Of a DNA stretch of 64,000 nt, positions 1 to 64,000 are shown in pieces. Location: positions 1 through 64,000 of the forward strand of contig NZ_JAXHLN010000003.1 in assembly GCF_034522235.1 (NCBI RefSeq), in the 5' to 3' direction. A program made the translations under genes and the position numbers. The notes beneath the pieces were generated by a model that saw nothing but the letters and a program-made list of their open reading frames with translations, made no database searches and was not told the DNA's origin. Numbering within the stretch: position 1 is the first letter of the stretch; each line of letters opens with the position of its first letter. This DNA comes from Thiohalophilus sp. Lineage in GTDB: Bacteria; Pseudomonadota; Gammaproteobacteria; UBA6429; Thiohalophilaceae.

Positions 1-875
1 TATCTCACTTCACTGAGCAACTGATCGATCATGCGCTGGGCCTGGCTGGCGTAGCCGCCGCCGAAGAGGTTGTAGTGGTTGAGGATGTGATAGAGGTTGT
101 AGAAGGTCTTGCGGATCGCGTAGCCGGGGTCGATGGGCCAGGTGGCGTCGTAGCCGCTGTAGAATGAGCGCGAGAAGCCGCCGAACAGTTCGGTCATGGC
201 CAGATCGGCCTCGCGATCGCCGAAGTAGACGGCCGGGTCGAAGATCACCGCCTCACCGTCGCGGGTGAAGGCGTAGTTGCCGGACCAGAGATCGCCGTGC
301 AGTACCGAGGCGACCGGTTGGTAATCGGTAAAGAAATCGGCAACCTGTTCCTTGAGCTGCTGACCGCGCTCGTACAGCGCACTACCGGCGCCGTTGCGCC
401 GTGCCAGATCCAGCTGAAAGCCGAGACGCTGCTCCTGCCAGAAACGCACCCAGTCGTTGTGCCAGCCATTGGGCTGGGGGGTGGAGCCGATGGTGTTGTC
501 GCGATGCCAGCCGAATTGCTCGCGGGTATGGCGATGCATCTGCGCCAGTTGCGCACCAAAGTGCGACATATCGCCGCTGCCGCCGGTCTCCAGGTATTCC
601 ATGACCAGATAGGCCTGGCCGTCGCTGACGCCGGTGGTCAGCGGCTGCGGCACCCGTACCGCCCTGGCCTCGGCCATCGCCTGCAGCCCGTCGGCCTCGG
701 CCTCGAACATCTCGAGCAGATCGGCGCGGTTGAATTTGACGAAATAACGGTGGCCGTTACCGTCCAGGCGCATGGCGCTGCTGATACAGCCGCCGCCAAT
801 ATTGCGACTCTGTTCTATCTCAAACGGTTCGCCCAGGGCCTCACCAATCGCCCGGGCCAGCGTTTCCTGGTTCAT
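1..875 (-). CDS. Fructosamine kinase family protein (3' end at window edge)
   Basis: Translating the reverse strand from the ATG at 875 gives 291 residues ending in ...IDQLLSEVR; the next two bases are TA, so the stop codon is probably cut by the window edge. The protein has the aminoglycoside-phosphotransferase-like kinase fold of the fructosamine-3-kinase family: a glycine-containing N-terminal loop (GGGCISSA), an active-site VLHGDLWSGN loop and a downstream DPAVYFGDREADLAM segment that would bind Mg-ATP. Family members phosphorylate ketosamines (glycated lysines or small glycated amines) as a deglycation step. An in-frame ATG two codons upstream (881) is an equally possible start; an AGGA stands before both. 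Substrate is not determinable from sequence. Confidence 0.88.
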   Translation of the reverse strand, partial: MNQETLARAIGEALGEPFEIEQSRNIGGGCISSAMRLDGNGHRYFVKFNRADLLEMFEAEADGLQAMAEARAVRVPQPLTTGVSDGQAYLVMEYLETGGSGDMSHFGAQLAQMHRHTREQFGWHRDNTIGSTPQPNGWHNDWVRFWQEQRLGFQLDLARRNGAGSALYERGQQLKEQVADFFTDYQPVASVLHGDLWSGNYAFTRDGEAVIFDPAVYFGDREADLAMTELFGGFSRSFYSGYDATWPIDPGYAIRKTFYNLYHILNHYNLFGGGYASQAQRMIDQLLSEVR

Positions 876-951
876 AAACATCAATCCTGCTGCGTTAAAA
901 GCCTGGGCGCATTACACTTGCAGTTCCTGTCGTGGAGTGCAAGTTGCCAGT

Positions 952-1509
952 ATGAAAGTCTTCGATCATATCAGCCCCGAGTTCGCCGAGTGGATCGGCA
1001 AGCAGCCGCTGTTTTTCAACGCCAGCGCGCCGCTGGACGGCGAGGGACACGTCAACCTCTCGCCGCGCGGGCTCGATACGTTGCGGATTGTGGACCCCAA
1101 CACGGTGGCCATTCTCGATCTGACCGGCAGCGGCAACGAAACCGCCGCCCATCTCAGTGAAAACGGGCGCATGACCCTGATGTTCTGTGCCTTCAGCGGG
1201 CCGCCGCGCATACTGCGCCTGTACGGGCAGGGCGAAGTGATCCTGCCGGCCAGTCCCGACTGGGCGGATCTGCGCAGCCGGTTCGATGAGCGCCTGCCCG
1301 GGGTGCGGCAAATCTTCCGCCTGCGGGTGGAACGGGTGCAGACCTCCTGCGGCTATGGCGTGCCGCTGATGGATCTGGTCGGCCAGCGGGAGACGCTGGT
1401 CCGCTGGACCGAGAAAAAGGGGCCCGAGGGGATTCGCCAGTTCCGTGACAAGCATAATCGGCGCAGTATCGACGGCCTGCCGAGCCCCGCGCTGGACGAA
1501 TCCCGGTGA
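952..1509 (+). CDS. Pyridoxamine 5'-phosphate oxidase-fold protein
   Basis: A 185-residue protein with the split-barrel flavin-binding fold of the PNPOx-like family (N-terminal stretch HVNLSPRG, then a beta-rich barrel and a basic C-terminus with DKHNRRSIDG). Such proteins bind FMN, F420 or haem, and many are uncharacterised; this one is unlikely to be the true PdxH because it lacks that enzyme's usual length and C-terminal signature. The open frame extends further upstream, but those codons overlap the divergent kinase gene, so the ATG at 952 is preferred. The gene diverges from the fructosamine kinase with about 75 bases between the two starts. Confidence 0.75.
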   Translation: MKVFDHISPEFAEWIGKQPLFFNASAPLDGEGHVNLSPRGLDTLRIVDPNTVAILDLTGSGNETAAHLSENGRMTLMFCAFSGPPRILRLYGQGEVILPASPDWADLRSRFDERLPGVRQIFRLRVERVQTSCGYGVPLMDLVGQRETLVRWTEKKGPEGIRQFRDKHNRRSIDGLPSPALDESR

Positions 1510-1889
1510 GTTTTTGCCCTGTTTTCGGGCCGGGGACGACGCGGATCGGCGACCCGGCGCCTGACTTTATGCACAGGCCCTGCAATAACAACGTGTTAGG
1601 GCGAAGCGCCTGTTAACCGGCCGGGTCAGAAGCTGCAAAAATAATATAACTTGCTGATTTATATTTAATTTTCCATGCGTACAAAATGTGCTCAATTTAA
1701 CAATAGTGTAACAGTGCCGGGCAGTTGGCCCTGTTTACCCCATTTCATCCACACAGTTATCCACAGAAACTGTGGATAACGGCCATTCTTAAAACACCTC
1801 AGGCACTTAGGTGATTTAACCTAGAATCGATCTGAACGTATGCCGCTAACTGACATGATTTATCCCCCCGATCCGGCCGCCCGACAGCC
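1510..1889. other. Intergenic region with AT-rich stretch and DnaA-box cluster
   Basis: 380 bases without a gene. The first part is ordinary. About 1635-1720 is clearly AT-rich against a GC-rich background. Bases 1745-1779 hold three DnaA-box-like 9-mers. The last part leads into priA and has no strong ribosome binding site before the priA ATG. Confidence 0.6.
1745..1779. promoter_or_regulatory. Cluster of three DnaA boxes
   Basis: TTATCCACA at 1757-1765 matches the E. coli DnaA box exactly, and its exact inverse TGTGGATAA lies at 1771-1779. A third copy with one mismatch (TCATCCACA) is at 1745-1753. The two perfect boxes form a 10-bp inverted repeat around AAA. The cluster lies just upstream of priA, a replication-restart helicase, next to an AT-rich segment. 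It may be DnaA control of priA or part of an origin-like locus; sequence alone does not decide. Confidence 0.6.
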
Positions 1890-4094
1890 ATGAGCGAGCC
1901 GGTCTTGCAGATTGCCATCCCGACGCCATTGCGCCGGCATTTCGATTACCGCCCGCCGGCCGGGATCGATCCCGCCAGCCTGCAGCCGGGCATCCGGGTC
2001 GAAGTCCCCTTTGGCCGGCGCCGGGTCATCGGCCTGCTGCTGGACGTCGCCGACAGCACCGACGTACCGCCGCATAAACTCAAGCGCGCCACGGCCCTGC
2101 TCGATGCCATGCCGGTGGTCAGCCCCGAACTGCTCGAGTTGCTGGGCTGGGCCAGTCGGTATTATCAACATCCCATCGGCGAGGTGGTGCTACATGCCCT
2201 GCCGGTCCTGCTGCGTCGCGAGGCACAACCGGCCCGGCGCGGCAGCGAACACTGGCAGCTCACCGCGGCCGGGCACGCGGCACTGGAACAAACCCTCAAC
2301 CGCGCGCCGAAACAGGCGGCCTTGCTGGCCAGCCTGCAGGCGCGACCGGAAGGCGCCAACGCCGCCGAACTGGAGACCGAGCACGTCAACTGGCGCCCGG
2401 TGCTGAAAAAACTGATCGACAAGGGCTGGGTCGAAATGAGCCTGCGCGCCACCCTGCCGCCGCCGGCCGAACAGCGTCAGACGGCCCCGACCCTGAGCGC
2501 GGCGCAACACACCGCCGTGGAACAATTGCTGCAGCAGCGCGACCGCTTCCACTGCACCCTGCTCGACGGCGTGACCGGCAGCGGCAAGACCGAGGTTTAT
2601 CTGCAGTTGATCGAACGGGTCATCGCCGCCGGCCGCCAGGCCCTGGTGCTGGTGCCGGAGATCGGCCTGACACCGCAACTGGTGGAACGCTTCCGGGCGC
2701 GACTGAACACCCCGGTGGCCGTACTGCATTCGGCGCTCAACGATCAGGAACGCTATAACGCCTGGCTGGCGGCCCGCGAGGGCGAGGCGGGGGTAATCAT
2801 CGGGACCCGTTCGGCGCTGTTCTCGCCGCTGCCCGCGCCGGGTCTGATCATCATCGACGAAGAGCACGATCTCTCTTTCAAGCAGCAGGAGGGCTTTCGC
2901 TATTCGGCGCGGGATCTGGCGATTCTGCGCGCGCAGAAACTGGACATTCCGATCCTGCTCGGTTCGGCCACGCCGTCACTGGAAACATTGCACAACGCGC
3001 GCCAGGGCCGTTACCACCATTTACATTTGCCCGAACGGGCGGGCGCGGCGGTTTTTCCGCGATTCCTTATCCAGGACGTCCGCGGCCAGAAACTGGAGCA
3101 CGGCCTGTCCGCCCAGCTGCTGGCGCGCATGCAACAGCATCTGGCGCAGGGCAGCCAGGTGCTGCTGTTTCTCAACCGCCGCGGTTTCGCGCCGGTGTTG
3201 ATGTGCCATGAATGTGGCTGGCATGCCCGTTGCGCCCGCTGCGATGCCCATCTGACCGTGCACCGGCGCCAGCACAAACTGCGCTGCCACCATTGCGGCA
3301 GCGAACAGGCCCTGCCCGAGACCTGCCCCGAATGCCAGGCCGGAGAACTGCTGCCCATGGGGCTGGGCACCGAACGGGTCGAAACCGCGCTGCAGGAACA
3401 GTTCCCCGACGCCCGCATTGTGCGCATCGATCGCGACACCACCCGGCGCAAGGGCGCGCTGCAGGAGCTGCTGCGCCAGATTCACGCCGGCGAAGTCGAC
3501 ATCCTGCTCGGCACCCAGATGCTGGCCAAGGGGCATCACTTTCCCGAGGTGACGCTGGTCGGACTGCTGGATGCCGACTACGGTCTTTACAGTGCCGACT
3601 TTCGCGCCAGCGAACGCATGGGCCAGCTGATTTTGCAGGTGGCCGGCCGCGCCGGGCGCGCCGAGCGCCCCGGCGAGGTGATGATCCAGACCCACCATCC
3701 CGACAATCCCCTGCTGGCGCAACTGGCCGCCCACGACTACCCCGCCTTCGCCGAGACCCTGCTCACCGAACGGGCCCAGGCCGAACTGCCGCCCTACGCC
3801 AGCCTGGCTCTGGTGCGCGCCGAAGCGCCCGATCCGCGCGCCGCGCTCGACTTTCTGCAGGCCGCCCGCGAGGCCGCCGGCCCCACCGGCGCCGATCAAC
3901 CCTTACTGCTCGGCCCCGTGCCCTCGCCCATGGAACGCCGCGCCGGCCGCTATCGCGCCCAGCTGCTGTTGCAGGCCGCCGACCGCCAGACCCTGCAACG
4001 CTTCCTGCAGCACTGGCTCGTCCGTATCGAGGCTCTGCCCACTGCGCGCAAGGTGCGTTGGTCCGTGGATGTCGATCCGCTGGAGATGTTCTGA
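1890..4094 (+). CDS. priA: Primosomal protein N' (replication restart helicase PriA)
   Basis: The 734-residue product is the usual length for PriA, the 3'-5' superfamily 2 helicase that recognises stalled forks and loads the replicative helicase. Visible signatures are the N-terminal DNA-binding region, Walker A GVTGSGKT near residues 227-234, the DEEH box near 321, a cysteine-rich zinc-binding block at about 438-482 (CHECGWHARC, CARCDAH, CHHCG, CPECQAG), and helicase motifs V and VI (GTQMLAKGHHFP, QVAGRAGRAERPG). It is transcribed toward argS, separated by about 225 bases that contain a family A inverted repeat. DnaA boxes lie just upstream. Confidence 0.97.
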   Translation: MSEPVLQIAIPTPLRRHFDYRPPAGIDPASLQPGIRVEVPFGRRRVIGLLLDVADSTDVPPHKLKRATALLDAMPVVSPELLELLGWASRYYQHPIGEVVLHALPVLLRREAQPARRGSEHWQLTAAGHAALEQTLNRAPKQAALLASLQARPEGANAAELETEHVNWRPVLKKLIDKGWVEMSLRATLPPPAEQRQTAPTLSAAQHTAVEQLLQQRDRFHCTLLDGVTGSGKTEVYLQLIERVIAAGRQALVLVPEIGLTPQLVERFRARLNTPVAVLHSALNDQERYNAWLAAREGEAGVIIGTRSALFSPLPAPGLIIIDEEHDLSFKQQEGFRYSARDLAILRAQKLDIPILLGSATPSLETLHNARQGRYHHLHLPERAGAAVFPRFLIQDVRGQKLEHGLSAQLLARMQQHLAQGSQVLLFLNRRGFAPVLMCHECGWHARCARCDAHLTVHRRQHKLRCHHCGSEQALPETCPECQAGELLPMGLGTERVETALQEQFPDARIVRIDRDTTRRKGALQELLRQIHAGEVDILLGTQMLAKGHHFPEVTLVGLLDADYGLYSADFRASERMGQLILQVAGRAGRAERPGEVMIQTHHPDNPLLAQLAAHDYPAFAETLLTERAQAELPPYASLALVRAEAPDPRAALDFLQAAREAAGPTGADQPLLLGPVPSPMERRAGRYRAQLLLQAADRQTLQRFLQHWLVRIEALPTARKVRWSVDVDPLEMF

Positions 4095-4101
4095 CGACAC
4101 A

Positions 4102-4231
4102 GGGACGAGGGCCGAGTGACGAGGGACGAGGTTTATTTATATTCCCTCCCCTGGAAGGGGAGGGCTAGGGAGGGGTGATACAAAATCAGTCCCGGCAAAA
4201 ACCTCGTTACTCGTCACTCGGCCCTCGTCCC
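4102..4231. repeat. Family A inverted repeat between priA and argS
   Basis: Arms at 4102-4131 and 4202-4231 are nearly exact inverted copies built from tandem CGAGGGACGAG/CCGAGTGACGAG units. Between them lies a second small hairpin (about 4144-4164, CCCTCCCC with GGGGAGGG). Related copies occur at 29425-29513, 33619-33712 and, in part, near 50572-50598. It starts 8 bases after the priA stop codon and may fold in the priA transcript. Confidence 0.8.
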
Positions 4232-4320
4232 TGCGCATCGCGCCTGCGCTAGGCGCAGGCGGGTCAGTGGTTTACAATCAGCGCCCCGATAACCATTCAC
4301 GCAAGCGACTTGAATTTTTC

Positions 4321-6081
4321 ATGAAAAACCAGCTTCAGGCCCTGATCGCGCAGGCCGTCGCGGCCCTGCGGGGCGACGGTACGCTGCCCGCCGATGTCGA
4401 CCCCGCCATCCAGATCGAACGTACCCGCGACCCAGGCCACGGGGATCTGGCCTGTAATGTCGCCATGCTGCTGGCCAAACCGGCCAAAGCCAAACCGCGA
4501 GATCTGGCGGAGAAGATCGTCGCCGCGTTACCCGCGGATCCCGGTGTCAGCAAAGTCGAGATCGCCGGACCGGGGTTTATTAATTTCTTTTTGAGCGACG
4601 ACGCCTTTCACGCGGTGATCCCGCAGATCCTCGAGGCCGGTGAAGCCTACGGCCATTCGACCATCGGCAACGACCAGCGGGTGCAGGTGGAGTTTGTGTC
4701 GGCCAATCCGACCGGGCCGCTGCATGTGGGTCACGGTCGCGGCGCCGCCTACGGTGCGGCGGTGGCCGATCTGCTGGCCGCCGCCGGCTTTGCCGTGCAC
4801 CGCGAATATTATGTCAACGACGCCGGGCGGCAGATGGATATCCTCGCCGCCAGTGTCTGGCTGCGTTATCTGGAGCTGGCCGGCGAAGAATTGGAATTCC
4901 CCGCCAATGGTTACAAGGGCGATTATGTCTGGGACATCGCCGCCACCTTGCATCGCGAACACGGCGATCGCTTTCGTCACCCCTGGGCCACGATCAGCGC
5001 GGAACTGCCCGCCGATGAACCCCGGGGCGGTGACAAGGAACGCTATATCGATGCGCTGATCGAACGCGCCCGTCAACTGCTGGGCGAGGACGCGTACCGC
5101 TTCGTGTTCGATACCGGCCTCAATTATATCCTCGCGGACATTCGCGACGATCTGGCCCAGTTCGGTATCGCCTATGAGGAATGGTTCTCGGAACGTTCGC
5201 TGACCGAAACCGGTGCCGTGGACAGGGCACTGCAACGTCTCAAAGAGAGCGGTCATACTTATGAAAAAGAAGGCGCGCTCTGGTTCCGCTCTTCCGACTA
5301 CGGCGATGAGAAGGATCGGGTGCTGGTGCGCGACAATGGCCAGACCACCTACTTCGCCTCGGACATTGCCTATCACATGGACAAGCTGGAACGCGGCTTC
5401 GATCGGGTGATCGATGTGTGGGGCGCCGATCATCACGGCTATGTACCGCGGGTGCGGGCGGCACTGCGGGCGCTGGGTGATGATCCGGCCCGGCTGGATG
5501 TATTGCTGGTGCAGTTTGCCATTTTGTATCGCGGCGGGGAAAAGCTGCAGATGTCGACCCGCTCCGGCGAGTTCGTCACCCTGCGCCAGTTGCGCAAGGA
5601 GGTGGGCAGCGATGCGGCGCGCTTCTTTTATGTCATGCGCAAGTGCGAGCAGCACATGGACTTCGATCTGGATCTGGCCAGGTCCGAATCGAAAGACAAC
5701 CCGATCTATTATATACAGTATGCCCATGCCCGGGTTTGCAGCGCACTGCGCAAGCTGGAGGAAAAGGGCTGGCAATACGATCAGGATCTGGGCCTGCAGC
5801 AACTGGCGTTACTCAACACCGACCACGAGCTGTCGCTGTTAACCAGTCTGTCCCGTTACCCCGAAGTGATCGAGTCAGCGGCCCTGGCCCATGAGCCGCA
5901 TCAGTTGTGCCACTATCTGCGCGAGCTGGCCAATGACTTTCATACCTATTACAACGAGCACAAGATCCTGGTGGACGAAGCACCGCTGCGTAATGCGCGG
6001 CTGGCGCTGAGTCAGGCGACCCGCCAGGTGATCGCCAACGGTCTCGGCCTGCTCGGTGTGACTGCGCCCGAATCCATGTAG
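4321..6081 (+). CDS. argS: Arginyl-tRNA synthetase
   Basis: Class I aminoacyl-tRNA synthetase of 586 residues that charges tRNA-Arg. It has the N-terminal Add1 domain, the HIGH-like motif HVGHGRG near residue 135 after SANPTGPL, a KMSKS-type loop reduced to MSTRSGEF near 410 as in many bacterial ArgRS, and the alpha-helical DALR anticodon-binding domain at the C-terminus. The open frame reaches 54 bases further upstream, but the ATG at 4321 gives the standard N-terminus MKNQLQALI. The downstream SPOR protein gene follows after 56 bases, an arrangement seen in many gammaproteobacteria. Confidence 0.97.
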
Positions 6082-6137
6082 GAACCTATACCCTGGCGGT
6101 GCTGTATCCGCCGCGCTTTCAGTGATAGGCTTGCCAA

Positions 6138-6797
6138 ATGCCGCGCGACTACGCCAAAACTCCGAAACCCAAACATCCGCACTCCCTGCCCGGCTGGGTA
6201 TGGTTGCTGGGCGGACTGTTTATCGGCCTGTTTGTCGCCTTTTTGATCTATCTTGCCGATAACGCCGGCTCCGATCCCGAAGCGGGGATCAGCGGTTCGG
6301 TTAACGAACTGATCGGCAAGTTTCAGGATACCCGCAAAGACACACGCGAAGTCCGGACCGATAAAAAGCAGGCGCCACCACCGCCGGGAGAACAAAAAGA
6401 AGACAAACCGCGCTTTGATTTTTATACCATCCTGCCGGAACTGGAGGTTGTGATTCCGGAACACGATCTGTTCGGCAAACAACAGGATGACACCCTGTCC
6501 GCCACTCCGGCGCAACCCCGCAGTGACACACCAACTACCGGAACGGATGAGTCGGGCCCGGTACGCTATATGATCCAGGCCGGATCCTTCCGCAGTCTGG
6601 AGCAGGCCGATCGTCTCAAGGCCCAGCTGGCATTGCAGGGGATCGAGGCATCGATCCAGACCGTGGAGATCAACGACAACGATACCTGGCACCGGGTACG
6701 GATCGGCCCCTTGAGCGATCTCGACAAGTTGAATCGTACCCGCAAGCGCCTGCAGGACAACGGCATCGCCACTATCGTGGTCAAGGATAAAAGCTGA
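6138..6797 (+). CDS. SPOR domain-containing cell-division-type protein (FtsN-like)
   Basis: A 219-residue bitopic inner-membrane protein: a short basic cytoplasmic N-terminus, one membrane helix at roughly residues 18-41, a charged, proline-rich periplasmic linker, and a C-terminal SPOR domain (about 145-219, starting YMIQAGSF and ending GIATIVVKD). SPOR domains bind denuded septal peptidoglycan. Position directly after argS and this architecture match the gammaproteobacterial FtsN-like protein, although length and linker vary too much to assert orthology with E. coli FtsN. Confidence 0.85.
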   Translation: MPRDYAKTPKPKHPHSLPGWVWLLGGLFIGLFVAFLIYLADNAGSDPEAGISGSVNELIGKFQDTRKDTREVRTDKKQAPPPPGEQKEDKPRFDFYTILPELEVVIPEHDLFGKQQDDTLSATPAQPRSDTPTTGTDESGPVRYMIQAGSFRSLEQADRLKAQLALQGIEASIQTVEINDNDTWHRVRIGPLSDLDKLNRTRKRLQDNGIATIVVKDKS

Positions 6798-6813
6798 CAC
6801 GGCAACCGCCATC

Positions 6814-7497
6814 ATGCCTTATGTGCTGATTCTGCTGTTATTGCTGGGCCTGTTCTTCGGTCCCGGTCTGTGGGCCCGCTATACTTTCAAACGTTACAGT
6901 AAACCGCGCAAGGATATCCCCGGTACCGGCGGCGAACTCGCCCGGCATCTGCTGGATCGCTTCGGTATGAATAGCTACCAGGTGGAGATCGCCGGTGGAG
7001 AGGGCGATCATTTTGACCCCGCCAGCGAAACGGTACGACTCAGCGAGGACAACTATTCGGGTACGTCGCTGACGGCAGTGGCGGTCGCCGCCCACGAAGT
7101 CGGACATGCCATTCAGCATCATCGCGGCGAACATAAACTCAAGCTGCGCACCCGACTGGCGAAAACCGCGCATACCGCACAAAAAGTCGGTGCCGCGGTA
7201 ATCCTGCTGGCGCCGGTGGTGGCGCTGTTATCCCGCGCCCCTTCGGTCATCGCGCTGCAAATTATTTTTGGCCTGGGCACCATGCTGCTCGCTACCCTGG
7301 TACACCTGATTACCCTGCCGGTGGAATTCGATGCCAGCTTCGGCAAGGCGCTGCCGATTCTGCGCGAGGGGTATGTCCGGCCCGGGGATCTGCCCAAGGT
7401 CAGACGTCTTCTGCGTGCTGCCGCCCTCACTTATGTTGCGGCCTCTCTGTCGAGCCTGCTCAGCCTGGGACGCTGGATCGCCATCCTGCGACGGTGA
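6814..7497 (+). CDS. Membrane zinc metallopeptidase (YugP/Zn_peptidase_2 family)
   Basis: A 227-residue membrane protein with an N-terminal helix, the zinc-protease motif HEVGH near residues 93-97 within AAHEVGHAIQHH, and hydrophobic segments around 130-175 and at the C-terminus. The third zinc ligand is probably the glutamate in LPVEFDASFGKAL. Members are usually 220-230 residues long with unknown substrate. It begins 16 bases after the SPOR gene stop and is likely cotranscribed with it. Confidence 0.85.
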   Translation: MPYVLILLLLLGLFFGPGLWARYTFKRYSKPRKDIPGTGGELARHLLDRFGMNSYQVEIAGGEGDHFDPASETVRLSEDNYSGTSLTAVAVAAHEVGHAIQHHRGEHKLKLRTRLAKTAHTAQKVGAAVILLAPVVALLSRAPSVIALQIIFGLGTMLLATLVHLITLPVEFDASFGKALPILREGYVRPGDLPKVRRLLRAAALTYVAASLSSLLSLGRWIAILRR

Positions 7498-7498
7498 T

Positions 7499-7525
7499 TT
7501 TAGTTCCGAGTTCCGAGTTCTGAGT
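7499..7525. repeat. Short tandem repeat after the peptidase gene
   Basis: Three degenerate copies of a 7-8 base unit (GTTCCGA/GTTCTGA) directly follow the peptidase stop codon. Similar in style to the GTGCTGA array at 33303-33344. Confidence 0.5.
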
Positions 7526-7619
7526 ATATTGTGATGGTGTTCATGGTTTACCGCTTTGCGACTCTCTACTATTGCCGCCACCAAATAAACAACCCACTGA
7601 CTCTATATTGAGGTGCGAT

Positions 7620-8135
7620 ATGAAAACCCTGAAAACATTAACTGCCGCCAGCCTGCTGGCAGTGACAGGCGTCAGTTACGCCGAGTCCGGCGACTACATG
7701 AACCTGCAACTGGGGATCAGCGATGTTGACGGGTTTAGCAATGGCCTGGCCGCCATCGGTACGTTTGGCCGGCCGGTGCCGAATGTGCATGAGAACTTTT
7801 CCGTCGAAGGCGAGTTCACCACCACTATCGCCGATCCGGATGCCACTATTGCCGGCAACAGTGTCGAGGTCTCCTATTTTACACTGGGCGCCTATGGTGT
7901 TTATTCCCTGCCGCTAAACCAGTATGCCAAGCTGCGCGGTCGTGCCGGGATGATCTATTATGATGCCGATTTCTCCGGCGCGGGGGGACCCTATGGCTCC
8001 GATGACGGTTTCGAACTGAGTGTCGGCTTCGGTGCCACTTATAATCTCAACCAGCAGATGGATCTGATCGCCGAATACACCATTATCGAATCCGACATCT
8101 CTCATCTCTCCGCCGGGATCCAGTACCTCTTTTAA
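7620..8135 (+). CDS. Small outer-membrane beta-barrel protein
   Basis: A 171-residue protein with a clear signal peptide (MKTLKTLTAASLLAVTGVSYA, cleaved after A21) and an alternating beta-strand pattern ending in the aromatic residue pattern IQYLF expected of an OmpA/OmpW-like small barrel inserted by the BAM complex. Sequence segments such as LRGRAGMIYYDADFSG and LSVGFGATYNLN resemble the opacity/OmpA-like transmembrane family. No periplasmic peptidoglycan-binding domain is present. Ribosome binding site GAGGTGC is 6 bases before the ATG. Specific function unknown. Confidence 0.75.
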   Translation: MKTLKTLTAASLLAVTGVSYAESGDYMNLQLGISDVDGFSNGLAAIGTFGRPVPNVHENFSVEGEFTTTIADPDATIAGNSVEVSYFTLGAYGVYSLPLNQYAKLRGRAGMIYYDADFSGAGGPYGSDDGFELSVGFGATYNLNQQMDLIAEYTIIESDISHLSAGIQYLF

Positions 8136-8146
8136 AACAAGGAAAC

Positions 8147-8169
8147 TAGCAGCTAGTGACTAGCTGCTA
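8147..8169. repeat. Perfect inverted repeat between convergent genes
   Basis: TAGCAGCTAG and CTAGCTGCTA flank TGA, a 10-bp perfect stem. The stop codon of the convergent cupin gene lies inside it. There is no strong T-run, so it is a weak terminator at most. Confidence 0.6.
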
Positions 8170-8439
8170 TTCAAAGTCGTAATGCTTTTTGACCGCTTTG
8201 CGGATTTCCCAGGTGCAGCTCATACCGGCGGGGAAAGTGACCAGATCGCCGCGCTGGATCTGCACCGGTTCACCCTCCTCAGGAGTGACAATGACATCGC
8301 CCTCCAGCAGATAGCAGGTTTCCTGACGATCGTATTTCCAGGGGAAGGCTGACTCCTCTTTTTCCCAGATCGGCCAGTCGTACACGCCCATAACGTCCAG
8401 CTTGGCCGGTGAAGGATTGCGTTCTACCAGAATCTGCAT
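8167..8439 (-). CDS. Cupin-domain protein (EutQ/DUF861-like)
   Basis: A single-domain cupin of 90 residues. Conserved cupin motif 1 (EETC..LLEGDVIVTPEEG) and motif 2 (GDLVTFPAGMSCTW) are visible; the metal ligands are only partly kept, so it may be a binding protein, not an enzyme. The frame could begin 24 bases earlier at 8463 (MNVNKVITMQI), but an AAGGTGAT ribosome binding site stands the right distance before the ATG at 8439. It ends in the hairpin shared with the upstream outer-membrane gene and is followed on the same strand by nothing else. Confidence 0.75.
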   Translation of the reverse strand: MQILVERNPSPAKLDVMGVYDWPIWEKEESAFPWKYDRQETCYLLEGDVIVTPEEGEPVQIQRGDLVTFPAGMSCTWEIRKAVKKHYDFE

Positions 8440-8504
8440 TGTTATCACCTTATTTACATTCATTGCTGTTACAAAACCTGCCCGGCAAATCAGATTACCG
8501 GGCG

Positions 8505-10409
8505 TTATTCATCTTCCAGATAGGTATAGCCATTAAGCCCGGACTCAAGCTGGCGCAAATATTCTTCGCGTTCACTCTCAGCAAGCCCGGCCTGCGCCAC
8601 CTTGTTCTGGTAGCTTTCAAGCAGTGCTTGGGCACTGATATGCACATAATCGAGCACTGAATCCACCGTGTCGCCATAGAGCACCTGATCGACATGATAA
8701 CTGCCGTCCCCTAGAAGGGAGACATTGATCGAGTCGGTGTCGCCGAACAGGTTATGCATGTCCCCCAGTATCTCCTGATATGCACCGACCATGAATATCC
8801 CGATCAGGTAGGGTTCATTCGGTTTCAGATGGTGCAGCGGCAAGCTGCTCTCGACACCTTCGCCGTCGACGTAATAATCGATTCGGCCGTCCGAGTCACA
8901 GGTAATATCCTCGATCACCCCCCGGCGGGTCGGCTTTTCATCAAGCCGGTGCACTGGCACTACCGGAAAGATCTGATCAATGGCCCAGACATCGGGGATC
9001 GACTGAAACAGAGAAAAATTGGCGAAATACTTGTCCGCCAGCTTGTCATGCAGCTCGTCCAGTACCTCACGATGCACCCGGTTGCTGGCGGATAACAGTT
9101 CGTGCACGCGCTGACAGGTGACGTAATACAGCTCCTCGGCATAGGCACGTTGATCGAGTGCCAGTACGCCATGGGTATACATGCTTTGCGCTTCGCTCAG
9201 CCAGTGCTTGATATCATGATAGATCTCCATAGCGGAGCGGCTGGAGGTCTCGTTCTGGATCGCCTCGTAGCATTGCCACATATCCTGCAACACCAGCGGA
9301 TCGTCGCTTTGTGGGTCGAGCATGGCACTGGCGTCGGGGACCTGCTCGGTGTCGATAATATTGGTGATCAATACCGCATGATGCGCCGTCATCGCGCGCC
9401 CTGACTCGGTAAAGATAGCCGGATGTGCCAGGCCATGTTCCTCGCAGGCCTCCCACAGCACACGTACGATATTGTTGGCGTAGGACTGCACGCTGTAGTT
9501 CATGGAGCAAAAGCTGCGCGAGCGCGAACCTTCGTAATCGACCCCCAGTCCACCGCCGACATCCACACACCGAATGTTAATCCCCATGCGATGCAGCTCG
9601 ACAAAATAGCGCGCGCATTCGAGCATGCCGCGCTGGATATCCCGGATGTTGGCGATCTGCGAGCCGAGATGAAAATGCAGCATCTGCAGGCTGTCACTTA
9701 TGCCGGCCTCGCGCAGCCGCTCGATCACCCAGATCACCTGCGCGGCGGAAAGGCCGAACTTGGCTTTTTCGCCGCCGGTGTTCTGCCATTTGCCGGCACC
9801 GATGGAAGCCAGCCGCACCCGCACACCGAGTAACGGCTCAATACCCAGCGCCTGCGACTCGCTGATCACCAGCTCCAGCTCAGACACTTTTTCGATCACG
9901 ATATAGACCTGATGTCCGAGCTTGCGGCCGATCAAAGCCAGCCGGATATATTCGCGATCCTTGTAACCGTTGCAGACGATCACCCCGCCCGGGCGGGACA
10001 ATCCCAGCACCGCCATCAACTCCGGCTTGCTGCCGGCCTCCAGCCCGACCCGTTCCTGGCCGTGCTCGACCATTTGCCGGATCACGCTGGCCTGCTGATT
10101 GACCTTGACCGGATAGACCGCGGTGTACTGACCGCGATAGGCATCACTGGCCATGGCCTCGTGGAAACTCTGACAGAGGGTATCCAGACGATTGTTCAGG
10201 ATATCGGTAAAACGGACCACGATCGGCAGGGTCACGTTATGTTCGCGTACGGCGTCGGCGGCCAGCTGATAGAGATCGATTCCCGGATTCTGTGCCTGAC
10301 GATCAGGATGGGCCAGCATATGCCCCTGCTCGTCGATCCCGAAGTAACCTTCTCCCCAGTAGGCCACGCTGTAGGTGGCAAGCGCCTGTTGTATGCTCCA
10401 GTCTGACAT
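8505..10409 (-). CDS. speA: Biosynthetic arginine decarboxylase
   Basis: A 634-residue PLP-dependent fold III decarboxylase converting arginine to agmatine, first step of the agmatine route to putrescine. Length matches biosynthetic SpeA. Seen: MSDWSIQQALATYSVAYWGEGYFGI at the N-terminus in part, the PLP-lysine region YPVKVNQQ near residue 97-104, the glycine-rich phosphate-binding DVGGGLGVDYEGS, and the C-terminal QALLESY helix. The ATG at 10409 with AGGTGATC before it is chosen over the upstream frame extension. It diverges from speE with 89 bases between starts; no speB, aguA/B or speD is in the window, so the pathway is completed elsewhere. Confidence 0.95.
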   Translation of the reverse strand: MSDWSIQQALATYSVAYWGEGYFGIDEQGHMLAHPDRQAQNPGIDLYQLAADAVREHNVTLPIVVRFTDILNNRLDTLCQSFHEAMASDAYRGQYTAVYPVKVNQQASVIRQMVEHGQERVGLEAGSKPELMAVLGLSRPGGVIVCNGYKDREYIRLALIGRKLGHQVYIVIEKVSELELVISESQALGIEPLLGVRVRLASIGAGKWQNTGGEKAKFGLSAAQVIWVIERLREAGISDSLQMLHFHLGSQIANIRDIQRGMLECARYFVELHRMGINIRCVDVGGGLGVDYEGSRSRSFCSMNYSVQSYANNIVRVLWEACEEHGLAHPAIFTESGRAMTAHHAVLITNIIDTEQVPDASAMLDPQSDDPLVLQDMWQCYEAIQNETSSRSAMEIYHDIKHWLSEAQSMYTHGVLALDQRAYAEELYYVTCQRVHELLSASNRVHREVLDELHDKLADKYFANFSLFQSIPDVWAIDQIFPVVPVHRLDEKPTRRGVIEDITCDSDGRIDYYVDGEGVESSLPLHHLKPNEPYLIGIFMVGAYQEILGDMHNLFGDTDSINVSLLGDGSYHVDQVLYGDTVDSVLDYVHISAQALLESYQNKVAQAGLAESEREEYLRQLESGLNGYTYLEDE

Positions 10410-10449
10410 GATCACCTGATGTTGTTTTATTCGGGGCCGGGGTTTCAAG

Positions 10450-10455
10450 TATAAT
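10450..10455 (+). promoter_or_regulatory. Consensus -10 element before speE
   Basis: A perfect TATAAT lies 44 bases before the speE start codon in the speA-speE divergent region. I do not see a convincing -35 hexamer at 17 bases, so only the -10 is called. Confidence 0.45.
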
Positions 10456-10498
10456 GGCAGTTTCCCTGCTCATGCCAAGCATTTTCCGGAGTGGTGTT

Positions 10499-11353
10499 AT
10501 GTTATCCGACACAGAATGGTTTACCGAGATCTGCGCTGAATCCGGCTCTGCCTTTTCTTTCAAAATAAAGGAAAAGCTGGCCGAGGTGCAGACCGGGTTT
10601 CAGAAAATCGAGATCTTCGAAACCGAGAAGTGGGGGCGGCTGATGGTCATCGATGGCTTTATCATGCTCACCGATCGGGACAACTTTCTGTATCACGAGA
10701 TGATGACCCACCCGGTGCTGTTTACCCACCCGGATCCCAAACGGGTGCTGGTGATCGGCGGCGGCGACTGCGGCACCTTGCGCGAAGTGCTGCAACATCC
10801 CGGTGTCAACAGCTGCGAACAGGTGGAGATCGACGAACAGGTCACCCGGTTATCTGAACAATACTTTCCTGACCTGTGCACCGCCAACGACGATCCGCGC
10901 GCCGCATTCCATTTTGTCGACGGCATTCAGTGGGTCAAGGATGCCGAAACCGCTTATTATGATGTGATCATCGTCGACAGCACCGATCCCATCGGCCCGG
11001 CCGAAGGCCTGTTTACCGAACAATTCTATCGCGATTGTCACCGCGCACTGGGGGCGGACGGCCTGCTGGTACAGCAGAGTGAATCCCCGCTGATCCATCA
11101 ACGCCTGTTAAAAGCGATGCATACCGCCATGGCCGATGCCGGCTTTACCCGTGTCAACACCCTTGGCTTCCCGCAGCCGGTCTACCCCAGCGGCTGGTGG
11201 AGCTGCACCCTGGCCGGCAAGGTCAAGGATCTGAGCCGCTTCCGCGAGCAGGATGCCGCACAGCGACCCTTCGAGACCCGTTATTACAACCCCGAGATTC
11301 ACCGGGCGGCCTTTGCCCTGCCGACCTTTCTGCAACAGCATCTTGGCATTTAA
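10499..11353 (+). CDS. speE: Polyamine aminopropyltransferase (spermidine synthase)
   Basis: A 284-residue Rossmann-fold aminopropyltransferase that moves the aminopropyl group of decarboxylated S-adenosylmethionine to putrescine. Recognisable elements are the N-terminal gate strand region with KIEIFET, the substrate-binding GGGDCG near residue 87 (usually GGGDGG), and the catalytic VDSTDPIGPAEGLF near 158. The frame opens 45 bases earlier, but CGGAGTG precedes the ATG at 10499. Divergent pairing with speA indicates one polyamine locus. Confidence 0.95.
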   Translation: MLSDTEWFTEICAESGSAFSFKIKEKLAEVQTGFQKIEIFETEKWGRLMVIDGFIMLTDRDNFLYHEMMTHPVLFTHPDPKRVLVIGGGDCGTLREVLQHPGVNSCEQVEIDEQVTRLSEQYFPDLCTANDDPRAAFHFVDGIQWVKDAETAYYDVIIVDSTDPIGPAEGLFTEQFYRDCHRALGADGLLVQQSESPLIHQRLLKAMHTAMADAGFTRVNTLGFPQPVYPSGWWSCTLAGKVKDLSRFREQDAAQRPFETRYYNPEIHRAAFALPTFLQQHLGI

Positions 11354-11559
11354 CTCCACACAACATTTACAGACAATACGGGTAACCCGCAACCTCCGGG
11401 GTTCACAGATAACTTTTTCGCCTGTTACACGATTTTGCCAGTTATCTGACGCCGGCTGATGACTTATCGACCAATTGTGGTGATTTAGTCACCATCTGCC
11501 CCTCTTCGGATACCCAATAATCCAGGTGCGGTAATCAGATTTGTGATTGCTCCCGGGTT

Positions 11560-11573
11560 TTGATCTCAGTCAA
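11560..11573 (+). promoter_or_regulatory. FNR/Dnr-type box upstream of nosR
   Basis: TTGATCTCAGTCAA differs from TTGATNNNNATCAA at one position. A TATGCT that could act as -10 lies at 11592-11597, putting the box centre about 38-41 bases before the inferred transcription start, the class II activation position. Denitrification clusters are commonly driven by FNR/Dnr/Nnr regulators; which one acts here is not visible. Confidence 0.6.
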
Positions 11574-11591
11574 GTGGAAAGAATCCTTGCG

Positions 11592-11611
11592 TATGCTACT
11601 TTTGTAGCATA
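11592..11611. repeat. Perfect 8-bp inverted repeat at the nosR promoter
   Basis: TATGCTAC and GTAGCATA surround TTTT. It overlaps the inferred -10 and start of transcription, so it may be an operator for a second regulator or a hairpin at the extreme 5' end of the mRNA. Confidence 0.55.
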
Positions 11612-11815
11612 TCAGACAGTCTGTGGCTTATATCAGACACCCCGGCTTTTCTGACGGGGCGTGTTTGGGTCCTGCGAGCAACATTGTTGCCTCTGATGAG
11701 TTCGTGCGCCGTCTGCGCACCGGATTGTTCTATACAACCTCGACGGTGGCTCGCCTTCTGTCTCCCGACACGGATTCAGCCGGCTGACCAGGATAAACAA
11801 GGTTCGCACAACCTG

Positions 11816-14047
11816 ATGACGCTCGGACAGATTCCTCAATACGACAACCTGATCCGCCGTGGGTTACTCTCGCTGGTAACCATCGCCCTGCTACTGATCT
11901 TGCCCCTTTCCGCCCTGGCGGGCTTTGATGACAAATATCCCCAGATACGGGACATGTTCCCCGAAGCGGATCGATTTGGCGAGCTGGAAGGCGAGCCGCC
12001 GGCCGCCGCCGTCTATAAAGACGACGAAGTCATCGGCTATGTTTTCGAGTCTTCCGACAGTGTCAAAATCCCCGCCTACTCCGGCAAGCCGGTCAATCTG
12101 CTCATCGGCATCGACATGCAAGGACTGATTACCGGTACCCGGGTTATCGAACATCACGAGCCGATACTGCTGGTCGGTATCCCAGAAGAATCTCTGGATC
12201 GCTTTGCCGATCAATACATCGGCCACTCGGTCACCGAGCGCATCAAGGTCGGCGGACGGGAACGCGAAGGCCGCACCCATGTCGATGCGATCACCGGCGC
12301 CACGGTCACGGTCATCGTTATCAACCGGACCATTTTGCGATCGGCACGCAAGGTGTCCGAATCCAGAGGCATTACCAGCCCGAGAAGAAGCGCTGCTCAC
12401 GAGCCGGCCAAAGTTCGCGAGGAGGTGTTCGAGCAGGCCGACTGGACCTACCTGACCGGCAACGGCGCCATCCGCCGGATGCTGCTGAGCAACGAGGATG
12501 TCGAGGAGGCTTTCAAGGGAACGGAAGCCGAAGACCGCGGTAACGTTAAAAGCATCTGTACCGCTGTGCCGACAGGCGAACGCTGCGATATCTTCATTGA
12601 TCTTTATTATACCTACCTGAACGCTCCCACCATCGGCCGCAACCTGCTGGGCGAGAGCCAGTACAACCGGCTGATGGCCGAACTCAAACCCAGCGAACAC
12701 GCCATCGCCGTCATGGCCAACGGCAACTATTCCTTCAAGGGTTCCGGTTATGTCCGGGGCGGGATTTTCGATCGCATCAACCTGGCCCAGGGCGATCAGC
12801 AGATCAGCTTCCGGGATCTCGATTACTATCGCCTGCAAGATGTCTATCTGGAAGGCGCGCCGGAACTGTCGGAAAAAGCCATCTTTATCATTCGCGATCA
12901 GTATGCCTTCGATCCGGGCGAGGAGTGGAGCATTTCACTGCTGGTGCGACGCGCCACCGGTCCGCTGGACAGCACCTTTACCGACTTTACCGCCAGTTAT
13001 GAGATCCCGCCCAAGTATGTCACCCAGCCGCCGCCGGCCGAGGCCGCCGAAGAAGAGCCCATGTGGGTGGAGGTCTGGTATGACCGGACCTTCCAGATTG
13101 TCATACTCGCCATCGGCCTGGTTGTCCTGACCCTTATCCTGTTCCTGCAAGACTGGCTGGTGCGTTATCCGCGGCTGGTGGGTTATCTGCGTACCGGCTT
13201 CCTGCTCTATACCCTGTTTGTCATCGGCTGGTACATGCTGGGGCAGCTGTCCATCGTCAATGTGCTGACCTTTGTCAGCTCATTGATCAGCGGCTTCAGC
13301 TGGGAGTCCTTCCTCATCGATCCGGTGATGTTCATTCTCTGGAGCTTTGTTGCCGTGACCCTGCTGCTGTGGGGCCGTGGGATCTATTGTGGCTGGCTCT
13401 GTCCTTTCGGTGCCCTGCAAAAGCTGGTCAATCAGGTCGCGGTCAAATTCAAGGTGCCGCAGTACAACTTTCCCAGCCTGGTACACGACCGTCTCTGGGC
13501 GGTGAAATACATCATCCTGCTGGCGCTGTTTGGCATCTCGCTGGGCTCCTTGAGCACGGCCGAATACTACGCCGAAGTCGAGCCCTTCAAGACCGCGATT
13601 ACCCTGCGCTTCGATCGCCAGTGGCCGTTCTTCCTGTACGCCTTCGGTCTGGTCGTGATATCCGCTTTCAACTGCAAGTTCTATTGCAAGTATCTGTGTC
13701 CGCTCGGCGCGGCACTGGCCGTACCCGCCCGTTTGCGGCTGTTCGACTGGCTGCGCCGGCGCAAGGAATGCGGCCACCCCTGCCAGATCTGCGCCAACGA
13801 ATGTGAAATCCAGGCGATTCATGACACCGGCGAGATCAACGTCAACGAATGTCACTTCTGTCTGGATTGCCAGGTCACCTATTGGGACAGCCATAAATGT
13901 CCGCCTCTGGTGGACAGACGCCGCAAGCATGAAAAGGCGGCCCGAACCCGTCAGCAAGCCCAGTGGATGGAAAAGGCTTCTGACACCCAAACCGGCATGA
14001 AGGCAGCCCCGCTGCCTGCCGGCAATACGAGCGAGAACGATAAGTAG
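11816..14047 (+). CDS. nosR: NosR, membrane flavo-iron-sulfur protein for N2O reduction
   Basis: A 743-residue polytopic protein needed for nosZ expression and for electron delivery to NosZ in vivo. Order: signal/anchor helix (residues ~20-35), periplasmic FMN-binding domain with the covalent flavin-attachment motif TGAT near residue 160, several membrane helices from about 420 to 640, and cytoplasmic iron-sulfur modules. These include CGWLCPFG near 525, CKYLCPLG near 624 and C-terminal clusters CGHPCQICANEC and CHFCLDC near 655-690. The frame is open from 11684 but the extra residues look non-coding; ATG 11816 gives a normal start. First gene of nosRZDFYL. Confidence 0.94.
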   Translation: MTLGQIPQYDNLIRRGLLSLVTIALLLILPLSALAGFDDKYPQIRDMFPEADRFGELEGEPPAAAVYKDDEVIGYVFESSDSVKIPAYSGKPVNLLIGIDMQGLITGTRVIEHHEPILLVGIPEESLDRFADQYIGHSVTERIKVGGREREGRTHVDAITGATVTVIVINRTILRSARKVSESRGITSPRRSAAHEPAKVREEVFEQADWTYLTGNGAIRRMLLSNEDVEEAFKGTEAEDRGNVKSICTAVPTGERCDIFIDLYYTYLNAPTIGRNLLGESQYNRLMAELKPSEHAIAVMANGNYSFKGSGYVRGGIFDRINLAQGDQQISFRDLDYYRLQDVYLEGAPELSEKAIFIIRDQYAFDPGEEWSISLLVRRATGPLDSTFTDFTASYEIPPKYVTQPPPAEAAEEEPMWVEVWYDRTFQIVILAIGLVVLTLILFLQDWLVRYPRLVGYLRTGFLLYTLFVIGWYMLGQLSIVNVLTFVSSLISGFSWESFLIDPVMFILWSFVAVTLLLWGRGIYCGWLCPFGALQKLVNQVAVKFKVPQYNFPSLVHDRLWAVKYIILLALFGISLGSLSTAEYYAEVEPFKTAITLRFDRQWPFFLYAFGLVVISAFNCKFYCKYLCPLGAALAVPARLRLFDWLRRRKECGHPCQICANECEIQAIHDTGEINVNECHFCLDCQVTYWDSHKCPPLVDRRRKHEKAARTRQQAQWMEKASDTQTGMKAAPLPAGNTSENDK

Positions 14048-14099
14048 TCCGGATTATCGTCACACTGGTTAAAACAACGCACCATTAAGGAGAGCTATC

Positions 14100-15962
14100 A
14101 TGAGTGATAAAGACAACGAACCCGGCGTATCCCGCCGTAACTTTCTCAAATCCACCGGTCTGGCCGGTGCCGCCGGGGTTGGTCTCGCCTCGGGTGTGCT
14201 GCCCTACAAGGTCTGGGCGGCCTCCGATGGCGACGGGCTGAAAGTCCATGTCGGCCCCGGGGAACTGGACGAATATTACGGTTTCTGGAGCGGCGGCCAG
14301 AGTGGCGAGGTCCGCGTGCTGGGGGTACCGTCCATGCGCGAGCTGATGCGGATCCCGGTATTCAACTACTGCGGTGCCACAGGTCACGGTCTGACCAATG
14401 AATCCAAACGGATTCTCGGTGACAACGCCCCTCTGAATGGCGACACCCACCATCCGCACATGAGCTTTACCGATGGCAAGCATGACGGGCGCTATGTGTT
14501 TATCAACGACAAGGCGAATACCCGGGTTGCCCGCATTCGCTGCGATATCATGAAAACCGACAAAATCGTCGAAGTGCCGAACGTCCAGGCCATGCATGGC
14601 ATGCGCCTGCAAAAGGTCCCCGAAACGAAATATGTCTTCGCCAATGCCGAGTTCCGGATCCCGCACCCCAACGACGGTCGCTTCTCCGACGACGACAGCA
14701 AGTACTACACCATGTTCAACGCGATCGACGCGGAAAAAATGGAAATGGCGTTTCAGGTCATTGTCGACGGGAACCTGGATAACACGGACGCCGACTATAA
14801 AGGCAAGTATGCCGCCTCGACCTGCTATAACAGCGAGGAAGGCTATACCCTGCAGGAAACAATGAAGAACGAGCGCGACTGGGTGGTGGTCTTCAACATC
14901 CCGCGCATCGAACAGGCGATCAAGGACGGGAATTACCAGACTCTGGGCGATGCCAAAGTCCCGGTGCTTGACGGTCGCGAGGGATCGAAACTGACCCGTT
15001 ATATCCCCGTTCCCAAAAGCCCACACGGCCTCAACACCTCGCCCGACGGCAAATACTTTGTTGCCAATGGCAAGCTTTCGCCCACTGTCACCCTGATCGA
15101 CATCGACAAACTGGACGATCTGTTTGCTGACAAGCTCAAGGACCCGCGTGACGCTGTCGCCGGTGAGCCCGAACTGGGACTGGGCCCGCTGCATACCGCC
15201 TTTGACGGACGCGGTAATGCCTATACCACCCTGTTTATCGACAGTCAGGTTGCCAAATGGAACATCGCCGATGCGGTCCGTTCCTATAACGGTGAAAATG
15301 TCAACTATATCCGCCAGAAGCTCGATGTCCATTACCAGCCGGGCCACAACCACACCAGCATGGGCGAATCCCGGGAGGCCGACGGCAAATGGCTGGTAGT
15401 CCTGTCCAAGTTCTCCAAGGACCGCTTCCTGCCCTGCGGGCCGCTGCACGCGGAAAACGACCAGCTCGTCGACATCTCCGGCGACGAGATGAAACTGGTC
15501 CATGACGGTCCTGCCTTTGCCGAGCCCCATGACTGCGAAGTGATACACCGCAGCAAGCTCAACACCAAAAAAATCTGGGATCGTAACGACCCCTATTTTG
15601 CCGAAACCGTCGCCATGGCCAAAAAGGATGGCATCACCCTTGAAAAAGACAACAAGATCATCCGTGACGGGAAAAAAGTCAGGATCTACATGACTTCCGT
15701 GGCACCGAACTATGGCATGAACGAGATGCGTGTCAAAAAAGGCGACGAGGTGACCATCACGATCACCAATCTCGACAAGATCGAGGATGTCAGTCACGGC
15801 TTCACCCTGGTCAATCACGGCATTGCGATGGAGGTCAGCCCGCAGCAGACATCATCCGTCACCTTTACGGCCGATAAACCCGGGGTATTCTGGTACTACT
15901 GCCAGTGGTTCTGCCATGCCCTGCATATGGAAATGCGCGGCCGTTTTATTGTCGAAACCTGA
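14100..15962 (+). CDS. nosZ: Nitrous-oxide reductase
   Basis: 620-residue periplasmic copper enzyme that reduces N2O to N2. It carries a TAT signal (SRRNFLK, residues 11-17), which with NosR marks the clade I type. The N-terminal seven-bladed propeller holds the CuZ histidines (for example HHPHMS and [11 protein letters not shown]), and the C-terminal cupredoxin domain has the CuA ligands in [12 protein letters not shown] near residues 601-612. Strong ribosome binding site AAGGAGAG precedes the ATG. It lies 52 bases after nosR and ends just before a strong terminator. Confidence 0.98.
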
Positions 15963-15987
15963 GACAAGAACGATTCTCTGCTGATGT

Positions 15988-16034
15988 AAAGCCGCGCATC
16001 AACCCGTTACAAAACGGGTTGATGCGCGGCTTTT
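15988..16034 (+). terminator. Strong intrinsic terminator between nosZ and nosD
   Basis: A stem of about 20 bp (AAGCCGCGCATCAACCCGTT with its complement) closes a short loop and is followed by TTTT. It sits 26 bases after the nosZ stop codon, so nosDFYL would be read by partial readthrough or from its own promoter. Confidence 0.85.
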
Positions 16035-16091
16035 AACCTCATACCCTGTTACTTACACCATCCTAAACCGTATCTACCCAATTCACAGCTC

Positions 16092-17408
16092 ATGAGACTC
16101 ATCATGCCTTTCGTAGTTAAAAGCCTGCTTATAATACTGGCGATGATGATTCATAGTGCAACTTACGCGGCCACGTTACGGGTCAACCCCGAGACCCACA
16201 ATCTCGCCGAAGTCATCGATAATGTGAGCGATGGCGATACGATTTTACTCGAGGCCGGCGAATACCGGGCCAATCTGCTTATCGAAAAGCCACTGACCCT
16301 GCAGGGCCTGTCCGGCGCCATTATCGATGGTGGTGGTCACGGCGACGTGCTACGAATTCTATCAGCGGATGTGGCTGTCAAAAACCTTCGCCTGCGCAAC
16401 TCGGGGGCGAATCTGACCGACATGAACGCCGTGGTATTTATTGAAGATACCGCCTACCGAACCACGATCGAGGACAATAAGATCGAAAGCAGCGCATTCG
16501 GCATCTGGCTGCAAAACACCGAGGAGGCGATGATTGTAAACAATCGCATCCAGGGCGACCCGGCCATTCGTTCCCAGGATCGCGGCAACGGGATTCACCT
16601 TTTCAATACACGTCGCACAAAAGTTATCGGTAATACCATATGGAACACCCGTGATGGGATTTATATCGACACCAGCAACCACAACGTCCTTCGCGACAAC
16701 AATATGCACCATCTGCGTTATGGAATACACTACATGTATTCCTATCACAATGACATAATCGGAAATCGCACCCACAATACGCGAACCGGCTACGCGCTTA
16801 TGCAATCCAAATACCTTACCGTGACCGGTAATCGCACAGAGAATGACAAGAACTACGGGATTCTGATGAACTATATTCTCTACAGTACAATTTCAGATAA
16901 TCTTGTATCTGACATATCTCATGGGTCATCCACAGGCAAAGACAACAAAGCCATCCCCGGTGGCGAGGGCAAAGCGTTGTTTGTCTACAACTCACAACAC
17001 AATGAGATCCACAACAATACCTTTGCCAACAGTGGCATCGGCATTCATCTCACCGCCGGCTCCGTGAACAACCAGATCTACAACAACAACTTTATGAAAA
17101 ACAGAACCCAGGTCAAGTATGTCGCGACCAACACCCAGGAATGGTCGAAGGACGGCAGGGGCAATTACTGGACCGATTATCTGGGCTGGGATCTCGATGC
17201 GGACGGCGTTGGCGACCGGCCCTATCAGCCCAATGACGGGGTTGACCATGTTTTATGGAAATACCCTGCCGCCAAGATTCTGTTAAACAGCCCGGCCATT
17301 CAGACCCTGCGCTGGGTGCAGGAGCAGTTTCCCGTGCTGCGTCCGCCGGGTGTCAAGGACAGCTATCCACGAATGAATCCCGCTTCACTCTCCGAGGACC
17401 TGCAATGA
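16092..17408 (+). CDS. nosD: NosD, periplasmic copper-centre maturation protein
   Basis: 438-residue exported protein with a signal peptide (to about residue 27, ...ATYAA) followed by right-handed beta-helix (CASH-type) repeats rich in NNxI and GNxI turns. With NosFY it is needed to build the CuZ site of NosZ. ATG 16092 or 16104 could start translation; no good Shine-Dalgarno sequence is visible before either. Base composition in the middle (about 16600-17000) is more AT-rich than in neighbouring genes. The stop codon overlaps the nosF start. Confidence 0.93.
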   Translation: MRLIMPFVVKSLLIILAMMIHSATYAATLRVNPETHNLAEVIDNVSDGDTILLEAGEYRANLLIEKPLTLQGLSGAIIDGGGHGDVLRILSADVAVKNLRLRNSGANLTDMNAVVFIEDTAYRTTIEDNKIESSAFGIWLQNTEEAMIVNNRIQGDPAIRSQDRGNGIHLFNTRRTKVIGNTIWNTRDGIYIDTSNHNVLRDNNMHHLRYGIHYMYSYHNDIIGNRTHNTRTGYALMQSKYLTVTGNRTENDKNYGILMNYILYSTISDNLVSDISHGSSTGKDNKAIPGGEGKALFVYNSQHNEIHNNTFANSGIGIHLTAGSVNNQIYNNNFMKNRTQVKYVATNTQEWSKDGRGNYWTDYLGWDLDADGVGDRPYQPNDGVDHVLWKYPAAKILLNSPAIQTLRWVQEQFPVLRPPGVKDSYPRMNPASLSEDLQ

Positions 17409-18328
17409 GCGCCTGCATCGAACTGAACCGGGTTGGCAAAAGCTACGCCGGTGTCACCGCACTCGACGAACTGTCGCTGACCATCGAACGCGGCGAGATC
17501 GTCGGCCTGCTGGGTCACAACGGCGCCGGCAAAACCACCACCATCAAGCTGATCCTCGGTGTGATCGCGCCGACGCGCGGCAGCGTGACCGTTCTGGGTC
17601 ATTCGCCACGGGGCAACCAGAGCAAGTCCCTGCGCCTACAATGGGGTTATCTGCCTGAAAGCGTCGGCTTTTACGAGCAGCTGACCGGCCGGGAAGTGCT
17701 GGAATACTTTGCCCGTCTCAAACGGATCGATCGCGCCCGCACCCGGCAATTGCTCGAGCAGTTCAACCTCTCGTTTGCCGCCGATCGCCGGGTCAAAACC
17801 TATTCAAAAGGCATGCGCCAGCGACTGGGCCTGGCCCAGGCCCTGCTCAGCTCGCCAAAGCTGTTGTTGCTGGACGAGCCGACCGTCGGTCTGGATCCGA
17901 TCGCCACGCGGGATTTTTTCCTGATCCTGGATGAACTGCGCCGGCAGGGCACCACCATTGTGCTCTCCTCGCATGTGCTGCCCGGGATCGAACAATACGT
18001 GGATCGCGTCGCAATTCTCGATTCGGGCAACCTGCGTGCCTGGGGCACACTCGATGAGCTGCGAGACGAGGCGGCCCTGCCCCTGACGATCCGTGCCCGC
18101 GGCAACTGGCCCGACGGGTTTGATCCGGATCATTTACCCCGCTCCGGAATCAGCTCATACCAGTACTCGGACAATACCCTGACCCTGACCATCGAACGCG
18201 AGAGCAAACTGGCAATCATGCGCGAACTTCTGGCCGATAACCGAATTGAAGATATCGATGTGCAGGCCCCGTCGCTGGAGACGCTGTATACCTATTACAA
18301 CAACAAGGACAACAACGATCATGCATGA
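17405..18328 (+). CDS. nosF: NosF, ABC transporter ATPase for NosZ maturation
   Basis: 307-residue ABC ATPase with Walker A GHNGAGKTTT near residue 37, signature YSKGMRQRLG near 133 and Walker B LLLLDEPTVGLD near 153. It powers the NosDFY complex, which supplies the copper-sulfur site of NosZ. The ATG overlaps the nosD stop as ATGA, indicating translational coupling. The frame extends upstream inside nosD, but only the start at 17405 gives the expected N-terminus. Confidence 0.95.
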   Translation: MSACIELNRVGKSYAGVTALDELSLTIERGEIVGLLGHNGAGKTTTIKLILGVIAPTRGSVTVLGHSPRGNQSKSLRLQWGYLPESVGFYEQLTGREVLEYFARLKRIDRARTRQLLEQFNLSFAADRRVKTYSKGMRQRLGLAQALLSSPKLLLLDEPTVGLDPIATRDFFLILDELRRQGTTIVLSSHVLPGIEQYVDRVAILDSGNLRAWGTLDELRDEAALPLTIRARGNWPDGFDPDHLPRSGISSYQYSDNTLTLTIERESKLAIMRELLADNRIEDIDVQAPSLETLYTYYNNKDNNDHA

Positions 18329-19151
18329 GACATTGACCGTTGCCCGCAAGGAATTTCGCGATAGCCTGCGCAATCGCTGGATTCTGGCCATTACGGTGGT
18401 GCTGACGCTGTTTGCCCTGGGACTGGCCTACTTCGGTGCCGCGACCGCCGGGCAGGTCGGCTTCGTGTCGCTGGATACCACGATCGTCAGCCTGGCCAGC
18501 CTGGCGATTTATATTATTCCACTGATTGCGCTGCTACTCGCCTATCACAGTGTCGTGGGCGAGGAAGAGCAGGGCACCCTGCTGCTGCTGCTCAGTTATC
18601 CGCTCACACATCTGCAATTGCTCGGTGGCAAGTTTCTGGGACATGCCGCCGCGCTGGCGGTGTCGACCATCGCCGGTTTCGGTCTGGCCGGGATTGTGAT
18701 CGCCGCGTTGAGCAGTGATTTTTCCGCGCTTGATCTGTGGTCCTCACTGGGCTGGTTTATTCTGACCTCTGTCCTGCTCGGCTGGGTCTTTATCGCCATT
18801 GCCTATCTGATCAGCACCCTGGTCAGTGAAAAATCCCGGGCCGCCGGCCTGGCCCTGATCGTCTGGTTTCTGTTTGTCCTGGTCTTCGATCTGGGATTGC
18901 TGGGCCTGCTGGTTGCCTCCGACGGGGCGGTTTCCTCGGAACTGTTTCCGTACCTGCTGTTACTTAACCCGACGGACGTGTTTCGGCTCGCCAACCTGGC
19001 CGGCTTCGAGGCGACCCAGGCCTACTCCGGTCTGGTTTCGATCGCCTCGGCGCGCCTGTTTCAACCCGCCCTGCTGGCCGGGATATTGCTAATCTGGGTC
19101 ATCGTCCCTTTCTCGGTGGCCGCCTGGTTATTTCACAAGAGGATCTCCTGA
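18321..19151 (+). CDS. nosY: NosY, ABC transporter permease for NosZ maturation
   Basis: 276-residue inner-membrane protein with about six hydrophobic helices (first at roughly residues 20-42; cluster of four between 75 and 190; last at the C-terminus), typical of ABC-2 permeases. It partners NosF and NosD. The ATG lies inside the end of nosF (8-base overlap) and the stop is immediately followed by the nosL ATG, so the three genes form one translationally coupled unit. Confidence 0.94.
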   Translation: MHETLTVARKEFRDSLRNRWILAITVVLTLFALGLAYFGAATAGQVGFVSLDTTIVSLASLAIYIIPLIALLLAYHSVVGEEEQGTLLLLLSYPLTHLQLLGGKFLGHAAALAVSTIAGFGLAGIVIAALSSDFSALDLWSSLGWFILTSVLLGWVFIAIAYLISTLVSEKSRAAGLALIVWFLFVLVFDLGLLGLLVASDGAVSSELFPYLLLLNPTDVFRLANLAGFEATQAYSGLVSIASARLFQPALLAGILLIWVIVPFSVAAWLFHKRIS

Positions 19152-19694
19152 ATGACGAAAAGACACTATTGGTTTTTTATCCCGGTTTTCGCCGCCCTGC
19201 TAGTGTTGAGCGGTTGTGATCGCGGCGATGAATCAGCCCAAACCCACGCGCCTGTACCGATCAGTGACGGGGACGAGTGTCATGTCTGCGGCATGACGAT
19301 CAACAACCACCCCGGCCCCAAAGGTCAGGCTTTTATTCGTGATAACGCGACACCCTTTAAATACTGTTCCACCCGGGATCTGTTCAGTCATATCCTGCAG
19401 CCGGAAGTTCGCTCGCGAATCACGCAGATCTATACACATGACATGGGTTCTACCGGATGGGAAGCCCCGTCGAACGCAGCCTTCACCGATGCCCGGCAGG
19501 CGTGGTATGTCATCAATCATCCCATGACCGGCGCCATGGGGCCGACACTCGCCTCCTTCGCCGAAAAGTCAGCCGCCGAAAACTTTAGCGAACAACACGG
19601 CGGGGAACTCGTCCGCTTCGATGACATTACTCTGGAAATGGTGGCCACGATAACAACGGGTAACAACGGCGAAGAACCGGTGCATTCACACTGA
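19152..19694 (+). CDS. nosL: NosL, copper-binding lipoprotein
   Basis: 180-residue lipoprotein with lipobox LSGC (lipidated Cys22) and the conserved metal-binding CHVCGM motif near residue 43, followed by HPGPKGQ. NosL is a Cu(I) chaperone that delivers copper to the NosDFY/NosZ system. It starts directly after the nosY stop codon and closes the cluster; nosX or an ApbE-type flavin transferase is not present nearby although NosR needs covalent FMN. Confidence 0.94.
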   Translation: MTKRHYWFFIPVFAALLVLSGCDRGDESAQTHAPVPISDGDECHVCGMTINNHPGPKGQAFIRDNATPFKYCSTRDLFSHILQPEVRSRITQIYTHDMGSTGWEAPSNAAFTDARQAWYVINHPMTGAMGPTLASFAEKSAAENFSEQHGGELVRFDDITLEMVATITTGNNGEEPVHSH

Positions 19695-19774
19695 ACCAGG
19701 GACCGGGTCGCACCTGACTCCTGCCAGACAGCGTCAAACCGCTGCGGCCGGCTCTGGGCACGCCTGATGATGGA

Positions 19775-20236
19775 TTAATCACACCATTTCTCGACGTCCC
19801 GGGCAGCCTGCGCTTCGGCCTGCTGGCGCTGGCTGTCAGCGAGTATCCGTCGGTTACCCGCTTCATCCAGGTCGTACAGCCGACCGGCCTGCTTATAGCG
19901 GCGCAGTCGATCCCGGGCCCAGGCGCAACGCTTGTGCCGTTCGGCGGCTTCGGCTTCCTGGCGTTGTTCCCGCTGTTGTTTGACACGTCGCTCTTCTTCA
20001 TAGGCGCGTAACAGGCGACGGGTTTTTTCGCGTCGCTCGGCGTCACCGGGTATCGGGCTGCCGCTGGCGGGGCCGGGGTCCACATCCACGGAGCTGGCAC
20101 CCTCCTCAGGTGGGCGATCGCCGTAATGCACCCGTCCCTGTTCGTCGGTCCATTTATAGACTTCGGCCGCCATGGATACGCTCAGCAGGCTGGCGAGTAA
20201 CAGGCCACTGACAAGCTGTTGAATATTCCATTTCAT
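19775..20236 (-). CDS. DUF4124 domain-containing exported protein
   Basis: 153-residue protein with a signal peptide ending in SVSMAAE and an immediately following DUF4124 domain (VYKWTDEQGRVHYGDRPP), a short fold common in proteobacterial envelope proteins. The rest is highly charged helix, probably coiled coil, with two cysteines (KRCAW and EKWCD). Function unknown. Its ATG overlaps the stop of the fetB-like gene by 4 bases, so the two are translationally coupled. Confidence 0.82.
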   Translation of the reverse strand: MKWNIQQLVSGLLLASLLSVSMAAEVYKWTDEQGRVHYGDRPPEEGASSVDVDPGPASGSPIPGDAERREKTRRLLRAYEEERRVKQQREQRQEAEAAERHKRCAWARDRLRRYKQAGRLYDLDEAGNRRILADSQRQQAEAQAARDVEKWCD

Positions 20237-21036
20237 TGTTTTGCCTCCCTCAGACGATCCAGCCGCAATCGCTGCCGCTCATCGAACAATCGCCGTGCTC
20301 CCATCCAACTGGCGATCAGGATCGCAAAGCCGGTGCCGGCGGCGATCATGAACATGATCAGGATCTGATATTTGACCGCCTCCACCGGCGCTGTTCCGGA
20401 CAGGATCTGTCCAGTCATCATGCCCGGCAGGCTGACAATACCCGCTGCCGCCATCGCATTGATGATCGGAATCAATCCGACCCGTACGCTTTCACGAATC
20501 GTTTCGCGCAAGGCATCCTGCCAGCGCTGCCCCAGCGCCAGGCGGGTTTCGATCACCGCGCGTTGCTGCCAGGCATTGTTGGTCAGGCGATCCAGCGACA
20601 GGGCCACGCCGGTCATGGTATTGCCCAGCATCATGCCGAGCAAGGGAATCGAATACTGGGGCTGATACCAGGGATCGTTATTGATAATAATCAGCAATGC
20701 AAACAGCGTGGTGGCAAAGGCCGAAACAAACATCGACAGGGTACCCAGCGCATAGCCCCAGCTGCCGCGAAACGGCCGCTGCTGTCGCGCCATCACCTCG
20801 CGTCCGGCGATCAGCACCATGACCGAGGCGATCAGTGTCACCCACAGCAAGGTAACGTTCTCGAACAACACCTTGAGAATCAGGCCGACCAGCAACAGCT
20901 GCAGCGTCGTGCGCAGGGCGGCAATCAGCAGTCGTTGCGTCACCCCCAGCTTCAGCCACAGCGATATCCCGGCCAGCGCGACCACCAGCAACGCGGCCAG
21001 TCCCAGATCCAGCGGTGTCAGACTGATAATACTCAC
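20233..21036 (-). CDS. fetB: FetB-type ABC transporter permease
   Basis: 267-residue membrane protein of the UPF0014/YbbM family with about seven hydrophobic helices and the conserved segment LGMMLGNTMTGVALSLDRL followed by GIVSLPGMMTGQIL. In E. coli FetAB is linked to iron export and peroxide resistance. It overlaps by 4 bases the end of the adjacent ATPase gene, giving a fetA-fetB-DUF4124 transcription unit on the minus strand. Confidence 0.88.
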   Translation of the reverse strand: MSIISLTPLDLGLAALLVVALAGISLWLKLGVTQRLLIAALRTTLQLLLVGLILKVLFENVTLLWVTLIASVMVLIAGREVMARQQRPFRGSWGYALGTLSMFVSAFATTLFALLIIINNDPWYQPQYSIPLLGMMLGNTMTGVALSLDRLTNNAWQQRAVIETRLALGQRWQDALRETIRESVRVGLIPIINAMAAAGIVSLPGMMTGQILSGTAPVEAVKYQILIMFMIAAGTGFAILIASWMGARRLFDERQRLRLDRLREAKQ

Positions 21037-21698
21037 AGGCGCTCCTCCACCACCCGTTCGGCGTGAATTAGCAGCCGGCGCCGGGCGATACGCTGCTGTT
21101 GCGCCTGATCATGACTGACCCAGAGGGCCGGCACCCGGTTGCTGCGCACGTACTGCGTTAACAGATTTTCGACCCGGCTGACGCTGTCCGGATCCAGGCT
21201 GGCCGTGGGCTCATCCAGCAGTAACGCCTGTGGCCGCTGGCACAACAGGCGCAGTATGGAAAGACGCTGCTTTTCACCGGTGGAACAACGGGCCAGCTCC
21301 CAGTCGAGCACCTGCATGGAAAAACCGAGTTGCTCGAACCAGTCGGGTTCGACCTCGGAAAAATGATCCCCGACCCGATCCCGCCACCACTGCGATTCGG
21401 CCGGCAGCAGGGTCACCCGGCGGCGCCATTCATGCGCCGGCATGGCATCACACCAGCGCTCGCCCAGCCGCACCCGGCCCCGGTGAGGAATCAGATCGGC
21501 AATGGCCCGCAGTAACAGACTCTTGCCGCTGCCGGAAGGCCCCCCCAGACAGACGATCTCGGACTCGCCGATCGTCACATCGAGTGTCACCTGCTGCACC
21601 TGCAGCGCCTCGATCCCCAGTTCACTCAATCCTGTTTCCCCACACCCGACACCGATAAAGCCCCCTGAACCATTGGTTGTTTTATTTTGCCGCAGCAT
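21033..21698 (-). CDS. fetA: FetA-type ABC transporter ATPase
   Basis: 221-residue ABC ATPase: Walker A GPSGSGKS, a signature region CSTGEKQRLSI that departs from canonical LSGGQ as in other YbbL/FetA proteins, and Walker B ALLLDEPTASLD. The first ~25 residues (MLRQNKTTNGSGG...) are not typical and the real start may be further in, but no better ATG is available; an in-frame ATG six codons upstream (21716) overlaps promoter-like sequence. Partner of the permease gene that follows. Confidence 0.86.
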   Translation of the reverse strand: MLRQNKTTNGSGGFIGVGCGETGLSELGIEALQVQQVTLDVTIGESEIVCLGGPSGSGKSLLLRAIADLIPHRGRVRLGERWCDAMPAHEWRRRVTLLPAESQWWRDRVGDHFSEVEPDWFEQLGFSMQVLDWELARCSTGEKQRLSILRLLCQRPQALLLDEPTASLDPDSVSRVENLLTQYVRSNRVPALWVSHDQAQQQRIARRRLLIHAERVVEERL

Positions 21699-21738
21699 TG
21701 TTATGATGCATAGCAATTATAACGACAAGGAGAAGCCC

Positions 21739-21975
21739 ATGTCCGAACCGGTTATTGCTCAAAAAGGCCCCTATGCCGTGGAACTCGAGCCCGGCGACTA
21801 TTTCTGGTGCGCCTGCGGCCGCTCCGCCAATCAACCGTTTTGCGACGGCTCGCACAAGGATACCGACTTCGCGCCGGTCAAATTCACCCTCGACGAGAAA
21901 AAGACCGTTCACCTGTGCGGCTGCAAACACACCGGCGACAAACCCTACTGCGACGGGACACACGAGAAACTTTAA
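21739..21975 (+). CDS. Double CDGSH iron-sulfur domain protein
   Basis: A 78-residue protein with two CDGSH-type [2Fe-2S] motifs, each with three Cys and one His: CACGRSANQPFCDGSH and CGCKHTGDKPYCDGTH. This is the small prokaryotic tandem (MitoNEET-like) class; biochemical role unknown, possibly iron-sulfur or electron transfer. Excellent ribosome binding site AAGGAGAAG before the ATG. It diverges from the fetAB unit with only about 40 bases between starts, so the two may share iron-related control. Confidence 0.9.
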   Translation: MSEPVIAQKGPYAVELEPGDYFWCACGRSANQPFCDGSHKDTDFAPVKFTLDEKKTVHLCGCKHTGDKPYCDGTHEKL

Positions 21976-22018
21976 CAGGCTATCAGGCCTGGTTCATTTC
22001 TCTTGATGCGTGTAAGTA

Positions 22019-22169
22019 ACGCGGAGTTCGCGGAGGCGCAGAGCCGCAGAGTAAAAATTTTATTCATATTAAATTTAAGGTTTCGTTGGAATAAAGCGAC
22101 GCTACGCCGACTGTGGAACAAATATATTTTTCTTCTCCGCGCCTCTGCGCCTCCGCGTCCTCTGCGTTT
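22019..22169. repeat. Family C inverted repeat
   Basis: Left arm about 22019-22050 (GCGGAGTTCGCGGAGGCGCAGAG type) and right arm about 22134-22169 (its degenerate inverse) surround AT-richer DNA. The same arms recur at 50308-50477, 56345-56520 and 63598 onward. Confidence 0.75.
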
Positions 22170-22194
22170 CTTCCTGAGCTTCTGAAAAGAGAAT

Positions 22195-22224
22195 AAAAAA
22201 AGGGCGCCCGAGGGCGCCCTTTTG
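22195..22224. terminator. Bidirectional intrinsic terminator after amtB
   Basis: AAAAAAGGGCGCCC-GA-GGGCGCCCTTTT forms a GC-rich stem with A-run on one side and T-run on the other. It stands 24 bases after the amtB stop on the minus strand and could stop transcripts from both directions. Confidence 0.85.
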
Positions 22225-22247
22225 GTTTTGGCTTCCTGCCGTGAGGT

Positions 22248-23525
22248 TTATCTGCCGGAACCCCGTGTGCCGGTGAACTCGGGATAGGCTTCCATGCCGC
22301 ATTCGGCGAGATCCAGCCCTTCGTATTCCTGCTCTTCGCTGACCCGAACCCCCATGATGGCCTTGATCACCAGCCAGACGATCAGGCTGACGGCAAAGAC
22401 CCAGACGAAGATCGTCAGAGCACCGATGATCTGGCCGGAGAGTGTTGCACTACCGGTAATCGGTACCGCCAACAGTCCCCAGATACCGACCACACCGTGG
22501 ACCGAGATGGCACCGACCGGATCGTCGATCTTCAGCTTGTCCAGGGTCACGATGGAGAACACCACCAGGGCACCACCGATACCACCGATGATTGTCGCCA
22601 GTAACGGCGTCGGGGTATCCGGACCGGCGGTAATGGCCACCAGACCGGCCAGTGCACCGTTGAGCGCCATGGTCAGATCGGCCTTGCCGAACAGCATGCG
22701 TGCGACAATCAGCGCGGCGATCACGCCACCGGCCGCGGCGGCATTGGTGTTCAGGAACACCATGGCCACATCATTGGCACTGGCCATATCACCCAGCTTC
22801 AACACGGAACCGCCATTGAATCCGAACCAGCCCATCCACAGGATGAAAGTTCCCAGGGTGGCCAGCGGCAGGTTGGCACCGGGGATGGCGTTGATCTTGC
22901 CATCGGCGGTGTACTTGCCCTTACGCGGACCGAGCACCAGCACCCCGGCCAATGCCGCCGCCGCACCGGCCATGTGCACAATCCCGGAACCGGCGAAGTC
23001 GGCGAAGCCGAGATCACCCAGGTTGTACATGCCGAACACATCGCCCCCGCCCCAGGTCCACAGACCTTCCATCGGATAGATGAAACCTGTCATGACCACG
23101 GCAAACAGCATAAACGCCCACAGCTTCATGCGTTCAGCTACCGCGCCGGAAACAATCGACATGGCGGTGGCCACGAACACCACCTGGAAGAAAAAGTCCG
23201 ACGGCGCGGCATAAACTGAACCACCGTCAAACCCGTTCTCGGCAGAGGAACTCAGTGCATCCGCAACCAGTGTCTCACCACCGGCGATACCCGACAGGAA
23301 CCAGCCGCCGCCATACATAATGGCATAACCGCAAATCATGTACATAGTGCATGAAATTGCGAACAACGATACATTCTTGGTCAATATTTCCGTGGTGTTC
23401 TTGGAACGCACCAGACCGGCCTCGAGCATCGAGAACCCGGCGGCCATCCACATAACCAGCGCACCACAGACCAGGAAGTAGAAGGTATCGATGGCATACT
23501 GCAATTGGAAAATTTGGTTTTCCAT
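22248..23525 (-). CDS. amtB: Ammonium transporter
   Basis: 425-residue Amt/MEP/Rh channel with 11 hydrophobic helices. Seen: conserved DTFYFLVCGALVMWMAAGF at the N-terminus, AGSGIVHMAGAAAALAG with one pore histidine, the second pore-histidine region SVHGVVGIWG, and FNGGSVL. No signal peptide like that of E. coli AmtB, a common variation. Ribosome binding site AGAGGAGAG. It is 20 bases downstream of glnK, the standard PII-Amt pairing in which GlnK blocks the channel when nitrogen is sufficient. Confidence 0.96.
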   Translation of the reverse strand: MENQIFQLQYAIDTFYFLVCGALVMWMAAGFSMLEAGLVRSKNTTEILTKNVSLFAISCTMYMICGYAIMYGGGWFLSGIAGGETLVADALSSSAENGFDGGSVYAAPSDFFFQVVFVATAMSIVSGAVAERMKLWAFMLFAVVMTGFIYPMEGLWTWGGGDVFGMYNLGDLGFADFAGSGIVHMAGAAAALAGVLVLGPRKGKYTADGKINAIPGANLPLATLGTFILWMGWFGFNGGSVLKLGDMASANDVAMVFLNTNAAAAGGVIAALIVARMLFGKADLTMALNGALAGLVAITAGPDTPTPLLATIIGGIGGALVVFSIVTLDKLKIDDPVGAISVHGVVGIWGLLAVPITGSATLSGQIIGALTIFVWVFAVSLIVWLVIKAIMGVRVSEEQEYEGLDLAECGMEAYPEFTGTRGSGR

Positions 23526-23545
23526 TTCAAGCCTCTCCTCTAGTC

Positions 23546-23896
<351 letters not shown>

Positions 23897-23954
23897 TTAA
23901 TAGACGCCCACCCGAAGGTGGACAGTTGTATTGAACTGATCCGAAGTCCGGTAC

Positions 23955-24611
23955 TTACAGATCCCATGCGTAACCGATGCTGAAAGTCAGGGCCGTTTCG
24001 CCGACAGAACCGTCACTGGCGCTTGAGCGCAGATCGAGGTTCTTATCGTTGTTGATCAGAGCAACGCTGTAATCAACGTCGCTGACCGTTTTGCTGTAGC
24101 CCAGCTCGGTATAGTCACCTTCGAACTCATCACCCCAGGAACCAAAGGTGATATAGGCACCCTTGTATTCGGCGCTCACGCTCAGGAAAGTGTAATCAGC
24201 CGGTGTACCAAAACCGTCCCATTCACCGACAGCGTAAGCCACGCTGATCGGTCCATAACCAAGACTGGCCGCAACTTCAGAATAGGTATCATCCCAGTCG
24301 TCGGAGTAGTTATAGGTGACATAGCCCAGGTCATAGCTAAAACCCTGGTACTCACCGGCATAACCGGCATACAAGTCATACTCCACGCCGTCATTCACGT
24401 CGGCCAGCCAGGTGCCCGCATAGAATCCTGGACCGAACTCAACATCCAGTCCTGCCGAGGCGGAAGATTCAGCCTGGTAAACACCACGGAAAAAGTAGTC
24501 CGAGGTATAACCCACATTGGCAGATACGGAGGTCTCCGCCATCACCATTGGGCTCGCGACTGTTGATGCAGCCAGGGCGGAACCTACGAGTAATACTTTA
24601 ACGTTTTTCAT
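23955..24611 (-). CDS. TorF-family putative porin, first gene of the amtB operon
   Basis: 218-residue outer-membrane protein with signal peptide (cleaved after MVMA) and a beta-barrel body containing VGYTSDYFFRGVYQ and YDLYAGYAG, the typical features of the TIGR02001/TorF family. Function within that family is not established; it probably forms a pore. It lies upstream of glnK-amtB on the same strand with 70 bases between, and its promoter region has sigma-54 and NtrC signals, so a role in uptake of nitrogen compounds is inferred. Confidence 0.85.
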   Translation of the reverse strand: MKNVKVLLVGSALAASTVASPMVMAETSVSANVGYTSDYFFRGVYQAESSASAGLDVEFGPGFYAGTWLADVNDGVEYDLYAGYAGEYQGFSYDLGYVTYNYSDDWDDTYSEVAASLGYGPISVAYAVGEWDGFGTPADYTFLSVSAEYKGAYITFGSWGDEFEGDYTELGYSKTVSDVDYSVALINNDKNLDLRSSASDGSVGETALTFSIGYAWDL

Positions 24612-24670
24612 TTATCTCATCCCCATACAGTTGAGAGTGTTAAAAGAAAGTGATTGCTGTACAGGGTATT

Positions 24671-24685
24671 GCGAAGGGCGTGCCA
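24671..24685 (-). promoter_or_regulatory. Sigma-54 promoter of the porin-glnK-amtB unit
   Basis: On the minus strand TGGCACGCCCTTCGC matches TGGCACGNNNNTTGC with one mismatch and exact spacing of the invariant GG and GC. Transcription would begin near 24659, about 48 bases before the porin ATG. Confidence 0.8.
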
Positions 24686-24737
24686 AGTTTAATTTGTTAT
24701 TAAAAACAGAGACTTGCAGAAATACTCGATTGGCGAC

Positions 24738-24795
24738 GCACTCTGTTTGTGCGCAGAAAGCGATCATGGGGCGGGTGGTCGCACCATTGCGGTGC
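24738..24795 (-). promoter_or_regulatory. Two NtrC-type enhancer sites
   Basis: GCAC-N7-GTGC dyads at 24738-24752 (GCACTCTGTTTGTGC) and 24781-24795 (GCACCATTGCGGTGC, with extra symmetry to TCGCACC/GGTGCGA) match the NtrC consensus. Their centres are 43 bases apart, about four helical turns, and roughly 85 and 130 bases upstream of the sigma-54 start, a standard enhancer arrangement. Confidence 0.78.
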
Positions 24796-24921
24796 GAAAA
24801 GACAAGACAAGCCGTATAGCCAGCAAGTTTACCGGTTGAAGTGCCGCCGGATAAAAGTGCCCCCGACTATACCGAACACATTGATCCGGCTTACCGGTGG
24901 TTAACTTTTCCCTGCTGTCAT

Positions 24922-25572
24922 TCAGAGATCAAAGTTCCGCTGCCAGGAGACCGAGACACGCATTTCATCAAGGTCATTCCCGACATCCAGATCATTCTTG
25001 TCCAGGGCAAAGACAAACTCGTCCTTTTTCAACGCGGCATGAAAGTGTTTGTAATCTTCCAGGGCAGGGTCATCAAATTCATACATCCCCAACAGCAGTG
25101 TCAGAGACCGATCCTCACCCAGATCCACGTCACTGCTGATACTCAGATAGAGATCGTTGTCCTGAGAGGTCCCGTCTTTGTCGATAGTAAATGCCGCCGT
25201 CGCGGTGAGCAGATGAAAATCAAAACGGCCGTAGATTTCGGTCGCATCATCACCCGTATTGGCAACCGGGTACTGATACATGATGATACCGGCATCAAAG
25301 GGTATTTCCGAGACGGTCCCGCGATAACCGCCGTACAAATCCAGTTCATAGCCATTGCCATTACCGTAATTGGAAGTCCAGACGCCGGCATAGAGATTGG
25401 TCTCGTGAGTATAGTCGATACCGCCCTGCACCGACGCATCGTCATCGGTCTGGGTCACGCCTCGCCAGATGTAGTTGGATGTAACGCCCAGATTACCGGT
25501 CAGTTCGCCCTGGCCCGAGGCGGTCGCCGGCAGGCCCGCGGCCAGCAGCAGGATGCTTGCAAGATGTTTCAT
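24922..25572 (-). CDS. Second TorF-family putative porin
   Basis: 216-residue outer-membrane protein with signal peptide (cleaved about TASG) and the same family pattern as the neighbouring porin: GVTSNYIWRGVTQ at the N-terminus, YELDLYGGY, and an aromatic C-terminus (WQRNFDL). It lies upstream of the sigma-54 region and is transcribed toward it, so it is a separate unit that may read into the glnK-amtB operon. Only modest similarity to the downstream copy suggests an old duplication or separate recruitment. Confidence 0.82.
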   Translation of the reverse strand: MKHLASILLLAAGLPATASGQGELTGNLGVTSNYIWRGVTQTDDDASVQGGIDYTHETNLYAGVWTSNYGNGNGYELDLYGGYRGTVSEIPFDAGIIMYQYPVANTGDDATEIYGRFDFHLLTATAAFTIDKDGTSQDNDLYLSISSDVDLGEDRSLTLLLGMYEFDDPALEDYKHFHAALKKDEFVFALDKNDLDVGNDLDEMRVSVSWQRNFDL

Positions 25573-25634
25573 AATCTCTCTCCCGAATTGTCATTATTTA
25601 GCTGGCCGCGCGTTTACCCGCCGGACTGAACTAT

Positions 25635-25640
25635 TATAAT
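25635..25640 (+). promoter_or_regulatory. Consensus -10 element before ubiK
   Basis: A perfect TATAAT stands 37 bases before the ubiK ATG and the surrounding ATTATAATGATAGT is AT-rich. A -35 is not obvious. Confidence 0.45.
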
Positions 25641-25677
25641 GATAGTCTCATTCACTATCCCGCACAGGCGAGCCCCA

Positions 25678-25947
25678 ATGCAGACTCCGGATATCGAACA
25701 ACTGGTCGACCGTATCATGAACGCCCTGCCCCAGGGTTTGCAGGAGATGAAGCAGGAGGCCGATCAACAGATGCGCGCCGCCCTGCAGCGTACCCTCTCC
25801 CAGATGGATCTCGTAACCCGTGAAGAGTTCGACATCCAGAGCGAGGTGCTGCTGCGTACCCGCAGCAAACTCGAGGCCCTGGAGCAGCAGGTCGCCGCCC
25901 TCGAGCAGGCCCTTCAGCAGCAATCACCTCCAACTGAACAAAATTAA
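25678..25947 (+). CDS. ubiK: Ubiquinone biosynthesis accessory factor UbiK (YqiC/BMFP)
   Basis: 89-residue protein of the BMFP family: amphipathic N-terminal helices (IEQLVDRIMNALPQGL) and a C-terminal coiled coil (LEALEQQVAALEQAL) that trimerises. UbiK helps the aerobic ubiquinone hydroxylation complex work in gammaproteobacteria. The frame starts 39 bases earlier but the family N-terminus begins at MQTPDIEQL. Its TAA stop coincides with the first base of a family B repeat. Together with ubiTUV this shows both aerobic and anaerobic ubiquinone routes in one genome. Confidence 0.9.
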   Translation: MQTPDIEQLVDRIMNALPQGLQEMKQEADQQMRAALQRTLSQMDLVTREEFDIQSEVLLRTRSKLEALEQQVAALEQALQQQSPPTEQN

Positions 25948-26053
25948 CCACCAGGGCACGAAGACACCAGGAAAAAGAAGGTAAATCGGCATCAAGGTAC
26001 CTGGCTTATCCAGAGGATTATGATTTTCTTGGTGTCTTCGTGCCCTGATGGTG
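25947..26053. repeat. Family B inverted repeat between ubiK and comM
   Basis: Left arm about 25947-25971 (ACCACCAGGGCACGAAGACACC) and right arm about 26029-26053 form a long imperfect inverted repeat starting at the ubiK stop codon. Copies of the same element are at 42441 and 42679. Confidence 0.8.
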
Positions 26054-26164
26054 AGATTCCCTGCCAGGCGGTTGCATCGGCCGGCAGTTCGTATAAAAAT
26101 CGAAACACGACAATGGAATCCGGCAGGCCGCTCCCGGCCTGTGCCACAGACAAGGGAAACTGTC

Positions 26165-27703
26165 ATGAATCTCGCAGTGGTCTACACCCGCGCCCAGTGT
26201 GGCGTCGACGCCCCGCTGGTCAGCGTGGAAACCCATCTCTCCAACGGCCTGCCCGGTCTGTCTATCGTGGGGTTGCCTGAGACCGAGGTGAAGGAGAGCA
26301 AGGACCGGGTGCGGGCCGCGTTGCTGAACAGCCGCTTCGAGTACCCCGCCCGGCGCATCACGGTCAATCTGGCTCCCGCCGATCTGCCCAAGGAGGGCGG
26401 CCGCTTCGATCTCGCCATCGCTCTGGGCATCCTGGCCGCCTCCGGACAGCTGCCGGTCGACGCGCTCGCCCGCTATGAGTTTCTCGGCGAACTGGCCCTC
26501 GGCGGCGCCCTGCGCCCGGTACGCGGCGCCCTGCCCGCCAGCATCCACAGCCGCCGGGCCCAGCGCTGTCTGATCCTGCCGGCGGAGAATCTGGCCGAGG
26601 CCACCCTGATCCAGGAGGCCGAGGTCCTGGCGGCCGCCCACCTGAGCGAGGTCTGCGCCCATCTGGTGGGACAGCAACGGCTCGCCCTGCCCGAGCAGTC
26701 CCCCATCAGCGCACACGCCCCCGAACGCGAACCGGATCTGGCCGAGGTTCGCGCCCAGCATCAGGCCCGCCGGGCGCTGGAGATCGCCGCCGCCGGCGGC
26801 CACAGCCTGTTGCTGGTCGGCCCACCCGGGACCGGCAAGTCGATGCTGGCCCGGCGCCTGCCAGGCATCCTGCCGACCATGAGTGACGAGGAGGCGATGG
26901 AGAGCGCCGCGGTCCAATCCATCAGCCATCAGGGCTTCGATTGCGCCCGCTGGAAGGTGCGCCCGTTTCGCGCACCCCATCACACCGCTTCAGCGGTGGC
27001 CCTGGTGGGCGGCGGCAGTCACCCGCGGCCGGGCGAAATCTCCCTGGCCCATCACGGAGTGATGTTTCTGGACGAGCTGCCCGAGTTCGATCGCCGGGTG
27101 CTGGAGGTGCTGCGCGAGCCGCTGGAGAGTGGCATGATCACTATCTCCCGGGCGACCCGCCAGGCCGACTTTCCGGCCCGTTTTCAGCTGATCGCCGCCA
27201 TGAATCCCTGCCCGTGCGGTTATTACGGTGATGCCAGCGGACGTTGCCGCTGTACTCCGGATCAGGTCGCCCGCTATCGCGCCAAACTCTCGGGGCCCTT
27301 GCTGGATCGGATCGACATGCACGTCGAGGTTCCCAGTGTCTCGCTGGAAGTGATCCATCAGGAGAGCGGCAACCGTGAAGAGGACAGCGCCACGGTACGC
27401 CGGCGGGTCGAGGCGGCCCGGGCGGTGCAGCTGGCGCGCAGCGGCGTCGCCAACGCCCAGCTCGATAACCCCCGCCTGGAAGCGATCTGCCGGCTGGACG
27501 AGGCGCCGGCGCGGTTACTGCAAACGGCGATCGCCCGTCTCGGTCTGTCGGCGCGAGCCTATCACCGGGTGCTGAAACTGGCACGCACCATCGCCGATCT
27601 GGCCGGTGCCGAACAGATCACCGACGCCCACATCAGCGAGGCGATCGCCTATCGGCGGCTGGATCGCCCCCTCCTCCAGGCCACCGAACCCGGGCGATAC
27701 TAA
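26165..27703 (+). CDS. comM: ComM/YifB-type AAA+ ATPase (Mg chelatase-like)
   Basis: 512-residue protein: an N-terminal ChlI-like domain (LPGLSIVGLPETEVKESKDRV), a central AAA+ domain with Walker A GPPGTGKS near residue 220 and Walker B MFLDELPEF, the cysteine-bearing segment NPCPCGYYGDASGRCRC, and the Mg-chelatase C-terminal domain. ComM is a branch-migration helicase in natural transformation. The frame begins 117 bases earlier, but the family N-terminus MNLAVVYTRAQ starts at 26165. Confidence 0.95.
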   Translation: MNLAVVYTRAQCGVDAPLVSVETHLSNGLPGLSIVGLPETEVKESKDRVRAALLNSRFEYPARRITVNLAPADLPKEGGRFDLAIALGILAASGQLPVDALARYEFLGELALGGALRPVRGALPASIHSRRAQRCLILPAENLAEATLIQEAEVLAAAHLSEVCAHLVGQQRLALPEQSPISAHAPEREPDLAEVRAQHQARRALEIAAAGGHSLLLVGPPGTGKSMLARRLPGILPTMSDEEAMESAAVQSISHQGFDCARWKVRPFRAPHHTASAVALVGGGSHPRPGEISLAHHGVMFLDELPEFDRRVLEVLREPLESGMITISRATRQADFPARFQLIAAMNPCPCGYYGDASGRCRCTPDQVARYRAKLSGPLLDRIDMHVEVPSVSLEVIHQESGNREEDSATVRRRVEAARAVQLARSGVANAQLDNPRLEAICRLDEAPARLLQTAIARLGLSARAYHRVLKLARTIADLAGAEQITDAHISEAIAYRRLDRPLLQATEPGRY

Positions 27704-27844
27704 ATGAAAGTTCCGCATCCCCGAACAGAGTAAACTTTGCGAGCTGTCCGTCCCTGCCAGAAGATGTTGTGAATACCTCCCTGCACGGCCGACGGTTCTG
27801 AAAGGCAGGGCGCCTCGCACCGCTGCGGATATTCGGATCGCCGG

Positions 27845-28754
27845 TTAAAGCTGCAGGTTATCGACTCCCGCTGCAGGGACTTGCGCCTGCCACTGGCGGC
27901 AGGTAGTCTCGATGATCTCGCGCACCTCTTCGGGCTTTTCGGTCATGGGCCAGTGGTTGCAGTGCACCGGCACGATATCGCTGTGGGGAATGCGGGCGAT
28001 CCTCTCCTCCAGCGCGCGGTGATCCGTCAGGGTGGTCCCGGTGGAGAGCAGCACCCACACCGGCTGGGTGATCCGGGCATAGTCGGGTAGCGGGCGTACC
28101 ACCTCCAGCACATCCTGCAGATAGTTGGCCAGCGGGATGAACTCCAGGTCCACCCGCGGGTTGGTATACAGGCGGGCGATCTCCGAAGCCGAGGTCTGCT
28201 TGAGCAGCTCGCGGGTTTTGACATCCAGCGCGTACAGATCGCGAATCGGAAATTCCCGCTTGCCCAGGCCCAGCGCGTACCCCAGGCGTAATAACCTGAC
28301 GATCAGCCACAACAACGGTCGAAAACGGCGCGCCTTGCCCAGCCGCCCATGCAGCAGTTCGGGGAAAACCGGATCCAGCAGAATCAGCCCGCCGCACAAT
28401 GCCGGGTAACGCAGCGCGAAGTCCATGGCGATCTGGGCGCCGAGACTGTGACCGAGAATGACCGCGTTGTGCGCTCCTTCCTGCCGCAGGACCGCGGCCA
28501 GATCCTCGCACCAGTGCTCGCGGTGATAGGTCTTGCGGGTCATCGAATAGCTGTGGCCGCGCAGATCCGGGCGCAGCAGGTTCCAGTCGCGGCGCAGATT
28601 CGGTATTGGCGACAAACTCGCTCCAGCGGCTGTGATTGCTCGCTAACCCGTGCAGCATCACCAGGGTCGGTGCCTGCGGCCCCTGGCTGACCCGTTTGTA
28701 GCCCAGCCGCACCCCGTCGGCGGCGGTGAGATAACGCAGTTCTTCACTCGGCAT
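27845..28754 (-). pseudogene. Alpha/beta hydrolase, frameshifted near codon 50
   Basis: Two reading frames together give one alpha/beta-hydrolase-fold protein of about 300 residues. The N-terminal part (MPSEELRYLTAADGVRLGYKR to SEFVANTE) is in one frame from ATG 28754. The remainder (LRRDWNLLRPDLRGHS, nucleophile elbow GHSLGA, C-terminal catalytic-histidine region VHCNHWPMTEKPEEV) is in the next frame, ending at 27845. Removing one base near 28605 restores a smooth join, VANTE-LRRDWN. Either a real pseudogene or a one-base sequence error; it lies with two other frameshifted genes. Confidence 0.78.
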
Positions 28755-28951
28755 ACTGAATCGTTTTTATTGGCATTTGTGTAACCAGTTTTATCATGCC
28801 TATAACCGCTTTGCAGCCGGCGATTGTCGACTATAGTTATACAGAGCCTGACGCGTTTTTTGCGACATTCCGGTTTGCTCCCGCGCCACGCCTGCAAAAC
28901 CGGAGCAATCAGTCTCTTCTATCAATGCACTGATGATCAGGAGGATTCATC

Positions 28952-29423
28952 ATGACCATGTCTTTAAGGTTACTCGAATACCTGGAATGGAAAAGCGTCG
29001 ATTACGAGCTGCTGCATCACGCCTTTGTCACCGGCAGCCTGCGCACCGCGGCCATGGCCCACATTCCGGGCCGCCAGATTGCCAAACCGGTGGTATTGAA
29101 AGACGAACAGGGCTATCTGGTCGCGGTGATCCCCGCCTCGCACAAGCTGGACCTGGAGCGAACTCAACCGCGATCTGCACCGCAAGCTGAGCCTGGCAAG
29201 CGAAAAGGAGATCGCCAGACTGTTCGACGACTGCTCCAAAGGCGCGGTCCCGCCCGTCGCCGAGGCCTTCGGTTACGAGGCCGCCGTGGACGAAACCCTG
29301 GAAGCCTTCCCTGACGTCTACTTCGAAGCCGGCGATCACGCCGAACTGGTCCACGTGTCCGGTGATGATTTTCGCTACATGATGCACGGCGCCCGGCACG
29401 GGCACTTCAGTCATCCCAACTAA
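28952..29423 (+). pseudogene. YbaK/EbsC-type aminoacyl-tRNA deacylase, frameshifted
   Basis: A YbaK-fold protein of about 156 residues in two frames. From ATG 28952 (strong CAGGAGG before it) the first frame reads MTMSLRLLEYLEWKS...VIPASHKLDL. After one surplus base near 29157 the second frame continues ELNRDLHRKLSLASEKEIARL to the TAA at 29421. Deleting one base gives KLDLGELNRDL, normal for the family, which edits mischarged tRNAs such as Cys-tRNA-Pro or acts on similar substrates. The intact C-terminal half argues for recent damage or a sequencing error. Confidence 0.78.
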
Positions 29424-29424
29424 C

Positions 29425-29513
29425 AGGGACGAGTTACGAGGGCCGAGTGACGAGGCATTAATAAAACTGGCATGGAGAAATTATTTCCTCGTCACTCGTA
29501 CCTCGTCCCTCGG
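29425..29513. repeat. Family A inverted repeat overlapping the kamA 3' end
   Basis: Arms about 29425-29455 and 29487-29513. It begins just after the YbaK-type stop codon and its right half is read as the final codons of the convergent kamA-like gene. Confidence 0.78.
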
Positions 29514-30931
29514 CACTCCCCGGCCCTTCGGGCCGGGTGGTCAGACGACCCTGAGGACTGATTTCGCCTGAGAGCATGGCCTGGTATTCGTCCTCGAAGA
29601 AGAATTTCTCCTCGCCGAAGGCCGGCTTGAGCTGATCGAGCCAGGTGGCATTTTCATCATACTGCGCGAAGAAGGGGCGCTGGACCCAGTCGGGGTTGCG
29701 GGCCTGGATGAAGCGCAGGACGAACACTTTCTCGCCGTGGATCTCGCTCACTCCCTGGATCTCCACCTTGCCGGGACCGGCGCTCATGGAAGGCCCGCGG
29801 GCGGTGCGCCCGAGGCCGGAGACCTGCTGCATGGCCTCGCGGTAGATCTCCCAGGCACGGGCCAGCGGGACTTCGAAGTACTGCTTCGCCCCGGTATCGC
29901 GTTCGACGAACAGATAATAGGGCACCAGTCCCAGCCGGACCTGCTCGCGCCACATATCGGCCCAGATCTGCGAATCGTCGTTGATGTGACGTAACAGCGG
30001 TGCCTGGGTGCGGATCACCGCGCCGGTTTCGCGGATCCGGTGGATCGCTTCGCGCGCAATATCGGTATCCATTTCCCGCCGGTGATTGAAATGAGCCATC
30101 AGGGCGACGTGTTTCCCCGCCCGGGTCAGCCGTGACAGCAAATCCAGCAGTGCGTCGGCATCCTCGTCGGTAACATAACGTTGCGGCCAGAAGGTCAGTG
30201 ACTTGGTGCCGATACGAATGGTCTGGATGTGCTCGAACTGCGGCTGCATCAGCGGCTCGAGATAGTTCACCAGATGCTGGGTTTTCATCACCATGGGATC
30301 GCCGCCGGTGATCAGCAGATCGCTGATGTTCGGGTGCTGTTTCAGATAGGCATGCAGATGGTCGGCTTCTTTGGCGGAGAAGCGCAGCGCCTTGTCGCCG
30401 ATAAACTGGGCCCAGCGGAAGCAGAAGGAACAATAGCTATGGCAGACCTGGCCCTGGCTGGGGAAAAACAGGATGGTCTCACGATACTTGTGCTGAATGC
30501 CGTCCAGGGTCTGCGCGTCCAGTCTGCGGGACATTGAGCAGCTGCTGGCCGGCCGGATGGGGATTGAGCCCGGCGCGAATGTCGCTGGCCACGGCCTGAA
30601 TCGTGGCCTTATCTTCGCTGCGCAACGCTTCGGCCATGCGCTCGAAGTCGGCTTCAGCGAGCATGCCACGCTGCGGGAAGGTGAGCTGGAACATCGGGTC
30701 GTTCGGGATGTTGTTCCAGTCGATGAGTTCATCAATGACATACTGGTTGACGCGAAACGGCAGCACGCTGGCGACCACGCGCATTTCAAAGCGCTGCTGG
30801 TCTCGCTCAAGCTGTCTCAACGGCGCGATCCTGTCCAGATGTCGCTCGGTATACACCTGAAAGCGGACGTCGGCTCGAATGCGCTCTTCGGCAAACTCCT
30901 GCTGTTTGAGCAATGGCATTACGCGGGTCAT
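29458..30931 (-). pseudogene. KamA-family radical SAM aminomutase, frameshifted
   Basis: A lysine-2,3-aminomutase-like radical SAM protein split over two frames. ATG 30931 (GGAG eight bases upstream) starts MTRVMPLLKQQEF and runs to LLNVP near 30530; then the next frame continues RLDAQTLDGIQHKYRETILFFP. This second part has the radical SAM cluster motif CHSYCSFC, the GGDP motif, and PLP-binding regions, to the stop at 29458. One surplus base explains the break. The last ~25 residues (GPGSAEGRGTSDEE...) come from a family A repeat and are probably not ancestral. Substrate unknown; beta-lysine or other amino-acid mutase activity is possible. Confidence 0.8.
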
Positions 30932-31281
30932 CGCATTACTCCAGATCCAAGTTAATCTGCGTCGTCGCCCATGACACGAAGCAGCCCCGCGGGGCAGGGC
31001 TGACAAAGAGGACGAATGACAGATTGTGATGCCGGCGAGATGCGGCCAGCCGACAGACAGGCTGACTATATGTAATACAGTCTGTTCACATAGTAACATC
31101 GTGCGATCTGGCTGGAACAACGACCGACCCTGGCATAACAATCCCTTATTAAACAATAACTTGGCTCTTAACGCCGATGCCGGCGACGCTGCGCCATCCG
31201 CGGCTCGAATGTCAATATCGACCTGCAGCGCACCTGCGCCTACTACAATGATCCGCCTTAGCAGGAGTCATCAAGTCGTTC
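30932..31281. other. Divergent intergenic region, kamA-like to rep
   Basis: 350 bases. Around 31065-31090 an imperfect palindrome (GACTATATGTAATACAGTC) with -10-like content suggests a promoter for rep. The remainder shows nothing I can assign. Confidence 0.35.
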
Positions 31282-33303
31282 ATGTCCACGATTCTCAATC
31301 CCCGACAAAACCAGGCCGTGCGCCACATCGACGGGCCGTGCCTGGTGCTGGCCGGGGCCGGCAGCGGCAAGACCCGGGTCATCACCCACAAGATCGCCTA
31401 CCTGATCCAGGAGTGCGCCATCGACGCCCGGCACATCGCCGCGGTCACCTTTACCAACAAGGCGGCACGGGAGATGAAAGAGCGGGTCGGCAAGCTGCTG
31501 CGCGGCGACGCCGGCAAGGGGCTGCGGGTCTCCACCTTCCATACCCTGGGGCTGGATATTCTGCGTCGCGAATACAAGGCGCTGGAGTTCAAATCCGGTT
31601 TTTCCATCTACGACAGTGCCGACAGCACGCACCTGCTCAAGGAGTTGATGAAACGTTCCTTCGGCGATGACGGCGGCCAGGCCGAGCGCATGCTGTGGCA
31701 GATTTCGCGCTGGAAAAGCGAGTTCGTTCTGCCCGAACAGGCTCTGCAACTGGCCGACGGGGATGCGAATAAAACCGCCGCGGCCCTGCTGTACGAACAG
31801 TATCGTCATTATCTGAAGACCTACAACGCGGTCGACTTCGACGATCTGATCATGCTGCCGGTGATCCTGTTTCGCGAACACCCGGAGATTCTCGAACGCT
31901 GGCAAAACCGGATTCGTCACCTGCTGGTGGATGAATACCAGGACACCAACTCCACCCAGTACGAACTGGTCAAGCAATTGTGCGGTGTGCGCGGCAACCT
32001 GACCGTGGTGGGCGATGACGATCAGTCCATCTATGCCTGGCGCGGCGCCCAGCCGGAGAACCTGTCGCTGTTGCAACAGGACTATCCCAGACTGAAGGTG
32101 ATCAAACTGGAGCAGAATTACCGTTCCACCGGCTGTATCCTCAAGGCCGCCAACCGGCTGATCGCCAGCAACCCGCATGTCTTCGAAAAACGATTATGGA
32201 GTGAGCTGGGTTACGGCGATCCGATCCGGGTGATTTGTACCCGCCACGATCAGCACGAGGCGGAACAGGTGATCTCGGAGATCATGCATCACATGTTCGT
32301 GCAGCGCACCCAGTATGCCGATTACGCGATTCTCTATCGCGGCAATCACCAGTCCCGGCTGTTCGAACAGGCCCTGCGCGAACACGATATTCCCTATTAC
32401 CTGAGCGGCGGCACCTCGTTTTTCGCCTATACCGAGATCAAGGACATCATGTCCTATCTCAAGCTGATCACCAATCCGGACGACGACAACGCCTTTCGCC
32501 GGATTATCAACACTCCGCGCCGCGAGCTCGGCCCCGCCACGCTGGAGAAACTGACCGAATATGCCATGGGCCGCGGCCACAGCCTGTTTGTGTCCGCCAT
32601 GGAGTTTGGCCTGAGCCAGGTGCTCAGTGAGCGGGCTGCCGAAAAGCTGCAGCGTTTCTGTCACTGGATCCTGGATCTGCAACATCAGGCGGAAGGTGAC
32701 GCACCCGCCTCGGTGGTCAAACGGCTGATCGTCGATATCGATTACGAGCGCTATCTGCTGGATAACAGTCGCGACGAGATCATCGCCGAGCGCAAGCTGG
32801 AAAACGTCAACGAGCTGGCCAACTGGATCGAGCGCCTGGCCAAAGCCAATCCGGACGCCTCACTCAACGAACTGGTGGCCAAACTGACCCTGCTCGACAC
32901 CCTGGATCGCAACGAGGAAGACGAGCGCGGCAACCGGGTCCACCTGATGACCCTGCATGCCGCCAAGGGGCTGGAGTTTCCCCATGTCTACCTGGTCGGC
33001 ATGGAAGAGATGTTGCTGCCGCATCGCAGCAGTATCGAGGAAGAAAACCTCGAAGAAGAGCGCCGCCTCGCCTATGTCGGCATCACCCGCGCCCAGAAAA
33101 CCCTGACCCTGACCTACGCCAACCAGCGCAAGCGCCACGGCGAGATGCAGGAATGCAGCCCGAGCCGCTTCATCGACGAGTTACCGGACGAGGATCTCAA
33201 ATGGTCCGGCGAAGGGGTACAGATGGATCCCGAGGAGCGCCAGGAGCGCGGCCAGGCCCATCTGGCCAACCTGCGCAGCATGCTGACAGGGAGCGATGGA
33301 TAG
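31282..33303 (+). CDS. rep: ATP-dependent DNA helicase Rep
   Basis: 673-residue superfamily 1A helicase, the same length as E. coli Rep, which helps replication forks pass protein roadblocks. Motifs: Q motif NPRQNQAV, Walker A AGAGSGKT near residue 26, TFTNKAAREM (Ia), DEYQDTN (II) near 218, GDDDQSIYAWRGA (III), LEQNYRS (IV), LMTLHAAKGLEF (V), EERRLAYVGITRA (VI). The N-terminus and the absence of UvrD's longer C-terminal tail favour Rep over UvrD. Directly followed by a GTGCTGA tandem array. Confidence 0.93.
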   Translation: MSTILNPRQNQAVRHIDGPCLVLAGAGSGKTRVITHKIAYLIQECAIDARHIAAVTFTNKAAREMKERVGKLLRGDAGKGLRVSTFHTLGLDILRREYKALEFKSGFSIYDSADSTHLLKELMKRSFGDDGGQAERMLWQISRWKSEFVLPEQALQLADGDANKTAAALLYEQYRHYLKTYNAVDFDDLIMLPVILFREHPEILERWQNRIRHLLVDEYQDTNSTQYELVKQLCGVRGNLTVVGDDDQSIYAWRGAQPENLSLLQQDYPRLKVIKLEQNYRSTGCILKAANRLIASNPHVFEKRLWSELGYGDPIRVICTRHDQHEAEQVISEIMHHMFVQRTQYADYAILYRGNHQSRLFEQALREHDIPYYLSGGTSFFAYTEIKDIMSYLKLITNPDDDNAFRRIINTPRRELGPATLEKLTEYAMGRGHSLFVSAMEFGLSQVLSERAAEKLQRFCHWILDLQHQAEGDAPASVVKRLIVDIDYERYLLDNSRDEIIAERKLENVNELANWIERLAKANPDASLNELVAKLTLLDTLDRNEEDERGNRVHLMTLHAAKGLEFPHVYLVGMEEMLLPHRSSIEEENLEEERRLAYVGITRAQKTLTLTYANQRKRHGEMQECSPSRFIDELPDEDLKWSGEGVQMDPEERQERGQAHLANLRSMLTGSDG

Positions 33304-33344
33304 TGCTGAGTGCTGAGTGCTGAGTGCTGAGTGCTGAGTGCTGA
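33303..33344. repeat. Tandem 7-bp repeat (GTGCTGA)n
   Basis: Six perfect tandem copies of a 7-base unit begin at the rep stop codon. The unit contains TGA in one of three frames, so any readthrough in that frame would stop. Confidence 0.85.
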
Positions 33345-33618
33345 GGGTAGTTGAGCAGGCTTTTGCCTGAAATGGTGGGAGGCGATTGACGTACAAGGAC
33401 GTACTACCCCGGCTCTGTTCCTGACAGAGCTCGGGATACACGCCATCCCTGGCGATAATGTCGCGTGAGGCAGGACGATGTACAGGAAGTACAAGTGTCG
33501 CGAGAGACCAGGGAGGGTCGAAGCGACTGCCGAGAGCGACGCATCAGCGACCCTGTTGGGATTCGCAAGGTCGCGGCGAAAAGCCCCTCCCAGATCCAGC
33601 ATGCGCAGCATGCTGGAT
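33345..33618. repeat. Repeat-rich spacer with family E element
   Basis: No gene. Contains GACGATGTACAGG followed by AAGTACAAGTGTCGC at about 33474-33501, matched at 50404-50430, and several short inverted repeats (for example GCATGCGCAGCATGC near 33599-33613). This is mosaic repeat DNA. Confidence 0.6.
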
Positions 33619-33712
33619 GTGACGAGGGACGAGGGACGAGGAAGTAATAAGAAAAAGCCGGGCATCGCCCGACTTTTTCTTTGCCTCGTCCCTCGTCACT
33701 CGTCCCTCGTCA
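33619..33712. repeat. Family A inverted repeat around a terminator
   Basis: Arms 33619-33641 and 33684-33712 (GACGAGGGACGAG and inverse) enclose the intrinsic terminator at 33652-33679. The right arm is read as the last codons (VTRDE) and stop of the cytochrome c gene. Confidence 0.8.
33652..33679. terminator. Bidirectional intrinsic terminator between rep and cytochrome c genes
   Basis: AAAAAGCCGGGC-ATC-GCCCGACTTTTTC: GC stem flanked by A-run and T-run, positioned between convergent genes. Confidence 0.85.
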
Positions 33713-34190
33713 CAGCCGCAGGCCTATTTGCTTTCGCGACCATATATTCCACGGCGGCCTTGACTTCCTCGTCGCTCAGGCCGGCGTTACCGCCTTTGGG
33801 CGGCATGCCCTTGAAGCCGTTGATGGCGTGGTCGAACAGGGTGTCGTTACCCTTGGCGATACGATCCGCCCAGGCCCCCTTGTTACCCAGTATCGGCGCG
33901 CCGGCCGCACCGGTAGCGTGGCAGGCCATACAGGCCGAATCATAGACTGACTTGCCGTCAGCCCCGCCCCCGCCGCCAGCGGTTTCCTGCTTGACCTCGG
34001 CCGTGTTCACCTGGCCGATGGGCGCGATCCGCTCCTCGATGGCCGCCTGCACCCGCGGATCATTCTGGACATCCACGGAATCCTTGCCGCTGATGGCATT
34101 GGCGCCGATGATGGCCAGCACCATGAATACCAGCAGGCCAATCAGAATCCCCACAAAAACCTTCATAAAATCCGTGTCTTTTTGGTCCAC
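33696..34190 (-). CDS. Membrane-anchored cytochrome c5-type protein
   Basis: 164-residue monohaem cytochrome. Starting at GTG 34190 (GAGGGG eight bases upstream) it has a short N-terminus, one membrane helix (MKVFVGILIGLLVFMVLAII), a Gly-rich linker, haem motif CMACH, and the distal methionine in FKGMPPKGG, typical of c5/CccA-like domains. Likely a periplasm-facing electron carrier. The C-terminal residues RPAAVTRDE are encoded by a family A repeat. A longer frame upstream to 34253 is possible but lacks a ribosome binding site. Confidence 0.87.
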   Translation of the reverse strand: MDQKDTDFMKVFVGILIGLLVFMVLAIIGANAISGKDSVDVQNDPRVQAAIEERIAPIGQVNTAEVKQETAGGGGGADGKSVYDSACMACHATGAAGAPILGNKGAWADRIAKGNDTLFDHAINGFKGMPPKGGNAGLSDEEVKAAVEYMVAKANRPAAVTRDE

Positions 34191-34403
34191 GTTGCTCCCC
34201 TCTACGTTAGCTAGCCTGTGGCCGGCGCCTGCAACGCGCCCGACCGATGTCAAATTTTGCGCCGATTATAATCGTAAAGCACCCGCGCCACCACCGCCCC
34301 CGAACCTGTCTGATTCCCGTGTGGACGAAAACCCGCGGGAACGTTAAGCTACGCGCTGTCCTTACCCAAAAAACCAAGAGTTTCACTGGGTTATACAGAT
34401 AAC

Positions 34404-34480
34404 GCGCCCGTAGCTCAGCTGGATAGAGTATCGGTCTCCGACACCGAAGGTCACAGGTTCGAATCCTGTCGGGCGCGCCA
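34404..34480 (+). tRNA. tRNA-Arg (anticodon CCG)
   Basis: 77 nt with a complete cloverleaf: acceptor GCGCCCG/CGGGCGC, D arm GCTCAGCTGGATAGAGT, anticodon stem TCGGT/ACCGA with loop CTCCGAC (anticodon CCG, reading CGG), T arm ACAGGTTCGAATCCTGT, discriminator G and encoded CCA. It is followed by tandem repeats that include copies of its last 19 bases. Confidence 0.98.
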
Positions 34481-34487
34481 AATAAAT

Positions 34488-34518
34488 AAAAGCCCATACT
34501 ACATAGTATGGGCTTTTT
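34488..34518 (+). terminator. Intrinsic terminator after tRNA-Arg (unit 1)
   Basis: AAAAGCCCATACTA-CA-TAGTATGGGCTTTTT; stem of 13-14 bp with T-run, 8 bases after the tRNA CCA. Confidence 0.9.
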
Positions 34519-34524
34519 GCTTTA

Positions 34525-34656
34525 CGCCCACAGGATGAGAACCTGTGAAACAGGTTCGACAAGCAACCGGAGGTTGCGCAGAACGCCGGCGCGTCAGCAA
34601 CGGCGGCCCCGAAGGGGTGAGCCGCTGTGCGGCGAATAATCCTGTCGGGCGCGCCA
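34525..34656 (+). ncRNA. Candidate structured RNA with tRNA-like 3' CCA (unit 1)
   Basis: CGCCC-ACAGGAT at 34525-34536 pairs with ATCCTGT-C-GGGCG at 34639-34651 (12 bp, one bulged C) and leaves CGCCA as the 3' end. Inside are hairpins AACCTG/CAGGTT, GCAACC/GGTTGC, CCCC/GGGG and GCCGC/GCGGC. This predicts a multibranched RNA closed by an acceptor-like stem. Transcription would require passing the terminator at 34488-34518. Prediction only. Confidence 0.45.
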
Positions 34657-34663
34657 AATAAAT

Positions 34664-34694
34664 AAAAGCCCATACTATGTAGTATGGGCTTTTT
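34664..34694 (+). terminator. Intrinsic terminator (unit 2)
   Basis: Same stem as in unit 1 but with the loop reversed: ACTATGTAGT in place of ACTACATAGT, its exact reverse complement. Confidence 0.88.
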
Positions 34695-34700
34695 GCTTTT

Positions 34701-34832
34701 CGCCCACAGGATGAGAACCTGTGAAACAGGTTCGACAAGCAACCGGAGGTTGCGCAGAACGCCGGCGCGTCAGCAACGGCGGCCCCGAAGGGGTGAGCCG
34801 CTGTGCGGCGAATAATCCTGTCGGGCGCGCCA
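34701..34832 (+). ncRNA. Candidate structured RNA with tRNA-like 3' CCA (unit 2)
   Basis: Second copy of the element at 34525-34656, offset by 176 bases with the same pairing potential, ending in the third copy of the 19-base tRNA 3' end. Confidence 0.42.
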
Positions 34833-34833
34833 T

Positions 34834-34876
34834 AAAATGCAAAAGGGTCTTCCTTGGGAAGACCCTTTTGCATTTT
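34834..34876 (+). terminator. Intrinsic terminator closing the tRNA repeat array
   Basis: AATGCAAAAGGGTCTTCC-TT-GGGAAGACCCTTTTGCATT, about 19 bp stem followed by TT. Unlike the first two, and directly before the amidohydrolase gene. Confidence 0.85.
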
Positions 34877-34906
34877 CGGACCGCCGGGGATGCTATTCTT
34901 TCAGCC

Positions 34907-35725
34907 ATGCTCCGTACCGCGCTATTGCTGCTTGTTTTCCCGTTCACGTCCGTCGTCAATGCGGAGTTACCCCTGTTCGACGCGCATCTGCACTATAACG
35001 AAAACCATGCGCAAGAATTCACCCCGCAGGCGATTATCCGGATACTGCAGCGTAACCATATCAGCCGTGCCCTGGTCACCAGCCGCCCTCCTCAACTGGT
35101 GCAAACGCTGTACGAGCGAGCGCCGGATCGGATCATCCCGTTTCTCGGGGTCTATGAACAGTTCGCCGACAAACAGAACTGGCATCGGGACACGAGCGTG
35201 CCGGCCCGGGTTGCCAGCCAGCTGGAATCCGGCAATTGGCGCGGGATTGGCGAACTGCATATCTTTGCTGAAAATCGCCATAGCCCGGTTTTACGCCAAC
35301 TGGTGCAACTGGCCATGCAGCAAGGATTACCGCTGCTGATGCACACCGACCCGGCCGTCATCGATACCATTTATGAGATTGGGACCGGGGTCAGTGTTAT
35401 CTGGGCCCATGCCGGCGCCTATCCCTATCCGGATCTGCTGGCGGATTATCTGAACCGTTATCCGAATCTGTATATCGATCTATCGGTACGCAATGAGCGA
35501 ATTGCCCCGGATGGCAAGCTGGATGAAGCGTGGTACGAATTATTGATTCGTTTTCCGGACAGGTTTCTGGTCGGGGTGGATACTTTCAGCAGCGAACAAT
35601 GGCACAAATACGGCGATACAACCCGAACGATTCGCAGCTGGCTTGAACAATTGCCGCCGGATGTTGCGAAACAGCTGGCTTATCACAACGCAAGAAGCAT
35701 CCTGCTGCCCTCAAAAGCGAACTGA
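34907..35725 (+). CDS. Exported amidohydrolase-family metal-dependent hydrolase
   Basis: 272 residues. The true start is the ATG at 34907: it gives a signal peptide (MLRTALLLLVFPFTSVVNA); the longer frame upstream is translated repeat DNA. The mature part starts with the metal-binding DAHLHYNE motif of the TIM-barrel amidohydrolase superfamily and keeps MHTDP, WAHAGAYP and GVDTFSSEQW, fitting the Amidohydro_2 (PF04909-like) group. Being periplasmic is unusual for this family. Substrate unknown. Converges with the TonB receptor gene, stop codons 1 base apart. Confidence 0.8.
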   Translation: MLRTALLLLVFPFTSVVNAELPLFDAHLHYNENHAQEFTPQAIIRILQRNHISRALVTSRPPQLVQTLYERAPDRIIPFLGVYEQFADKQNWHRDTSVPARVASQLESGNWRGIGELHIFAENRHSPVLRQLVQLAMQQGLPLLMHTDPAVIDTIYEIGTGVSVIWAHAGAYPYPDLLADYLNRYPNLYIDLSVRNERIAPDGKLDEAWYELLIRFPDRFLVGVDTFSSEQWHKYGDTTRTIRSWLEQLPPDVAKQLAYHNARSILLPSKAN

Positions 35726-35726
35726 A

Positions 35727-37622
35727 TTATTCAAAATCCAGTTTATAAGAAACATAAAAACGTCGCTCGGGAAAGTTATGCAGCCGGCTTTCCTGCACCT
35801 CGTCAAACACATTTTGGACTACCACTGCCAGTTCCTGCTGACGGGAACGGGCCCCGAATTTTTTCGCCAGCCGCATATCTACCCGTTTGTAGGGTTTATA
35901 CGTATCATTTTCGACCGCGAGATTCTTGTGCCCGTCTTTTTTGTAAAACCCGAGGCTTCCGGAATAGTTGTTTTTGAATTGCCACATTCCCAGAATACTC
36001 AGGGAATTACGCGGCGCCGCGCGGTCATAGGCACTCGCCTTGGCAACATTCGTGGAATCAATACTTGTTCGGGAAAAAGCAATATGAACCCGGGCGCGGT
36101 CTGATGGCCGCAGCGTAATCTGAGCTTCAAGTCCTTTTATAGCAACATCGTCAAAGTTGTTAAACCAATAGGTACCGTCCGGGGCGCTATCATCGTATAG
36201 AATCAGATCAGTGACATCCTCATAGAACAGCTTTAAATCAGCATTGATTGCCCCGTCTCTGGTTTCTGTCAGATAACCGAGCTCATAAGCGGTAATGTAT
36301 TCCGGCTCGACATCGTTTTCCCAGTAAAAGCCACCGGGTAATATGTCATCAAGATAGGGATACTCCTCGGTCAGCACCGGCTCGCGCGTGGCACGCGAGA
36401 CGCTGGCCCGTACCGTATCGCGTGGAGAAAGGTGATAATTGATACCCAGCCGGGGCAGGTAATCCACGCCGGCCAGATCGTTATCTTCAATCATCAATCC
36501 GCCGTTAATGACCAGATTGCGTGAGTGACGATATTCCATATTGGCAAACACGCGCCCGATATTGATATATTCCGGCGCCTGTTCGATGACAAAGTAATCG
36601 CTCTCGGACCGGTCCCGACGATAACTGCCACCCCAGGCCACTCTGACTTTCTCGCCGACATTAAAGGTATGCTGTAACTCAAGGTCATGGCGTTCGGTGT
36701 CATAGTTCTGATCGTTGGTGATGTAATCCTTTTCCTCATTGATGGCGGTGCGATAGTACTGCAGTCGCAACTCCCCGTAATCCGGCAGGGCTCTGATCCA
36801 GCGGACTTGCTGATATTGGGAATTGACCTGACGCTCGTAATCCGGATATTCATCCGGTCTTATCGAATTATCTTCCTGGCGTGTTCCGCCGTTATAACCC
36901 ATCTGAAATATTAATGAATCCCGGTTATTGACCTGGTAATCGCCCCGGAAAGTCACCATTTTCACTTCTTTACTGTCGTGACGCTTCTTGAAGCCGTGAT
37001 CTTCCCGATAACCGAATGAAAACACATAATCCATATCCCCCAGATTGTTGCCATAACGCAAAAATCCCTCGCGCAGGCCATTATCGCCAATGTTGGTTTT
37101 GACACTGGTGCCGCGATCCAGCGCCGAATCGCGGGTAATAATATTGATCACCCCCATAAAGGAATTGGAACCGTAACTGGCCGCGTTGGGACCGCGGACC
37201 ACCTCGATGCGTTCGATATCATCCAGGGTAATTGGCAGATCGACCCAGGGCACACCGCCGAGAATCGGGGTATAGACCGAACGCCCATCGATCAGTACCT
37301 GCTGATGACGCACATAGCGATCGTGCAACATGTGATAGCCGGTCACCGGCAGATGGCCGCTATCGTAATCAACGACGAAGCCGGGCACCAGGCGCATGAG
37401 GTCGGGAATTTCGGTAAAACCGGAGGCCTCGATCATCTGGCGATCGATGACGGTCATGGAAATGGGGGCATCGCGCACCGACTGGCGCAGGCGGGTGGCG
37501 GAGAGTACCACCGGCATCTCTTCGAACAGGCCTTCCCCGGCCCAAACAGGAGTGTCTTCCAGTGACAGCAGCAACAAAACAAACAGTATCGGCAGGAAGC
37601 TACCGGCCCGGGGAAAATGCAT
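35727..37622 (-). CDS. TonB-dependent outer-membrane receptor
   Basis: 631-residue receptor: signal peptide (to about VWA), TonB box region EMPVVLSATRLRQS, plug domain (VIDRQMIEASGFTEIPDLMRL; VEVVRGPNAASYGSN-like IEVVRGPNAASYGS; VINIITRD) and a 22-strand barrel ending YVSYKLDFE with terminal aromatic-type residue. Relatively short, consistent with vitamin B12, copper or small siderophore receptors (BtuB/OprC-like). No riboswitch or Fur box was recognised upstream. ATG 37622 chosen over an in-frame GTG three codons earlier. Confidence 0.9.
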   Translation of the reverse strand: MHFPRAGSFLPILFVLLLLSLEDTPVWAGEGLFEEMPVVLSATRLRQSVRDAPISMTVIDRQMIEASGFTEIPDLMRLVPGFVVDYDSGHLPVTGYHMLHDRYVRHQQVLIDGRSVYTPILGGVPWVDLPITLDDIERIEVVRGPNAASYGSNSFMGVINIITRDSALDRGTSVKTNIGDNGLREGFLRYGNNLGDMDYVFSFGYREDHGFKKRHDSKEVKMVTFRGDYQVNNRDSLIFQMGYNGGTRQEDNSIRPDEYPDYERQVNSQYQQVRWIRALPDYGELRLQYYRTAINEEKDYITNDQNYDTERHDLELQHTFNVGEKVRVAWGGSYRRDRSESDYFVIEQAPEYINIGRVFANMEYRHSRNLVINGGLMIEDNDLAGVDYLPRLGINYHLSPRDTVRASVSRATREPVLTEEYPYLDDILPGGFYWENDVEPEYITAYELGYLTETRDGAINADLKLFYEDVTDLILYDDSAPDGTYWFNNFDDVAIKGLEAQITLRPSDRARVHIAFSRTSIDSTNVAKASAYDRAAPRNSLSILGMWQFKNNYSGSLGFYKKDGHKNLAVENDTYKPYKRVDMRLAKKFGARSRQQELAVVVQNVFDEVQESRLHNFPERRFYVSYKLDFE

Positions 37623-37728
37623 CCTGTACACTCTTTTTTAATATTTGTTTAGTGTTATCGGCAGATTGGGGTTTTCCCTTAATGGTACCAGTATTTTCCA
37701 CAGGGTCCACGGTTTCGGAATTTTGGCT

Positions 37729-38706
37729 TTAAAAACGGTAACTTAACCCGACTGACACCAGCTCGCTACGATTGTCGGCTCCGGCGCAGTTGGTGCAATA
37801 ACCGGTGACGGCGCCGGTATTCGAATCCCGGTAGAGCGTATCCCCGCGCACCTCCGCATAATCCTGCACGTCATAGCGCGCCAGCAGGCCGAGTTGTCTG
37901 CTCAGGCGGTATTCGATGCTGATCTCATAACTGCTCATCTCGCCGGGACTGAAGCTGTCTTCGAAGATCAGATCGCGCAGATAATGATGATCGATGGCCG
38001 CGACATCGACCTGATTGCTGTAAAGGTAGCGGGCCCCAAAGCGCCAGTTGAGGGTTTCGCCGGTGAACCTGAGTCCGATATAGGGTACCCTGAAGCGCTG
38101 CTCATAACTGATCACCGGCTGGCCGGGTGTAAAGCTGCCGCTGTCGTCCCGGAAATTGCCGCTGCTTGAATAGATATAGCTGCCCCCGTAGCTTTCCCAG
38201 GCCCACAGCTCCTGCTTGTAACCCAGCACGCCGGCCAGTTCCATGGACTCACTGCCAGTCAGTTCAAAATCCAGGCTGATATCCCAGGCCCAGGCCTCGG
38301 TGACATCGGTATCCTCGTGATGCGACCAGTGCGACCAGTCCCTGTTGGTATAGACCCAGTCATAATCGTCCATCACGGCGTCACCGGCAGTGATCCCCAG
38401 GCGCCCCTGCAGGTTGAGCGTCACCAGGCCGAAACGGGCGCTGACCCCGGCGCTCAGCATCGGCAACTGGCGGGTCTCCCAGATAAGCTGACTCAGCTTG
38501 TAATCCGTCGGCCAGCTGGAAGGCTGCCCGTAGACCAGCTCGTTGGCCTTGCCCTGCGCCACGCCGGCACTCACATACGCCTCGGCCTGTCGGTCGCGAC
38601 TGGCCCAGTTTGCCCGCTCATCAAACAATTGCGCCTGGGCCGGCACAATGATAAGCCCGGCCAACAAAAAGACACCGGTACGGATGGAAAACGGTTGTAA
38701 AAACAT
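37729..38706 (-). CDS. Omptin-family outer-membrane protease
   Basis: 325 residues with signal peptide (cleaved after AQA) and the ten-strand omptin barrel. All four omptin catalytic residues appear in family motifs: the Asp pair in MDDYDW (OmpT Asp83/Asp85) and the Asp-His pair in IDHHYLRD (OmpT Asp210/His212). Other family blocks include KLSQLIWE, YEQRFRVPYIGL and final SYRF. OmpT-type enzymes cleave between basic residues and often need LPS. ATG 38706 has AAGGAA before it. Adjacent to a TonB receptor on the same strand, 106 bases apart. Confidence 0.88.
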   Translation of the reverse strand: MFLQPFSIRTGVFLLAGLIIVPAQAQLFDERANWASRDRQAEAYVSAGVAQGKANELVYGQPSSWPTDYKLSQLIWETRQLPMLSAGVSARFGLVTLNLQGRLGITAGDAVMDDYDWVYTNRDWSHWSHHEDTDVTEAWAWDISLDFELTGSESMELAGVLGYKQELWAWESYGGSYIYSSSGNFRDDSGSFTPGQPVISYEQRFRVPYIGLRFTGETLNWRFGARYLYSNQVDVAAIDHHYLRDLIFEDSFSPGEMSSYEISIEYRLSRQLGLLARYDVQDYAEVRGDTLYRDSNTGAVTGYCTNCAGADNRSELVSVGLSYRF

Positions 38707-38784
38707 CCTGTTATTCCTTCTTCCTGTGGTTCGTGGAAGGAGAATAACCGAATCGGTAAAACAGGAAAACAAGGTCGCCGAAAT

Positions 38785-39414
38785 TCAGCCAACCTGGTCC
38801 AGGTAACGGGGACGAAACTGCACCCCCAGCTCGCTGGCGATTTTCTCACACGCCGGGATGCTGACCTCGTCGAGCCCCTCGATGGCCGTAAGAGTCACGT
38901 CAATCCCTTGCTCACGGGCACGACGGGCGAAGTTCTGCAAAGCCAGGAAAGCGCCATGGCGTTTGGGACGACAATGGTAATCGTAGAGTTGTTCGTCGTG
39001 GGCATTGAGGGAGATCGACACCGCATCCACCACCTGTGCCAGGCGCGGCGTCACATCACAACCATGGACCAGGTTGGCCAGCCCGTCTGTATTAACCCGA
39101 ATTCTCGCTCCTTGCTGTTTGAGGGCGTCGGCGACCGCCAGCAGAACATCCAGGCGCAGGGTCGGCTCGCCGTAACCACAAAAAACGATCTCGTTATAGC
39201 CGGCGGGATCGCCAATCGCCGCCAGGATCTGGTCGACGTCCGGCTCATTCTGCAACCAGAGATCGTATCCCTGTACCTCCCAGCTACCGTTGAACTTGGG
39301 ACAAAACCGGCAGCGCAGTGTGCAGTGCCAGGTAATGTTCAGATAACAATTCCCGTGCAGGCGATAGGCCAGTGTCTGTGGCGGCTGCTCCAGCACCTGT
39401 TTTGTACCCTGCAT
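38785..39414 (-). CDS. Radical SAM protein, TatD-associated type
   Basis: 209-residue radical SAM protein with the cluster motif CTLRCRFC near residue 31 after YLNITWH, and the segments EIVFCGYGEPTLRLDVL and INTDGLANLVHG-like VNTDGLANLVHG, DAVSISLNAHD. These match the small TatD-linked radical SAM group (TIGR04038-like); catalytic role unknown. ATG 39414 follows GAGGAGAG; an in-frame GTG three codons upstream is less likely. It diverges from yhcC across a region with one FNR-type box. Confidence 0.85.
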   Translation of the reverse strand: MQGTKQVLEQPPQTLAYRLHGNCYLNITWHCTLRCRFCPKFNGSWEVQGYDLWLQNEPDVDQILAAIGDPAGYNEIVFCGYGEPTLRLDVLLAVADALKQQGARIRVNTDGLANLVHGCDVTPRLAQVVDAVSISLNAHDEQLYDYHCRPKRHGAFLALQNFARRAREQGIDVTLTAIEGLDEVSIPACEKIASELGVQFRPRYLDQVG

Positions 39415-39474
39415 CGTTCCCACTCTCCTCTGTCGCTCAATTCATCGAGTTTAGCCGTCCACTGTTTTCATTCG

Positions 39475-39488
39475 TTGACCTGGATCAA
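39475..39488. promoter_or_regulatory. FNR-type box between radical SAM and yhcC-ubiUV
   Basis: TTGACCTGGATCAA has one mismatch to TTGATNNNNATCAA. Its centre (39481.5) is about 41 bases from plausible starts on both sides: leftwards with TAAACT (39448-39453, minus strand) as -10, rightwards with TAGCCT at 39511-39516. One site could therefore activate two divergent promoters. Confidence 0.62.
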
Positions 39489-39555
39489 TTGAGCTCTCCG
39501 GCTTCTCCAGTAGCCTGCATGGTTCTGTTAAAACAACCGTTGTTTTGAGCCCGGC

Positions 39556-40488
39556 ATGACCCTCTGCGAATACGTCAATACCTTCGGCCAGATGATGCTG
39601 AACCGCTATCACGAGCGGGTCCACAAGCTGGCCATCGATGCCGGTTTTACCTGTCCCAATCGCGACGGTACCCTGGGTCGCGGTGGCTGCACCTTTTGCA
39701 ATAACGTGTCCTTCAGTCCCAACGGCCGGCAGCCCGATCCGGTTAACGCGCAACTGGAAAGTGGTCGGCGTGTGCTCGCCAAACGCACCGGGGCAAAAAA
39801 ATTTCTCGCCTACTTTCAGGCCTATACCAACACCTACGATGATGTGGCAGTACTGAAACAGCGTTACGATACGGCCCTGTCACAACCCGATGTCATCGGC
39901 CTGGCCATCGGCACCCGTCCGGACTGCGCACCCGAGAAGGTGCTGGATCTGTTACAGGACTATCACGATCAAGGCTACGAGATCTGGCTGGAGCTGGGCC
40001 TGCAATCGGCCTTCGATCACTCCCTGCAACGGGTCAACCGCGGCCACGGTTTTGCGGAATATCAAACGGCGGTGCGCGCCGCCCGCCAGCGGGGACTGCC
40101 GGTCTGCACCCATCTGATTCTCGGCCTGCCGGGGGAGGATCCCGAACATGCCCGTCTCTCATTACACCGGGTACTGGAAGAAGGTGTCGATGGGTTGAAG
40201 TTGCATCCCCTGCATGTGGTCAAGGGCACCCTGTTGGCCAATCAATGGCGACGCGATGAATACCGGCCCTGGTCCCTGCAGACCTATATCGGGACGGTGG
40301 CCGATCTGGTGGAAATGACCCCGGTCGAGATTGTCTACCATCGGCTGACCGGGACCGCCGCCAGCCACATTCTGCTGGCGCCCGAGTGGTGCAACTGGAA
40401 ATGGAAAGTCCTCAACGGGATCGAGCAGGAACTGGCGCGCCGCGGCACTCGCCAGGGCCAGCACTCCCCGCAGGTGGCCCTGCCATGA
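39556..40488 (+). CDS. yhcC: TIGR01212-family radical SAM protein YhcC
   Basis: 310-residue radical SAM protein with the family's N-terminal block CPNRDGTLGRGGCTFC (variant cluster motif), the central LGLQSAFDHSLQRVNRGHG, and LKLHPLHVVKGT. Function is unknown; the family is related to Elp3/HemN-type enzymes. It is the first gene of a coupled set: its TGA overlaps the ubiU ATG. Placement with ubiU and ubiV behind an FNR-type box suggests a role in anaerobic ubiquinone or related metabolism, an inference only. Confidence 0.9.
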   Translation: MTLCEYVNTFGQMMLNRYHERVHKLAIDAGFTCPNRDGTLGRGGCTFCNNVSFSPNGRQPDPVNAQLESGRRVLAKRTGAKKFLAYFQAYTNTYDDVAVLKQRYDTALSQPDVIGLAIGTRPDCAPEKVLDLLQDYHDQGYEIWLELGLQSAFDHSLQRVNRGHGFAEYQTAVRAARQRGLPVCTHLILGLPGEDPEHARLSLHRVLEEGVDGLKLHPLHVVKGTLLANQWRRDEYRPWSLQTYIGTVADLVEMTPVEIVYHRLTGTAASHILLAPEWCNWKWKVLNGIEQELARRGTRQGQHSPQVALP

Positions 40489-41507
40489 TGAACCGGGCAA
40501 TGACGAATCGGATCGAACTGGTGGCACCGGCAGGCAGTTTCCCGGCCCTGCGCAAGGCGGTCGACAGTGGCGCCGATGCAATCTATTTCGGTTTTCGCGA
40601 TGCCACCAACGCGCGCAACTTTCCCGGTCTGAACTTTGATAATACGACCGCCGGCGATGCGGTCGCATACGCGCACCGCCACGGTTGCAAGATCATGCTG
40701 GCACTCAACACCTATCCCCAGCCCGCGAGCTGGTCCAACTGGACCCGGGCCGTCGATCAGGCGGCGGAACTGGGGGTGGATGCCCTGATCATCGCCGATA
40801 CCGGCCTGCTGCACTATGCCCGGCAACAGCATCCCGATCTGCGTCTGCACCTGTCGGTGCAGGGCTCGGCCACCACGCATGAGGCAATTGCTTTTTATCG
40901 GGATGAGTTCGCTATTCAGCGGGTCGTTCTGCCGCGGGTGCTGTCATTCAGCCAGGTCAAACGCATCATCGAACAGACCGATGTGGAGATCGAAACCTTT
41001 GCCTTCGGCTCGCTGTGTGTCATGGCCGAGGGGCGTTGTTATCTTTCCTCCTACGTGACCGGCGAATCACCGAACACCTGTGGCGCCTGCTCGCCGGCGA
41101 GGTCCGTGCAGTGGCATGAGACACCACAGGGCCGCGAGGTGCGGCTCAATGGCGTATTGATCGACCGTTATCAATCCGGCGAGAGTGCCGGGTATCCCGT
41201 GCTGTGCAAGGGTCGTTTTGAGGTCAACGATGAACTGGGTTACGCCATCGAGGAACCGACCAGTCTGTCGGTGCTCGATATTCTGCCGCAGCTGGTTCGC
41301 AGTGGCGTCAGTGCCATCAAGATCGAGGGGCGCCAGCGCAGTCCGGCCTATGTCGCCCAGGTCGTCAGCGTTCTGCGCCAGGCGCTGGACGCCGCGCAAC
41401 AGGATCCCGAGTCCTATCGCGTTCGCGACGAATGGGTGCAACAACTGGATAAACTGGCCGAAGGCAGCACGCATACCCTCGGCGCGCTGGATCGGCAATG
41501 GCAATGA
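40485..41507 (+). CDS. ubiU: UbiU, O2-independent ubiquinone hydroxylation (peptidase U32 family)
   Basis: 340 residues of the U32 family. Four cysteines in the pattern CVMAEGRC...TCGAC and VLCKGRF match the [4Fe-4S] ligands of E. coli UbiU. UbiU and UbiV form a complex that hydroxylates ubiquinone precursors without O2, using prephenate as oxygen source. ATG 40485 overlaps the yhcC stop (ATGA); a second ATG at 40500 is possible. Not a protease despite the family name. Confidence 0.93.
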   Translation: MMNRAMTNRIELVAPAGSFPALRKAVDSGADAIYFGFRDATNARNFPGLNFDNTTAGDAVAYAHRHGCKIMLALNTYPQPASWSNWTRAVDQAAELGVDALIIADTGLLHYARQQHPDLRLHLSVQGSATTHEAIAFYRDEFAIQRVVLPRVLSFSQVKRIIEQTDVEIETFAFGSLCVMAEGRCYLSSYVTGESPNTCGACSPARSVQWHETPQGREVRLNGVLIDRYQSGESAGYPVLCKGRFEVNDELGYAIEEPTSLSVLDILPQLVRSGVSAIKIEGRQRSPAYVAQVVSVLRQALDAAQQDPESYRVRDEWVQQLDKLAEGSTHTLGALDRQWQ

Positions 41508-42421
41508 AACTCGCGCTTGGCCCTCTGCTCTATTTCTGGCCCCGCGAACGGGTCGAGGCCTTCTATCGCCAGGTTGCCGACTGGCCGGTGGATATTGTCT
41601 ATCTTGGTGAAACGGTCTGTGCCAAGCGGCGCGAGCTGCGGCTGAATGACTGGCTGCGCATCGCCCGCCAGCTGCGCGATGCCGGCAAAGAGGTGATCCT
41701 TTCCACCCTCGCGCTGATCGAGGCCGAGTCGGAACTGGCCGGCTTGCGCCGTATTGTGCACAACGGCGAGTTTCCCGTCGAAGCCAACGACATGGCGGCC
41801 GTGCAGCAACTCAAGGGACAACATTATATCGCCGGCCCGCATCTCAACATCTACAATCCTGCCTCGCTCTCGCTCCACCACCAACTGGGCGCAACCCGCT
41901 GGGTGATGCCGGTGGAGTTATCACAACAGACCCTGCGACAGATGCAGCTCAACAAACCACGGCAGATGGAGACCGAGGTCTTTGTCTTCGGACGCCTGCC
42001 ACTGGCATTTTCGGCGCGCTGCTTCACCGCCCGCGCCTGCCACCTGCCCAAGGATCACTGTCAGCTGCGCTGCGGTGAGTATCCCGACGGGCTGGCTATG
42101 AACACCCGGGAGCAGGAGGCCTTTCTGGTTATTAACGGCATCCAGACCCAGTCCGCCACCACCTGCAACCTGGTGCGGGCGATCCCGGCCCTGCGTGAAC
42201 TGCAAACCGATGTCCTGCGACTCTCGCCCCAGTCACAACACATGCAAGAGATCGTCGCCCTCTACTCCCGGGTGCTGCAAAACAGGCTCGATCCCCATGA
42301 AGCCGAACACCGGATTAACACACTGACCTGCGGCGCCCCGGCCAACGGCTACTGGCACGACAGCCCCGGCATGCGATGGATCGAACAGCCTCAGCCCTTC
42401 GGGCCAGGAGTGACTGAGTGA
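41498..42421 (+). CDS. ubiV: UbiV, O2-independent ubiquinone hydroxylation partner
   Basis: 307-residue U32-family protein. Conserved cysteines: GETVCAKR near residue 41, then the FSARCFTARACHLPKDHCQLRC block near 175-195, matching the UbiV iron-sulfur site. It overlaps the end of ubiU by 10 bases. The last residues (FGPGVTE) are encoded by repeat-like sequence GAGTGACTGAGTGA. Works with UbiU and with the lipid-binding UbiT encoded just beyond on the opposite strand. Confidence 0.92.
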   Translation: MAMKLALGPLLYFWPRERVEAFYRQVADWPVDIVYLGETVCAKRRELRLNDWLRIARQLRDAGKEVILSTLALIEAESELAGLRRIVHNGEFPVEANDMAAVQQLKGQHYIAGPHLNIYNPASLSLHHQLGATRWVMPVELSQQTLRQMQLNKPRQMETEVFVFGRLPLAFSARCFTARACHLPKDHCQLRCGEYPDGLAMNTREQEAFLVINGIQTQSATTCNLVRAIPALRELQTDVLRLSPQSQHMQEIVALYSRVLQNRLDPHEAEHRINTLTCGAPANGYWHDSPGMRWIEQPQPFGPGVTE

Positions 42422-42440
42422 GCTGAGTGAGCGTAGGAAA

Positions 42441-42577
42441 TTATTCACCACGAAGACACCCGGACACGAAGAAGTCATTAATAACAGACTTTGTGCCTTG
42501 GTGTCTTCGTGGTAAGGCTTTCAGGATCTTGTCCTCGTCCCTCGGACCTGCCAAACTGCCAACGGCAGTTTGGCGAG
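42441..42577. repeat. Family B repeat, copy 1 of a 137-bp direct duplication
   Basis: Hairpin TTCACCACGAAGACACC ... GGTGTCTTCGTGG (42441-42530), then a family A half-arm and GCCAAACTGCC-AAC-GGCAGTTTGGC. The whole 137 bp recurs at 42679-42815 with about a dozen differences. Confidence 0.85.
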
Positions 42578-42579
42578 CA

Positions 42580-42655
42580 TGTAGGCCCGATTTAGCGCAG
42601 CGGTATCGGGCACCCTGCGGATTGCCGGACACCGCTGCGCTCAGTCCGGCCTACT
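42580..42655. repeat. Family D repeat
   Basis: TGTAGGCCCGATTTAGCGCAG and its degenerate inverse surround GATTGCCGGACACCGC...GTCCGGCCTAC. Copies near 43338, 63738 and 63928. Confidence 0.75.
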
Positions 42656-42678
42656 CACTTCAAACAGGGACGAGGAAA

Positions 42679-42815
42679 TTATTCACCACGAAGACACCAG
42701 GACACGAAGAAATCATTGATAACAGACTTTGTGCCTTGGTGTCTTCGTGGTAAGGCTTTCAGGATCTTATCCTCGGCCTTCGGCCCTGCCAAACGGCCAA
42801 TGGCAGTTTGGCAAG
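42679..42815. repeat. Family B repeat, copy 2, running into ubiT
   Basis: Second copy of the 137-bp element. Its last ~57 bases form the 3' end of ubiT (residues LAKLPLAVWQGRRPRIRS), so the gene's C-terminus and the repeat are one sequence. Confidence 0.82.
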
Positions 42816-43247
42816 ACGCTTGCCCAGCACCGCCTGAAAATGGGCCTCCCAGTCATAGTCGAGACTGTCCAGCAGGTTCTTGATGTAAAGACCGGTTTCG
42901 GTCTCCCCCTCGATCTCCAGTTGCCGGTTGAAAAACAGGGTATCGGGATCTTCCTGGCGGGCGGCCAGTTGCCAGAAATGTTCCAGCCTTCCGCGGATGC
43001 AGACATCCCGGTCCTCCCGGCCGACATTGCCGGTGCGATAGAGGCGTCCGCGCCGGAGGGTAAAATTCAGTAGCGTGGCGCTGTCGGTGATCTCGATAGC
43101 CAGCCGCTTGCCCTCAAGCGCTTCGAGTTGTCCGGCAATCGTCTGTCCCCGGAGTAAATGATTGAACAGGCGTGAAAGTAGTTCTGTTTGCAGCGCGGCC
43201 GGCGTGAGGCGAAAAGCCAGCGACAGGGGTTGTAGCGGGATCGGCAT
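42759..43247 (-). CDS. ubiT: UbiT, SCP2-domain accessory factor for anaerobic ubiquinone synthesis
   Basis: 162-residue protein with an SCP2 sterol-carrier fold (LEGKRLAIEITDSATLLNFTL, DVCIRGRLEHFWQLA, FFNRQLEIEGETETGL). UbiT binds the isoprenoid intermediates for UbiUV. It converges on ubiV and has its own FNR-type box upstream. The C-terminal ~18 residues coincide with a dispersed repeat and may have been acquired secondarily. Confidence 0.9.
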   Translation of the reverse strand: MPIPLQPLSLAFRLTPAALQTELLSRLFNHLLRGQTIAGQLEALEGKRLAIEITDSATLLNFTLRRGRLYRTGNVGREDRDVCIRGRLEHFWQLAARQEDPDTLFFNRQLEIEGETETGLYIKNLLDSLDYDWEAHFQAVLGKRLAKLPLAVWQGRRPRIRS

Positions 43248-43305
43248 GGCTCACCCTCCGGGGACAGACAAACGCCTAGCCTAGCGTTCGCGGTAACGGT
43301 GGCGA

Positions 43306-43319
43306 TTGATCCTGATCAA
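43306..43319 (-). promoter_or_regulatory. Perfect FNR box upstream of ubiT
   Basis: TTGATCCTGATCAA matches the FNR consensus exactly. With TAGGCT (43278-43283, minus strand) as -10, transcription would begin near 43271, placing the box at about -41.5 and 24 bases of leader before the ubiT ATG. Confidence 0.8.
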
Positions 43320-43337
43320 GAAAATGAATCTGGACAG

Positions 43338-43374
43338 CCGATTGCCGGACACCGCATTGCTGTGTCCGGCCTGC
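43338..43374. repeat. Family D repeat (short copy)
   Basis: CCGATTGCCGGACACCGC ... TGTGTCCGGCCTGCC; inverted arms GCCGGACAC/GTGTCCGGC. Lies between ubiT's promoter and the end of the dihydroorotate-dehydrogenase-like gene. Confidence 0.72.
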
Positions 43375-43445
43375 CACTTGATCCATCCTGCGCGGGGTGA
43401 TCGGGTGTCGGAAACTTTTATTTAATTCCCGGACTGTATTGTCTC

Positions 43446-44459
43446 TCAGCGCAATACACCTCTGGGCGAGGTATAGTTATCCAGGACGGTAATATAATTA
43501 ACCCGCTCATAGGCACCGGGATCGGGCGCGTTATGGTAACTCATGCTGCCCTTGATCTGGCTGACCGAGTCGTACTCGTATTCTTCCAGCCAGTGATGCA
43601 TTTCGCCCAGAATCACGGACAGATACTCCGGCCCTTGCTGTAACAGCACACTGCATAAATGCACCACGTCGGCTCCTGCCAGCAACGCCTTGATGCCATC
43701 GCGTGCGTTATGAAAACCGCCGGTCATCGCCAGCGACAGGTTAACCCGTCCATGCAACAGGGCCGCCCAGCGGATTCGCATTAACGACTCATACGGCATG
43801 GACAGTTGCAATGCCGGCTCGACCATCAGTTGCTCCGGATCGATGTCCGGCAGATAAAAGCGGTTAAACAGCGCCACCCCGGCCGCCCCGGCCTGTTCCA
43901 GGCGACTGATAAAATGGACCGGCGAGCTGAACTGGGGGGAAAGTTTCAGAGTAATCGGAATCGTAACGTGTTGTTGCAACGATTCCAGCAGATCGATATA
44001 ACGCTGCTCCACGTCATTACCGCTTTCCTCGCCATTGCCGGCGATATAATAGACGTTCAGCTCCAGCGCATCGGCGCCGGCCTGTTGCAACTGTTGCCCG
44101 TATTCCAGCCAGCCGCCGGCGGTGGTACCGTTAAGGCTGGCAATGACGGGGATATCCAGTTCCTGTTTTATCCTCTGCAGGTACTCCAGGTACTCGTCCT
44201 GGCAGGTCTTGAAGTCATCCGGTACCGGATGAAAACTTTCCATCTCACCAAAGCCGATCGACTGGTGATGAATAAAACGATCCAGTTCCTGTTCTTCCTG
44301 ATCGATTTTTTCCTCAAACAACGATGGCAGAACAATCGCCGGGGCACCGGCCTCGCGCAATCGCATCACCGAATCACGATCACCGGTCAGTGGCGAGGAT
44401 GAAGGCACCAGCGGGTTGGCGAGCTTCAGGCCAAGATACTCGGTCGTCATATCCACCAT
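43446..44459 (-). CDS. Dihydroorotate dehydrogenase-like flavoprotein
   Basis: 337-residue FMN TIM-barrel protein of the class I DHOD type: N-terminal YLGLKLANPLVPSSSPLTG, ALELNVYYIAG, KLSPQFSSPV, AMTGGFHNARDGIKALLAGADVVHLCSVLL. The active-site base and lysine region are altered relative to PyrD, so it probably does not act in pyrimidine synthesis. The ATG follows the nifJ stop codon with no gap (TAGATG), so the two are translated together; a redox role with pyruvate:ferredoxin oxidoreductase is inferred. Confidence 0.86.
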   Translation of the reverse strand: MVDMTTEYLGLKLANPLVPSSSPLTGDRDSVMRLREAGAPAIVLPSLFEEKIDQEEQELDRFIHHQSIGFGEMESFHPVPDDFKTCQDEYLEYLQRIKQELDIPVIASLNGTTAGGWLEYGQQLQQAGADALELNVYYIAGNGEESGNDVEQRYIDLLESLQQHVTIPITLKLSPQFSSPVHFISRLEQAGAAGVALFNRFYLPDIDPEQLMVEPALQLSMPYESLMRIRWAALLHGRVNLSLAMTGGFHNARDGIKALLAGADVVHLCSVLLQQGPEYLSVILGEMHHWLEEYEYDSVSQIKGSMSYHNAPDPGAYERVNYITVLDNYTSPRGVLR

Positions 44460-47400
44460 CTACGCGTCCTCCGTCGATTTGTTGTTATCCTGTTTCAGCT
44501 TTGCCTTGACGGCCGAAACCCGGGTTGCCCCGTCCCACTCCAGCTCGGACAGCTGCTTGTAATAATGGTAGCGATGTTGCACCTCCTGCTGGGCCTCGGC
44601 CAGGAACCGCTCGGCGTCCTGCGGATGGGTATGCCACAACATGCTGAAGCGGGTTTCGGTTTGCACAAATTCCCGGTAGGGAATCGACGGTTCACCGGAA
44701 TCGAGATGCAGCGGGTTCTTGCCCTGGGTAGCGCGCGCCGGATCAAATCGGAACAGGGGCCAGTGACCGCTGTCGACCGCCAGGTTTTGCTGGCGATGGT
44801 TATTGGACAGATCCACGCCGTGGGCGATACAGGGCGAATAGGCGATGATCAGCGACGGACCGGCGTGGGCCTCGGCTTCGAGAAACGCGCGCAGGGTCTG
44901 GACATCCTTGGCTCCGTAGGCCACATGCGCCACATACACGTTTTCATAATCCATGGCCAGCAAGGCCAGGTCCTTTTTACCGGTCGGTTTGCCGCCGGCG
45001 GAGAACTTGGCGACAGCGCCGCGCGGTGTCGCCTTGGAGGTCTGGCCGCCGGTGTTGGAATAGACCTCGGTATCCAGCACCAGGATATTCACGTCGGCGC
45101 CTGTGGCCAGCACGTGATCCAGCCCGCCATAACCGATGTCGTAGGCCCAGCCATCGCCACCGATAATCCAGACACTCTTGCGTATCAGATTTTCGGCAAG
45201 CTCCTGCAGGGTCTGCGCCCGCGCATCCTTGAGTTTTGCCAGTTGCTCGCGCAACTGTGCGACCCGCTGGCGTTGATCATGAATGCCGGATTCGCTTGAC
45301 TGATCGGCGTTTAAAATCGCCTCGACCAGTTCGTTATCCAGCTGATCGCGCAATGCCTGAATCAATTCGCGCGCCTGCTCGCGCTGCTTGTCGACCGCAA
45401 TGCGCATCCCCAGGCCAAATTCGGCGTTGTCCTCGAACAGCGAGTTGTTCCAGGCCGGGCCGCGCCCTTCCCGGTTGGTGGACCACGGTGTGGTGGGCAG
45501 GTTGCCGCCGTAGATGGAGGAGCAGCCGGTGGCATTGGCCACCAGCATGCGATCGCCAAACAGCTGGCTGGCCAGTTTCAGGTACGGCGTCTCGCCGCAA
45601 CCGACACAGGCACTGGAAAACTCGAACAGCGGCTCCATCACCATGGAGCCCTTGAGCGTGGTCACCTTCAGCTCGCGCCGATCATATTCCGGAAGTTCCA
45701 GAAAGAAATCAAAGTTCTCCCGTTCCTGCTCACGCAACGGCGGTTGCGGCGCCATGTTCAGCGCCTTGCGACTGGCGTTGGATTTGTCGTGAATCGGACA
45801 GATATCCACGCACAGGCCGCAACCGGTACAATCCTCCGGTGCCACCTGATAGCTGATCATCATGCCTGCGGGAAAGTCCTTGCCCAGCATCGAATGGGCC
45901 TTGAAATCTGACGGTGCGCTTTTCAGTTCTGTCTCACTGAATATCTTGCTGCGGATCGCCGCATGCGGACAGACCAGCGGACACTTACCGCACTGGGTAC
46001 ACAGCTCAGGCTCCCAAACCGGGATCTCCAGCGCCAGGTTGCGCTTTTCATACCGCGCGGTCCCCAGCGGATAACTGCCATTGGCCGGTAACCGGCTGAC
46101 CGGCACATCATCACCGTGGCCGGCAATAATCTCGCCGGTCACCTGTTGCACGAAGTCGGGCGCCTTCGCCGGTACCGGCCGCGCGACATCGAACTCGCTA
46201 TCCACCTGGCCGGGAATAGTCACCTCATGCAGGCGCGCCAGCGTTTCATCAATCGCCTTGAAATTAATCTCGACAATCCGCCGGCCTTTTTTGCCATAGG
46301 TCTTTTCCACCGCATCCTTGATCGATTTGATAGCTTGTTCCTGCGGCAGGATACCGGAGATGGCGAAAAAACAGGTCTGCATGACGGTATTGATACGCTT
46401 GCCCATCCCCGCCTGCTCGGCAATGGCATAGGCGTCGACGGTATAAAAACGAACCTGTTTGTCGATGATCTGTTGCTGCATTTTACGTGGCAGGCTTTGC
46501 CATACCCGGTCAGCCGGCTCCGGCGAGTTGAGCAGAAACACGGCGTTTTGCTTTGCCTTGTCGAGCATGTTGAAACGCTCGAGAAATACCGGCTGATGGC
46601 AGGCAACAAAATCGGCGTCGTTGTCACCGATCAGATAGGTGGAGCGGATCGGCTGAGAACCAAAACGCAGATGCGATACCGTAACCGCCCCGGCTTTTTT
46701 CGAGTCATAGACGAAATAGCCCTGGGCATACAGGTCGGTCGATTCACCGATGATCTTGATGCTGTTCTTGTTGGCACTGACCGTCCCGTCGCTGCCCAGT
46801 CCGTAGAACATGGCCTGGAATGTCTGTGCATGGGCGTCGGTACGAAAAGCCGGATCCCATTCCAGGCTGGTATGCGTGACATCGTCGTGAATTCCGATGG
46901 TAAAGTGATTTTTCGGTTTATCCCCGCGCAGCTCGTCGAACACCGCCTTGATCATCCCCGGCGTGAACTCCTTGGAAGAAAGCCCGTAACGGCCGCCAAT
47001 CACGGTCGGCATTCCGTCAAACCGGCATTCGCCGCTGCAGTAATGCTGGGCCAGCGCCGTGACCACATCCTTGTACAGGGGCTCACCGTCGGCACCCGGT
47101 TCCTTGGTGCGATCCAGCACCGCGATTTTTTTAACACTTGTCGGCAGCGCGTGAATCAGGGCGTCGGCCTCAAAAGGCCGATAGAGCCGGACCTTGAGCA
47201 ATCCGACTTTTTCACCCTGATGATTGAGATACGCCACCGTTTCCTGGGCCGCCTCGGCGCCCGAGCCCATCAGGATCATGACCCGCTCGGCCTCCTCGCT
47301 GCCGACATAATCGAACAGCCGATACTGGCGACCGGTCTGTTCGGCAAAGCGGTCCATCGCCTGCTGCACAATACCGGGCAGTTTTTCATAAAAGGGGTTG

Positions 47401-48098
47401 ACGGTTTCCCGCGCCTGAAAATAGACGTCCGGGTTCTGCGAGCTGCCGCGCAACACGGGGTGTTCGGGCGAGAGGGCATTATTGCGGTGTCGCTGCACCC
47501 ATTCGGGGCGGATCATCGCCGCCAGCACCTCATCGTCGAGGCCCTGCAGCTTGGCCACCTCGTGCGAGGTGCGAAAACCGTCGAAGAAGTGCACCATCGG
47601 CACCTGTCCCTCCAGGCTGGCCGCCTGGGCGATCAGGGCCATATCCATGACCTCCTGGGGTGAGTTGGCGCACAGAAAGCCGAAACCGGTCATGCGCGCG
47701 CTCATCACATCACTGTGATCGCCGAAGATCGACAGGGCCTGACAGGCCAGCGAACGGGCGGCCACATGAAAGACCGTCGGGGTCAGCTCCCCGGCGATCT
47801 TGTACATGTTGGGGATCATCAACAACAGCCCTTGCGAGGCGGTGAACGTCGTGGTCAGGGCACCGGCCTGCAACGCGCCGTGAATCGCGCCGGCGGCGCC
47901 GCCTTCACTTTGCATCTCAACGATATGGGGTACTGTGCCCCACAGATTGACCTGGCCGCGCGACGACCACTCGTCCGCCCATTCGCCCATCGGCGAGGCC
48001 GGCGTAATGGGATAAATGGCGACGACTTCATTGAGCTTGTGTGCGACGGTGGCGGCGGCCTGATTACCGTCGATAGTCAAAGTACGGGGTTCGGACAT
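44460..48098 (-). CDS. nifJ: Pyruvate:ferredoxin (flavodoxin) oxidoreductase
   Basis: 1212-residue single-chain PFOR that converts pyruvate and CoA to acetyl-CoA and CO2, reducing ferredoxin or flavodoxin. Domain order: TIDGNQAAATVAHKLNE and YPITPASPMGE (domain I), CoA-binding middle region, two [4Fe-4S] motifs CTQCGKCPLVCP and CTGCGLCVDICP near residues 690-770, then the TPP domain with CVGCGETPY and GDGWAYDIGYGGLDHV near 980. ATG 48098 is preferred; an in-frame GTG at 48131 exists. An oxygen-sensitive enzyme, in keeping with anaerobic growth. Confidence 0.97.
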   Translation of the reverse strand: MSEPRTLTIDGNQAAATVAHKLNEVVAIYPITPASPMGEWADEWSSRGQVNLWGTVPHIVEMQSEGGAAGAIHGALQAGALTTTFTASQGLLLMIPNMYKIAGELTPTVFHVAARSLACQALSIFGDHSDVMSARMTGFGFLCANSPQEVMDMALIAQAASLEGQVPMVHFFDGFRTSHEVAKLQGLDDEVLAAMIRPEWVQRHRNNALSPEHPVLRGSSQNPDVYFQARETVNPFYEKLPGIVQQAMDRFAEQTGRQYRLFDYVGSEEAERVMILMGSGAEAAQETVAYLNHQGEKVGLLKVRLYRPFEADALIHALPTSVKKIAVLDRTKEPGADGEPLYKDVVTALAQHYCSGECRFDGMPTVIGGRYGLSSKEFTPGMIKAVFDELRGDKPKNHFTIGIHDDVTHTSLEWDPAFRTDAHAQTFQAMFYGLGSDGTVSANKNSIKIIGESTDLYAQGYFVYDSKKAGAVTVSHLRFGSQPIRSTYLIGDNDADFVACHQPVFLERFNMLDKAKQNAVFLLNSPEPADRVWQSLPRKMQQQIIDKQVRFYTVDAYAIAEQAGMGKRINTVMQTCFFAISGILPQEQAIKSIKDAVEKTYGKKGRRIVEINFKAIDETLARLHEVTIPGQVDSEFDVARPVPAKAPDFVQQVTGEIIAGHGDDVPVSRLPANGSYPLGTARYEKRNLALEIPVWEPELCTQCGKCPLVCPHAAIRSKIFSETELKSAPSDFKAHSMLGKDFPAGMMISYQVAPEDCTGCGLCVDICPIHDKSNASRKALNMAPQPPLREQERENFDFFLELPEYDRRELKVTTLKGSMVMEPLFEFSSACVGCGETPYLKLASQLFGDRMLVANATGCSSIYGGNLPTTPWSTNREGRGPAWNNSLFEDNAEFGLGMRIAVDKQREQARELIQALRDQLDNELVEAILNADQSSESGIHDQRQRVAQLREQLAKLKDARAQTLQELAENLIRKSVWIIGGDGWAYDIGYGGLDHVLATGADVNILVLDTEVYSNTGGQTSKATPRGAVAKFSAGGKPTGKKDLALLAMDYENVYVAHVAYGAKDVQTLRAFLEAEAHAGPSLIIAYSPCIAHGVDLSNNHRQQNLAVDSGHWPLFRFDPARATQGKNPLHLDSGEPSIPYREFVQTETRFSMLWHTHPQDAERFLAEAQQEVQHRYHYYKQLSELEWDGATRVSAVKAKLKQDNNKSTEDA

Positions 48099-48368
48099 GA
48101 TACAGGGGATCCCTTCAAGGCTGACTGACACCGTTAAAGATAGATCGCCTGTGGACCAGCGTCTATTTCTTTATACGATTACCCGGGTATCAGGTCCCCC
48201 GGAGGCGCACTCACTACGGCTTCCATCTGATCGAAGCATGCCCGGGAGACGCTATTCAACCCGCCTGTTGTTGATCCGCATCATGATAGGCCAGAAACGT
48301 GGCGGCTCCCTCCGCACCCAGGTATTTTTTCAACAGCCTGGGATCGGCCTGGCGCAGGTCCACCCGAA

Positions 48369-50078
48369 TCAGGCCATCGACACAGTACTGGAACCGGGGA
48401 TCCACATTGAAGCCCAGCAACCGCCCCCCAGCTTCAGATATTGTCGAATCAGCACCGGTACGCCCTTGTCATCCTCCTCGATCTCGGCGATCAATGTCGA
48501 TAGTTCATCCACGCTGATATCTTCGCGCAACATCGTATTCCAGCCGTCTTTCCAGGCGGTTCGATAGGGATAACGCGGTTTCACGTGTCGACCCAGTGTC
48601 CCGTCGAACAGGTTCTGTTTCAAAAACCGGATCAACAGGCGCTGGGACATTCCGCTGTAATCATTACTGATGCTGACGGGGCCGAACAGATTGGCATACC
48701 GCGGATTTTTCGCCACATAATGGCCTATCCCTTTCCATAACAACATCAATGGTGAAAAATTGCGCTGGTATTCGGGTCGCACGAAGGAACGCCCCAGCTC
48801 CATAGCCGGACTGATCTGTTGCAGGAAATGGCGACTGTAGCGAAACAGTGAATGACTATACAAACCACGACGCCCGTAATTGCGCAAAATCTCATCAACC
48901 AGCCCCAGTCGATAGCCCCCGACCACCTGCTTCTGCCGGCTGTCCCAGACAAACAAATGCAGATAAAAACGGTCATACAGATCGATATCACTACTCTTGC
49001 CGGTGCCCTCTCCCACCGATCTGAAGCTGATCTCGCGCTGACGACCAATCTCCTGTAATAACAGGGGGATTTGCGCGGCCCTGGCATACCAGACCTGTAA
49101 CTCACCCGAGGTATCCAGCCGCTGCTCTTGTGGCAGCGTGCTCAATTCCTTTTCAAGCTGCACAGCATCCATCGGCGGCAGAATCGATGCCAGCGCATCA
49201 TCCCCCAATATTGACCGATCACTGTTAATTCCGCCTTCACTTTGCGACAAAAGACAGGTTCGCATACGCAAATACCCCGCCAGATCCGGCATCCTCTCGA
49301 ATCCGACCAGCCTTTTTTTATCGAACGGCTTGCCGATGCGTAAACTTACCGTGCCGTGTGATTTATTAAGCAGTTCGCGTGGCAGTAACAGCGTCTTGCA
49401 TATCGGGGGTAATAGCCCGGCCAGGCAAAACAGGTGACTGTTGTGTCCGGCGAACTGGATTGGAACCACACTGGCATCACACAGACGGGCGAGACGCGCC
49501 ACCGACGCATCCCAGGGCCCTTCGCTGATCGACAGATTTGCCCAACGTCGTGACGCTACATCGCCGGCCGGAAACATGACCAGCAAACCACCCTGTTTCA
49601 ACCAGCGGCTAGCTTCGCGCATCGCCGTGACATTCTGTCGCGTTGCCGCTTTGTGTCCATAAGGATTCACACCCAGAAACACCGGTGCCAGCTCCGGGAT
49701 CCGGTTTAGCAGGCCATTGGCCATAATCTTGATATCCGCACGCCGCTGGCTTAACAGATCGACCAGTAACATGCCTTCGAGGGCACCGAACGGGTGATTG
49801 GCCACCACAATGGCCGGACCGGTTTGCGGGATATTCTCAAGCCGACCCGCTTCGATGACATAATCAATGTCCAGGTTCTCAAACGCTTGCTGAACAAATG
49901 CTTGCGGGTCGGCGGTGGGTTCCAGATCGGCATAACGCCGCGCCAGTTCACGCAAACCGAACAGTGACTCAAGCGTATTTTTCATCAGCCGGAACGGCCG
50001 ATAACGTACATGCTTGCCAAAAACCTCGTCGAGTGAAAAAGGGTTACAGGGTTTGTTATTGAGCGTTGCAACTGCCAT
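48369..50078 (-). CDS. OlsF-like fused acyltransferase/GNAT protein, C-terminal frameshift
   Basis: 569 residues as read. N-terminal PlsC-like lysophospholipid acyltransferase (ANHPFGALEG, FPAGDVAS) and C-terminal hemolysin/OlsB-type GNAT domain (LVDEILRNYGRRGLYSHSLF, MELGRSFVRPEYQ). Fused proteins of this kind (OlsF) make ornithine or related amino lipids. The frame breaks in a G6 run at about 48432: adding one G continues LGGRLLGFNVDPRFQYCVDG and LIRVDLRQADPRLLKKYLG to a TGA at 48256-48258. The intact gene is therefore probably 48256-50078; a sequencing error is likely. Confidence 0.85.
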   Translation of the reverse strand: MAVATLNNKPCNPFSLDEVFGKHVRYRPFRLMKNTLESLFGLRELARRYADLEPTADPQAFVQQAFENLDIDYVIEAGRLENIPQTGPAIVVANHPFGALEGMLLVDLLSQRRADIKIMANGLLNRIPELAPVFLGVNPYGHKAATRQNVTAMREASRWLKQGGLLVMFPAGDVASRRWANLSISEGPWDASVARLARLCDASVVPIQFAGHNSHLFCLAGLLPPICKTLLLPRELLNKSHGTVSLRIGKPFDKKRLVGFERMPDLAGYLRMRTCLLSQSEGGINSDRSILGDDALASILPPMDAVQLEKELSTLPQEQRLDTSGELQVWYARAAQIPLLLQEIGRQREISFRSVGEGTGKSSDIDLYDRFYLHLFVWDSRQKQVVGGYRLGLVDEILRNYGRRGLYSHSLFRYSRHFLQQISPAMELGRSFVRPEYQRNFSPLMLLWKGIGHYVAKNPRYANLFGPVSISNDYSGMSQRLLIRFLKQNLFDGTLGRHVKPRYPYRTAWKDGWNTMLREDISVDELSTLIAEIEEDDKGVPVLIRQYLKLGGGCWASMWIPGSSTVSMA

Positions 50079-50769
50079 GGCCTGATCCTGAACAATTCAA
50101 ACGGGATCAAGCCTGCACTGCGATTATGTAAGCTGATTGAACGTGTGATGACAGATTTATGAACGAGGGAGAGGATAACCCGGAACACTCCCGGACCGGC
50201 CCTGCCCTGGTGAAGTCTGTGAGCCACTGTGGTGAAGCCTGCGCAACCATTTACCCACAGTGACGAAGCTGGAGAGGAAGCGGACCCTGTTTAGATAACG
50301 GATTTATAACGCAGAGGACGCAGAGACGCGGAGTCGCAGAGGATCTAAAATGTATGCCATACACATTGGGACATCATTATTGTTTCTCCGCGCCTTTGTT
50401 GCGCGATGTACAGGGATGTACAAGTGTCGCTGGAGGCAGGATGCCGGGAGTGACCCTCTGCGTCCTCCGCGTTATTTTCCAGAGAATCTAAAAAGCGGCC
50501 TGGCCTTAGCCGTAGATTCAGCCTGGGTTCTCTTATGGATTCCGGCTTTCGCCGGAATGACAAGCTAATCCTCGTACCTCGTTACTCGTCCCTCGGCACT
50601 GCCCGAAGGGCCAGCGTCCTCTGCGTTATTTTCCAGAGAGCCTGAACTAGGATGGCTGCCGCCATATACCAGGGCAGAGCCAAAGTGGTGTTACACTTGC
50701 TATTGCCAGTATGACCTGCGCGACTAGCTGGTGATCTTGTCCTGGCTCGAACTGGTTAATAACTCGAAC
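50079..50769. other. Gene-free region of nested repeats
   Basis: 691 bases. 50079-50280 shows nothing assignable apart from the OlsF-like promoter region. 50306-50642 is a mosaic of repeat families (see next). 50643-50769 is unremarkable. Confidence 0.6.
50306..50642. repeat. Nested mosaic of repeat families C, E, A and a REP-like hairpin
   Basis: Family C left arm 50308-50342, family C right arm 50383-50477 interrupted at 50401-50455 by a family E element, a REP-like hairpin GATTCCGGCTTTCGCCGGAAT at about 50539-50559, a family A half-arm at 50572-50598 and another family C right arm at 50612-50638. Confidence 0.75.
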
Positions 50770-52509
50770 TCAGGCTTCGGCACTTTCAATCCGGTTTCGC
50801 CCCTTATCCTTGGCACTGTAAAGTGCATTGTCGGCCCGTTCGAACAGCTGTTCAGCATCCCCCTCTTCGGCCCGGGCAAGGCCACAGGACGCGGTAACCA
50901 GGACACGACTCCCGCGAAAGTGAAATTCCAGCGCCTCGATCGCCTGGCGCAGTTTTTCACCCACGACTTTCGCGGCAGCGATATCCGATTCAACCAGAAT
51001 GATCGCAAACTCTTCACCGCCGTAACGGGCCAGAAAATCGGTTTCGCGCAACTGTTGCTGCATCACACCGGCAATCACCTTCAGAACCTTGTCACCGGCA
51101 GCATGCCCGTAGGTATCGTTGATTTCCTTGAAATGGTCGATATCCCACAACATCAGCACAAAATCGGTGTTATAGCGCCGATGCCGTGCGATTTCCTCCT
51201 CCAGTCGCCGGTCGTAGGCCATGCGATTGGGAATGCCGGTTAACGCGTCCGTTTCGGCCTTGTTCTGGGCTTTTTTCACCTGCTGGCGCAGTTTGTCCGA
51301 CTCGGCTTCCGTCGCCCGTAACTGGTTTTCCAGGCGCTGGATAATTTCATGTGATTCACCACCGCGACCTTCTTCCTGCTCGAGAAAACGATCCACATGA
51401 TTTCGGATAATCACCACCCGCGACTGGATCGCGGTTTTTAATGAATCGAGATCCAGCGCCTCGTCCACGGTCTGCTCGATCGAACTGACTTGCGAATTGA
51501 CCATCTGGTTCATTTCACGTGATTCACTCAACGCGGCATCCCGCAGGCGTGCGGTTTGCTGTATGTCCTTGTCCAGCTCCTGCAGTCGATCGGTCAGTTG
51601 CAGCAGGAAGTTTTCCAGATCCTGTTTTTCCGACCTTACCCGTGATTGCAGATCGGCGATCAGTTTGACGGTATCATCCAGGCCCCGGGTTAATGTCGCC
51701 ACGTCTTCACAGGGCTCGAGTTTTTTACGTACCAGTTCCGACTCCACCGCCAGATCGTCGGAAAAATCGATGCGCTCGAGCAATTGAATCAGAATTTCCC
51801 CGGCCAGGGCGCAGGCAATCCCTTCGTCATCGGTCACTATTTCTGACTTTGTCACATCAGCTTCCGGCTGACCCGAGTCGACTTCAATCGATACAGGTTG
51901 CTGCCTTTGCGGCGCATCGGCGGTATCAGTCTTTTCCCTGGCACCACGACGAAACAGTGAACTCAAAAGACCTGTTCTGTCTTCTTTTGCTTCTGCGGAA
52001 CCTTTTGACTGTGCGGCACCGGGCGGCAGGCCTTGTTCAATCGTCAGGCTCAACAATTCTGCCAGGATTTTGACCGCATCGGACAGCTCGCTGACGCCCG
52101 CGACACGCGCCAGTTTTTTTCTGACATATTTTTCCTGGCGGGCCAGATCCTCCGGAATCGGCAGTTCATCCAGAAGCAGTTGCAAGGCGTGGGCCGGATT
52201 TGATTGTCCCTCTTTATTACCTGTGCGTTCCGGCAGGCGGCCGATTGCTGTATTGATGTCGCTGAACAGCGATTCCAGGCGAGACAAATCACTGCTGTCA
52301 CGGATCTGGCCACGCAGCTTCTCGAGTTGCTTGCCCAACTGGGCGTCGTCGGTTTCGGCAATCAGGCTAAGACGGGAGACCAGTAGTCTCAGCTGTTTTT
52401 CCAGCTGCGCCCATTCGCGTTGCCGTTCGTCCAGCTCATCCAGGCTGTCGTAATATTTTTTCTTCCAGTGATCGGCCTCACGGCTGCTTTTACCGGTCTC
52501 GTTCGCCAT
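50770..52509 (-). CDS. Diguanylate cyclase with long coiled-coil N-terminus
   Basis: 579 residues. The first ~400 are helical, charged and largely coiled coil without a recognisable sensor domain. The C-terminal GGDEF domain (about 405-579) begins DALTGIPNRMAYDRRL and has the active site GGEEF and the allosteric I-site RETD five residues before it, so c-di-GMP synthesis with product inhibition is expected. No membrane segment. Architecture resembles DgcP of Pseudomonas, but orthology is not established. It starts 2 bases after the upstream phosphatase-family gene. Confidence 0.9.
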   Translation of the reverse strand: MANETGKSSREADHWKKKYYDSLDELDERQREWAQLEKQLRLLVSRLSLIAETDDAQLGKQLEKLRGQIRDSSDLSRLESLFSDINTAIGRLPERTGNKEGQSNPAHALQLLLDELPIPEDLARQEKYVRKKLARVAGVSELSDAVKILAELLSLTIEQGLPPGAAQSKGSAEAKEDRTGLLSSLFRRGAREKTDTADAPQRQQPVSIEVDSGQPEADVTKSEIVTDDEGIACALAGEILIQLLERIDFSDDLAVESELVRKKLEPCEDVATLTRGLDDTVKLIADLQSRVRSEKQDLENFLLQLTDRLQELDKDIQQTARLRDAALSESREMNQMVNSQVSSIEQTVDEALDLDSLKTAIQSRVVIIRNHVDRFLEQEEGRGGESHEIIQRLENQLRATEAESDKLRQQVKKAQNKAETDALTGIPNRMAYDRRLEEEIARHRRYNTDFVLMLWDIDHFKEINDTYGHAAGDKVLKVIAGVMQQQLRETDFLARYGGEEFAIILVESDIAAAKVVGEKLRQAIEALEFHFRGSRVLVTASCGLARAEEGDAEQLFERADNALYSAKDKGRNRIESAEA

Positions 52510-52511
52510 AC

Positions 52512-53357
52512 TCAGCCATCCAGATTCTGCAGATAGTCATTCAGGGTTTGTGACTTGTTGCGCTGGTAGCGGTGAAACTGCATGCCCGGCGGCAGTCTGA
52601 CTTCCATCATTAACGGCAGATGATCGGAACCGAAATTCTCGAGTTCGCAAAACTTGTTGATGGTTAATTCGGATGTTGCCAGGATATGATCGATATTATG
52701 TTGCGGGCGCCAGCTGGGAAAGGTGTGCACACCCTCGATCGGCTCATGCAGGCGGGTGCGTGTGATCAGGTGCTGCATCTCGCGACTGTCATGCCGACAG
52801 TTCATGTCCCCCATCACGATCGCATGCGGAAAACTGTTCACCACATCGGCGAGATAATCCATTTGCAGCAGTCTGGCCCGTCGACTCAGGGCCAGATGCA
52901 CAACGATGACCGCCAGCGTATCTTCGCCGGCATCGTAACGGGCAAGTATGGCCTGGCGACCGGGGATCAGGCCCGGTAGACGCAGGTCCTGTATCTCGGC
53001 AGGATGAAAATGGCTCAACAAACCGTTACTGTGCTGCGCGATACGACCAAATTTACGGTTTACCTGATGATGCCAGTAAGGAAATTCACCCCGCTCCGCC
53101 AGATATTCGGTCAGATTAATGAAGTTACTGCGCAGACTGCCGGCATCGACTTCCTGGACACCTACGATGTCATATTCCTTCATCATCTCCGCCGCCAGGT
53201 CCAGATTGCCGAGACGCCGGGCACAGGGCAGGACATGCCGCCAGCTGCCGGTGAGGTATTGATACGGACGACTGGTCTTGATCCCGACCTGGACGTTGTA
53301 GCTGAGTATTTTCAGCGTTTGTGCCCTGTCGTCGGTAGCGGTCTGTTGCGACATCAT
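52512..53357 (-). CDS. Endonuclease/exonuclease/phosphatase family protein
   Basis: 281-residue EEP-fold metal-dependent hydrolase. Motifs: LSYNVQVG (metal Asn), VGVQEVDAGSL (Glu), VVHLALS, MGDMNCRHD (catalytic Asp/Asn) and C-terminal GSDHLPLMMEV (Asp-His). Could act on nucleic acids or phospholipid/inositol-type phosphodiesters. Likely cotranscribed with the diguanylate cyclase gene; ends of adjacent reading frames nearly touch. Confidence 0.88.
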   Translation of the reverse strand: MMSQQTATDDRAQTLKILSYNVQVGIKTSRPYQYLTGSWRHVLPCARRLGNLDLAAEMMKEYDIVGVQEVDAGSLRSNFINLTEYLAERGEFPYWHHQVNRKFGRIAQHSNGLLSHFHPAEIQDLRLPGLIPGRQAILARYDAGEDTLAVIVVHLALSRRARLLQMDYLADVVNSFPHAIVMGDMNCRHDSREMQHLITRTRLHEPIEGVHTFPSWRPQHNIDHILATSELTINKFCELENFGSDHLPLMMEVRLPPGMQFHRYQRNKSQTLNDYLQNLDG

Positions 53358-53364
53358 CGTCAGT

Positions 53365-54996
53365 TCAGATCGGACAGATCATTTCACCCAGCTTCTGGGT
53401 CAGCTTGAGGTTCTCGCTGTAATCCACCGGGCAATCGATAATACTCACGGTATTATCGGCCAGCGCGGTTTTCAGCGTCGGCAGCAGATCCTCGCCTTTT
53501 TCGATTCGATAGCCTTTGGCGCCGAATGATTCGGCGTATTTGATAAAATCCGGATTGTTGAAATCCACGTGTGACTTGCGGCCGAAACTGTTGATCTGTT
53601 TCCATTCGATCAACCCGTAGCCATTATCATTCCAGACCAGGATCACGATGGGCGTTTTCATGCGCATGGCGGTCTCGATCTCCTGGGAATTCATCAAAAA
53701 GCCGGCATCGCCGGTTACGGCCACCACGTTACGGTCTGGATACGCCAGTTTGGCGGCGATGGCGCCGGGCAGGGCAATGCCCATGCTGGCAAACCCGTTG
53801 GAGATCAAGCAGGTGTTGGGATATTCGCAGCGGAACATGCGCGCCATCCACATTTTATGTGCCCCGACATCACACAGGGCAATGTCTTCAAGGTTCATCG
53901 CGGTACGCAGATCCCAGATGATCTTCTGTGGCTTGAGCGGCAGGGCCGTATCATCCTTGTGCTGATTCATATCCTCGATCAGCGCCTTACGCAGACTTTT
54001 CATGGCCGTGCCGGTATGCGGACTGGCCAGATTCATAATGCGCAACAGGGAATGCTTGATATCGCCGACGACGCCAACTTCTACCGGGTAATAGGCATCA
54101 ACTTCCGCGGGCGAATTATCGATATGAATAATGGTTCGATCCTTGGTCGGATGCCATAAATAAGGATGGTACTCGACCAGATCATAACCGACACAAATGA
54201 TCACATCGGCCCGGCTGAAACCGCAGCTGACATAATCGTTGGCCTGTAACCCGGCACTGCCCAGGGCCATCGAATGCTTGAAGGGCACCACGCCCTTGGC
54301 CATGAAGGTATTGGCCACTGGTATGCGCAATTGCTCGGCGAATTCGGCCAGCTGCTTCCAGGCGTGGCTGCGTATGACCCCGTTGCCGGCCAGTATGATC
54401 GGGTTTTTCGCGCGCGAGATAATATCGGCTGCCCGATCCACCTTCTCGCCCGGCGGCTCCGGCGGATAGGGATACTTGACCGGCAGGGGCTGATCGTCGA
54501 TCTCCATCTCGGCGATATTTTCCGGAAACTCGATGAAACAGGCGCCGGTCTTCTCCGTCTGCGCCACCTTGAACGCCTTGCGTACGACCTCGGGAATAAT
54601 GTCCGGGGTCAACAGACGTGAGGAATACTTGGTGATCGCGCGAAAGATCTCCTCGAGATCCAGTACCTGATGCGATTCCTTGTGCAGACGATGGGTGCTG
54701 GCCTGTCCGGCCACGGCCACCAGCGGGGCATGATCCATATTGGCATCGGCCACCCCGGTGAACAGGTTGGTGGCGCCCGGTCCCAGTGTTCCCAGGCAGA
54801 CCCCTGCCTTGCCGGTCAATCGCCCGTAGACATCAGCCATGAACGCCGCGCCCTGCTCATGCCGGGTGGTGACAAACTCAATATCCGAATCCAGCAGGGC
54901 ATCCATCACATCCAGGTTCTCTTCCCCGGGGATGCCAAAGATATATTCCACTTCTTCATTTTCGAGGCAGCGCACGAAAAGTTCGGCGGCTTTCAT
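53365..54996 (-). CDS. Acetolactate synthase-like thiamine diphosphate enzyme
   Basis: 543-residue ThDP enzyme of the IlvB/AlsS group: FGIPGEENLDVMDAL with the catalytic Glu, RHEQGAAFMADVYGRLTG, GPGATNLFTGVADA, and the ThDP/Mg motif GDAGFLMNSQEIETAMRMKTPIV in part, with NDNGYG. There is no ilvN/ilvH small-subunit gene nearby and the protein is short, favouring the single-subunit catabolic AlsS type (pyruvate to acetolactate), though sulfoacetaldehyde or oxalyl-CoA type activities cannot be excluded. Confidence 0.85.
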   Translation of the reverse strand: MKAAELFVRCLENEEVEYIFGIPGEENLDVMDALLDSDIEFVTTRHEQGAAFMADVYGRLTGKAGVCLGTLGPGATNLFTGVADANMDHAPLVAVAGQASTHRLHKESHQVLDLEEIFRAITKYSSRLLTPDIIPEVVRKAFKVAQTEKTGACFIEFPENIAEMEIDDQPLPVKYPYPPEPPGEKVDRAADIISRAKNPIILAGNGVIRSHAWKQLAEFAEQLRIPVANTFMAKGVVPFKHSMALGSAGLQANDYVSCGFSRADVIICVGYDLVEYHPYLWHPTKDRTIIHIDNSPAEVDAYYPVEVGVVGDIKHSLLRIMNLASPHTGTAMKSLRKALIEDMNQHKDDTALPLKPQKIIWDLRTAMNLEDIALCDVGAHKMWMARMFRCEYPNTCLISNGFASMGIALPGAIAAKLAYPDRNVVAVTGDAGFLMNSQEIETAMRMKTPIVILVWNDNGYGLIEWKQINSFGRKSHVDFNNPDFIKYAESFGAKGYRIEKGEDLLPTLKTALADNTVSIIDCPVDYSENLKLTQKLGEMICPI

Positions 54997-55043
54997 TCAT
55001 TCATCTCCTGCTGGTCAATGCTGTTGATATGCCTGTAGACAGA

Positions 55044-55694
55044 TTATTCGGGATCCGTTGCGAGCAGCTGCTGCACCACGCCCAGCATGGCATCGTGCCC
55101 GCCTGACATGGGGCCGTCGGTAATATAGCGACCATCGATGACCAGCGCCGGAACACCCTCGGCGCCATAACGCTTGGTCAGTTCAATGGCGCGGCGCAGC
55201 TTGCCGTCGACGGCAAAGGAATTGATCGTGTTGCGGAACGTCTCCGCGTCAACGCCGAACTCGGCAAAAAAGGCCTCGGCCTGATCACTGGTATGGATAT
55301 GCTTACCGCCGGCGTGGATACGCTTGAACAGGGGGGCATGAATCTTGTCCCGGATCTCCAGTAATTCCGCGGTATAAAACAGTTTGGCATGCAACGCCCA
55401 CTTCGGATTCGGGCGGCCAGTCTGCGGATGAACGAAGACCGCCGGCACGCGTTCGAAGCCAACATCGTCCGGTTTGTTCTCGACCCAGGTTTCCAGTTTC
55501 GGCTCAAAACGGTAACAATGGGGACAGCCGTACCAGAACAGCTCGACCACTTCGCGGGGCTTATCGGTCAGCTTTTCGACAGCCGGCGTAATGCGCCGGT
55601 ATTCAATGCCCTCGGCATACTCCGCCTGGACCGGGGCCGGGAACAGCACCGCCAGCGCTAGCAGTGGGGCCAATATACGCAAAATCGTCTTCAT
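55044..55694 (-). CDS. dsbA: Thiol:disulfide interchange protein DsbA
   Basis: 216-residue periplasmic disulfide oxidase. ATG 55694 with AGGAGT gives a signal peptide (MKTILRILAPLLALAVL...VQA); longer frames upstream are non-coding. Active-site CPHC in WYGCPHCYRFEP, helical insertion, and cis-proline VPALVI. It oxidises cysteines of exported proteins, relevant here to the many envelope proteins. It diverges from the cyclic-nucleotide-binding gene. Confidence 0.95.
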   Translation of the reverse strand: MKTILRILAPLLALAVLFPAPVQAEYAEGIEYRRITPAVEKLTDKPREVVELFWYGCPHCYRFEPKLETWVENKPDDVGFERVPAVFVHPQTGRPNPKWALHAKLFYTAELLEIRDKIHAPLFKRIHAGGKHIHTSDQAEAFFAEFGVDAETFRNTINSFAVDGKLRRAIELTKRYGAEGVPALVIDGRYITDGPMSGGHDAMLGVVQQLLATDPE

Positions 55695-55820
55695 CAATGA
55701 CTCCTGATATTCGGTTATTCTCAGACTATTCAAACTCACTGCTCGAAGCAAGCCACGCCCCCCGATTCCCCCTCGTCCCGGCATCCGATAAGCTACGCCC
55801 TGCACACTGAGGAGATAGCC

Positions 55821-56324
55821 ATGCCAACCAGAAAAGCTGCCAAACAAATCGACATTGCCGACTTCCTGAACCAGCAACACCTGTGCGAATCACTCACGCT
55901 GAACGAGGTCCAGACTCTGATGGAATTCACCGAGCCGGTCTTCTTCAAAAAGAATGAGGTGATCGCCGATATCGGCGAGATCGGCGAGGCCCTGTTCTTT
56001 ATTATAAAGGGTGAAGTCGTCCTGTTTTTCGAAGATCACGGCAAGGACGTGGAAATCGGTCGCCTGAAGGAAGGCGAGGTGATGGGGGAAATGTCGTTTT
56101 TCGACCGCCAGGCGCGCTCCGCCCGGATTCGCGCCAGCGTCGGCGATACCCGCCTGCTCAAACTGACCCGCATCATGTACAACCGGCTGCGAGTTGAGCA
56201 CCCCTTCATCGCCGTCAACCTCGTCGAACACACCATCATCAGCCTGGACCACCTGTTCCGCAGACTAAGTATGGATATTGCCAGCTTCAACCAGTACATG
56301 TACGGCAACGGACCCATCCGCTAG
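55821..56324 (+). CDS. Cyclic nucleotide-binding domain protein
   Basis: 167-residue Crp-like sensor domain without a DNA-binding helix-turn-helix. The beta-roll contains GEIGEALFFIIKGEV and GEVMGEMSFFDRQARSARI, the latter in the phosphate-binding cassette position; the C-terminal helix (NLVEHTIISLDHLFRRLS) would dimerise. Role unknown. Good AGGAGA ribosome binding site before the ATG. Confidence 0.85.
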   Translation: MPTRKAAKQIDIADFLNQQHLCESLTLNEVQTLMEFTEPVFFKKNEVIADIGEIGEALFFIIKGEVVLFFEDHGKDVEIGRLKEGEVMGEMSFFDRQARSARIRASVGDTRLLKLTRIMYNRLRVEHPFIAVNLVEHTIISLDHLFRRLSMDIASFNQYMYGNGPIR

Positions 56325-56344
56325 CCTCTTCTCCAGGTTGGTGG

Positions 56345-56520
56345 AAGGAACGCAAAGGACGCAAAGACGCGGAGGACGCCAAGAAAAACTATTATTTTCT
56401 TTGTGTTGGGCTCCAGACCTGAACGACGCGATTTGCGCGCAAACTGGAGCCCTGGCCCGGGGCCTGAGCCTCACAAGAAATCATCAAATTATTTCCTTTG
56501 CGTTCTTTGCGCCTTTGCGA
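56345..56520. repeat. Family C inverted repeat between CNB and ccsA genes
   Basis: Left arm about 56347-56384 (CGCAAAGGACGCAAAGACGCGGAGGACGC) and right arm about 56493-56519 (TTTGCGTTCTTTGCGCCTTTGCG). Confidence 0.75.
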
Positions 56521-56545
56521 TCTAGAAACTTCGAACAATGGCTCC

Positions 56546-57724
56546 TCACAGCTCGCCGTAGGAGTGCAGGCCGGAGAGGAACATATTCACACCCAGGAAG
56601 GCGAAGGTGGTGACGAACAGGCCGATGATCGCCCACCAGGCCAGGGGGGCACCGCGCCAGCCCTTGGTCAGGCGCAGGTGCAGCCAGGCGGCGTAATTCA
56701 GCCAGACGATCAGGGCCCAGGTTTCTTTCGGGTCCCAGGACCAGTAACCACCCCAGGCCTCGGCCGCCCACATGGCACCCAGTACCGTCGCCACGGTAAA
56801 GAAGGCAAAGCCCAGCGCAATAGTCTTGTGCATGATGTCATCGAGCATGTCCAGACTCGGCATGCGCGCCACAAACCCGCTCTGCGGATTGCGGTTTTGC
56901 GCCCGCTCCACCAGCAGATAGGCCACACCGAGCATCGCGGCCAGCGCAAAGGCGCCGTAGCCGACGAAGTTGGCCGGCACGTGAATCTTCATCCAGTAAC
57001 TTTGCAGGGCCGGCACCAGTGGCTCGATCTCGTGTGCGCCTTTTTCAAAGTGGTACCAGAGCAGGAATGCAATCGAGGCGGAGATGATCGTCAGGGCAAA
57101 GGCCCCCATGCCCTTGGCGCGGGTGCGCGCCTCGTAAAACAGGTAAATCAGGGCGGTAATGATCGCAAACAGGATAAAGACTTCGTACAGATTGCTGACC
57201 GGAATATGACCGACGTCATGGCTGATGAGATAGGATTCGCGCCAGCGCACCATCAGGCCGACAAAGCCCATGGTGGTGGCGACCCAGACCATGGAGGTGG
57301 CCACCTTGCCGATAAAATCGTTGGGTTTGGCCAGGTAGACATAATAGGTCACGGTGGCCATCACAAACAGCGCGCTCATCCACATGGTCGCCGACTGACT
57401 GGAGATCAGAAATTTAAGAAAGAAGTTCTGCTCGGCCTGACCGAGATCGTTACCATACAGACTCACCGCGAACAGGCTGATAGCGGCAATGGCAATCATC
57501 AGGTGCCGGGTCGCTTTCCAGTACCAGCCCAGCGCGATCAGGGCGATGGACGTACCGAAGAGAATGCCGACCTCGTAGTTGTCCATCAGCGCGGAATATT
57601 TGTTCCAGGCATAGCCGGCACCAAACAGCAGGGCCGCCGCCCAGATCCAGTCAAACAGGCTCAGCTGTTTGATAAAGGACTCCTTGCCGAAGTCCTGGTT
57701 AAATTGTTCCTTGGTTACCGCCAT
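56546..57724 (-). CDS. ccsA: Cytochrome c biogenesis protein CcsA (System II)
   Basis: 392-residue polytopic membrane protein with the tryptophan-rich haem-handling motif WGGYWSWDPKE near residue 327 and flanking conserved histidines. It works with ResB/Ccs1 to carry haem across the membrane and ligate it to CXXCH motifs (also called CcsB in betaproteobacterial naming). 20 bases downstream of resB on the same strand. These two serve the cytochromes c4, c5 and the porin-cytochrome encoded nearby. Confidence 0.93.
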   Translation of the reverse strand: MAVTKEQFNQDFGKESFIKQLSLFDWIWAAALLFGAGYAWNKYSALMDNYEVGILFGTSIALIALGWYWKATRHLMIAIAAISLFAVSLYGNDLGQAEQNFFLKFLISSQSATMWMSALFVMATVTYYVYLAKPNDFIGKVATSMVWVATTMGFVGLMVRWRESYLISHDVGHIPVSNLYEVFILFAIITALIYLFYEARTRAKGMGAFALTIISASIAFLLWYHFEKGAHEIEPLVPALQSYWMKIHVPANFVGYGAFALAAMLGVAYLLVERAQNRNPQSGFVARMPSLDMLDDIMHKTIALGFAFFTVATVLGAMWAAEAWGGYWSWDPKETWALIVWLNYAAWLHLRLTKGWRGAPLAWWAIIGLFVTTFAFLGVNMFLSGLHSYGEL

Positions 57725-57744
57725 AGTCTGTCACCTGTCTGTCG

Positions 57745-59802
57745 TTATTGACGTGATGCATAATGCCGATCCAGTTCATCGGCGAGTCCATCAAACACCT
57801 TGCTGAAATCATTTTGATTACGGTTGCCCATCCCCGCCAGCATAACACGGCTGCCCTCGCCTTCCGGGCGAATCATCACCCACAGGCGCTGATGAGTGAT
57901 ATAGAACATCATGAACACCCCGATAATCAACATCACACAGCCCAGATAAACCACATTTTTCCCCGGGGAACGGGTAATCTGCAGGCCCGAGGCCTGACGC
58001 AGATCAAAGTTAGTCATCTGCAGATAAAACGGCGAGCTGTATGGCCCCATGGATGCCAGGGCATTGACTGCATCCTCGAACCAGCGCCCCTGTTCGGTGC
58101 TGATACCCTGTTCGAGGGCAACGTCTTCCGCCTGCAACAGTTCCCAGTACAGGTTTTCCAGCACGGTATTGAGAATTTTCAGATAGGTCTCCGCGACTTT
58201 CATCTGCTGCTCTTCCGGTACGGTTTGCTGAATGCGCCGATCGATCGCCTGATAACCGCCCCGGTTGAATTCACTGGTCAGTCGAACCATGGAGGTCACG
58301 ATATTTTGCAACATCTCCTTATCCTGCATGTTCGCTTCGGACATCGCCTGACGGGCGCTTTGTTCGGCAATCCGACGCACACGATCCTTGTCATTTAACC
58401 AGGCATGAAGACGCATGAAGCGATCCACGGACATCTTGTCATCGGCGGGGATATGCAGATAGCGGAATGGCTCGGCCTGGCTTTCACGCATGCCACTTAA
58501 AAAGAAATAACGTCCTTCCTGACGTACCGGGACCATGTAATTGACGAATTCACGCGCCTCGCCGTTGGGCTGCCGCAGCCGGAAGGTAAAACTGGGGCCG
58601 TAATTGGTGAACTTCTTGCCGCTCTGGCCCATGGTACCGCCGCGCACCATCTCGCTCTGATCAAATTCTTCGTTGGGCGCCACTGCCAGCTCCTCATCGG
58701 CGGGGAACACATTGAATTCCTTGAAATCCTCAAACTCAATGGTCATCACGCCATCCGGCGTTTCGATCTGGCGTTTGGCCGCGACCTTGCCATCCAGTTC
58801 GATCGGTTGCGGGTTGCTGTCAAACAGCGGCCACGCCTTGAGCTGCATCTTTGTGCCGCCATCGGAGAAGCTGGCCTGATAGATAGCATAGCCACGATAG
58901 ATCAGTGGATGATTCACCGCGATGGTCTCTTCCCTCGGCGCTTCGAGCTGATTGTCATGAATCACCAGATCGCTTTCAAAGGACTTGGGCTGACCGGAAT
59001 CATAATATTTGACCCGAAATTCCTTGAGCTCGACGGCAAATGGCAGCTCCTGAACCAGATAGCCATCACGGATATTCAGAAATACCATATTGCTGACACT
59101 GTCTTCCGGCAACGTGATGTTGCCGCGAAACGACCAGTTCTCAGCCGGGCTCAGCCGGCTGACGGGCGGCACTTCCTTGGCGGCGATATCCCGTTTTTCG
59201 ATCTTGATCTCGCCCAGCCATTCTTTAATCGACAGGCCAAGGTTACCGTCCATCAGACCACCGACACAGATCACCACGATACCGACATGGGTGAACAGAT
59301 AGCCCAGCCGGTTCATCTGCCCCTTCATCAGGGCCAGGACGGTAACGCCTTCGCTTTCCTTGCGTCGGGCACGGTAACCCTTGTTATTAAAATATTGCGT
59401 GAAGGTCTGCTCGACCTGCTGCGGGGAGTCGCCCAGAGTCCATTCGCGAAAATTGCGCATGACCCGCAGGGACTTTTCTTTCATGCTCAGGCGATAATGG
59501 CCCATATCGCGCAACATGCCCGGCCCGTTGCGATAAACACAGACACTGGTGCTTAACAGCAAAAACCCGAGCAGCAGCAAAAACCAGACGGCCCCATAGA
59601 CGTCGTACAGATCCAGCACCTTGAAGATCTCGTGCCAGTAGGGCCCGAACTTGATGATGTAATCCTGGTAAGGCTGGTTCTGCTGCAAAACCGTGCCGAT
59701 CACCGACGCCACGGCGATTACGACCAGCATGGTGATCGCCAGGTTCATGGAACCGAGGAATTCCAGCCAGGCGGCCGGTTTTTGTTGTCGGGATTTACTC
59801 AC
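57745..59802 (-). CDS. resB: Cytochrome c biogenesis protein ResB/Ccs1 (System II)
   Basis: 685-residue protein: N-terminal membrane helices (MNLAITMLVVIAVASVIGTVL, then VWFLLLLGFLLLSTSVCVY), a third helix near residue 170, a long periplasmic domain and a last helix near 610 (VVYLGCVMLIIGVFMMFYI). Partner of CcsA in haem delivery. Starts at ATG 59802 and precedes ccsA. Confidence 0.93.
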   Translation of the reverse strand: MSKSRQQKPAAWLEFLGSMNLAITMLVVIAVASVIGTVLQQNQPYQDYIIKFGPYWHEIFKVLDLYDVYGAVWFLLLLGFLLLSTSVCVYRNGPGMLRDMGHYRLSMKEKSLRVMRNFREWTLGDSPQQVEQTFTQYFNNKGYRARRKESEGVTVLALMKGQMNRLGYLFTHVGIVVICVGGLMDGNLGLSIKEWLGEIKIEKRDIAAKEVPPVSRLSPAENWSFRGNITLPEDSVSNMVFLNIRDGYLVQELPFAVELKEFRVKYYDSGQPKSFESDLVIHDNQLEAPREETIAVNHPLIYRGYAIYQASFSDGGTKMQLKAWPLFDSNPQPIELDGKVAAKRQIETPDGVMTIEFEDFKEFNVFPADEELAVAPNEEFDQSEMVRGGTMGQSGKKFTNYGPSFTFRLRQPNGEAREFVNYMVPVRQEGRYFFLSGMRESQAEPFRYLHIPADDKMSVDRFMRLHAWLNDKDRVRRIAEQSARQAMSEANMQDKEMLQNIVTSMVRLTSEFNRGGYQAIDRRIQQTVPEEQQMKVAETYLKILNTVLENLYWELLQAEDVALEQGISTEQGRWFEDAVNALASMGPYSSPFYLQMTNFDLRQASGLQITRSPGKNVVYLGCVMLIIGVFMMFYITHQRLWVMIRPEGEGSRVMLAGMGNRNQNDFSKVFDGLADELDRHYASRQ

Positions 59803-60128
59803 GCTTGCTCGCCAATCTCATCGCCAATCCGGTGCGCTACGCTATCACACCCCGGGATAAATTTAACCTCGCCCCGCGGGACGCGGTTTATATTCTGGTG
59901 TTGTACCGGGCAGGAGTTATCTGCGTTTTTATCTGTAAACTATTATGGTTATTTTGTCCGGCACCGAGGCGGGTCGTCCCGGTGCGCCCTGTCACTCTCT
60001 TAAGTCTGCTTCGAGCGATACAAAGTTCCTTCGCTGCGGATAAAAAGTCGACTTTCAGGCGCAAAAAAGGGCGGAGATCCGCCCTTTTTTATCTTGCTTC
60101 GTTTGTCGGAACAATCAGTAACCGGCCA
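59803..60128. other. Intergenic region before resB, containing the cytochrome c4 terminator
   Basis: 326 bases between resB and the cytochrome c4 gene, both on the minus strand. No regulatory motif recognised apart from the terminator near 60065-60092. Confidence 0.5.
60063..60092. terminator. Intrinsic terminator downstream of cytochrome c4
   Basis: AAAAAAGGGCGGA-GA-TCCGCCCTTTTTT: 7-bp GC-rich stem with A-run and T-run, usable in both directions. Confidence 0.88.
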
Positions 60129-60749
60129 TCAGTGCAAACCGGAAATATAAGACGAAACCGCCTTGATTTCCCGATCGTTCATCTTGCGGGCGATATCCCG
60201 CATCATGCCATTCATATCGTTGGTCCGCTTGCCGTCACGAAAATCCTTGAGGGCCTTGACCAGATAATCGGTATGCTGGCCGCTCAACAGCGGGAAATTC
60301 GCTGCCGGATTCCCGGCCCCGGTCGGACCATGGCAGGCGATACAGGCCGTCAGGCCCTTTTCAGGATTACCGCCCCGGTAGAGTTTCTCACCAAACGCCG
60401 CCAGTTCTTCATCGGCCTGACCCATGCTGGGAGACTGTTTGGCATAGTAGGCGCCAATGTCCGCCATGTCCTGCTCGCTCAAACCGGCAACCTGACCGGC
60501 CATCAGCGGATCGGAACGGGTCTCACCCCGTTTGAAATCCGCCAGCTGCTTGGCAACATAGCCGGCATGCTGACCCGCCAGCTTGGGAAAATTGGCAACC
60601 GCACTGTTACCTTTTTCGCCGTGGCAGGCGACACAGGCTGCGACCTTGGCTTCACCGGCTTTGGCATCGCCGGCCGCCTGGGCCGTGGAGGCAAACGCCG
60701 GTACAAACAGGACTACCGAGAGAAAACTGACTAACGTTGAATACTTCAT
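60129..60749 (-). CDS. Cytochrome c4 (dihaem)
   Basis: 206-residue periplasmic protein with signal peptide (cleaved after AQA) and two homologous class I haem domains: CVACH with its axial Met in SDPLMAGQVAG, and CIACH with NDMNGMMRD. Cytochromes c4 carry electrons to terminal oxidases and, in some organisms, to denitrification enzymes. It lies next to a cytochrome c5 gene on the same strand, 46 bases apart. Confidence 0.94.
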   Translation of the reverse strand: MKYSTLVSFLSVVLFVPAFASTAQAAGDAKAGEAKVAACVACHGEKGNSAVANFPKLAGQHAGYVAKQLADFKRGETRSDPLMAGQVAGLSEQDMADIGAYYAKQSPSMGQADEELAAFGEKLYRGGNPEKGLTACIACHGPTGAGNPAANFPLLSGQHTDYLVKALKDFRDGKRTNDMNGMMRDIARKMNDREIKAVSSYISGLH

Positions 60750-60795
60750 TTGTGATTAAACCAACCTTGCGATGTTTGACAAACTGTTCGGACGC

Positions 60796-61101
60796 TTACT
60801 GGACCTCGGAGAGCATGTAATCGACCGCGGCCTTGACGTCCGCATCGCTCAGATCCGCGCGGCCGCCCTTGGCCGGCATGGCATTGAAACCATTAAGAGC
60901 ATGGTTATACAGGGTCTCTTTCCCCTTGGACAGACGATCCGCCCAGGCGCTCTTTTCCAGCTTCGGTGCGCCGGCGGCGCCGGTGCCATGACAGGCGAAG
61001 CAGGCCTGCTGATAGGTTTGTTGACCTTCAGCCGCCGAGGCAACGGAAGCCAGACCCAGCATGGCCAGAGATACGACAGTACCGGTGATTGCTTTTTTCA
61101 T
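60796..61101 (-). CDS. Cytochrome c5-type monohaem protein
   Basis: 101-residue exported cytochrome: ATG 61101 gives signal peptide MKKAITGTVVSLAMLGLASVASA; haem motif CFACH and distal Met in FNAMPAKGG. The haem domain is close to that of the membrane-anchored cytochrome at 33696 (shared AGAP and MP.KGG patterns). A longer frame upstream lacks coding character. Followed by the c4 gene, probably one transcript. Confidence 0.92.
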   Translation of the reverse strand: MKKAITGTVVSLAMLGLASVASAAEGQQTYQQACFACHGTGAAGAPKLEKSAWADRLSKGKETLYNHALNGFNAMPAKGGRADLSDADVKAAVDYMLSEVQ

Positions 61102-61284
61102 TAGTCTACTCCTAACTCCAATCGATGTTGATGGTATAAAACTTTCGACCATGACGCCGTCCCCAGGTTCGTCATGCTAGAATCTGTGCACACGAAGCGG
61201 CAGTCTGTATATCAGCTGCTCAATATCCGGTCAAGACGACCCATTATACCCCAGAGCCACGCCGAAACCCACTACCGAGGCGCC

Positions 61285-61935
61285 GTGAGTACCCGATTCG
61301 ACCAGTTACGCCGACCCTACGCCGCCATCCACTTCCTGCTCAGCGTGCCCCGGCCGCAGCAGGCGCCGGCGGATACAGGCGTCGAAGTCGCCTTCGCGGG
61401 GCGCTCGAACGCCGGCAAATCCAGCGCGCTCAATGCTCTGACCGGGCGCAAGGCCCTGGCCCGCACCAGCAAGACGCCCGGGCGCACCCAGCACCTGGTC
61501 TTCTTCGCCCTGGACGAGCGGCGCCGGCTGGTGGATCTGCCCGGCTACGGTTTTGCCCGGGTGCCCGAGGCCGTGCAGCGCGAGTGGGGCGAGGCCATGG
61601 CGGTCTATCTGCAGCAACGCCAGTCCCTGGCCGGCCTGATCCTGCTGATGGATATTCGTCACCCGCTGACCGACTACGACTGGCAAATGCTCGAATTCTG
61701 CCGCCACGCCGACCTGCCGGCCCACATCCTGTTGACCAAGGCCGACAAGCTCAAGCGGGGGCCGGCACAAAACACCCTGCTGGCGGTGCGCAAACAGCTG
61801 GCCGATTATCCCCAGGCCAGCGCACAACTGTTCTCCGCCACCAAAAAACAGGGGCTCGAGGAGGCATTAAACGTGGTCAACCGCTGGCTCGACCTTGAGC
61901 CGGATCAAGGGCAGCAAAAAAAAACCCCGGAATAG
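61285..61935 (+). CDS. engB: Ribosome biogenesis GTPase EngB (YsxC/YihA)
   Basis: 216-residue GTPase for 50S assembly. Motifs: G1 GRSNAGKSSALN near residue 39, G2 TSKTPGRTQ, G3 DLPGYGFA near 85, G4 TKADKL near 151, G5 SATKKQG. GTG 61285 after CGAGG is the best start; the frame is open for 111 bases before it. Commonly next to cytochrome c4 genes in gammaproteobacteria. The last codons run into an A9 tract with an AACCCC/GGGGTT hairpin. Confidence 0.93.
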   Translation: MSTRFDQLRRPYAAIHFLLSVPRPQQAPADTGVEVAFAGRSNAGKSSALNALTGRKALARTSKTPGRTQHLVFFALDERRRLVDLPGYGFARVPEAVQREWGEAMAVYLQQRQSLAGLILLMDIRHPLTDYDWQMLEFCRHADLPAHILLTKADKLKRGPAQNTLLAVRKQLADYPQASAQLFSATKKQGLEEALNVVNRWLDLEPDQGQQKKTPE

Positions 61936-62243
61936 GGGTTGGGATGTGGGGAATTGCGTCATTCCGGGGTCAAGTTCGCCCGGCATTGGGGACCGGGCCT
62001 TGAATCCCGCTCTGGGTTAAGCGGGGTCAGACACTCTCAGCGTAGTGCGCCCGATGCCCCGGTAACAGGCGGCGATTGTGAACGTTTGTTAAATCTATGC
62101 CACTGGTTCCCGATTCAGTTTCATTTCAGAAAAGTCCGCTAGAATGTCCTGATAAACAACCGATCCGGCCGGGCTTACCGTAACCCGCGGGTTACACCGG
62201 GCCGGTTCAAAAACAACTTGCCATTGCAACGGGGAGAACAACC
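61936..62243. other. Intergenic region before the cytochrome-porin gene
   Basis: 308 bases. Holds GGGGTCA-containing segments (GGGGTCAAGTTC, GGGGTCAGACAC) of the sort seen near REP-type transposon debris, and a TAGAAT -10-like hexamer at 62140-62145 that may serve the downstream gene. Confidence 0.4.
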
Positions 62244-63539
62244 ATGCTCAAACGCTTTCATCTGCACACCCTGTTCAGCAGTTTGCTGCTGCTGATCCTG
62301 CTGCTGCCCGAGGCGAACGCCATGCCGGCCTTCGCCCGCGACTACAAAATGTCCTGCGCCACCTGTCACGCCGCCTTTCCCAAGCTGAACGCGTTCGGGG
62401 AAAGCTTTGCTGCCTCCAACTTCCGCCTGCCCAACTGGAAGGACAACACCGTGGCCACCGGCGACGACATGCTGGCCCTGGCCAAGACCCCGCCGATAGC
62501 GTTTCGCGCCCAGGCCTTTGCCCAGGCGCGCGATGCCGAGGCGATCACCGACCTGACCACCGGGGAATCCACGGAAGTCGACAGTGATTTTCAGTCGCCC
62601 TATCTGATCAAGATGCTCTCCAGCGCCCCGTTGTCGGAACACATTACCTATTACTTTTACGCGATCTTCGCCGAGAAGGGCGGCAACGGCGAGACCATCG
62701 TCGAGGATGCCTGGTTCTCCCACGATGCCCTGTTCGGCACGGATGTGGGCATGATGCTCGGCCAGTTCCAGGTCTCGGATCTGATGTTCCCGCGCGAGAC
62801 CCGCCTGACCTTCCAGGACTACATGGCCTATCGCATGGCCGGCATCACCTATGATCGCGGTGTCATCTTCGACACCACCGCCGGGCCACTGGATCTGGCC
62901 GTCGGCCTGGTCAACGGCAACGGCATCAAGGAGAACCTCACCATCAACAGCCCCGGGTATCAGCGCTCGGACCATCTGTTCGACAACGATACGTCCAAAG
63001 CGGTGTTCGGCCGCATCGGCGGGGATATCGGACCGGTCGCCGCCGGGCTGTTCGGCTACAGCGGCCAGCAAAAAAATGCAATTACCGATGGAAACAATCC
63101 CGCCGGTACCGGTAGCGGCAATCGTCAGACCGACAAGAACATCGTCGGCCTCGATTTCAACGGCAAGCTCGGCAACAAGACCTACTGGTTCGCCCAGGCC
63201 CTGTGGAACGAGTGGGACGGCTTCATCAATGCCGGCCAAAACTACGAATGGTTCGGCGGCTTTGTCGGAATCGATTACATCCACAGTCCGCGCTGGGCCC
63301 ATTCACTGCTGTATAACTACGCCGACGCCGGGGATCTGGAAAACACCGATACCATCTATGAAGGTATCGCCATGGAGACGGTGACCTATACGGCCTCCTA
63401 TTATTTCATGCGCAACGTCAAGGGCGTGATCGAGTTCAATGCCGATCTGCAAAGTGATGTAGCCAAAACCGGCACCTACTGGACCGGCCACCTGACCAAC
63501 GAAAACTATTTCCTGGTCGGCTTTGACGCGGCGTTCTGA
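62244..63539 (+). CDS. Outer-membrane monohaem cytochrome-porin fusion (Cyc2-like)
   Basis: 431 residues. A signal peptide (MLKRFHLHTLFSSLLLLILL...ANA) is followed within about ten residues by a haem motif CATCH (residues 38-42) and the segment FPKLNAFGESFAASNF. The remaining ~350 residues have a porin-like alternation of strands and end in FLVGFDAAF, with a C-terminal aromatic as required for outer-membrane insertion. Fused N-terminal haem plus barrel is the plan of Cyc2, the Fe(II)-oxidising outer-membrane cytochrome. Function here is inferred; other family members are uncharacterised. Confidence 0.75.
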   Translation: MLKRFHLHTLFSSLLLLILLLPEANAMPAFARDYKMSCATCHAAFPKLNAFGESFAASNFRLPNWKDNTVATGDDMLALAKTPPIAFRAQAFAQARDAEAITDLTTGESTEVDSDFQSPYLIKMLSSAPLSEHITYYFYAIFAEKGGNGETIVEDAWFSHDALFGTDVGMMLGQFQVSDLMFPRETRLTFQDYMAYRMAGITYDRGVIFDTTAGPLDLAVGLVNGNGIKENLTINSPGYQRSDHLFDNDTSKAVFGRIGGDIGPVAAGLFGYSGQQKNAITDGNNPAGTGSGNRQTDKNIVGLDFNGKLGNKTYWFAQALWNEWDGFINAGQNYEWFGGFVGIDYIHSPRWAHSLLYNYADAGDLENTDTIYEGIAMETVTYTASYYFMRNVKGVIEFNADLQSDVAKTGTYWTGHLTNENYFLVGFDAAF

Positions 63540-63597
63540 ACATCGTATTCCGGGTCGAGATGATGATGCACAGAAGGCATTCTACCCGGCTATAAGA

Positions 63598-64000
63598 CTC
63601 TCGCAGAGACGCAGAGGTCGCAGAGAATAAACGATAGTAGTTTCTCTGCGCCGTGGCGTCTCTGCGAGAGATCCGCTTTTTCCTTCTACGACACCTGCCT
63701 CAAACAGGGATAACCACCGAAACACCGAACAACACCGCCGATTGCCGGACACCGCGTTGCTATGTCCGGCCTACCAATGGACGGCTCTCGCAGAGACGCA
63801 GAGTACGCTGAAGAATAAACGCAATATCAATTTCTCTGCGCCCTGGCATCTCTGCGAGAGCTCCGCTTTTTCCTTACTACGACACCTGCCCCAAACAGGG
63901 ATAACCACGAAACATCGAACAACACCGTTGCCGGACATCGCGTTGCAGTCCGGCCTACCAATGGATTACTCGCGAGACGCAGCGTGCGCGGAGAATAAAC
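63598..64000. repeat. Tandem array of ~185-bp mosaic repeat units, cut by window edge
   Basis: Units begin near 63598, 63785 and 63968. Each has a family C hairpin (CTCTCGCAGAGACGCAGAG with inverse), then CCGCTTTTTCCTT...ACGACACCTGCC, AAACAGGGATAACCAC and a family D element (63738-63775 and 63928-63960). The third unit continues beyond the window. No gene seen. Confidence 0.85.

Follow-up and report, generated by a model that had tools for sequence, protein, structure and literature searches.

The tandem array behind a Thiohalophilus tRNA-Arg(CCG) gene matches the tRNA-linked repeats, units in which a hairpin cassette splits a copied RNA-gene loop

By sequence comparison and covariance-model matching, the tandem array that follows the tRNA-Arg(CCG) gene in the DNA analysed here (64,000 nucleotides from Thiohalophilus sp., hereafter the window) is a pair of tRNA-linked repeats (TLRs), a kind of element that is already known. 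TLRs were described in E. coli in 1978 and comprise 22 copies at 10 loci, the rtT of tyrT among them; according to the same source, they had no known function as of 2021, with the exception of RrA, RrB and RrF behind 5S rRNA; a role in starvation that had been claimed early for rtT was withdrawn (PMC8144298). New here is the anatomy of the unit, which consists of a T-loop split between tRNA positions 58 and 59, an antisense T-arm and an exchangeable hairpin cassette.

The window contains a single tRNA gene. Behind it, the initial annotation had described two full 176-bp units and a third start, each opening with the last 19 nt of the tRNA, and this layout was confirmed (Table 1). TRF returned a 176-bp period with 2.1 copies and 98% matches, its score of 721 being the top of 20 rows. 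The direct repeats at 34462-34637 and 34638-34813 are 98% alike, and the third start (34814-34837) is 92% alike over 24 nt, with the tRNA-derived 19 nt identical. Both units open with the same last 19 nt of tRNA-Arg(CCG), and the copied 3' end of unit 1 is identical over 19 nt once position 34638 is counted in. The antisense arm of unit 1 is 86% complementary over 22 nt to positions 34451-34472 of the tRNA, with GA in place of TC at the T-loop. The terminator scan listed the stem-loop of unit 2 on the plus strand and that of unit 1 on the minus strand only. No further TLR was found in the window by R1, the covariance model described below, the next matches having E values of 0.12 or worse. The window also holds a 190-bp tandem repeat at 63598-64000 (2.2 copies, 85% alike, reaching the window end) and heptanucleotide repeats at 33302-33345 and 33621-33713 (AGTGCTG, 6.3 copies, and GACGAGG/CCTCGTC); short runs resembling the latter sit just upstream of tRNAs at two other loci (L015 and L221).

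Table 1. Positions of the array parts in the window and of comparison loci in other genomes.
Feature	Position	Strand	Basis or remark
tRNA-Arg(CCG)	34404..34480	+	ARAGORN; Rfam tRNA 69.4 bits
tRNA-Arg(CCG) T-loop TTCGAAT	34458-34464		position 58 = 34462, numbering counted back from CCA
Unit 1 terminator-like stem-loop, 14-bp stem, T-rich tail	34488..34517	+	inverted-repeat search
TLR unit 1, R1 match	34522..34656	+	99.1 bits, E 1.1e-23; itself among the 36 training units of R1
Unit 1 antisense arm	34525..34548	+	complementary to tRNA T-arm and part of acceptor
Unit 1 copied T-arm 5' half GGTTCGA, before cassette	34553..34559	+	sequence; mostly conserved in alignment A1
Unit 1 hairpin cassette C...GAATA, 79 bp, splits T-loop	34560..34638	+	sequence, fold, homologous cassettes
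Unit 1 copied tRNA 3' end, positions 59-76	34639..34656	+	CCA = 34654-34656
Unit 2 terminator-like stem-loop, 14-bp stem, T-rich tail	34664..34693	+	inverted-repeat search; terminator scan
TLR unit 2, R1 match	34698..34832	+	99.1 bits; RF00391 43.2 bits
Unit 2 antisense arm	34701..34724	+	inverted-repeat search
Unit 2 hairpin cassette	34736..34814	+	repeat comparison, fold
Second copied tRNA 3' end (third repeat start)	34815..34832	+	direct-repeat comparison
20-bp inverted repeat ending array	34834..34876	+	terminator-like by eye only; absent from terminator scan list
L160	G149:C13:16100-17200		tRNA-Ser(TGA) copy with cassettes in D-loop and T-loop
L199	G237:C21:1100-2300		TLR behind tmRNA
L204	G399:C7:33600-34700		TLR behind tmRNA
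L243	G038:C18:569700-573700		TLR-bearing tRNA-Arg(ACG) preceded, at about 0.5 kb, by a RAYT-like Y1_Tnp gene

The E. coli description of TLRs places one to five copies per locus in tRNA or rRNA operons, and the window has two behind its tRNA-Arg(CCG); internal sequence and structure common with the E. coli TLRs were found through R1, which was built from 36 units, two of them E. coli rtT. The Rfam family RtT (RF00391) matches the window units with 43.2 and 42.9 bits (E 3.8e-7 and 4.7e-7), neither reaching the curated cut-off of 45 bits, and the units are likely, as judged by these scores, to be RtT homologues lying under that threshold. At E ≤ 0.1, RtT has matches in 16 of 40 relatives, above the cut-off in two of the 40, while among 14 control genomes E. 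coli alone is matched. In addition to the tyrTV repeats on which it was trained, R1 matches untrained E. coli repeats behind the argQZYV, lysT-operon and lysV tRNAs and, with E 1.9e-9, the repeat behind 5S rrfB, which is absent from the training set. The Lys and Arg repeats have identity runs of 18-19 nt with their host tRNA, and in three more K-12 tRNA stretches (L235, L237, L239) R1 scored no better than E 0.5 and no copy was seen. Only tyrTV and rrB are named TLRs among the repeats matched, the other E. coli repeats having been judged by the TLR definition.

The K-12 tyrT/tyrV repeats (rtT/RttR) carry their parts in the same order and with similar sequence as the window units, the order being GGATGAGAA..GGTTCGAC, hairpins and GARTAATCC, and E. 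coli TLRs resemble them in their tandem arrangement, in a unit length of about 180 bp and in copying 18-19 nt from the 3' end of the upstream tRNA. The window units differ from E. coli rtT in their Arg(CCG) host, in having a terminator-like stem in each unit and in scoring just under the Rfam cut-off. A recurrent element or RNA class common with tyrT rtT, as first proposed from the window, is thereby supported, with RF00391 and R1 matching both sets; since this class has already been named in E. coli, its occurrence at an unrelated tRNA is not new. The 5S repeats RrA, RrB and RrF likewise have a cassette of the same kind after a terminator and end in a copy of the host RNA 3' end (L242), but their host is 5S, of which the final 11 nt are copied together with the next 7, making 18 in all. 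That RtT contains a tandem GA motif has been noted earlier (PMC7657543, PMC8250186); among the antisense arms of our alignment A1, some units have GA opposite GA and others TC opposite GA, which pairs. TRIP1 repeats were considered and set aside, as they lie at other loci and the accessible text describing them gives no sign of a relation to TLRs (PMC10888264).

Further units are present in the same genome (3.06 Mb, 3 contigs), for which R1 gave 13 matches at E ≤ 1e-3. Three 186-bp copies lie behind tRNA-Gln(TTG), a 198-bp unit behind tRNA-Arg(ACG) and a 191-bp unit behind a second tRNA-Arg(CCG) (L017); units also follow Val(GAC) and Ser(TGA), and a truncated one is found at Ser(GGA). At the second tRNA-Arg(CCG) locus, a stem near-identical to that ending the window array directly follows the tRNA, so that the stems come in a permuted order at the two loci. 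Two cassettes of this genome lie elsewhere: one splits the D-loop where the 5' end of a tRNA-Ser has been copied upstream of its intact gene (C3:1686453-1686528), the other lies behind 5S rRNA with an 18-nt copy of the 5S end (C2:476379-476448).

Beyond this genome, R1 at E ≤ 1e-3 has matches in 75 of 185 sampled genomes and in 72 of 176 genera of the class, and at E ≤ 1e-6 in 71 of 398 genomes over the phylum, among which are some from other classes. Of the R1 loci fetched, 29/30, 9/9 and 45/59 have a tRNA whose own 3' end is repeated downstream of it, with 3 mismatches in 15 as the most allowed, the last set being loci chosen by place. The 14 by-place loci in which no detected tRNA had a downstream copy include two with the copy upstream of the tRNA (L147 and L151), two with units behind tmRNA genes that carry a 19-nt copy of the tmRNA 3' end and the same T-loop break (L199 and L204), two with CCA-ended repeats and no called tRNA (L154 and L171), and an array of 173-bp units matched by both RtT and R1 in a stretch without a tRNA (L185). 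The hosts of TLR units include 19 tRNA species, 5S rRNA and tmRNA. In a literature search that was thin in subscription journals and preprints, no paper was found on TLRs in D-loops or at tmRNA, nor on TLRs as a family outside the Enterobacterales, other than an annotated Thioalkalivibrio RtT (PMC8092127). Cassette-like hairpin fragments were also seen in two fetched stretches in which no tRNA was called (L093 and L227).

The anatomy of the unit was established on 169 units from 117 loci in 58 genomes (E. coli and Klebsiella included) with 19 tRNA species as hosts; tandem copies are included, up to 3 mismatches in 15 were accepted, and some units were counted from two tandem tRNA genes (for example in G372, G336, G376 and G573). 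Unit length in relatives is narrow, in keeping with the recurrent element first proposed, with a median of 178 bp and an interquartile range of 167-185. Counted from the CCA end, 103 units have a run of exact identity of 19 nt and 30 units one of 18 nt, so that 133/169 fall at 18-19 nt, with 33 shorter and 3 longer runs; this places the break at T-loop positions 58|59. The copied tail begins in the T-loop because a GC-rich hairpin cassette, which reads C...GAGTA or C...GAATA and has a median length of 75 bp, splits the loop between these positions, and in a typical unit the 5' half of the T-arm, GGTTCGA or a variant of it, precedes the break with the cassette standing between the halves. The upstream antisense arm had a median complementarity score of 13 with its own tRNA, compared to 7.5 with tRNAs of other isotypes. 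Together with the copied T-arm, this means that both T-arm strands are typically present in a unit and that they fit its own host.

The cassette behaves as a discrete insert. A search of four genomes with one cassette as query found cassettes away from tRNA 3' ends in D-loops of copied tRNA 5' ends (as upstream of an intact tRNA-Ser gene in G039), at the 5S end and, inverted, at the T-loop of tRNA-Phe (G038), with GA usually preceding and A following the insertion site. The E. coli rrB cassette follows ..GGA and precedes AACTGCC. When 165 tRNA genes were scanned for copies of their 5' end lying upstream, 12 were found, of which 5 break after exactly 22 nt (in the D-loop), 2 after 57-58 nt (in the T-loop) and 5 after 16-42 nt; one of the five D-loop cases (G067) breaks after TTA rather than GA. 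The clearest layout is that of the tRNA-Ser(TGA) copy at L160, which reads as 22 nt, a 73-bp cassette, 51 nt, an 80-bp cassette and 9 nt. Its 82 non-cassette nt are identical to the intact 91-nt gene downstream, the last 9 nt being missing in the copy; the 73-bp cassette follows GGTCGA and the 80-bp cassette GGTTCGA, and the two cassettes are closely alike over their first 28 nt or so and more divergent thereafter. L147 has tRNA-Gln copies with a split T-loop and three R1 matches spaced by 213 bp; the 57 bp upstream of the intact gene recur there before a split copy. A broad scan for split tRNAs was too noisy and was not used for counts, which rest instead on focused checks (upstream copies, L160, L147, tmRNA). 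Two further layouts were noted: related hairpin modules of about 45-55 bp are nested in two hairpin loops of a tRNA-Gln TLR cassette (L084, G001:C11:8900-10300), and in the tRNA-Phe TLRs of Klebsiella pneumoniae CP125156.1 (L020, 280966-284002; a 5.4-Mb record labelled plasmid) a 37-nt cassette stretch equals that of the window but is inverted relative to the tRNA.

Cassettes also appear to be exchanged between tRNAs, and units are gained and lost as wholes. Near-identical cassettes stand behind different tRNAs of one genome while the arms still fit each host tRNA, as with the Gln and Val cassettes of G039, which are 95% alike. Among 107 cores (units lacking TTCGA, identical units and one Klebsiella locus excluded), median cassette similarity, taken without a control for base composition, was 0.70 for different tRNAs of the same genome (n=94), compared to 0.67 for the same tRNA (n=559) and 0.65 for different tRNAs (n=5016) in different genomes. 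The nearest relative of 75 cores was at another tRNA of the same genome in 17 cases, at another tRNA of another genome in 45 and at the same tRNA of another genome in 13; as the latter two classes find their nearest relative in another genome, recent movement is demonstrated in some cases only. Of 5426 complete E. coli genomes, 4655 have an rtT unit by megablast, which may miss diverged units, and each of these has it at 1-9 places. E. coli Z1323PEC0010 has zero units at both tRNA-Tyr genes of its tyrT/tyrV locus, and the second of them leads directly into the sequence found after the last unit of a five-unit strain. A zero-unit allele with the same downstream sequence indicates that units are gained or lost exactly.

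Discrete cassette insertions thus occur in T-loops, in D-loops and near the 5S end, and whole units are present in some E. coli strains and absent from others. As to how this came about, we consider it probable that TLRs are hairpin cassettes inserted in the loops of redundant RNA-gene copies. The cassette would be a mobile non-coding element that invades RNA-gene loops, entering the loop of a redundant copy, usually after GA, as judged from the end products. Insertions would persist only where the redundant copy leaves one gene intact, and units would multiply and vanish by recombination between their 18-19-nt identical ends, a mechanism proposed for a gain and loss that is itself observed. 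Against insertion stands the antisense T-arm of the 3' units, which is not explained by simple insertion in a duplicated gene, and tandem duplication with hairpin growth by replication slippage could mimic insertion.

A bolder version of the insertion model is plausible, though we would sooner doubt it than adopt it: mobile hairpin cassettes, spread over the class and inserting in either orientation, would target RNA-gene loops by single-stranded DNA transposition, TLRs being the survivors in redundant copies. With the same reserve, the targets would be the T- and D-loops of tRNAs, the T-loop of tmRNA and, as a candidate loop, the near-3' site of 5S. GNA loops make up 197 of 312 triloops in the units, compared to 3-8 of 54-75 in five shuffle sets, and have a C-G closing pair in 144 of 162. 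C(GNA)G triloops are exceptionally stable in single-stranded DNA, and hairpins built on them would point to a single-stranded DNA route; a literature search on the special DNA stability of GNA triloops yielded nothing usable.

A different possibility is that TLRs are selected non-coding RNA genes, giving a structured, CCA-ended RNA by terminator read-through with growth-linked regulation as proposed for RrB. The structured part of each window unit is predicted to form one multibranched fold, with energies of -69.2 kcal/mol (z -4.46) for unit 1 and -68.6 kcal/mol (z -4.52) for unit 2, and 0 of 200 shuffles were as good in either case. In the predicted minimum-energy structure of unit 1, CGCCCACAGGAT (34525-34536) pairs with ATCCTGTCGGGCG of the next unit, and the closing stem put forward in the initial annotation (12 bp, one bulged C, CGCCA left 3') is the same stem. 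Covariation was found across hairpins and closing stem, with 149 pair cells of A1 changed on both sides against a shuffle mean of 55 and at most 47 in slid controls, two of five measures lying within the shuffles (pairs with a both-side change, 71/500; pair types, 123/500). The structure used for this test and for R1 was written by hand from the window-unit fold and pair counts, which biases both towards these sequences, and RNAalifold gave only a weak consensus on A1 (-3.6 kcal/mol, 14 pairs), with the closing stem missing. In the closing stem itself, where covariation had been named as the check, 4 of 7 pairs are changed on both sides; as antisense copying of each host tRNA could create the same pattern, this is no independent proof of RNA function.

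Mismatches in the cassette hairpins are strand-specific, with 19 G.A and 0 T.C, compared to 2 and 4 in the terminator-region control; G.T and A.C mismatches, in small numbers, were 8 and 5 in cassettes and 13 and 2 in controls. This sense-strand bias and the covariation suggest more than a parasite. Mismatches were counted in 133 clusters, for which units without a recognisable TTCGA were dropped, and loops in 140 units; units with N and identical ones were removed, and one Klebsiella locus was left out throughout. Some unit loops match the CsrA consensus, and GGA is found in 18.3% of unit loops compared to 11-15% in shuffles, while CARGGA occurs in 22 of 140 units compared to 13-23 in shuffles. 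With GGA loops only mildly enriched and CARGGA within the shuffle range, a general CsrA/RsmA sponge is not supported and was rejected.

Experiments on relatives favour an RNA role: RrA, RrB and RrF are bound by Hfq and CsrA (PMC8144298), and an annotated RtT sRNA was upregulated in a Thioalkalivibrio low-temperature experiment (PMC8092127). The 173-nt RrB has its 3' end 3 nt beyond the repeated 5S end (PMC8144298). To judge from RrB, transcription would read through the first terminator and the copied end would be processed like that of the host, and the window units may be a putative source of CCA-ended RNAs. Nevertheless, the copy number in E. coli ranges down to 0 and up to 9, the tRNA-Phe cassettes of Klebsiella and G038 have the opposite orientation, GGA enrichment is mild, and the other 19 TLRs score <0.01 for a CsrB/C-type RNA (PMC8144298), and we regard it as unlikely that TLRs are RNA genes maintained by selection.

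Considerably less likely is an origin by site-specific integration, in which a tyrosine integrase acting at the 3' end of the tRNA would have left each unit as a scar and its 18-19-nt copy as an att repeat. Integrases usually cross over in the T-loop and leave a duplicated tRNA 3' end, as tRNA-integrating islands and prophages do, and with this the break, the duplication and the exact gain and loss of whole units would agree. However, one cassette family serves 19 tRNA species, 5S and tmRNA, the mirror-image copies of tRNA 5' ends are interrupted in the D-loop, and units of about 180 bp, unlike islands and prophages, are too small for an integrase gene; an att repeat would belong to an element with its own integrase and one host tRNA species, which does not describe the units themselves.

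Marginally less probable still is a REP-like nature of the cassettes, with mobilisation by REP-associated Y1 transposases (RAYT). REP and BIME elements are short non-coding GC-rich hairpins in intergenic DNA and resemble TLR cassettes in this respect, but TLR cassettes sit in loops of RNA-gene copies; in REP systems with RAYT the transposase gene is flanked by the repeats. A Y1_Tnp gene is present in 47 of 75 TLR genomes compared to 46 of 110 others (Fisher p 0.007, uncorrected for genome size or phylogeny), and in G038 the distance between one such gene and a TLR is about 0.6 kb (L243). On the other hand, no Y1_Tnp was detected at E ≤ 1e-10 in 28 of the 75 TLR genomes, among them G149, for which R1 gave 10 matches, and of 12 Y1_Tnp loci examined only that of G038 has an R1 match (E<0.01), the other 11 having none. 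With an association that is weak and not obligatory, and flanks not shared in 11/12 loci, mobilisation by RAYT/REP was rejected. Least credible of all is a retro-element that uses the 3' ends of tRNAs as primers or templates for reverse transcription. The copied 18 nt (59-76) correspond in extent to a retroviral primer-binding site, but cassettes are found in either orientation and also in D-loops and at the 5' ends of tRNAs.

The interest of these results lies in the family-wide evidence and not in the window locus alone. TLRs pass from an oddity of E. coli to a family widespread in the class, with some genomes in other classes of the phylum, and insertion into RNA-gene loops would offer a testable origin for a puzzle dating from 1978. 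If the cassettes move, they would represent a selfish element bound to genes that are among the best conserved in the cell; should they instead be retained as RNAs, tRNA trailers would be a large and little-recognised source of structured small RNA.
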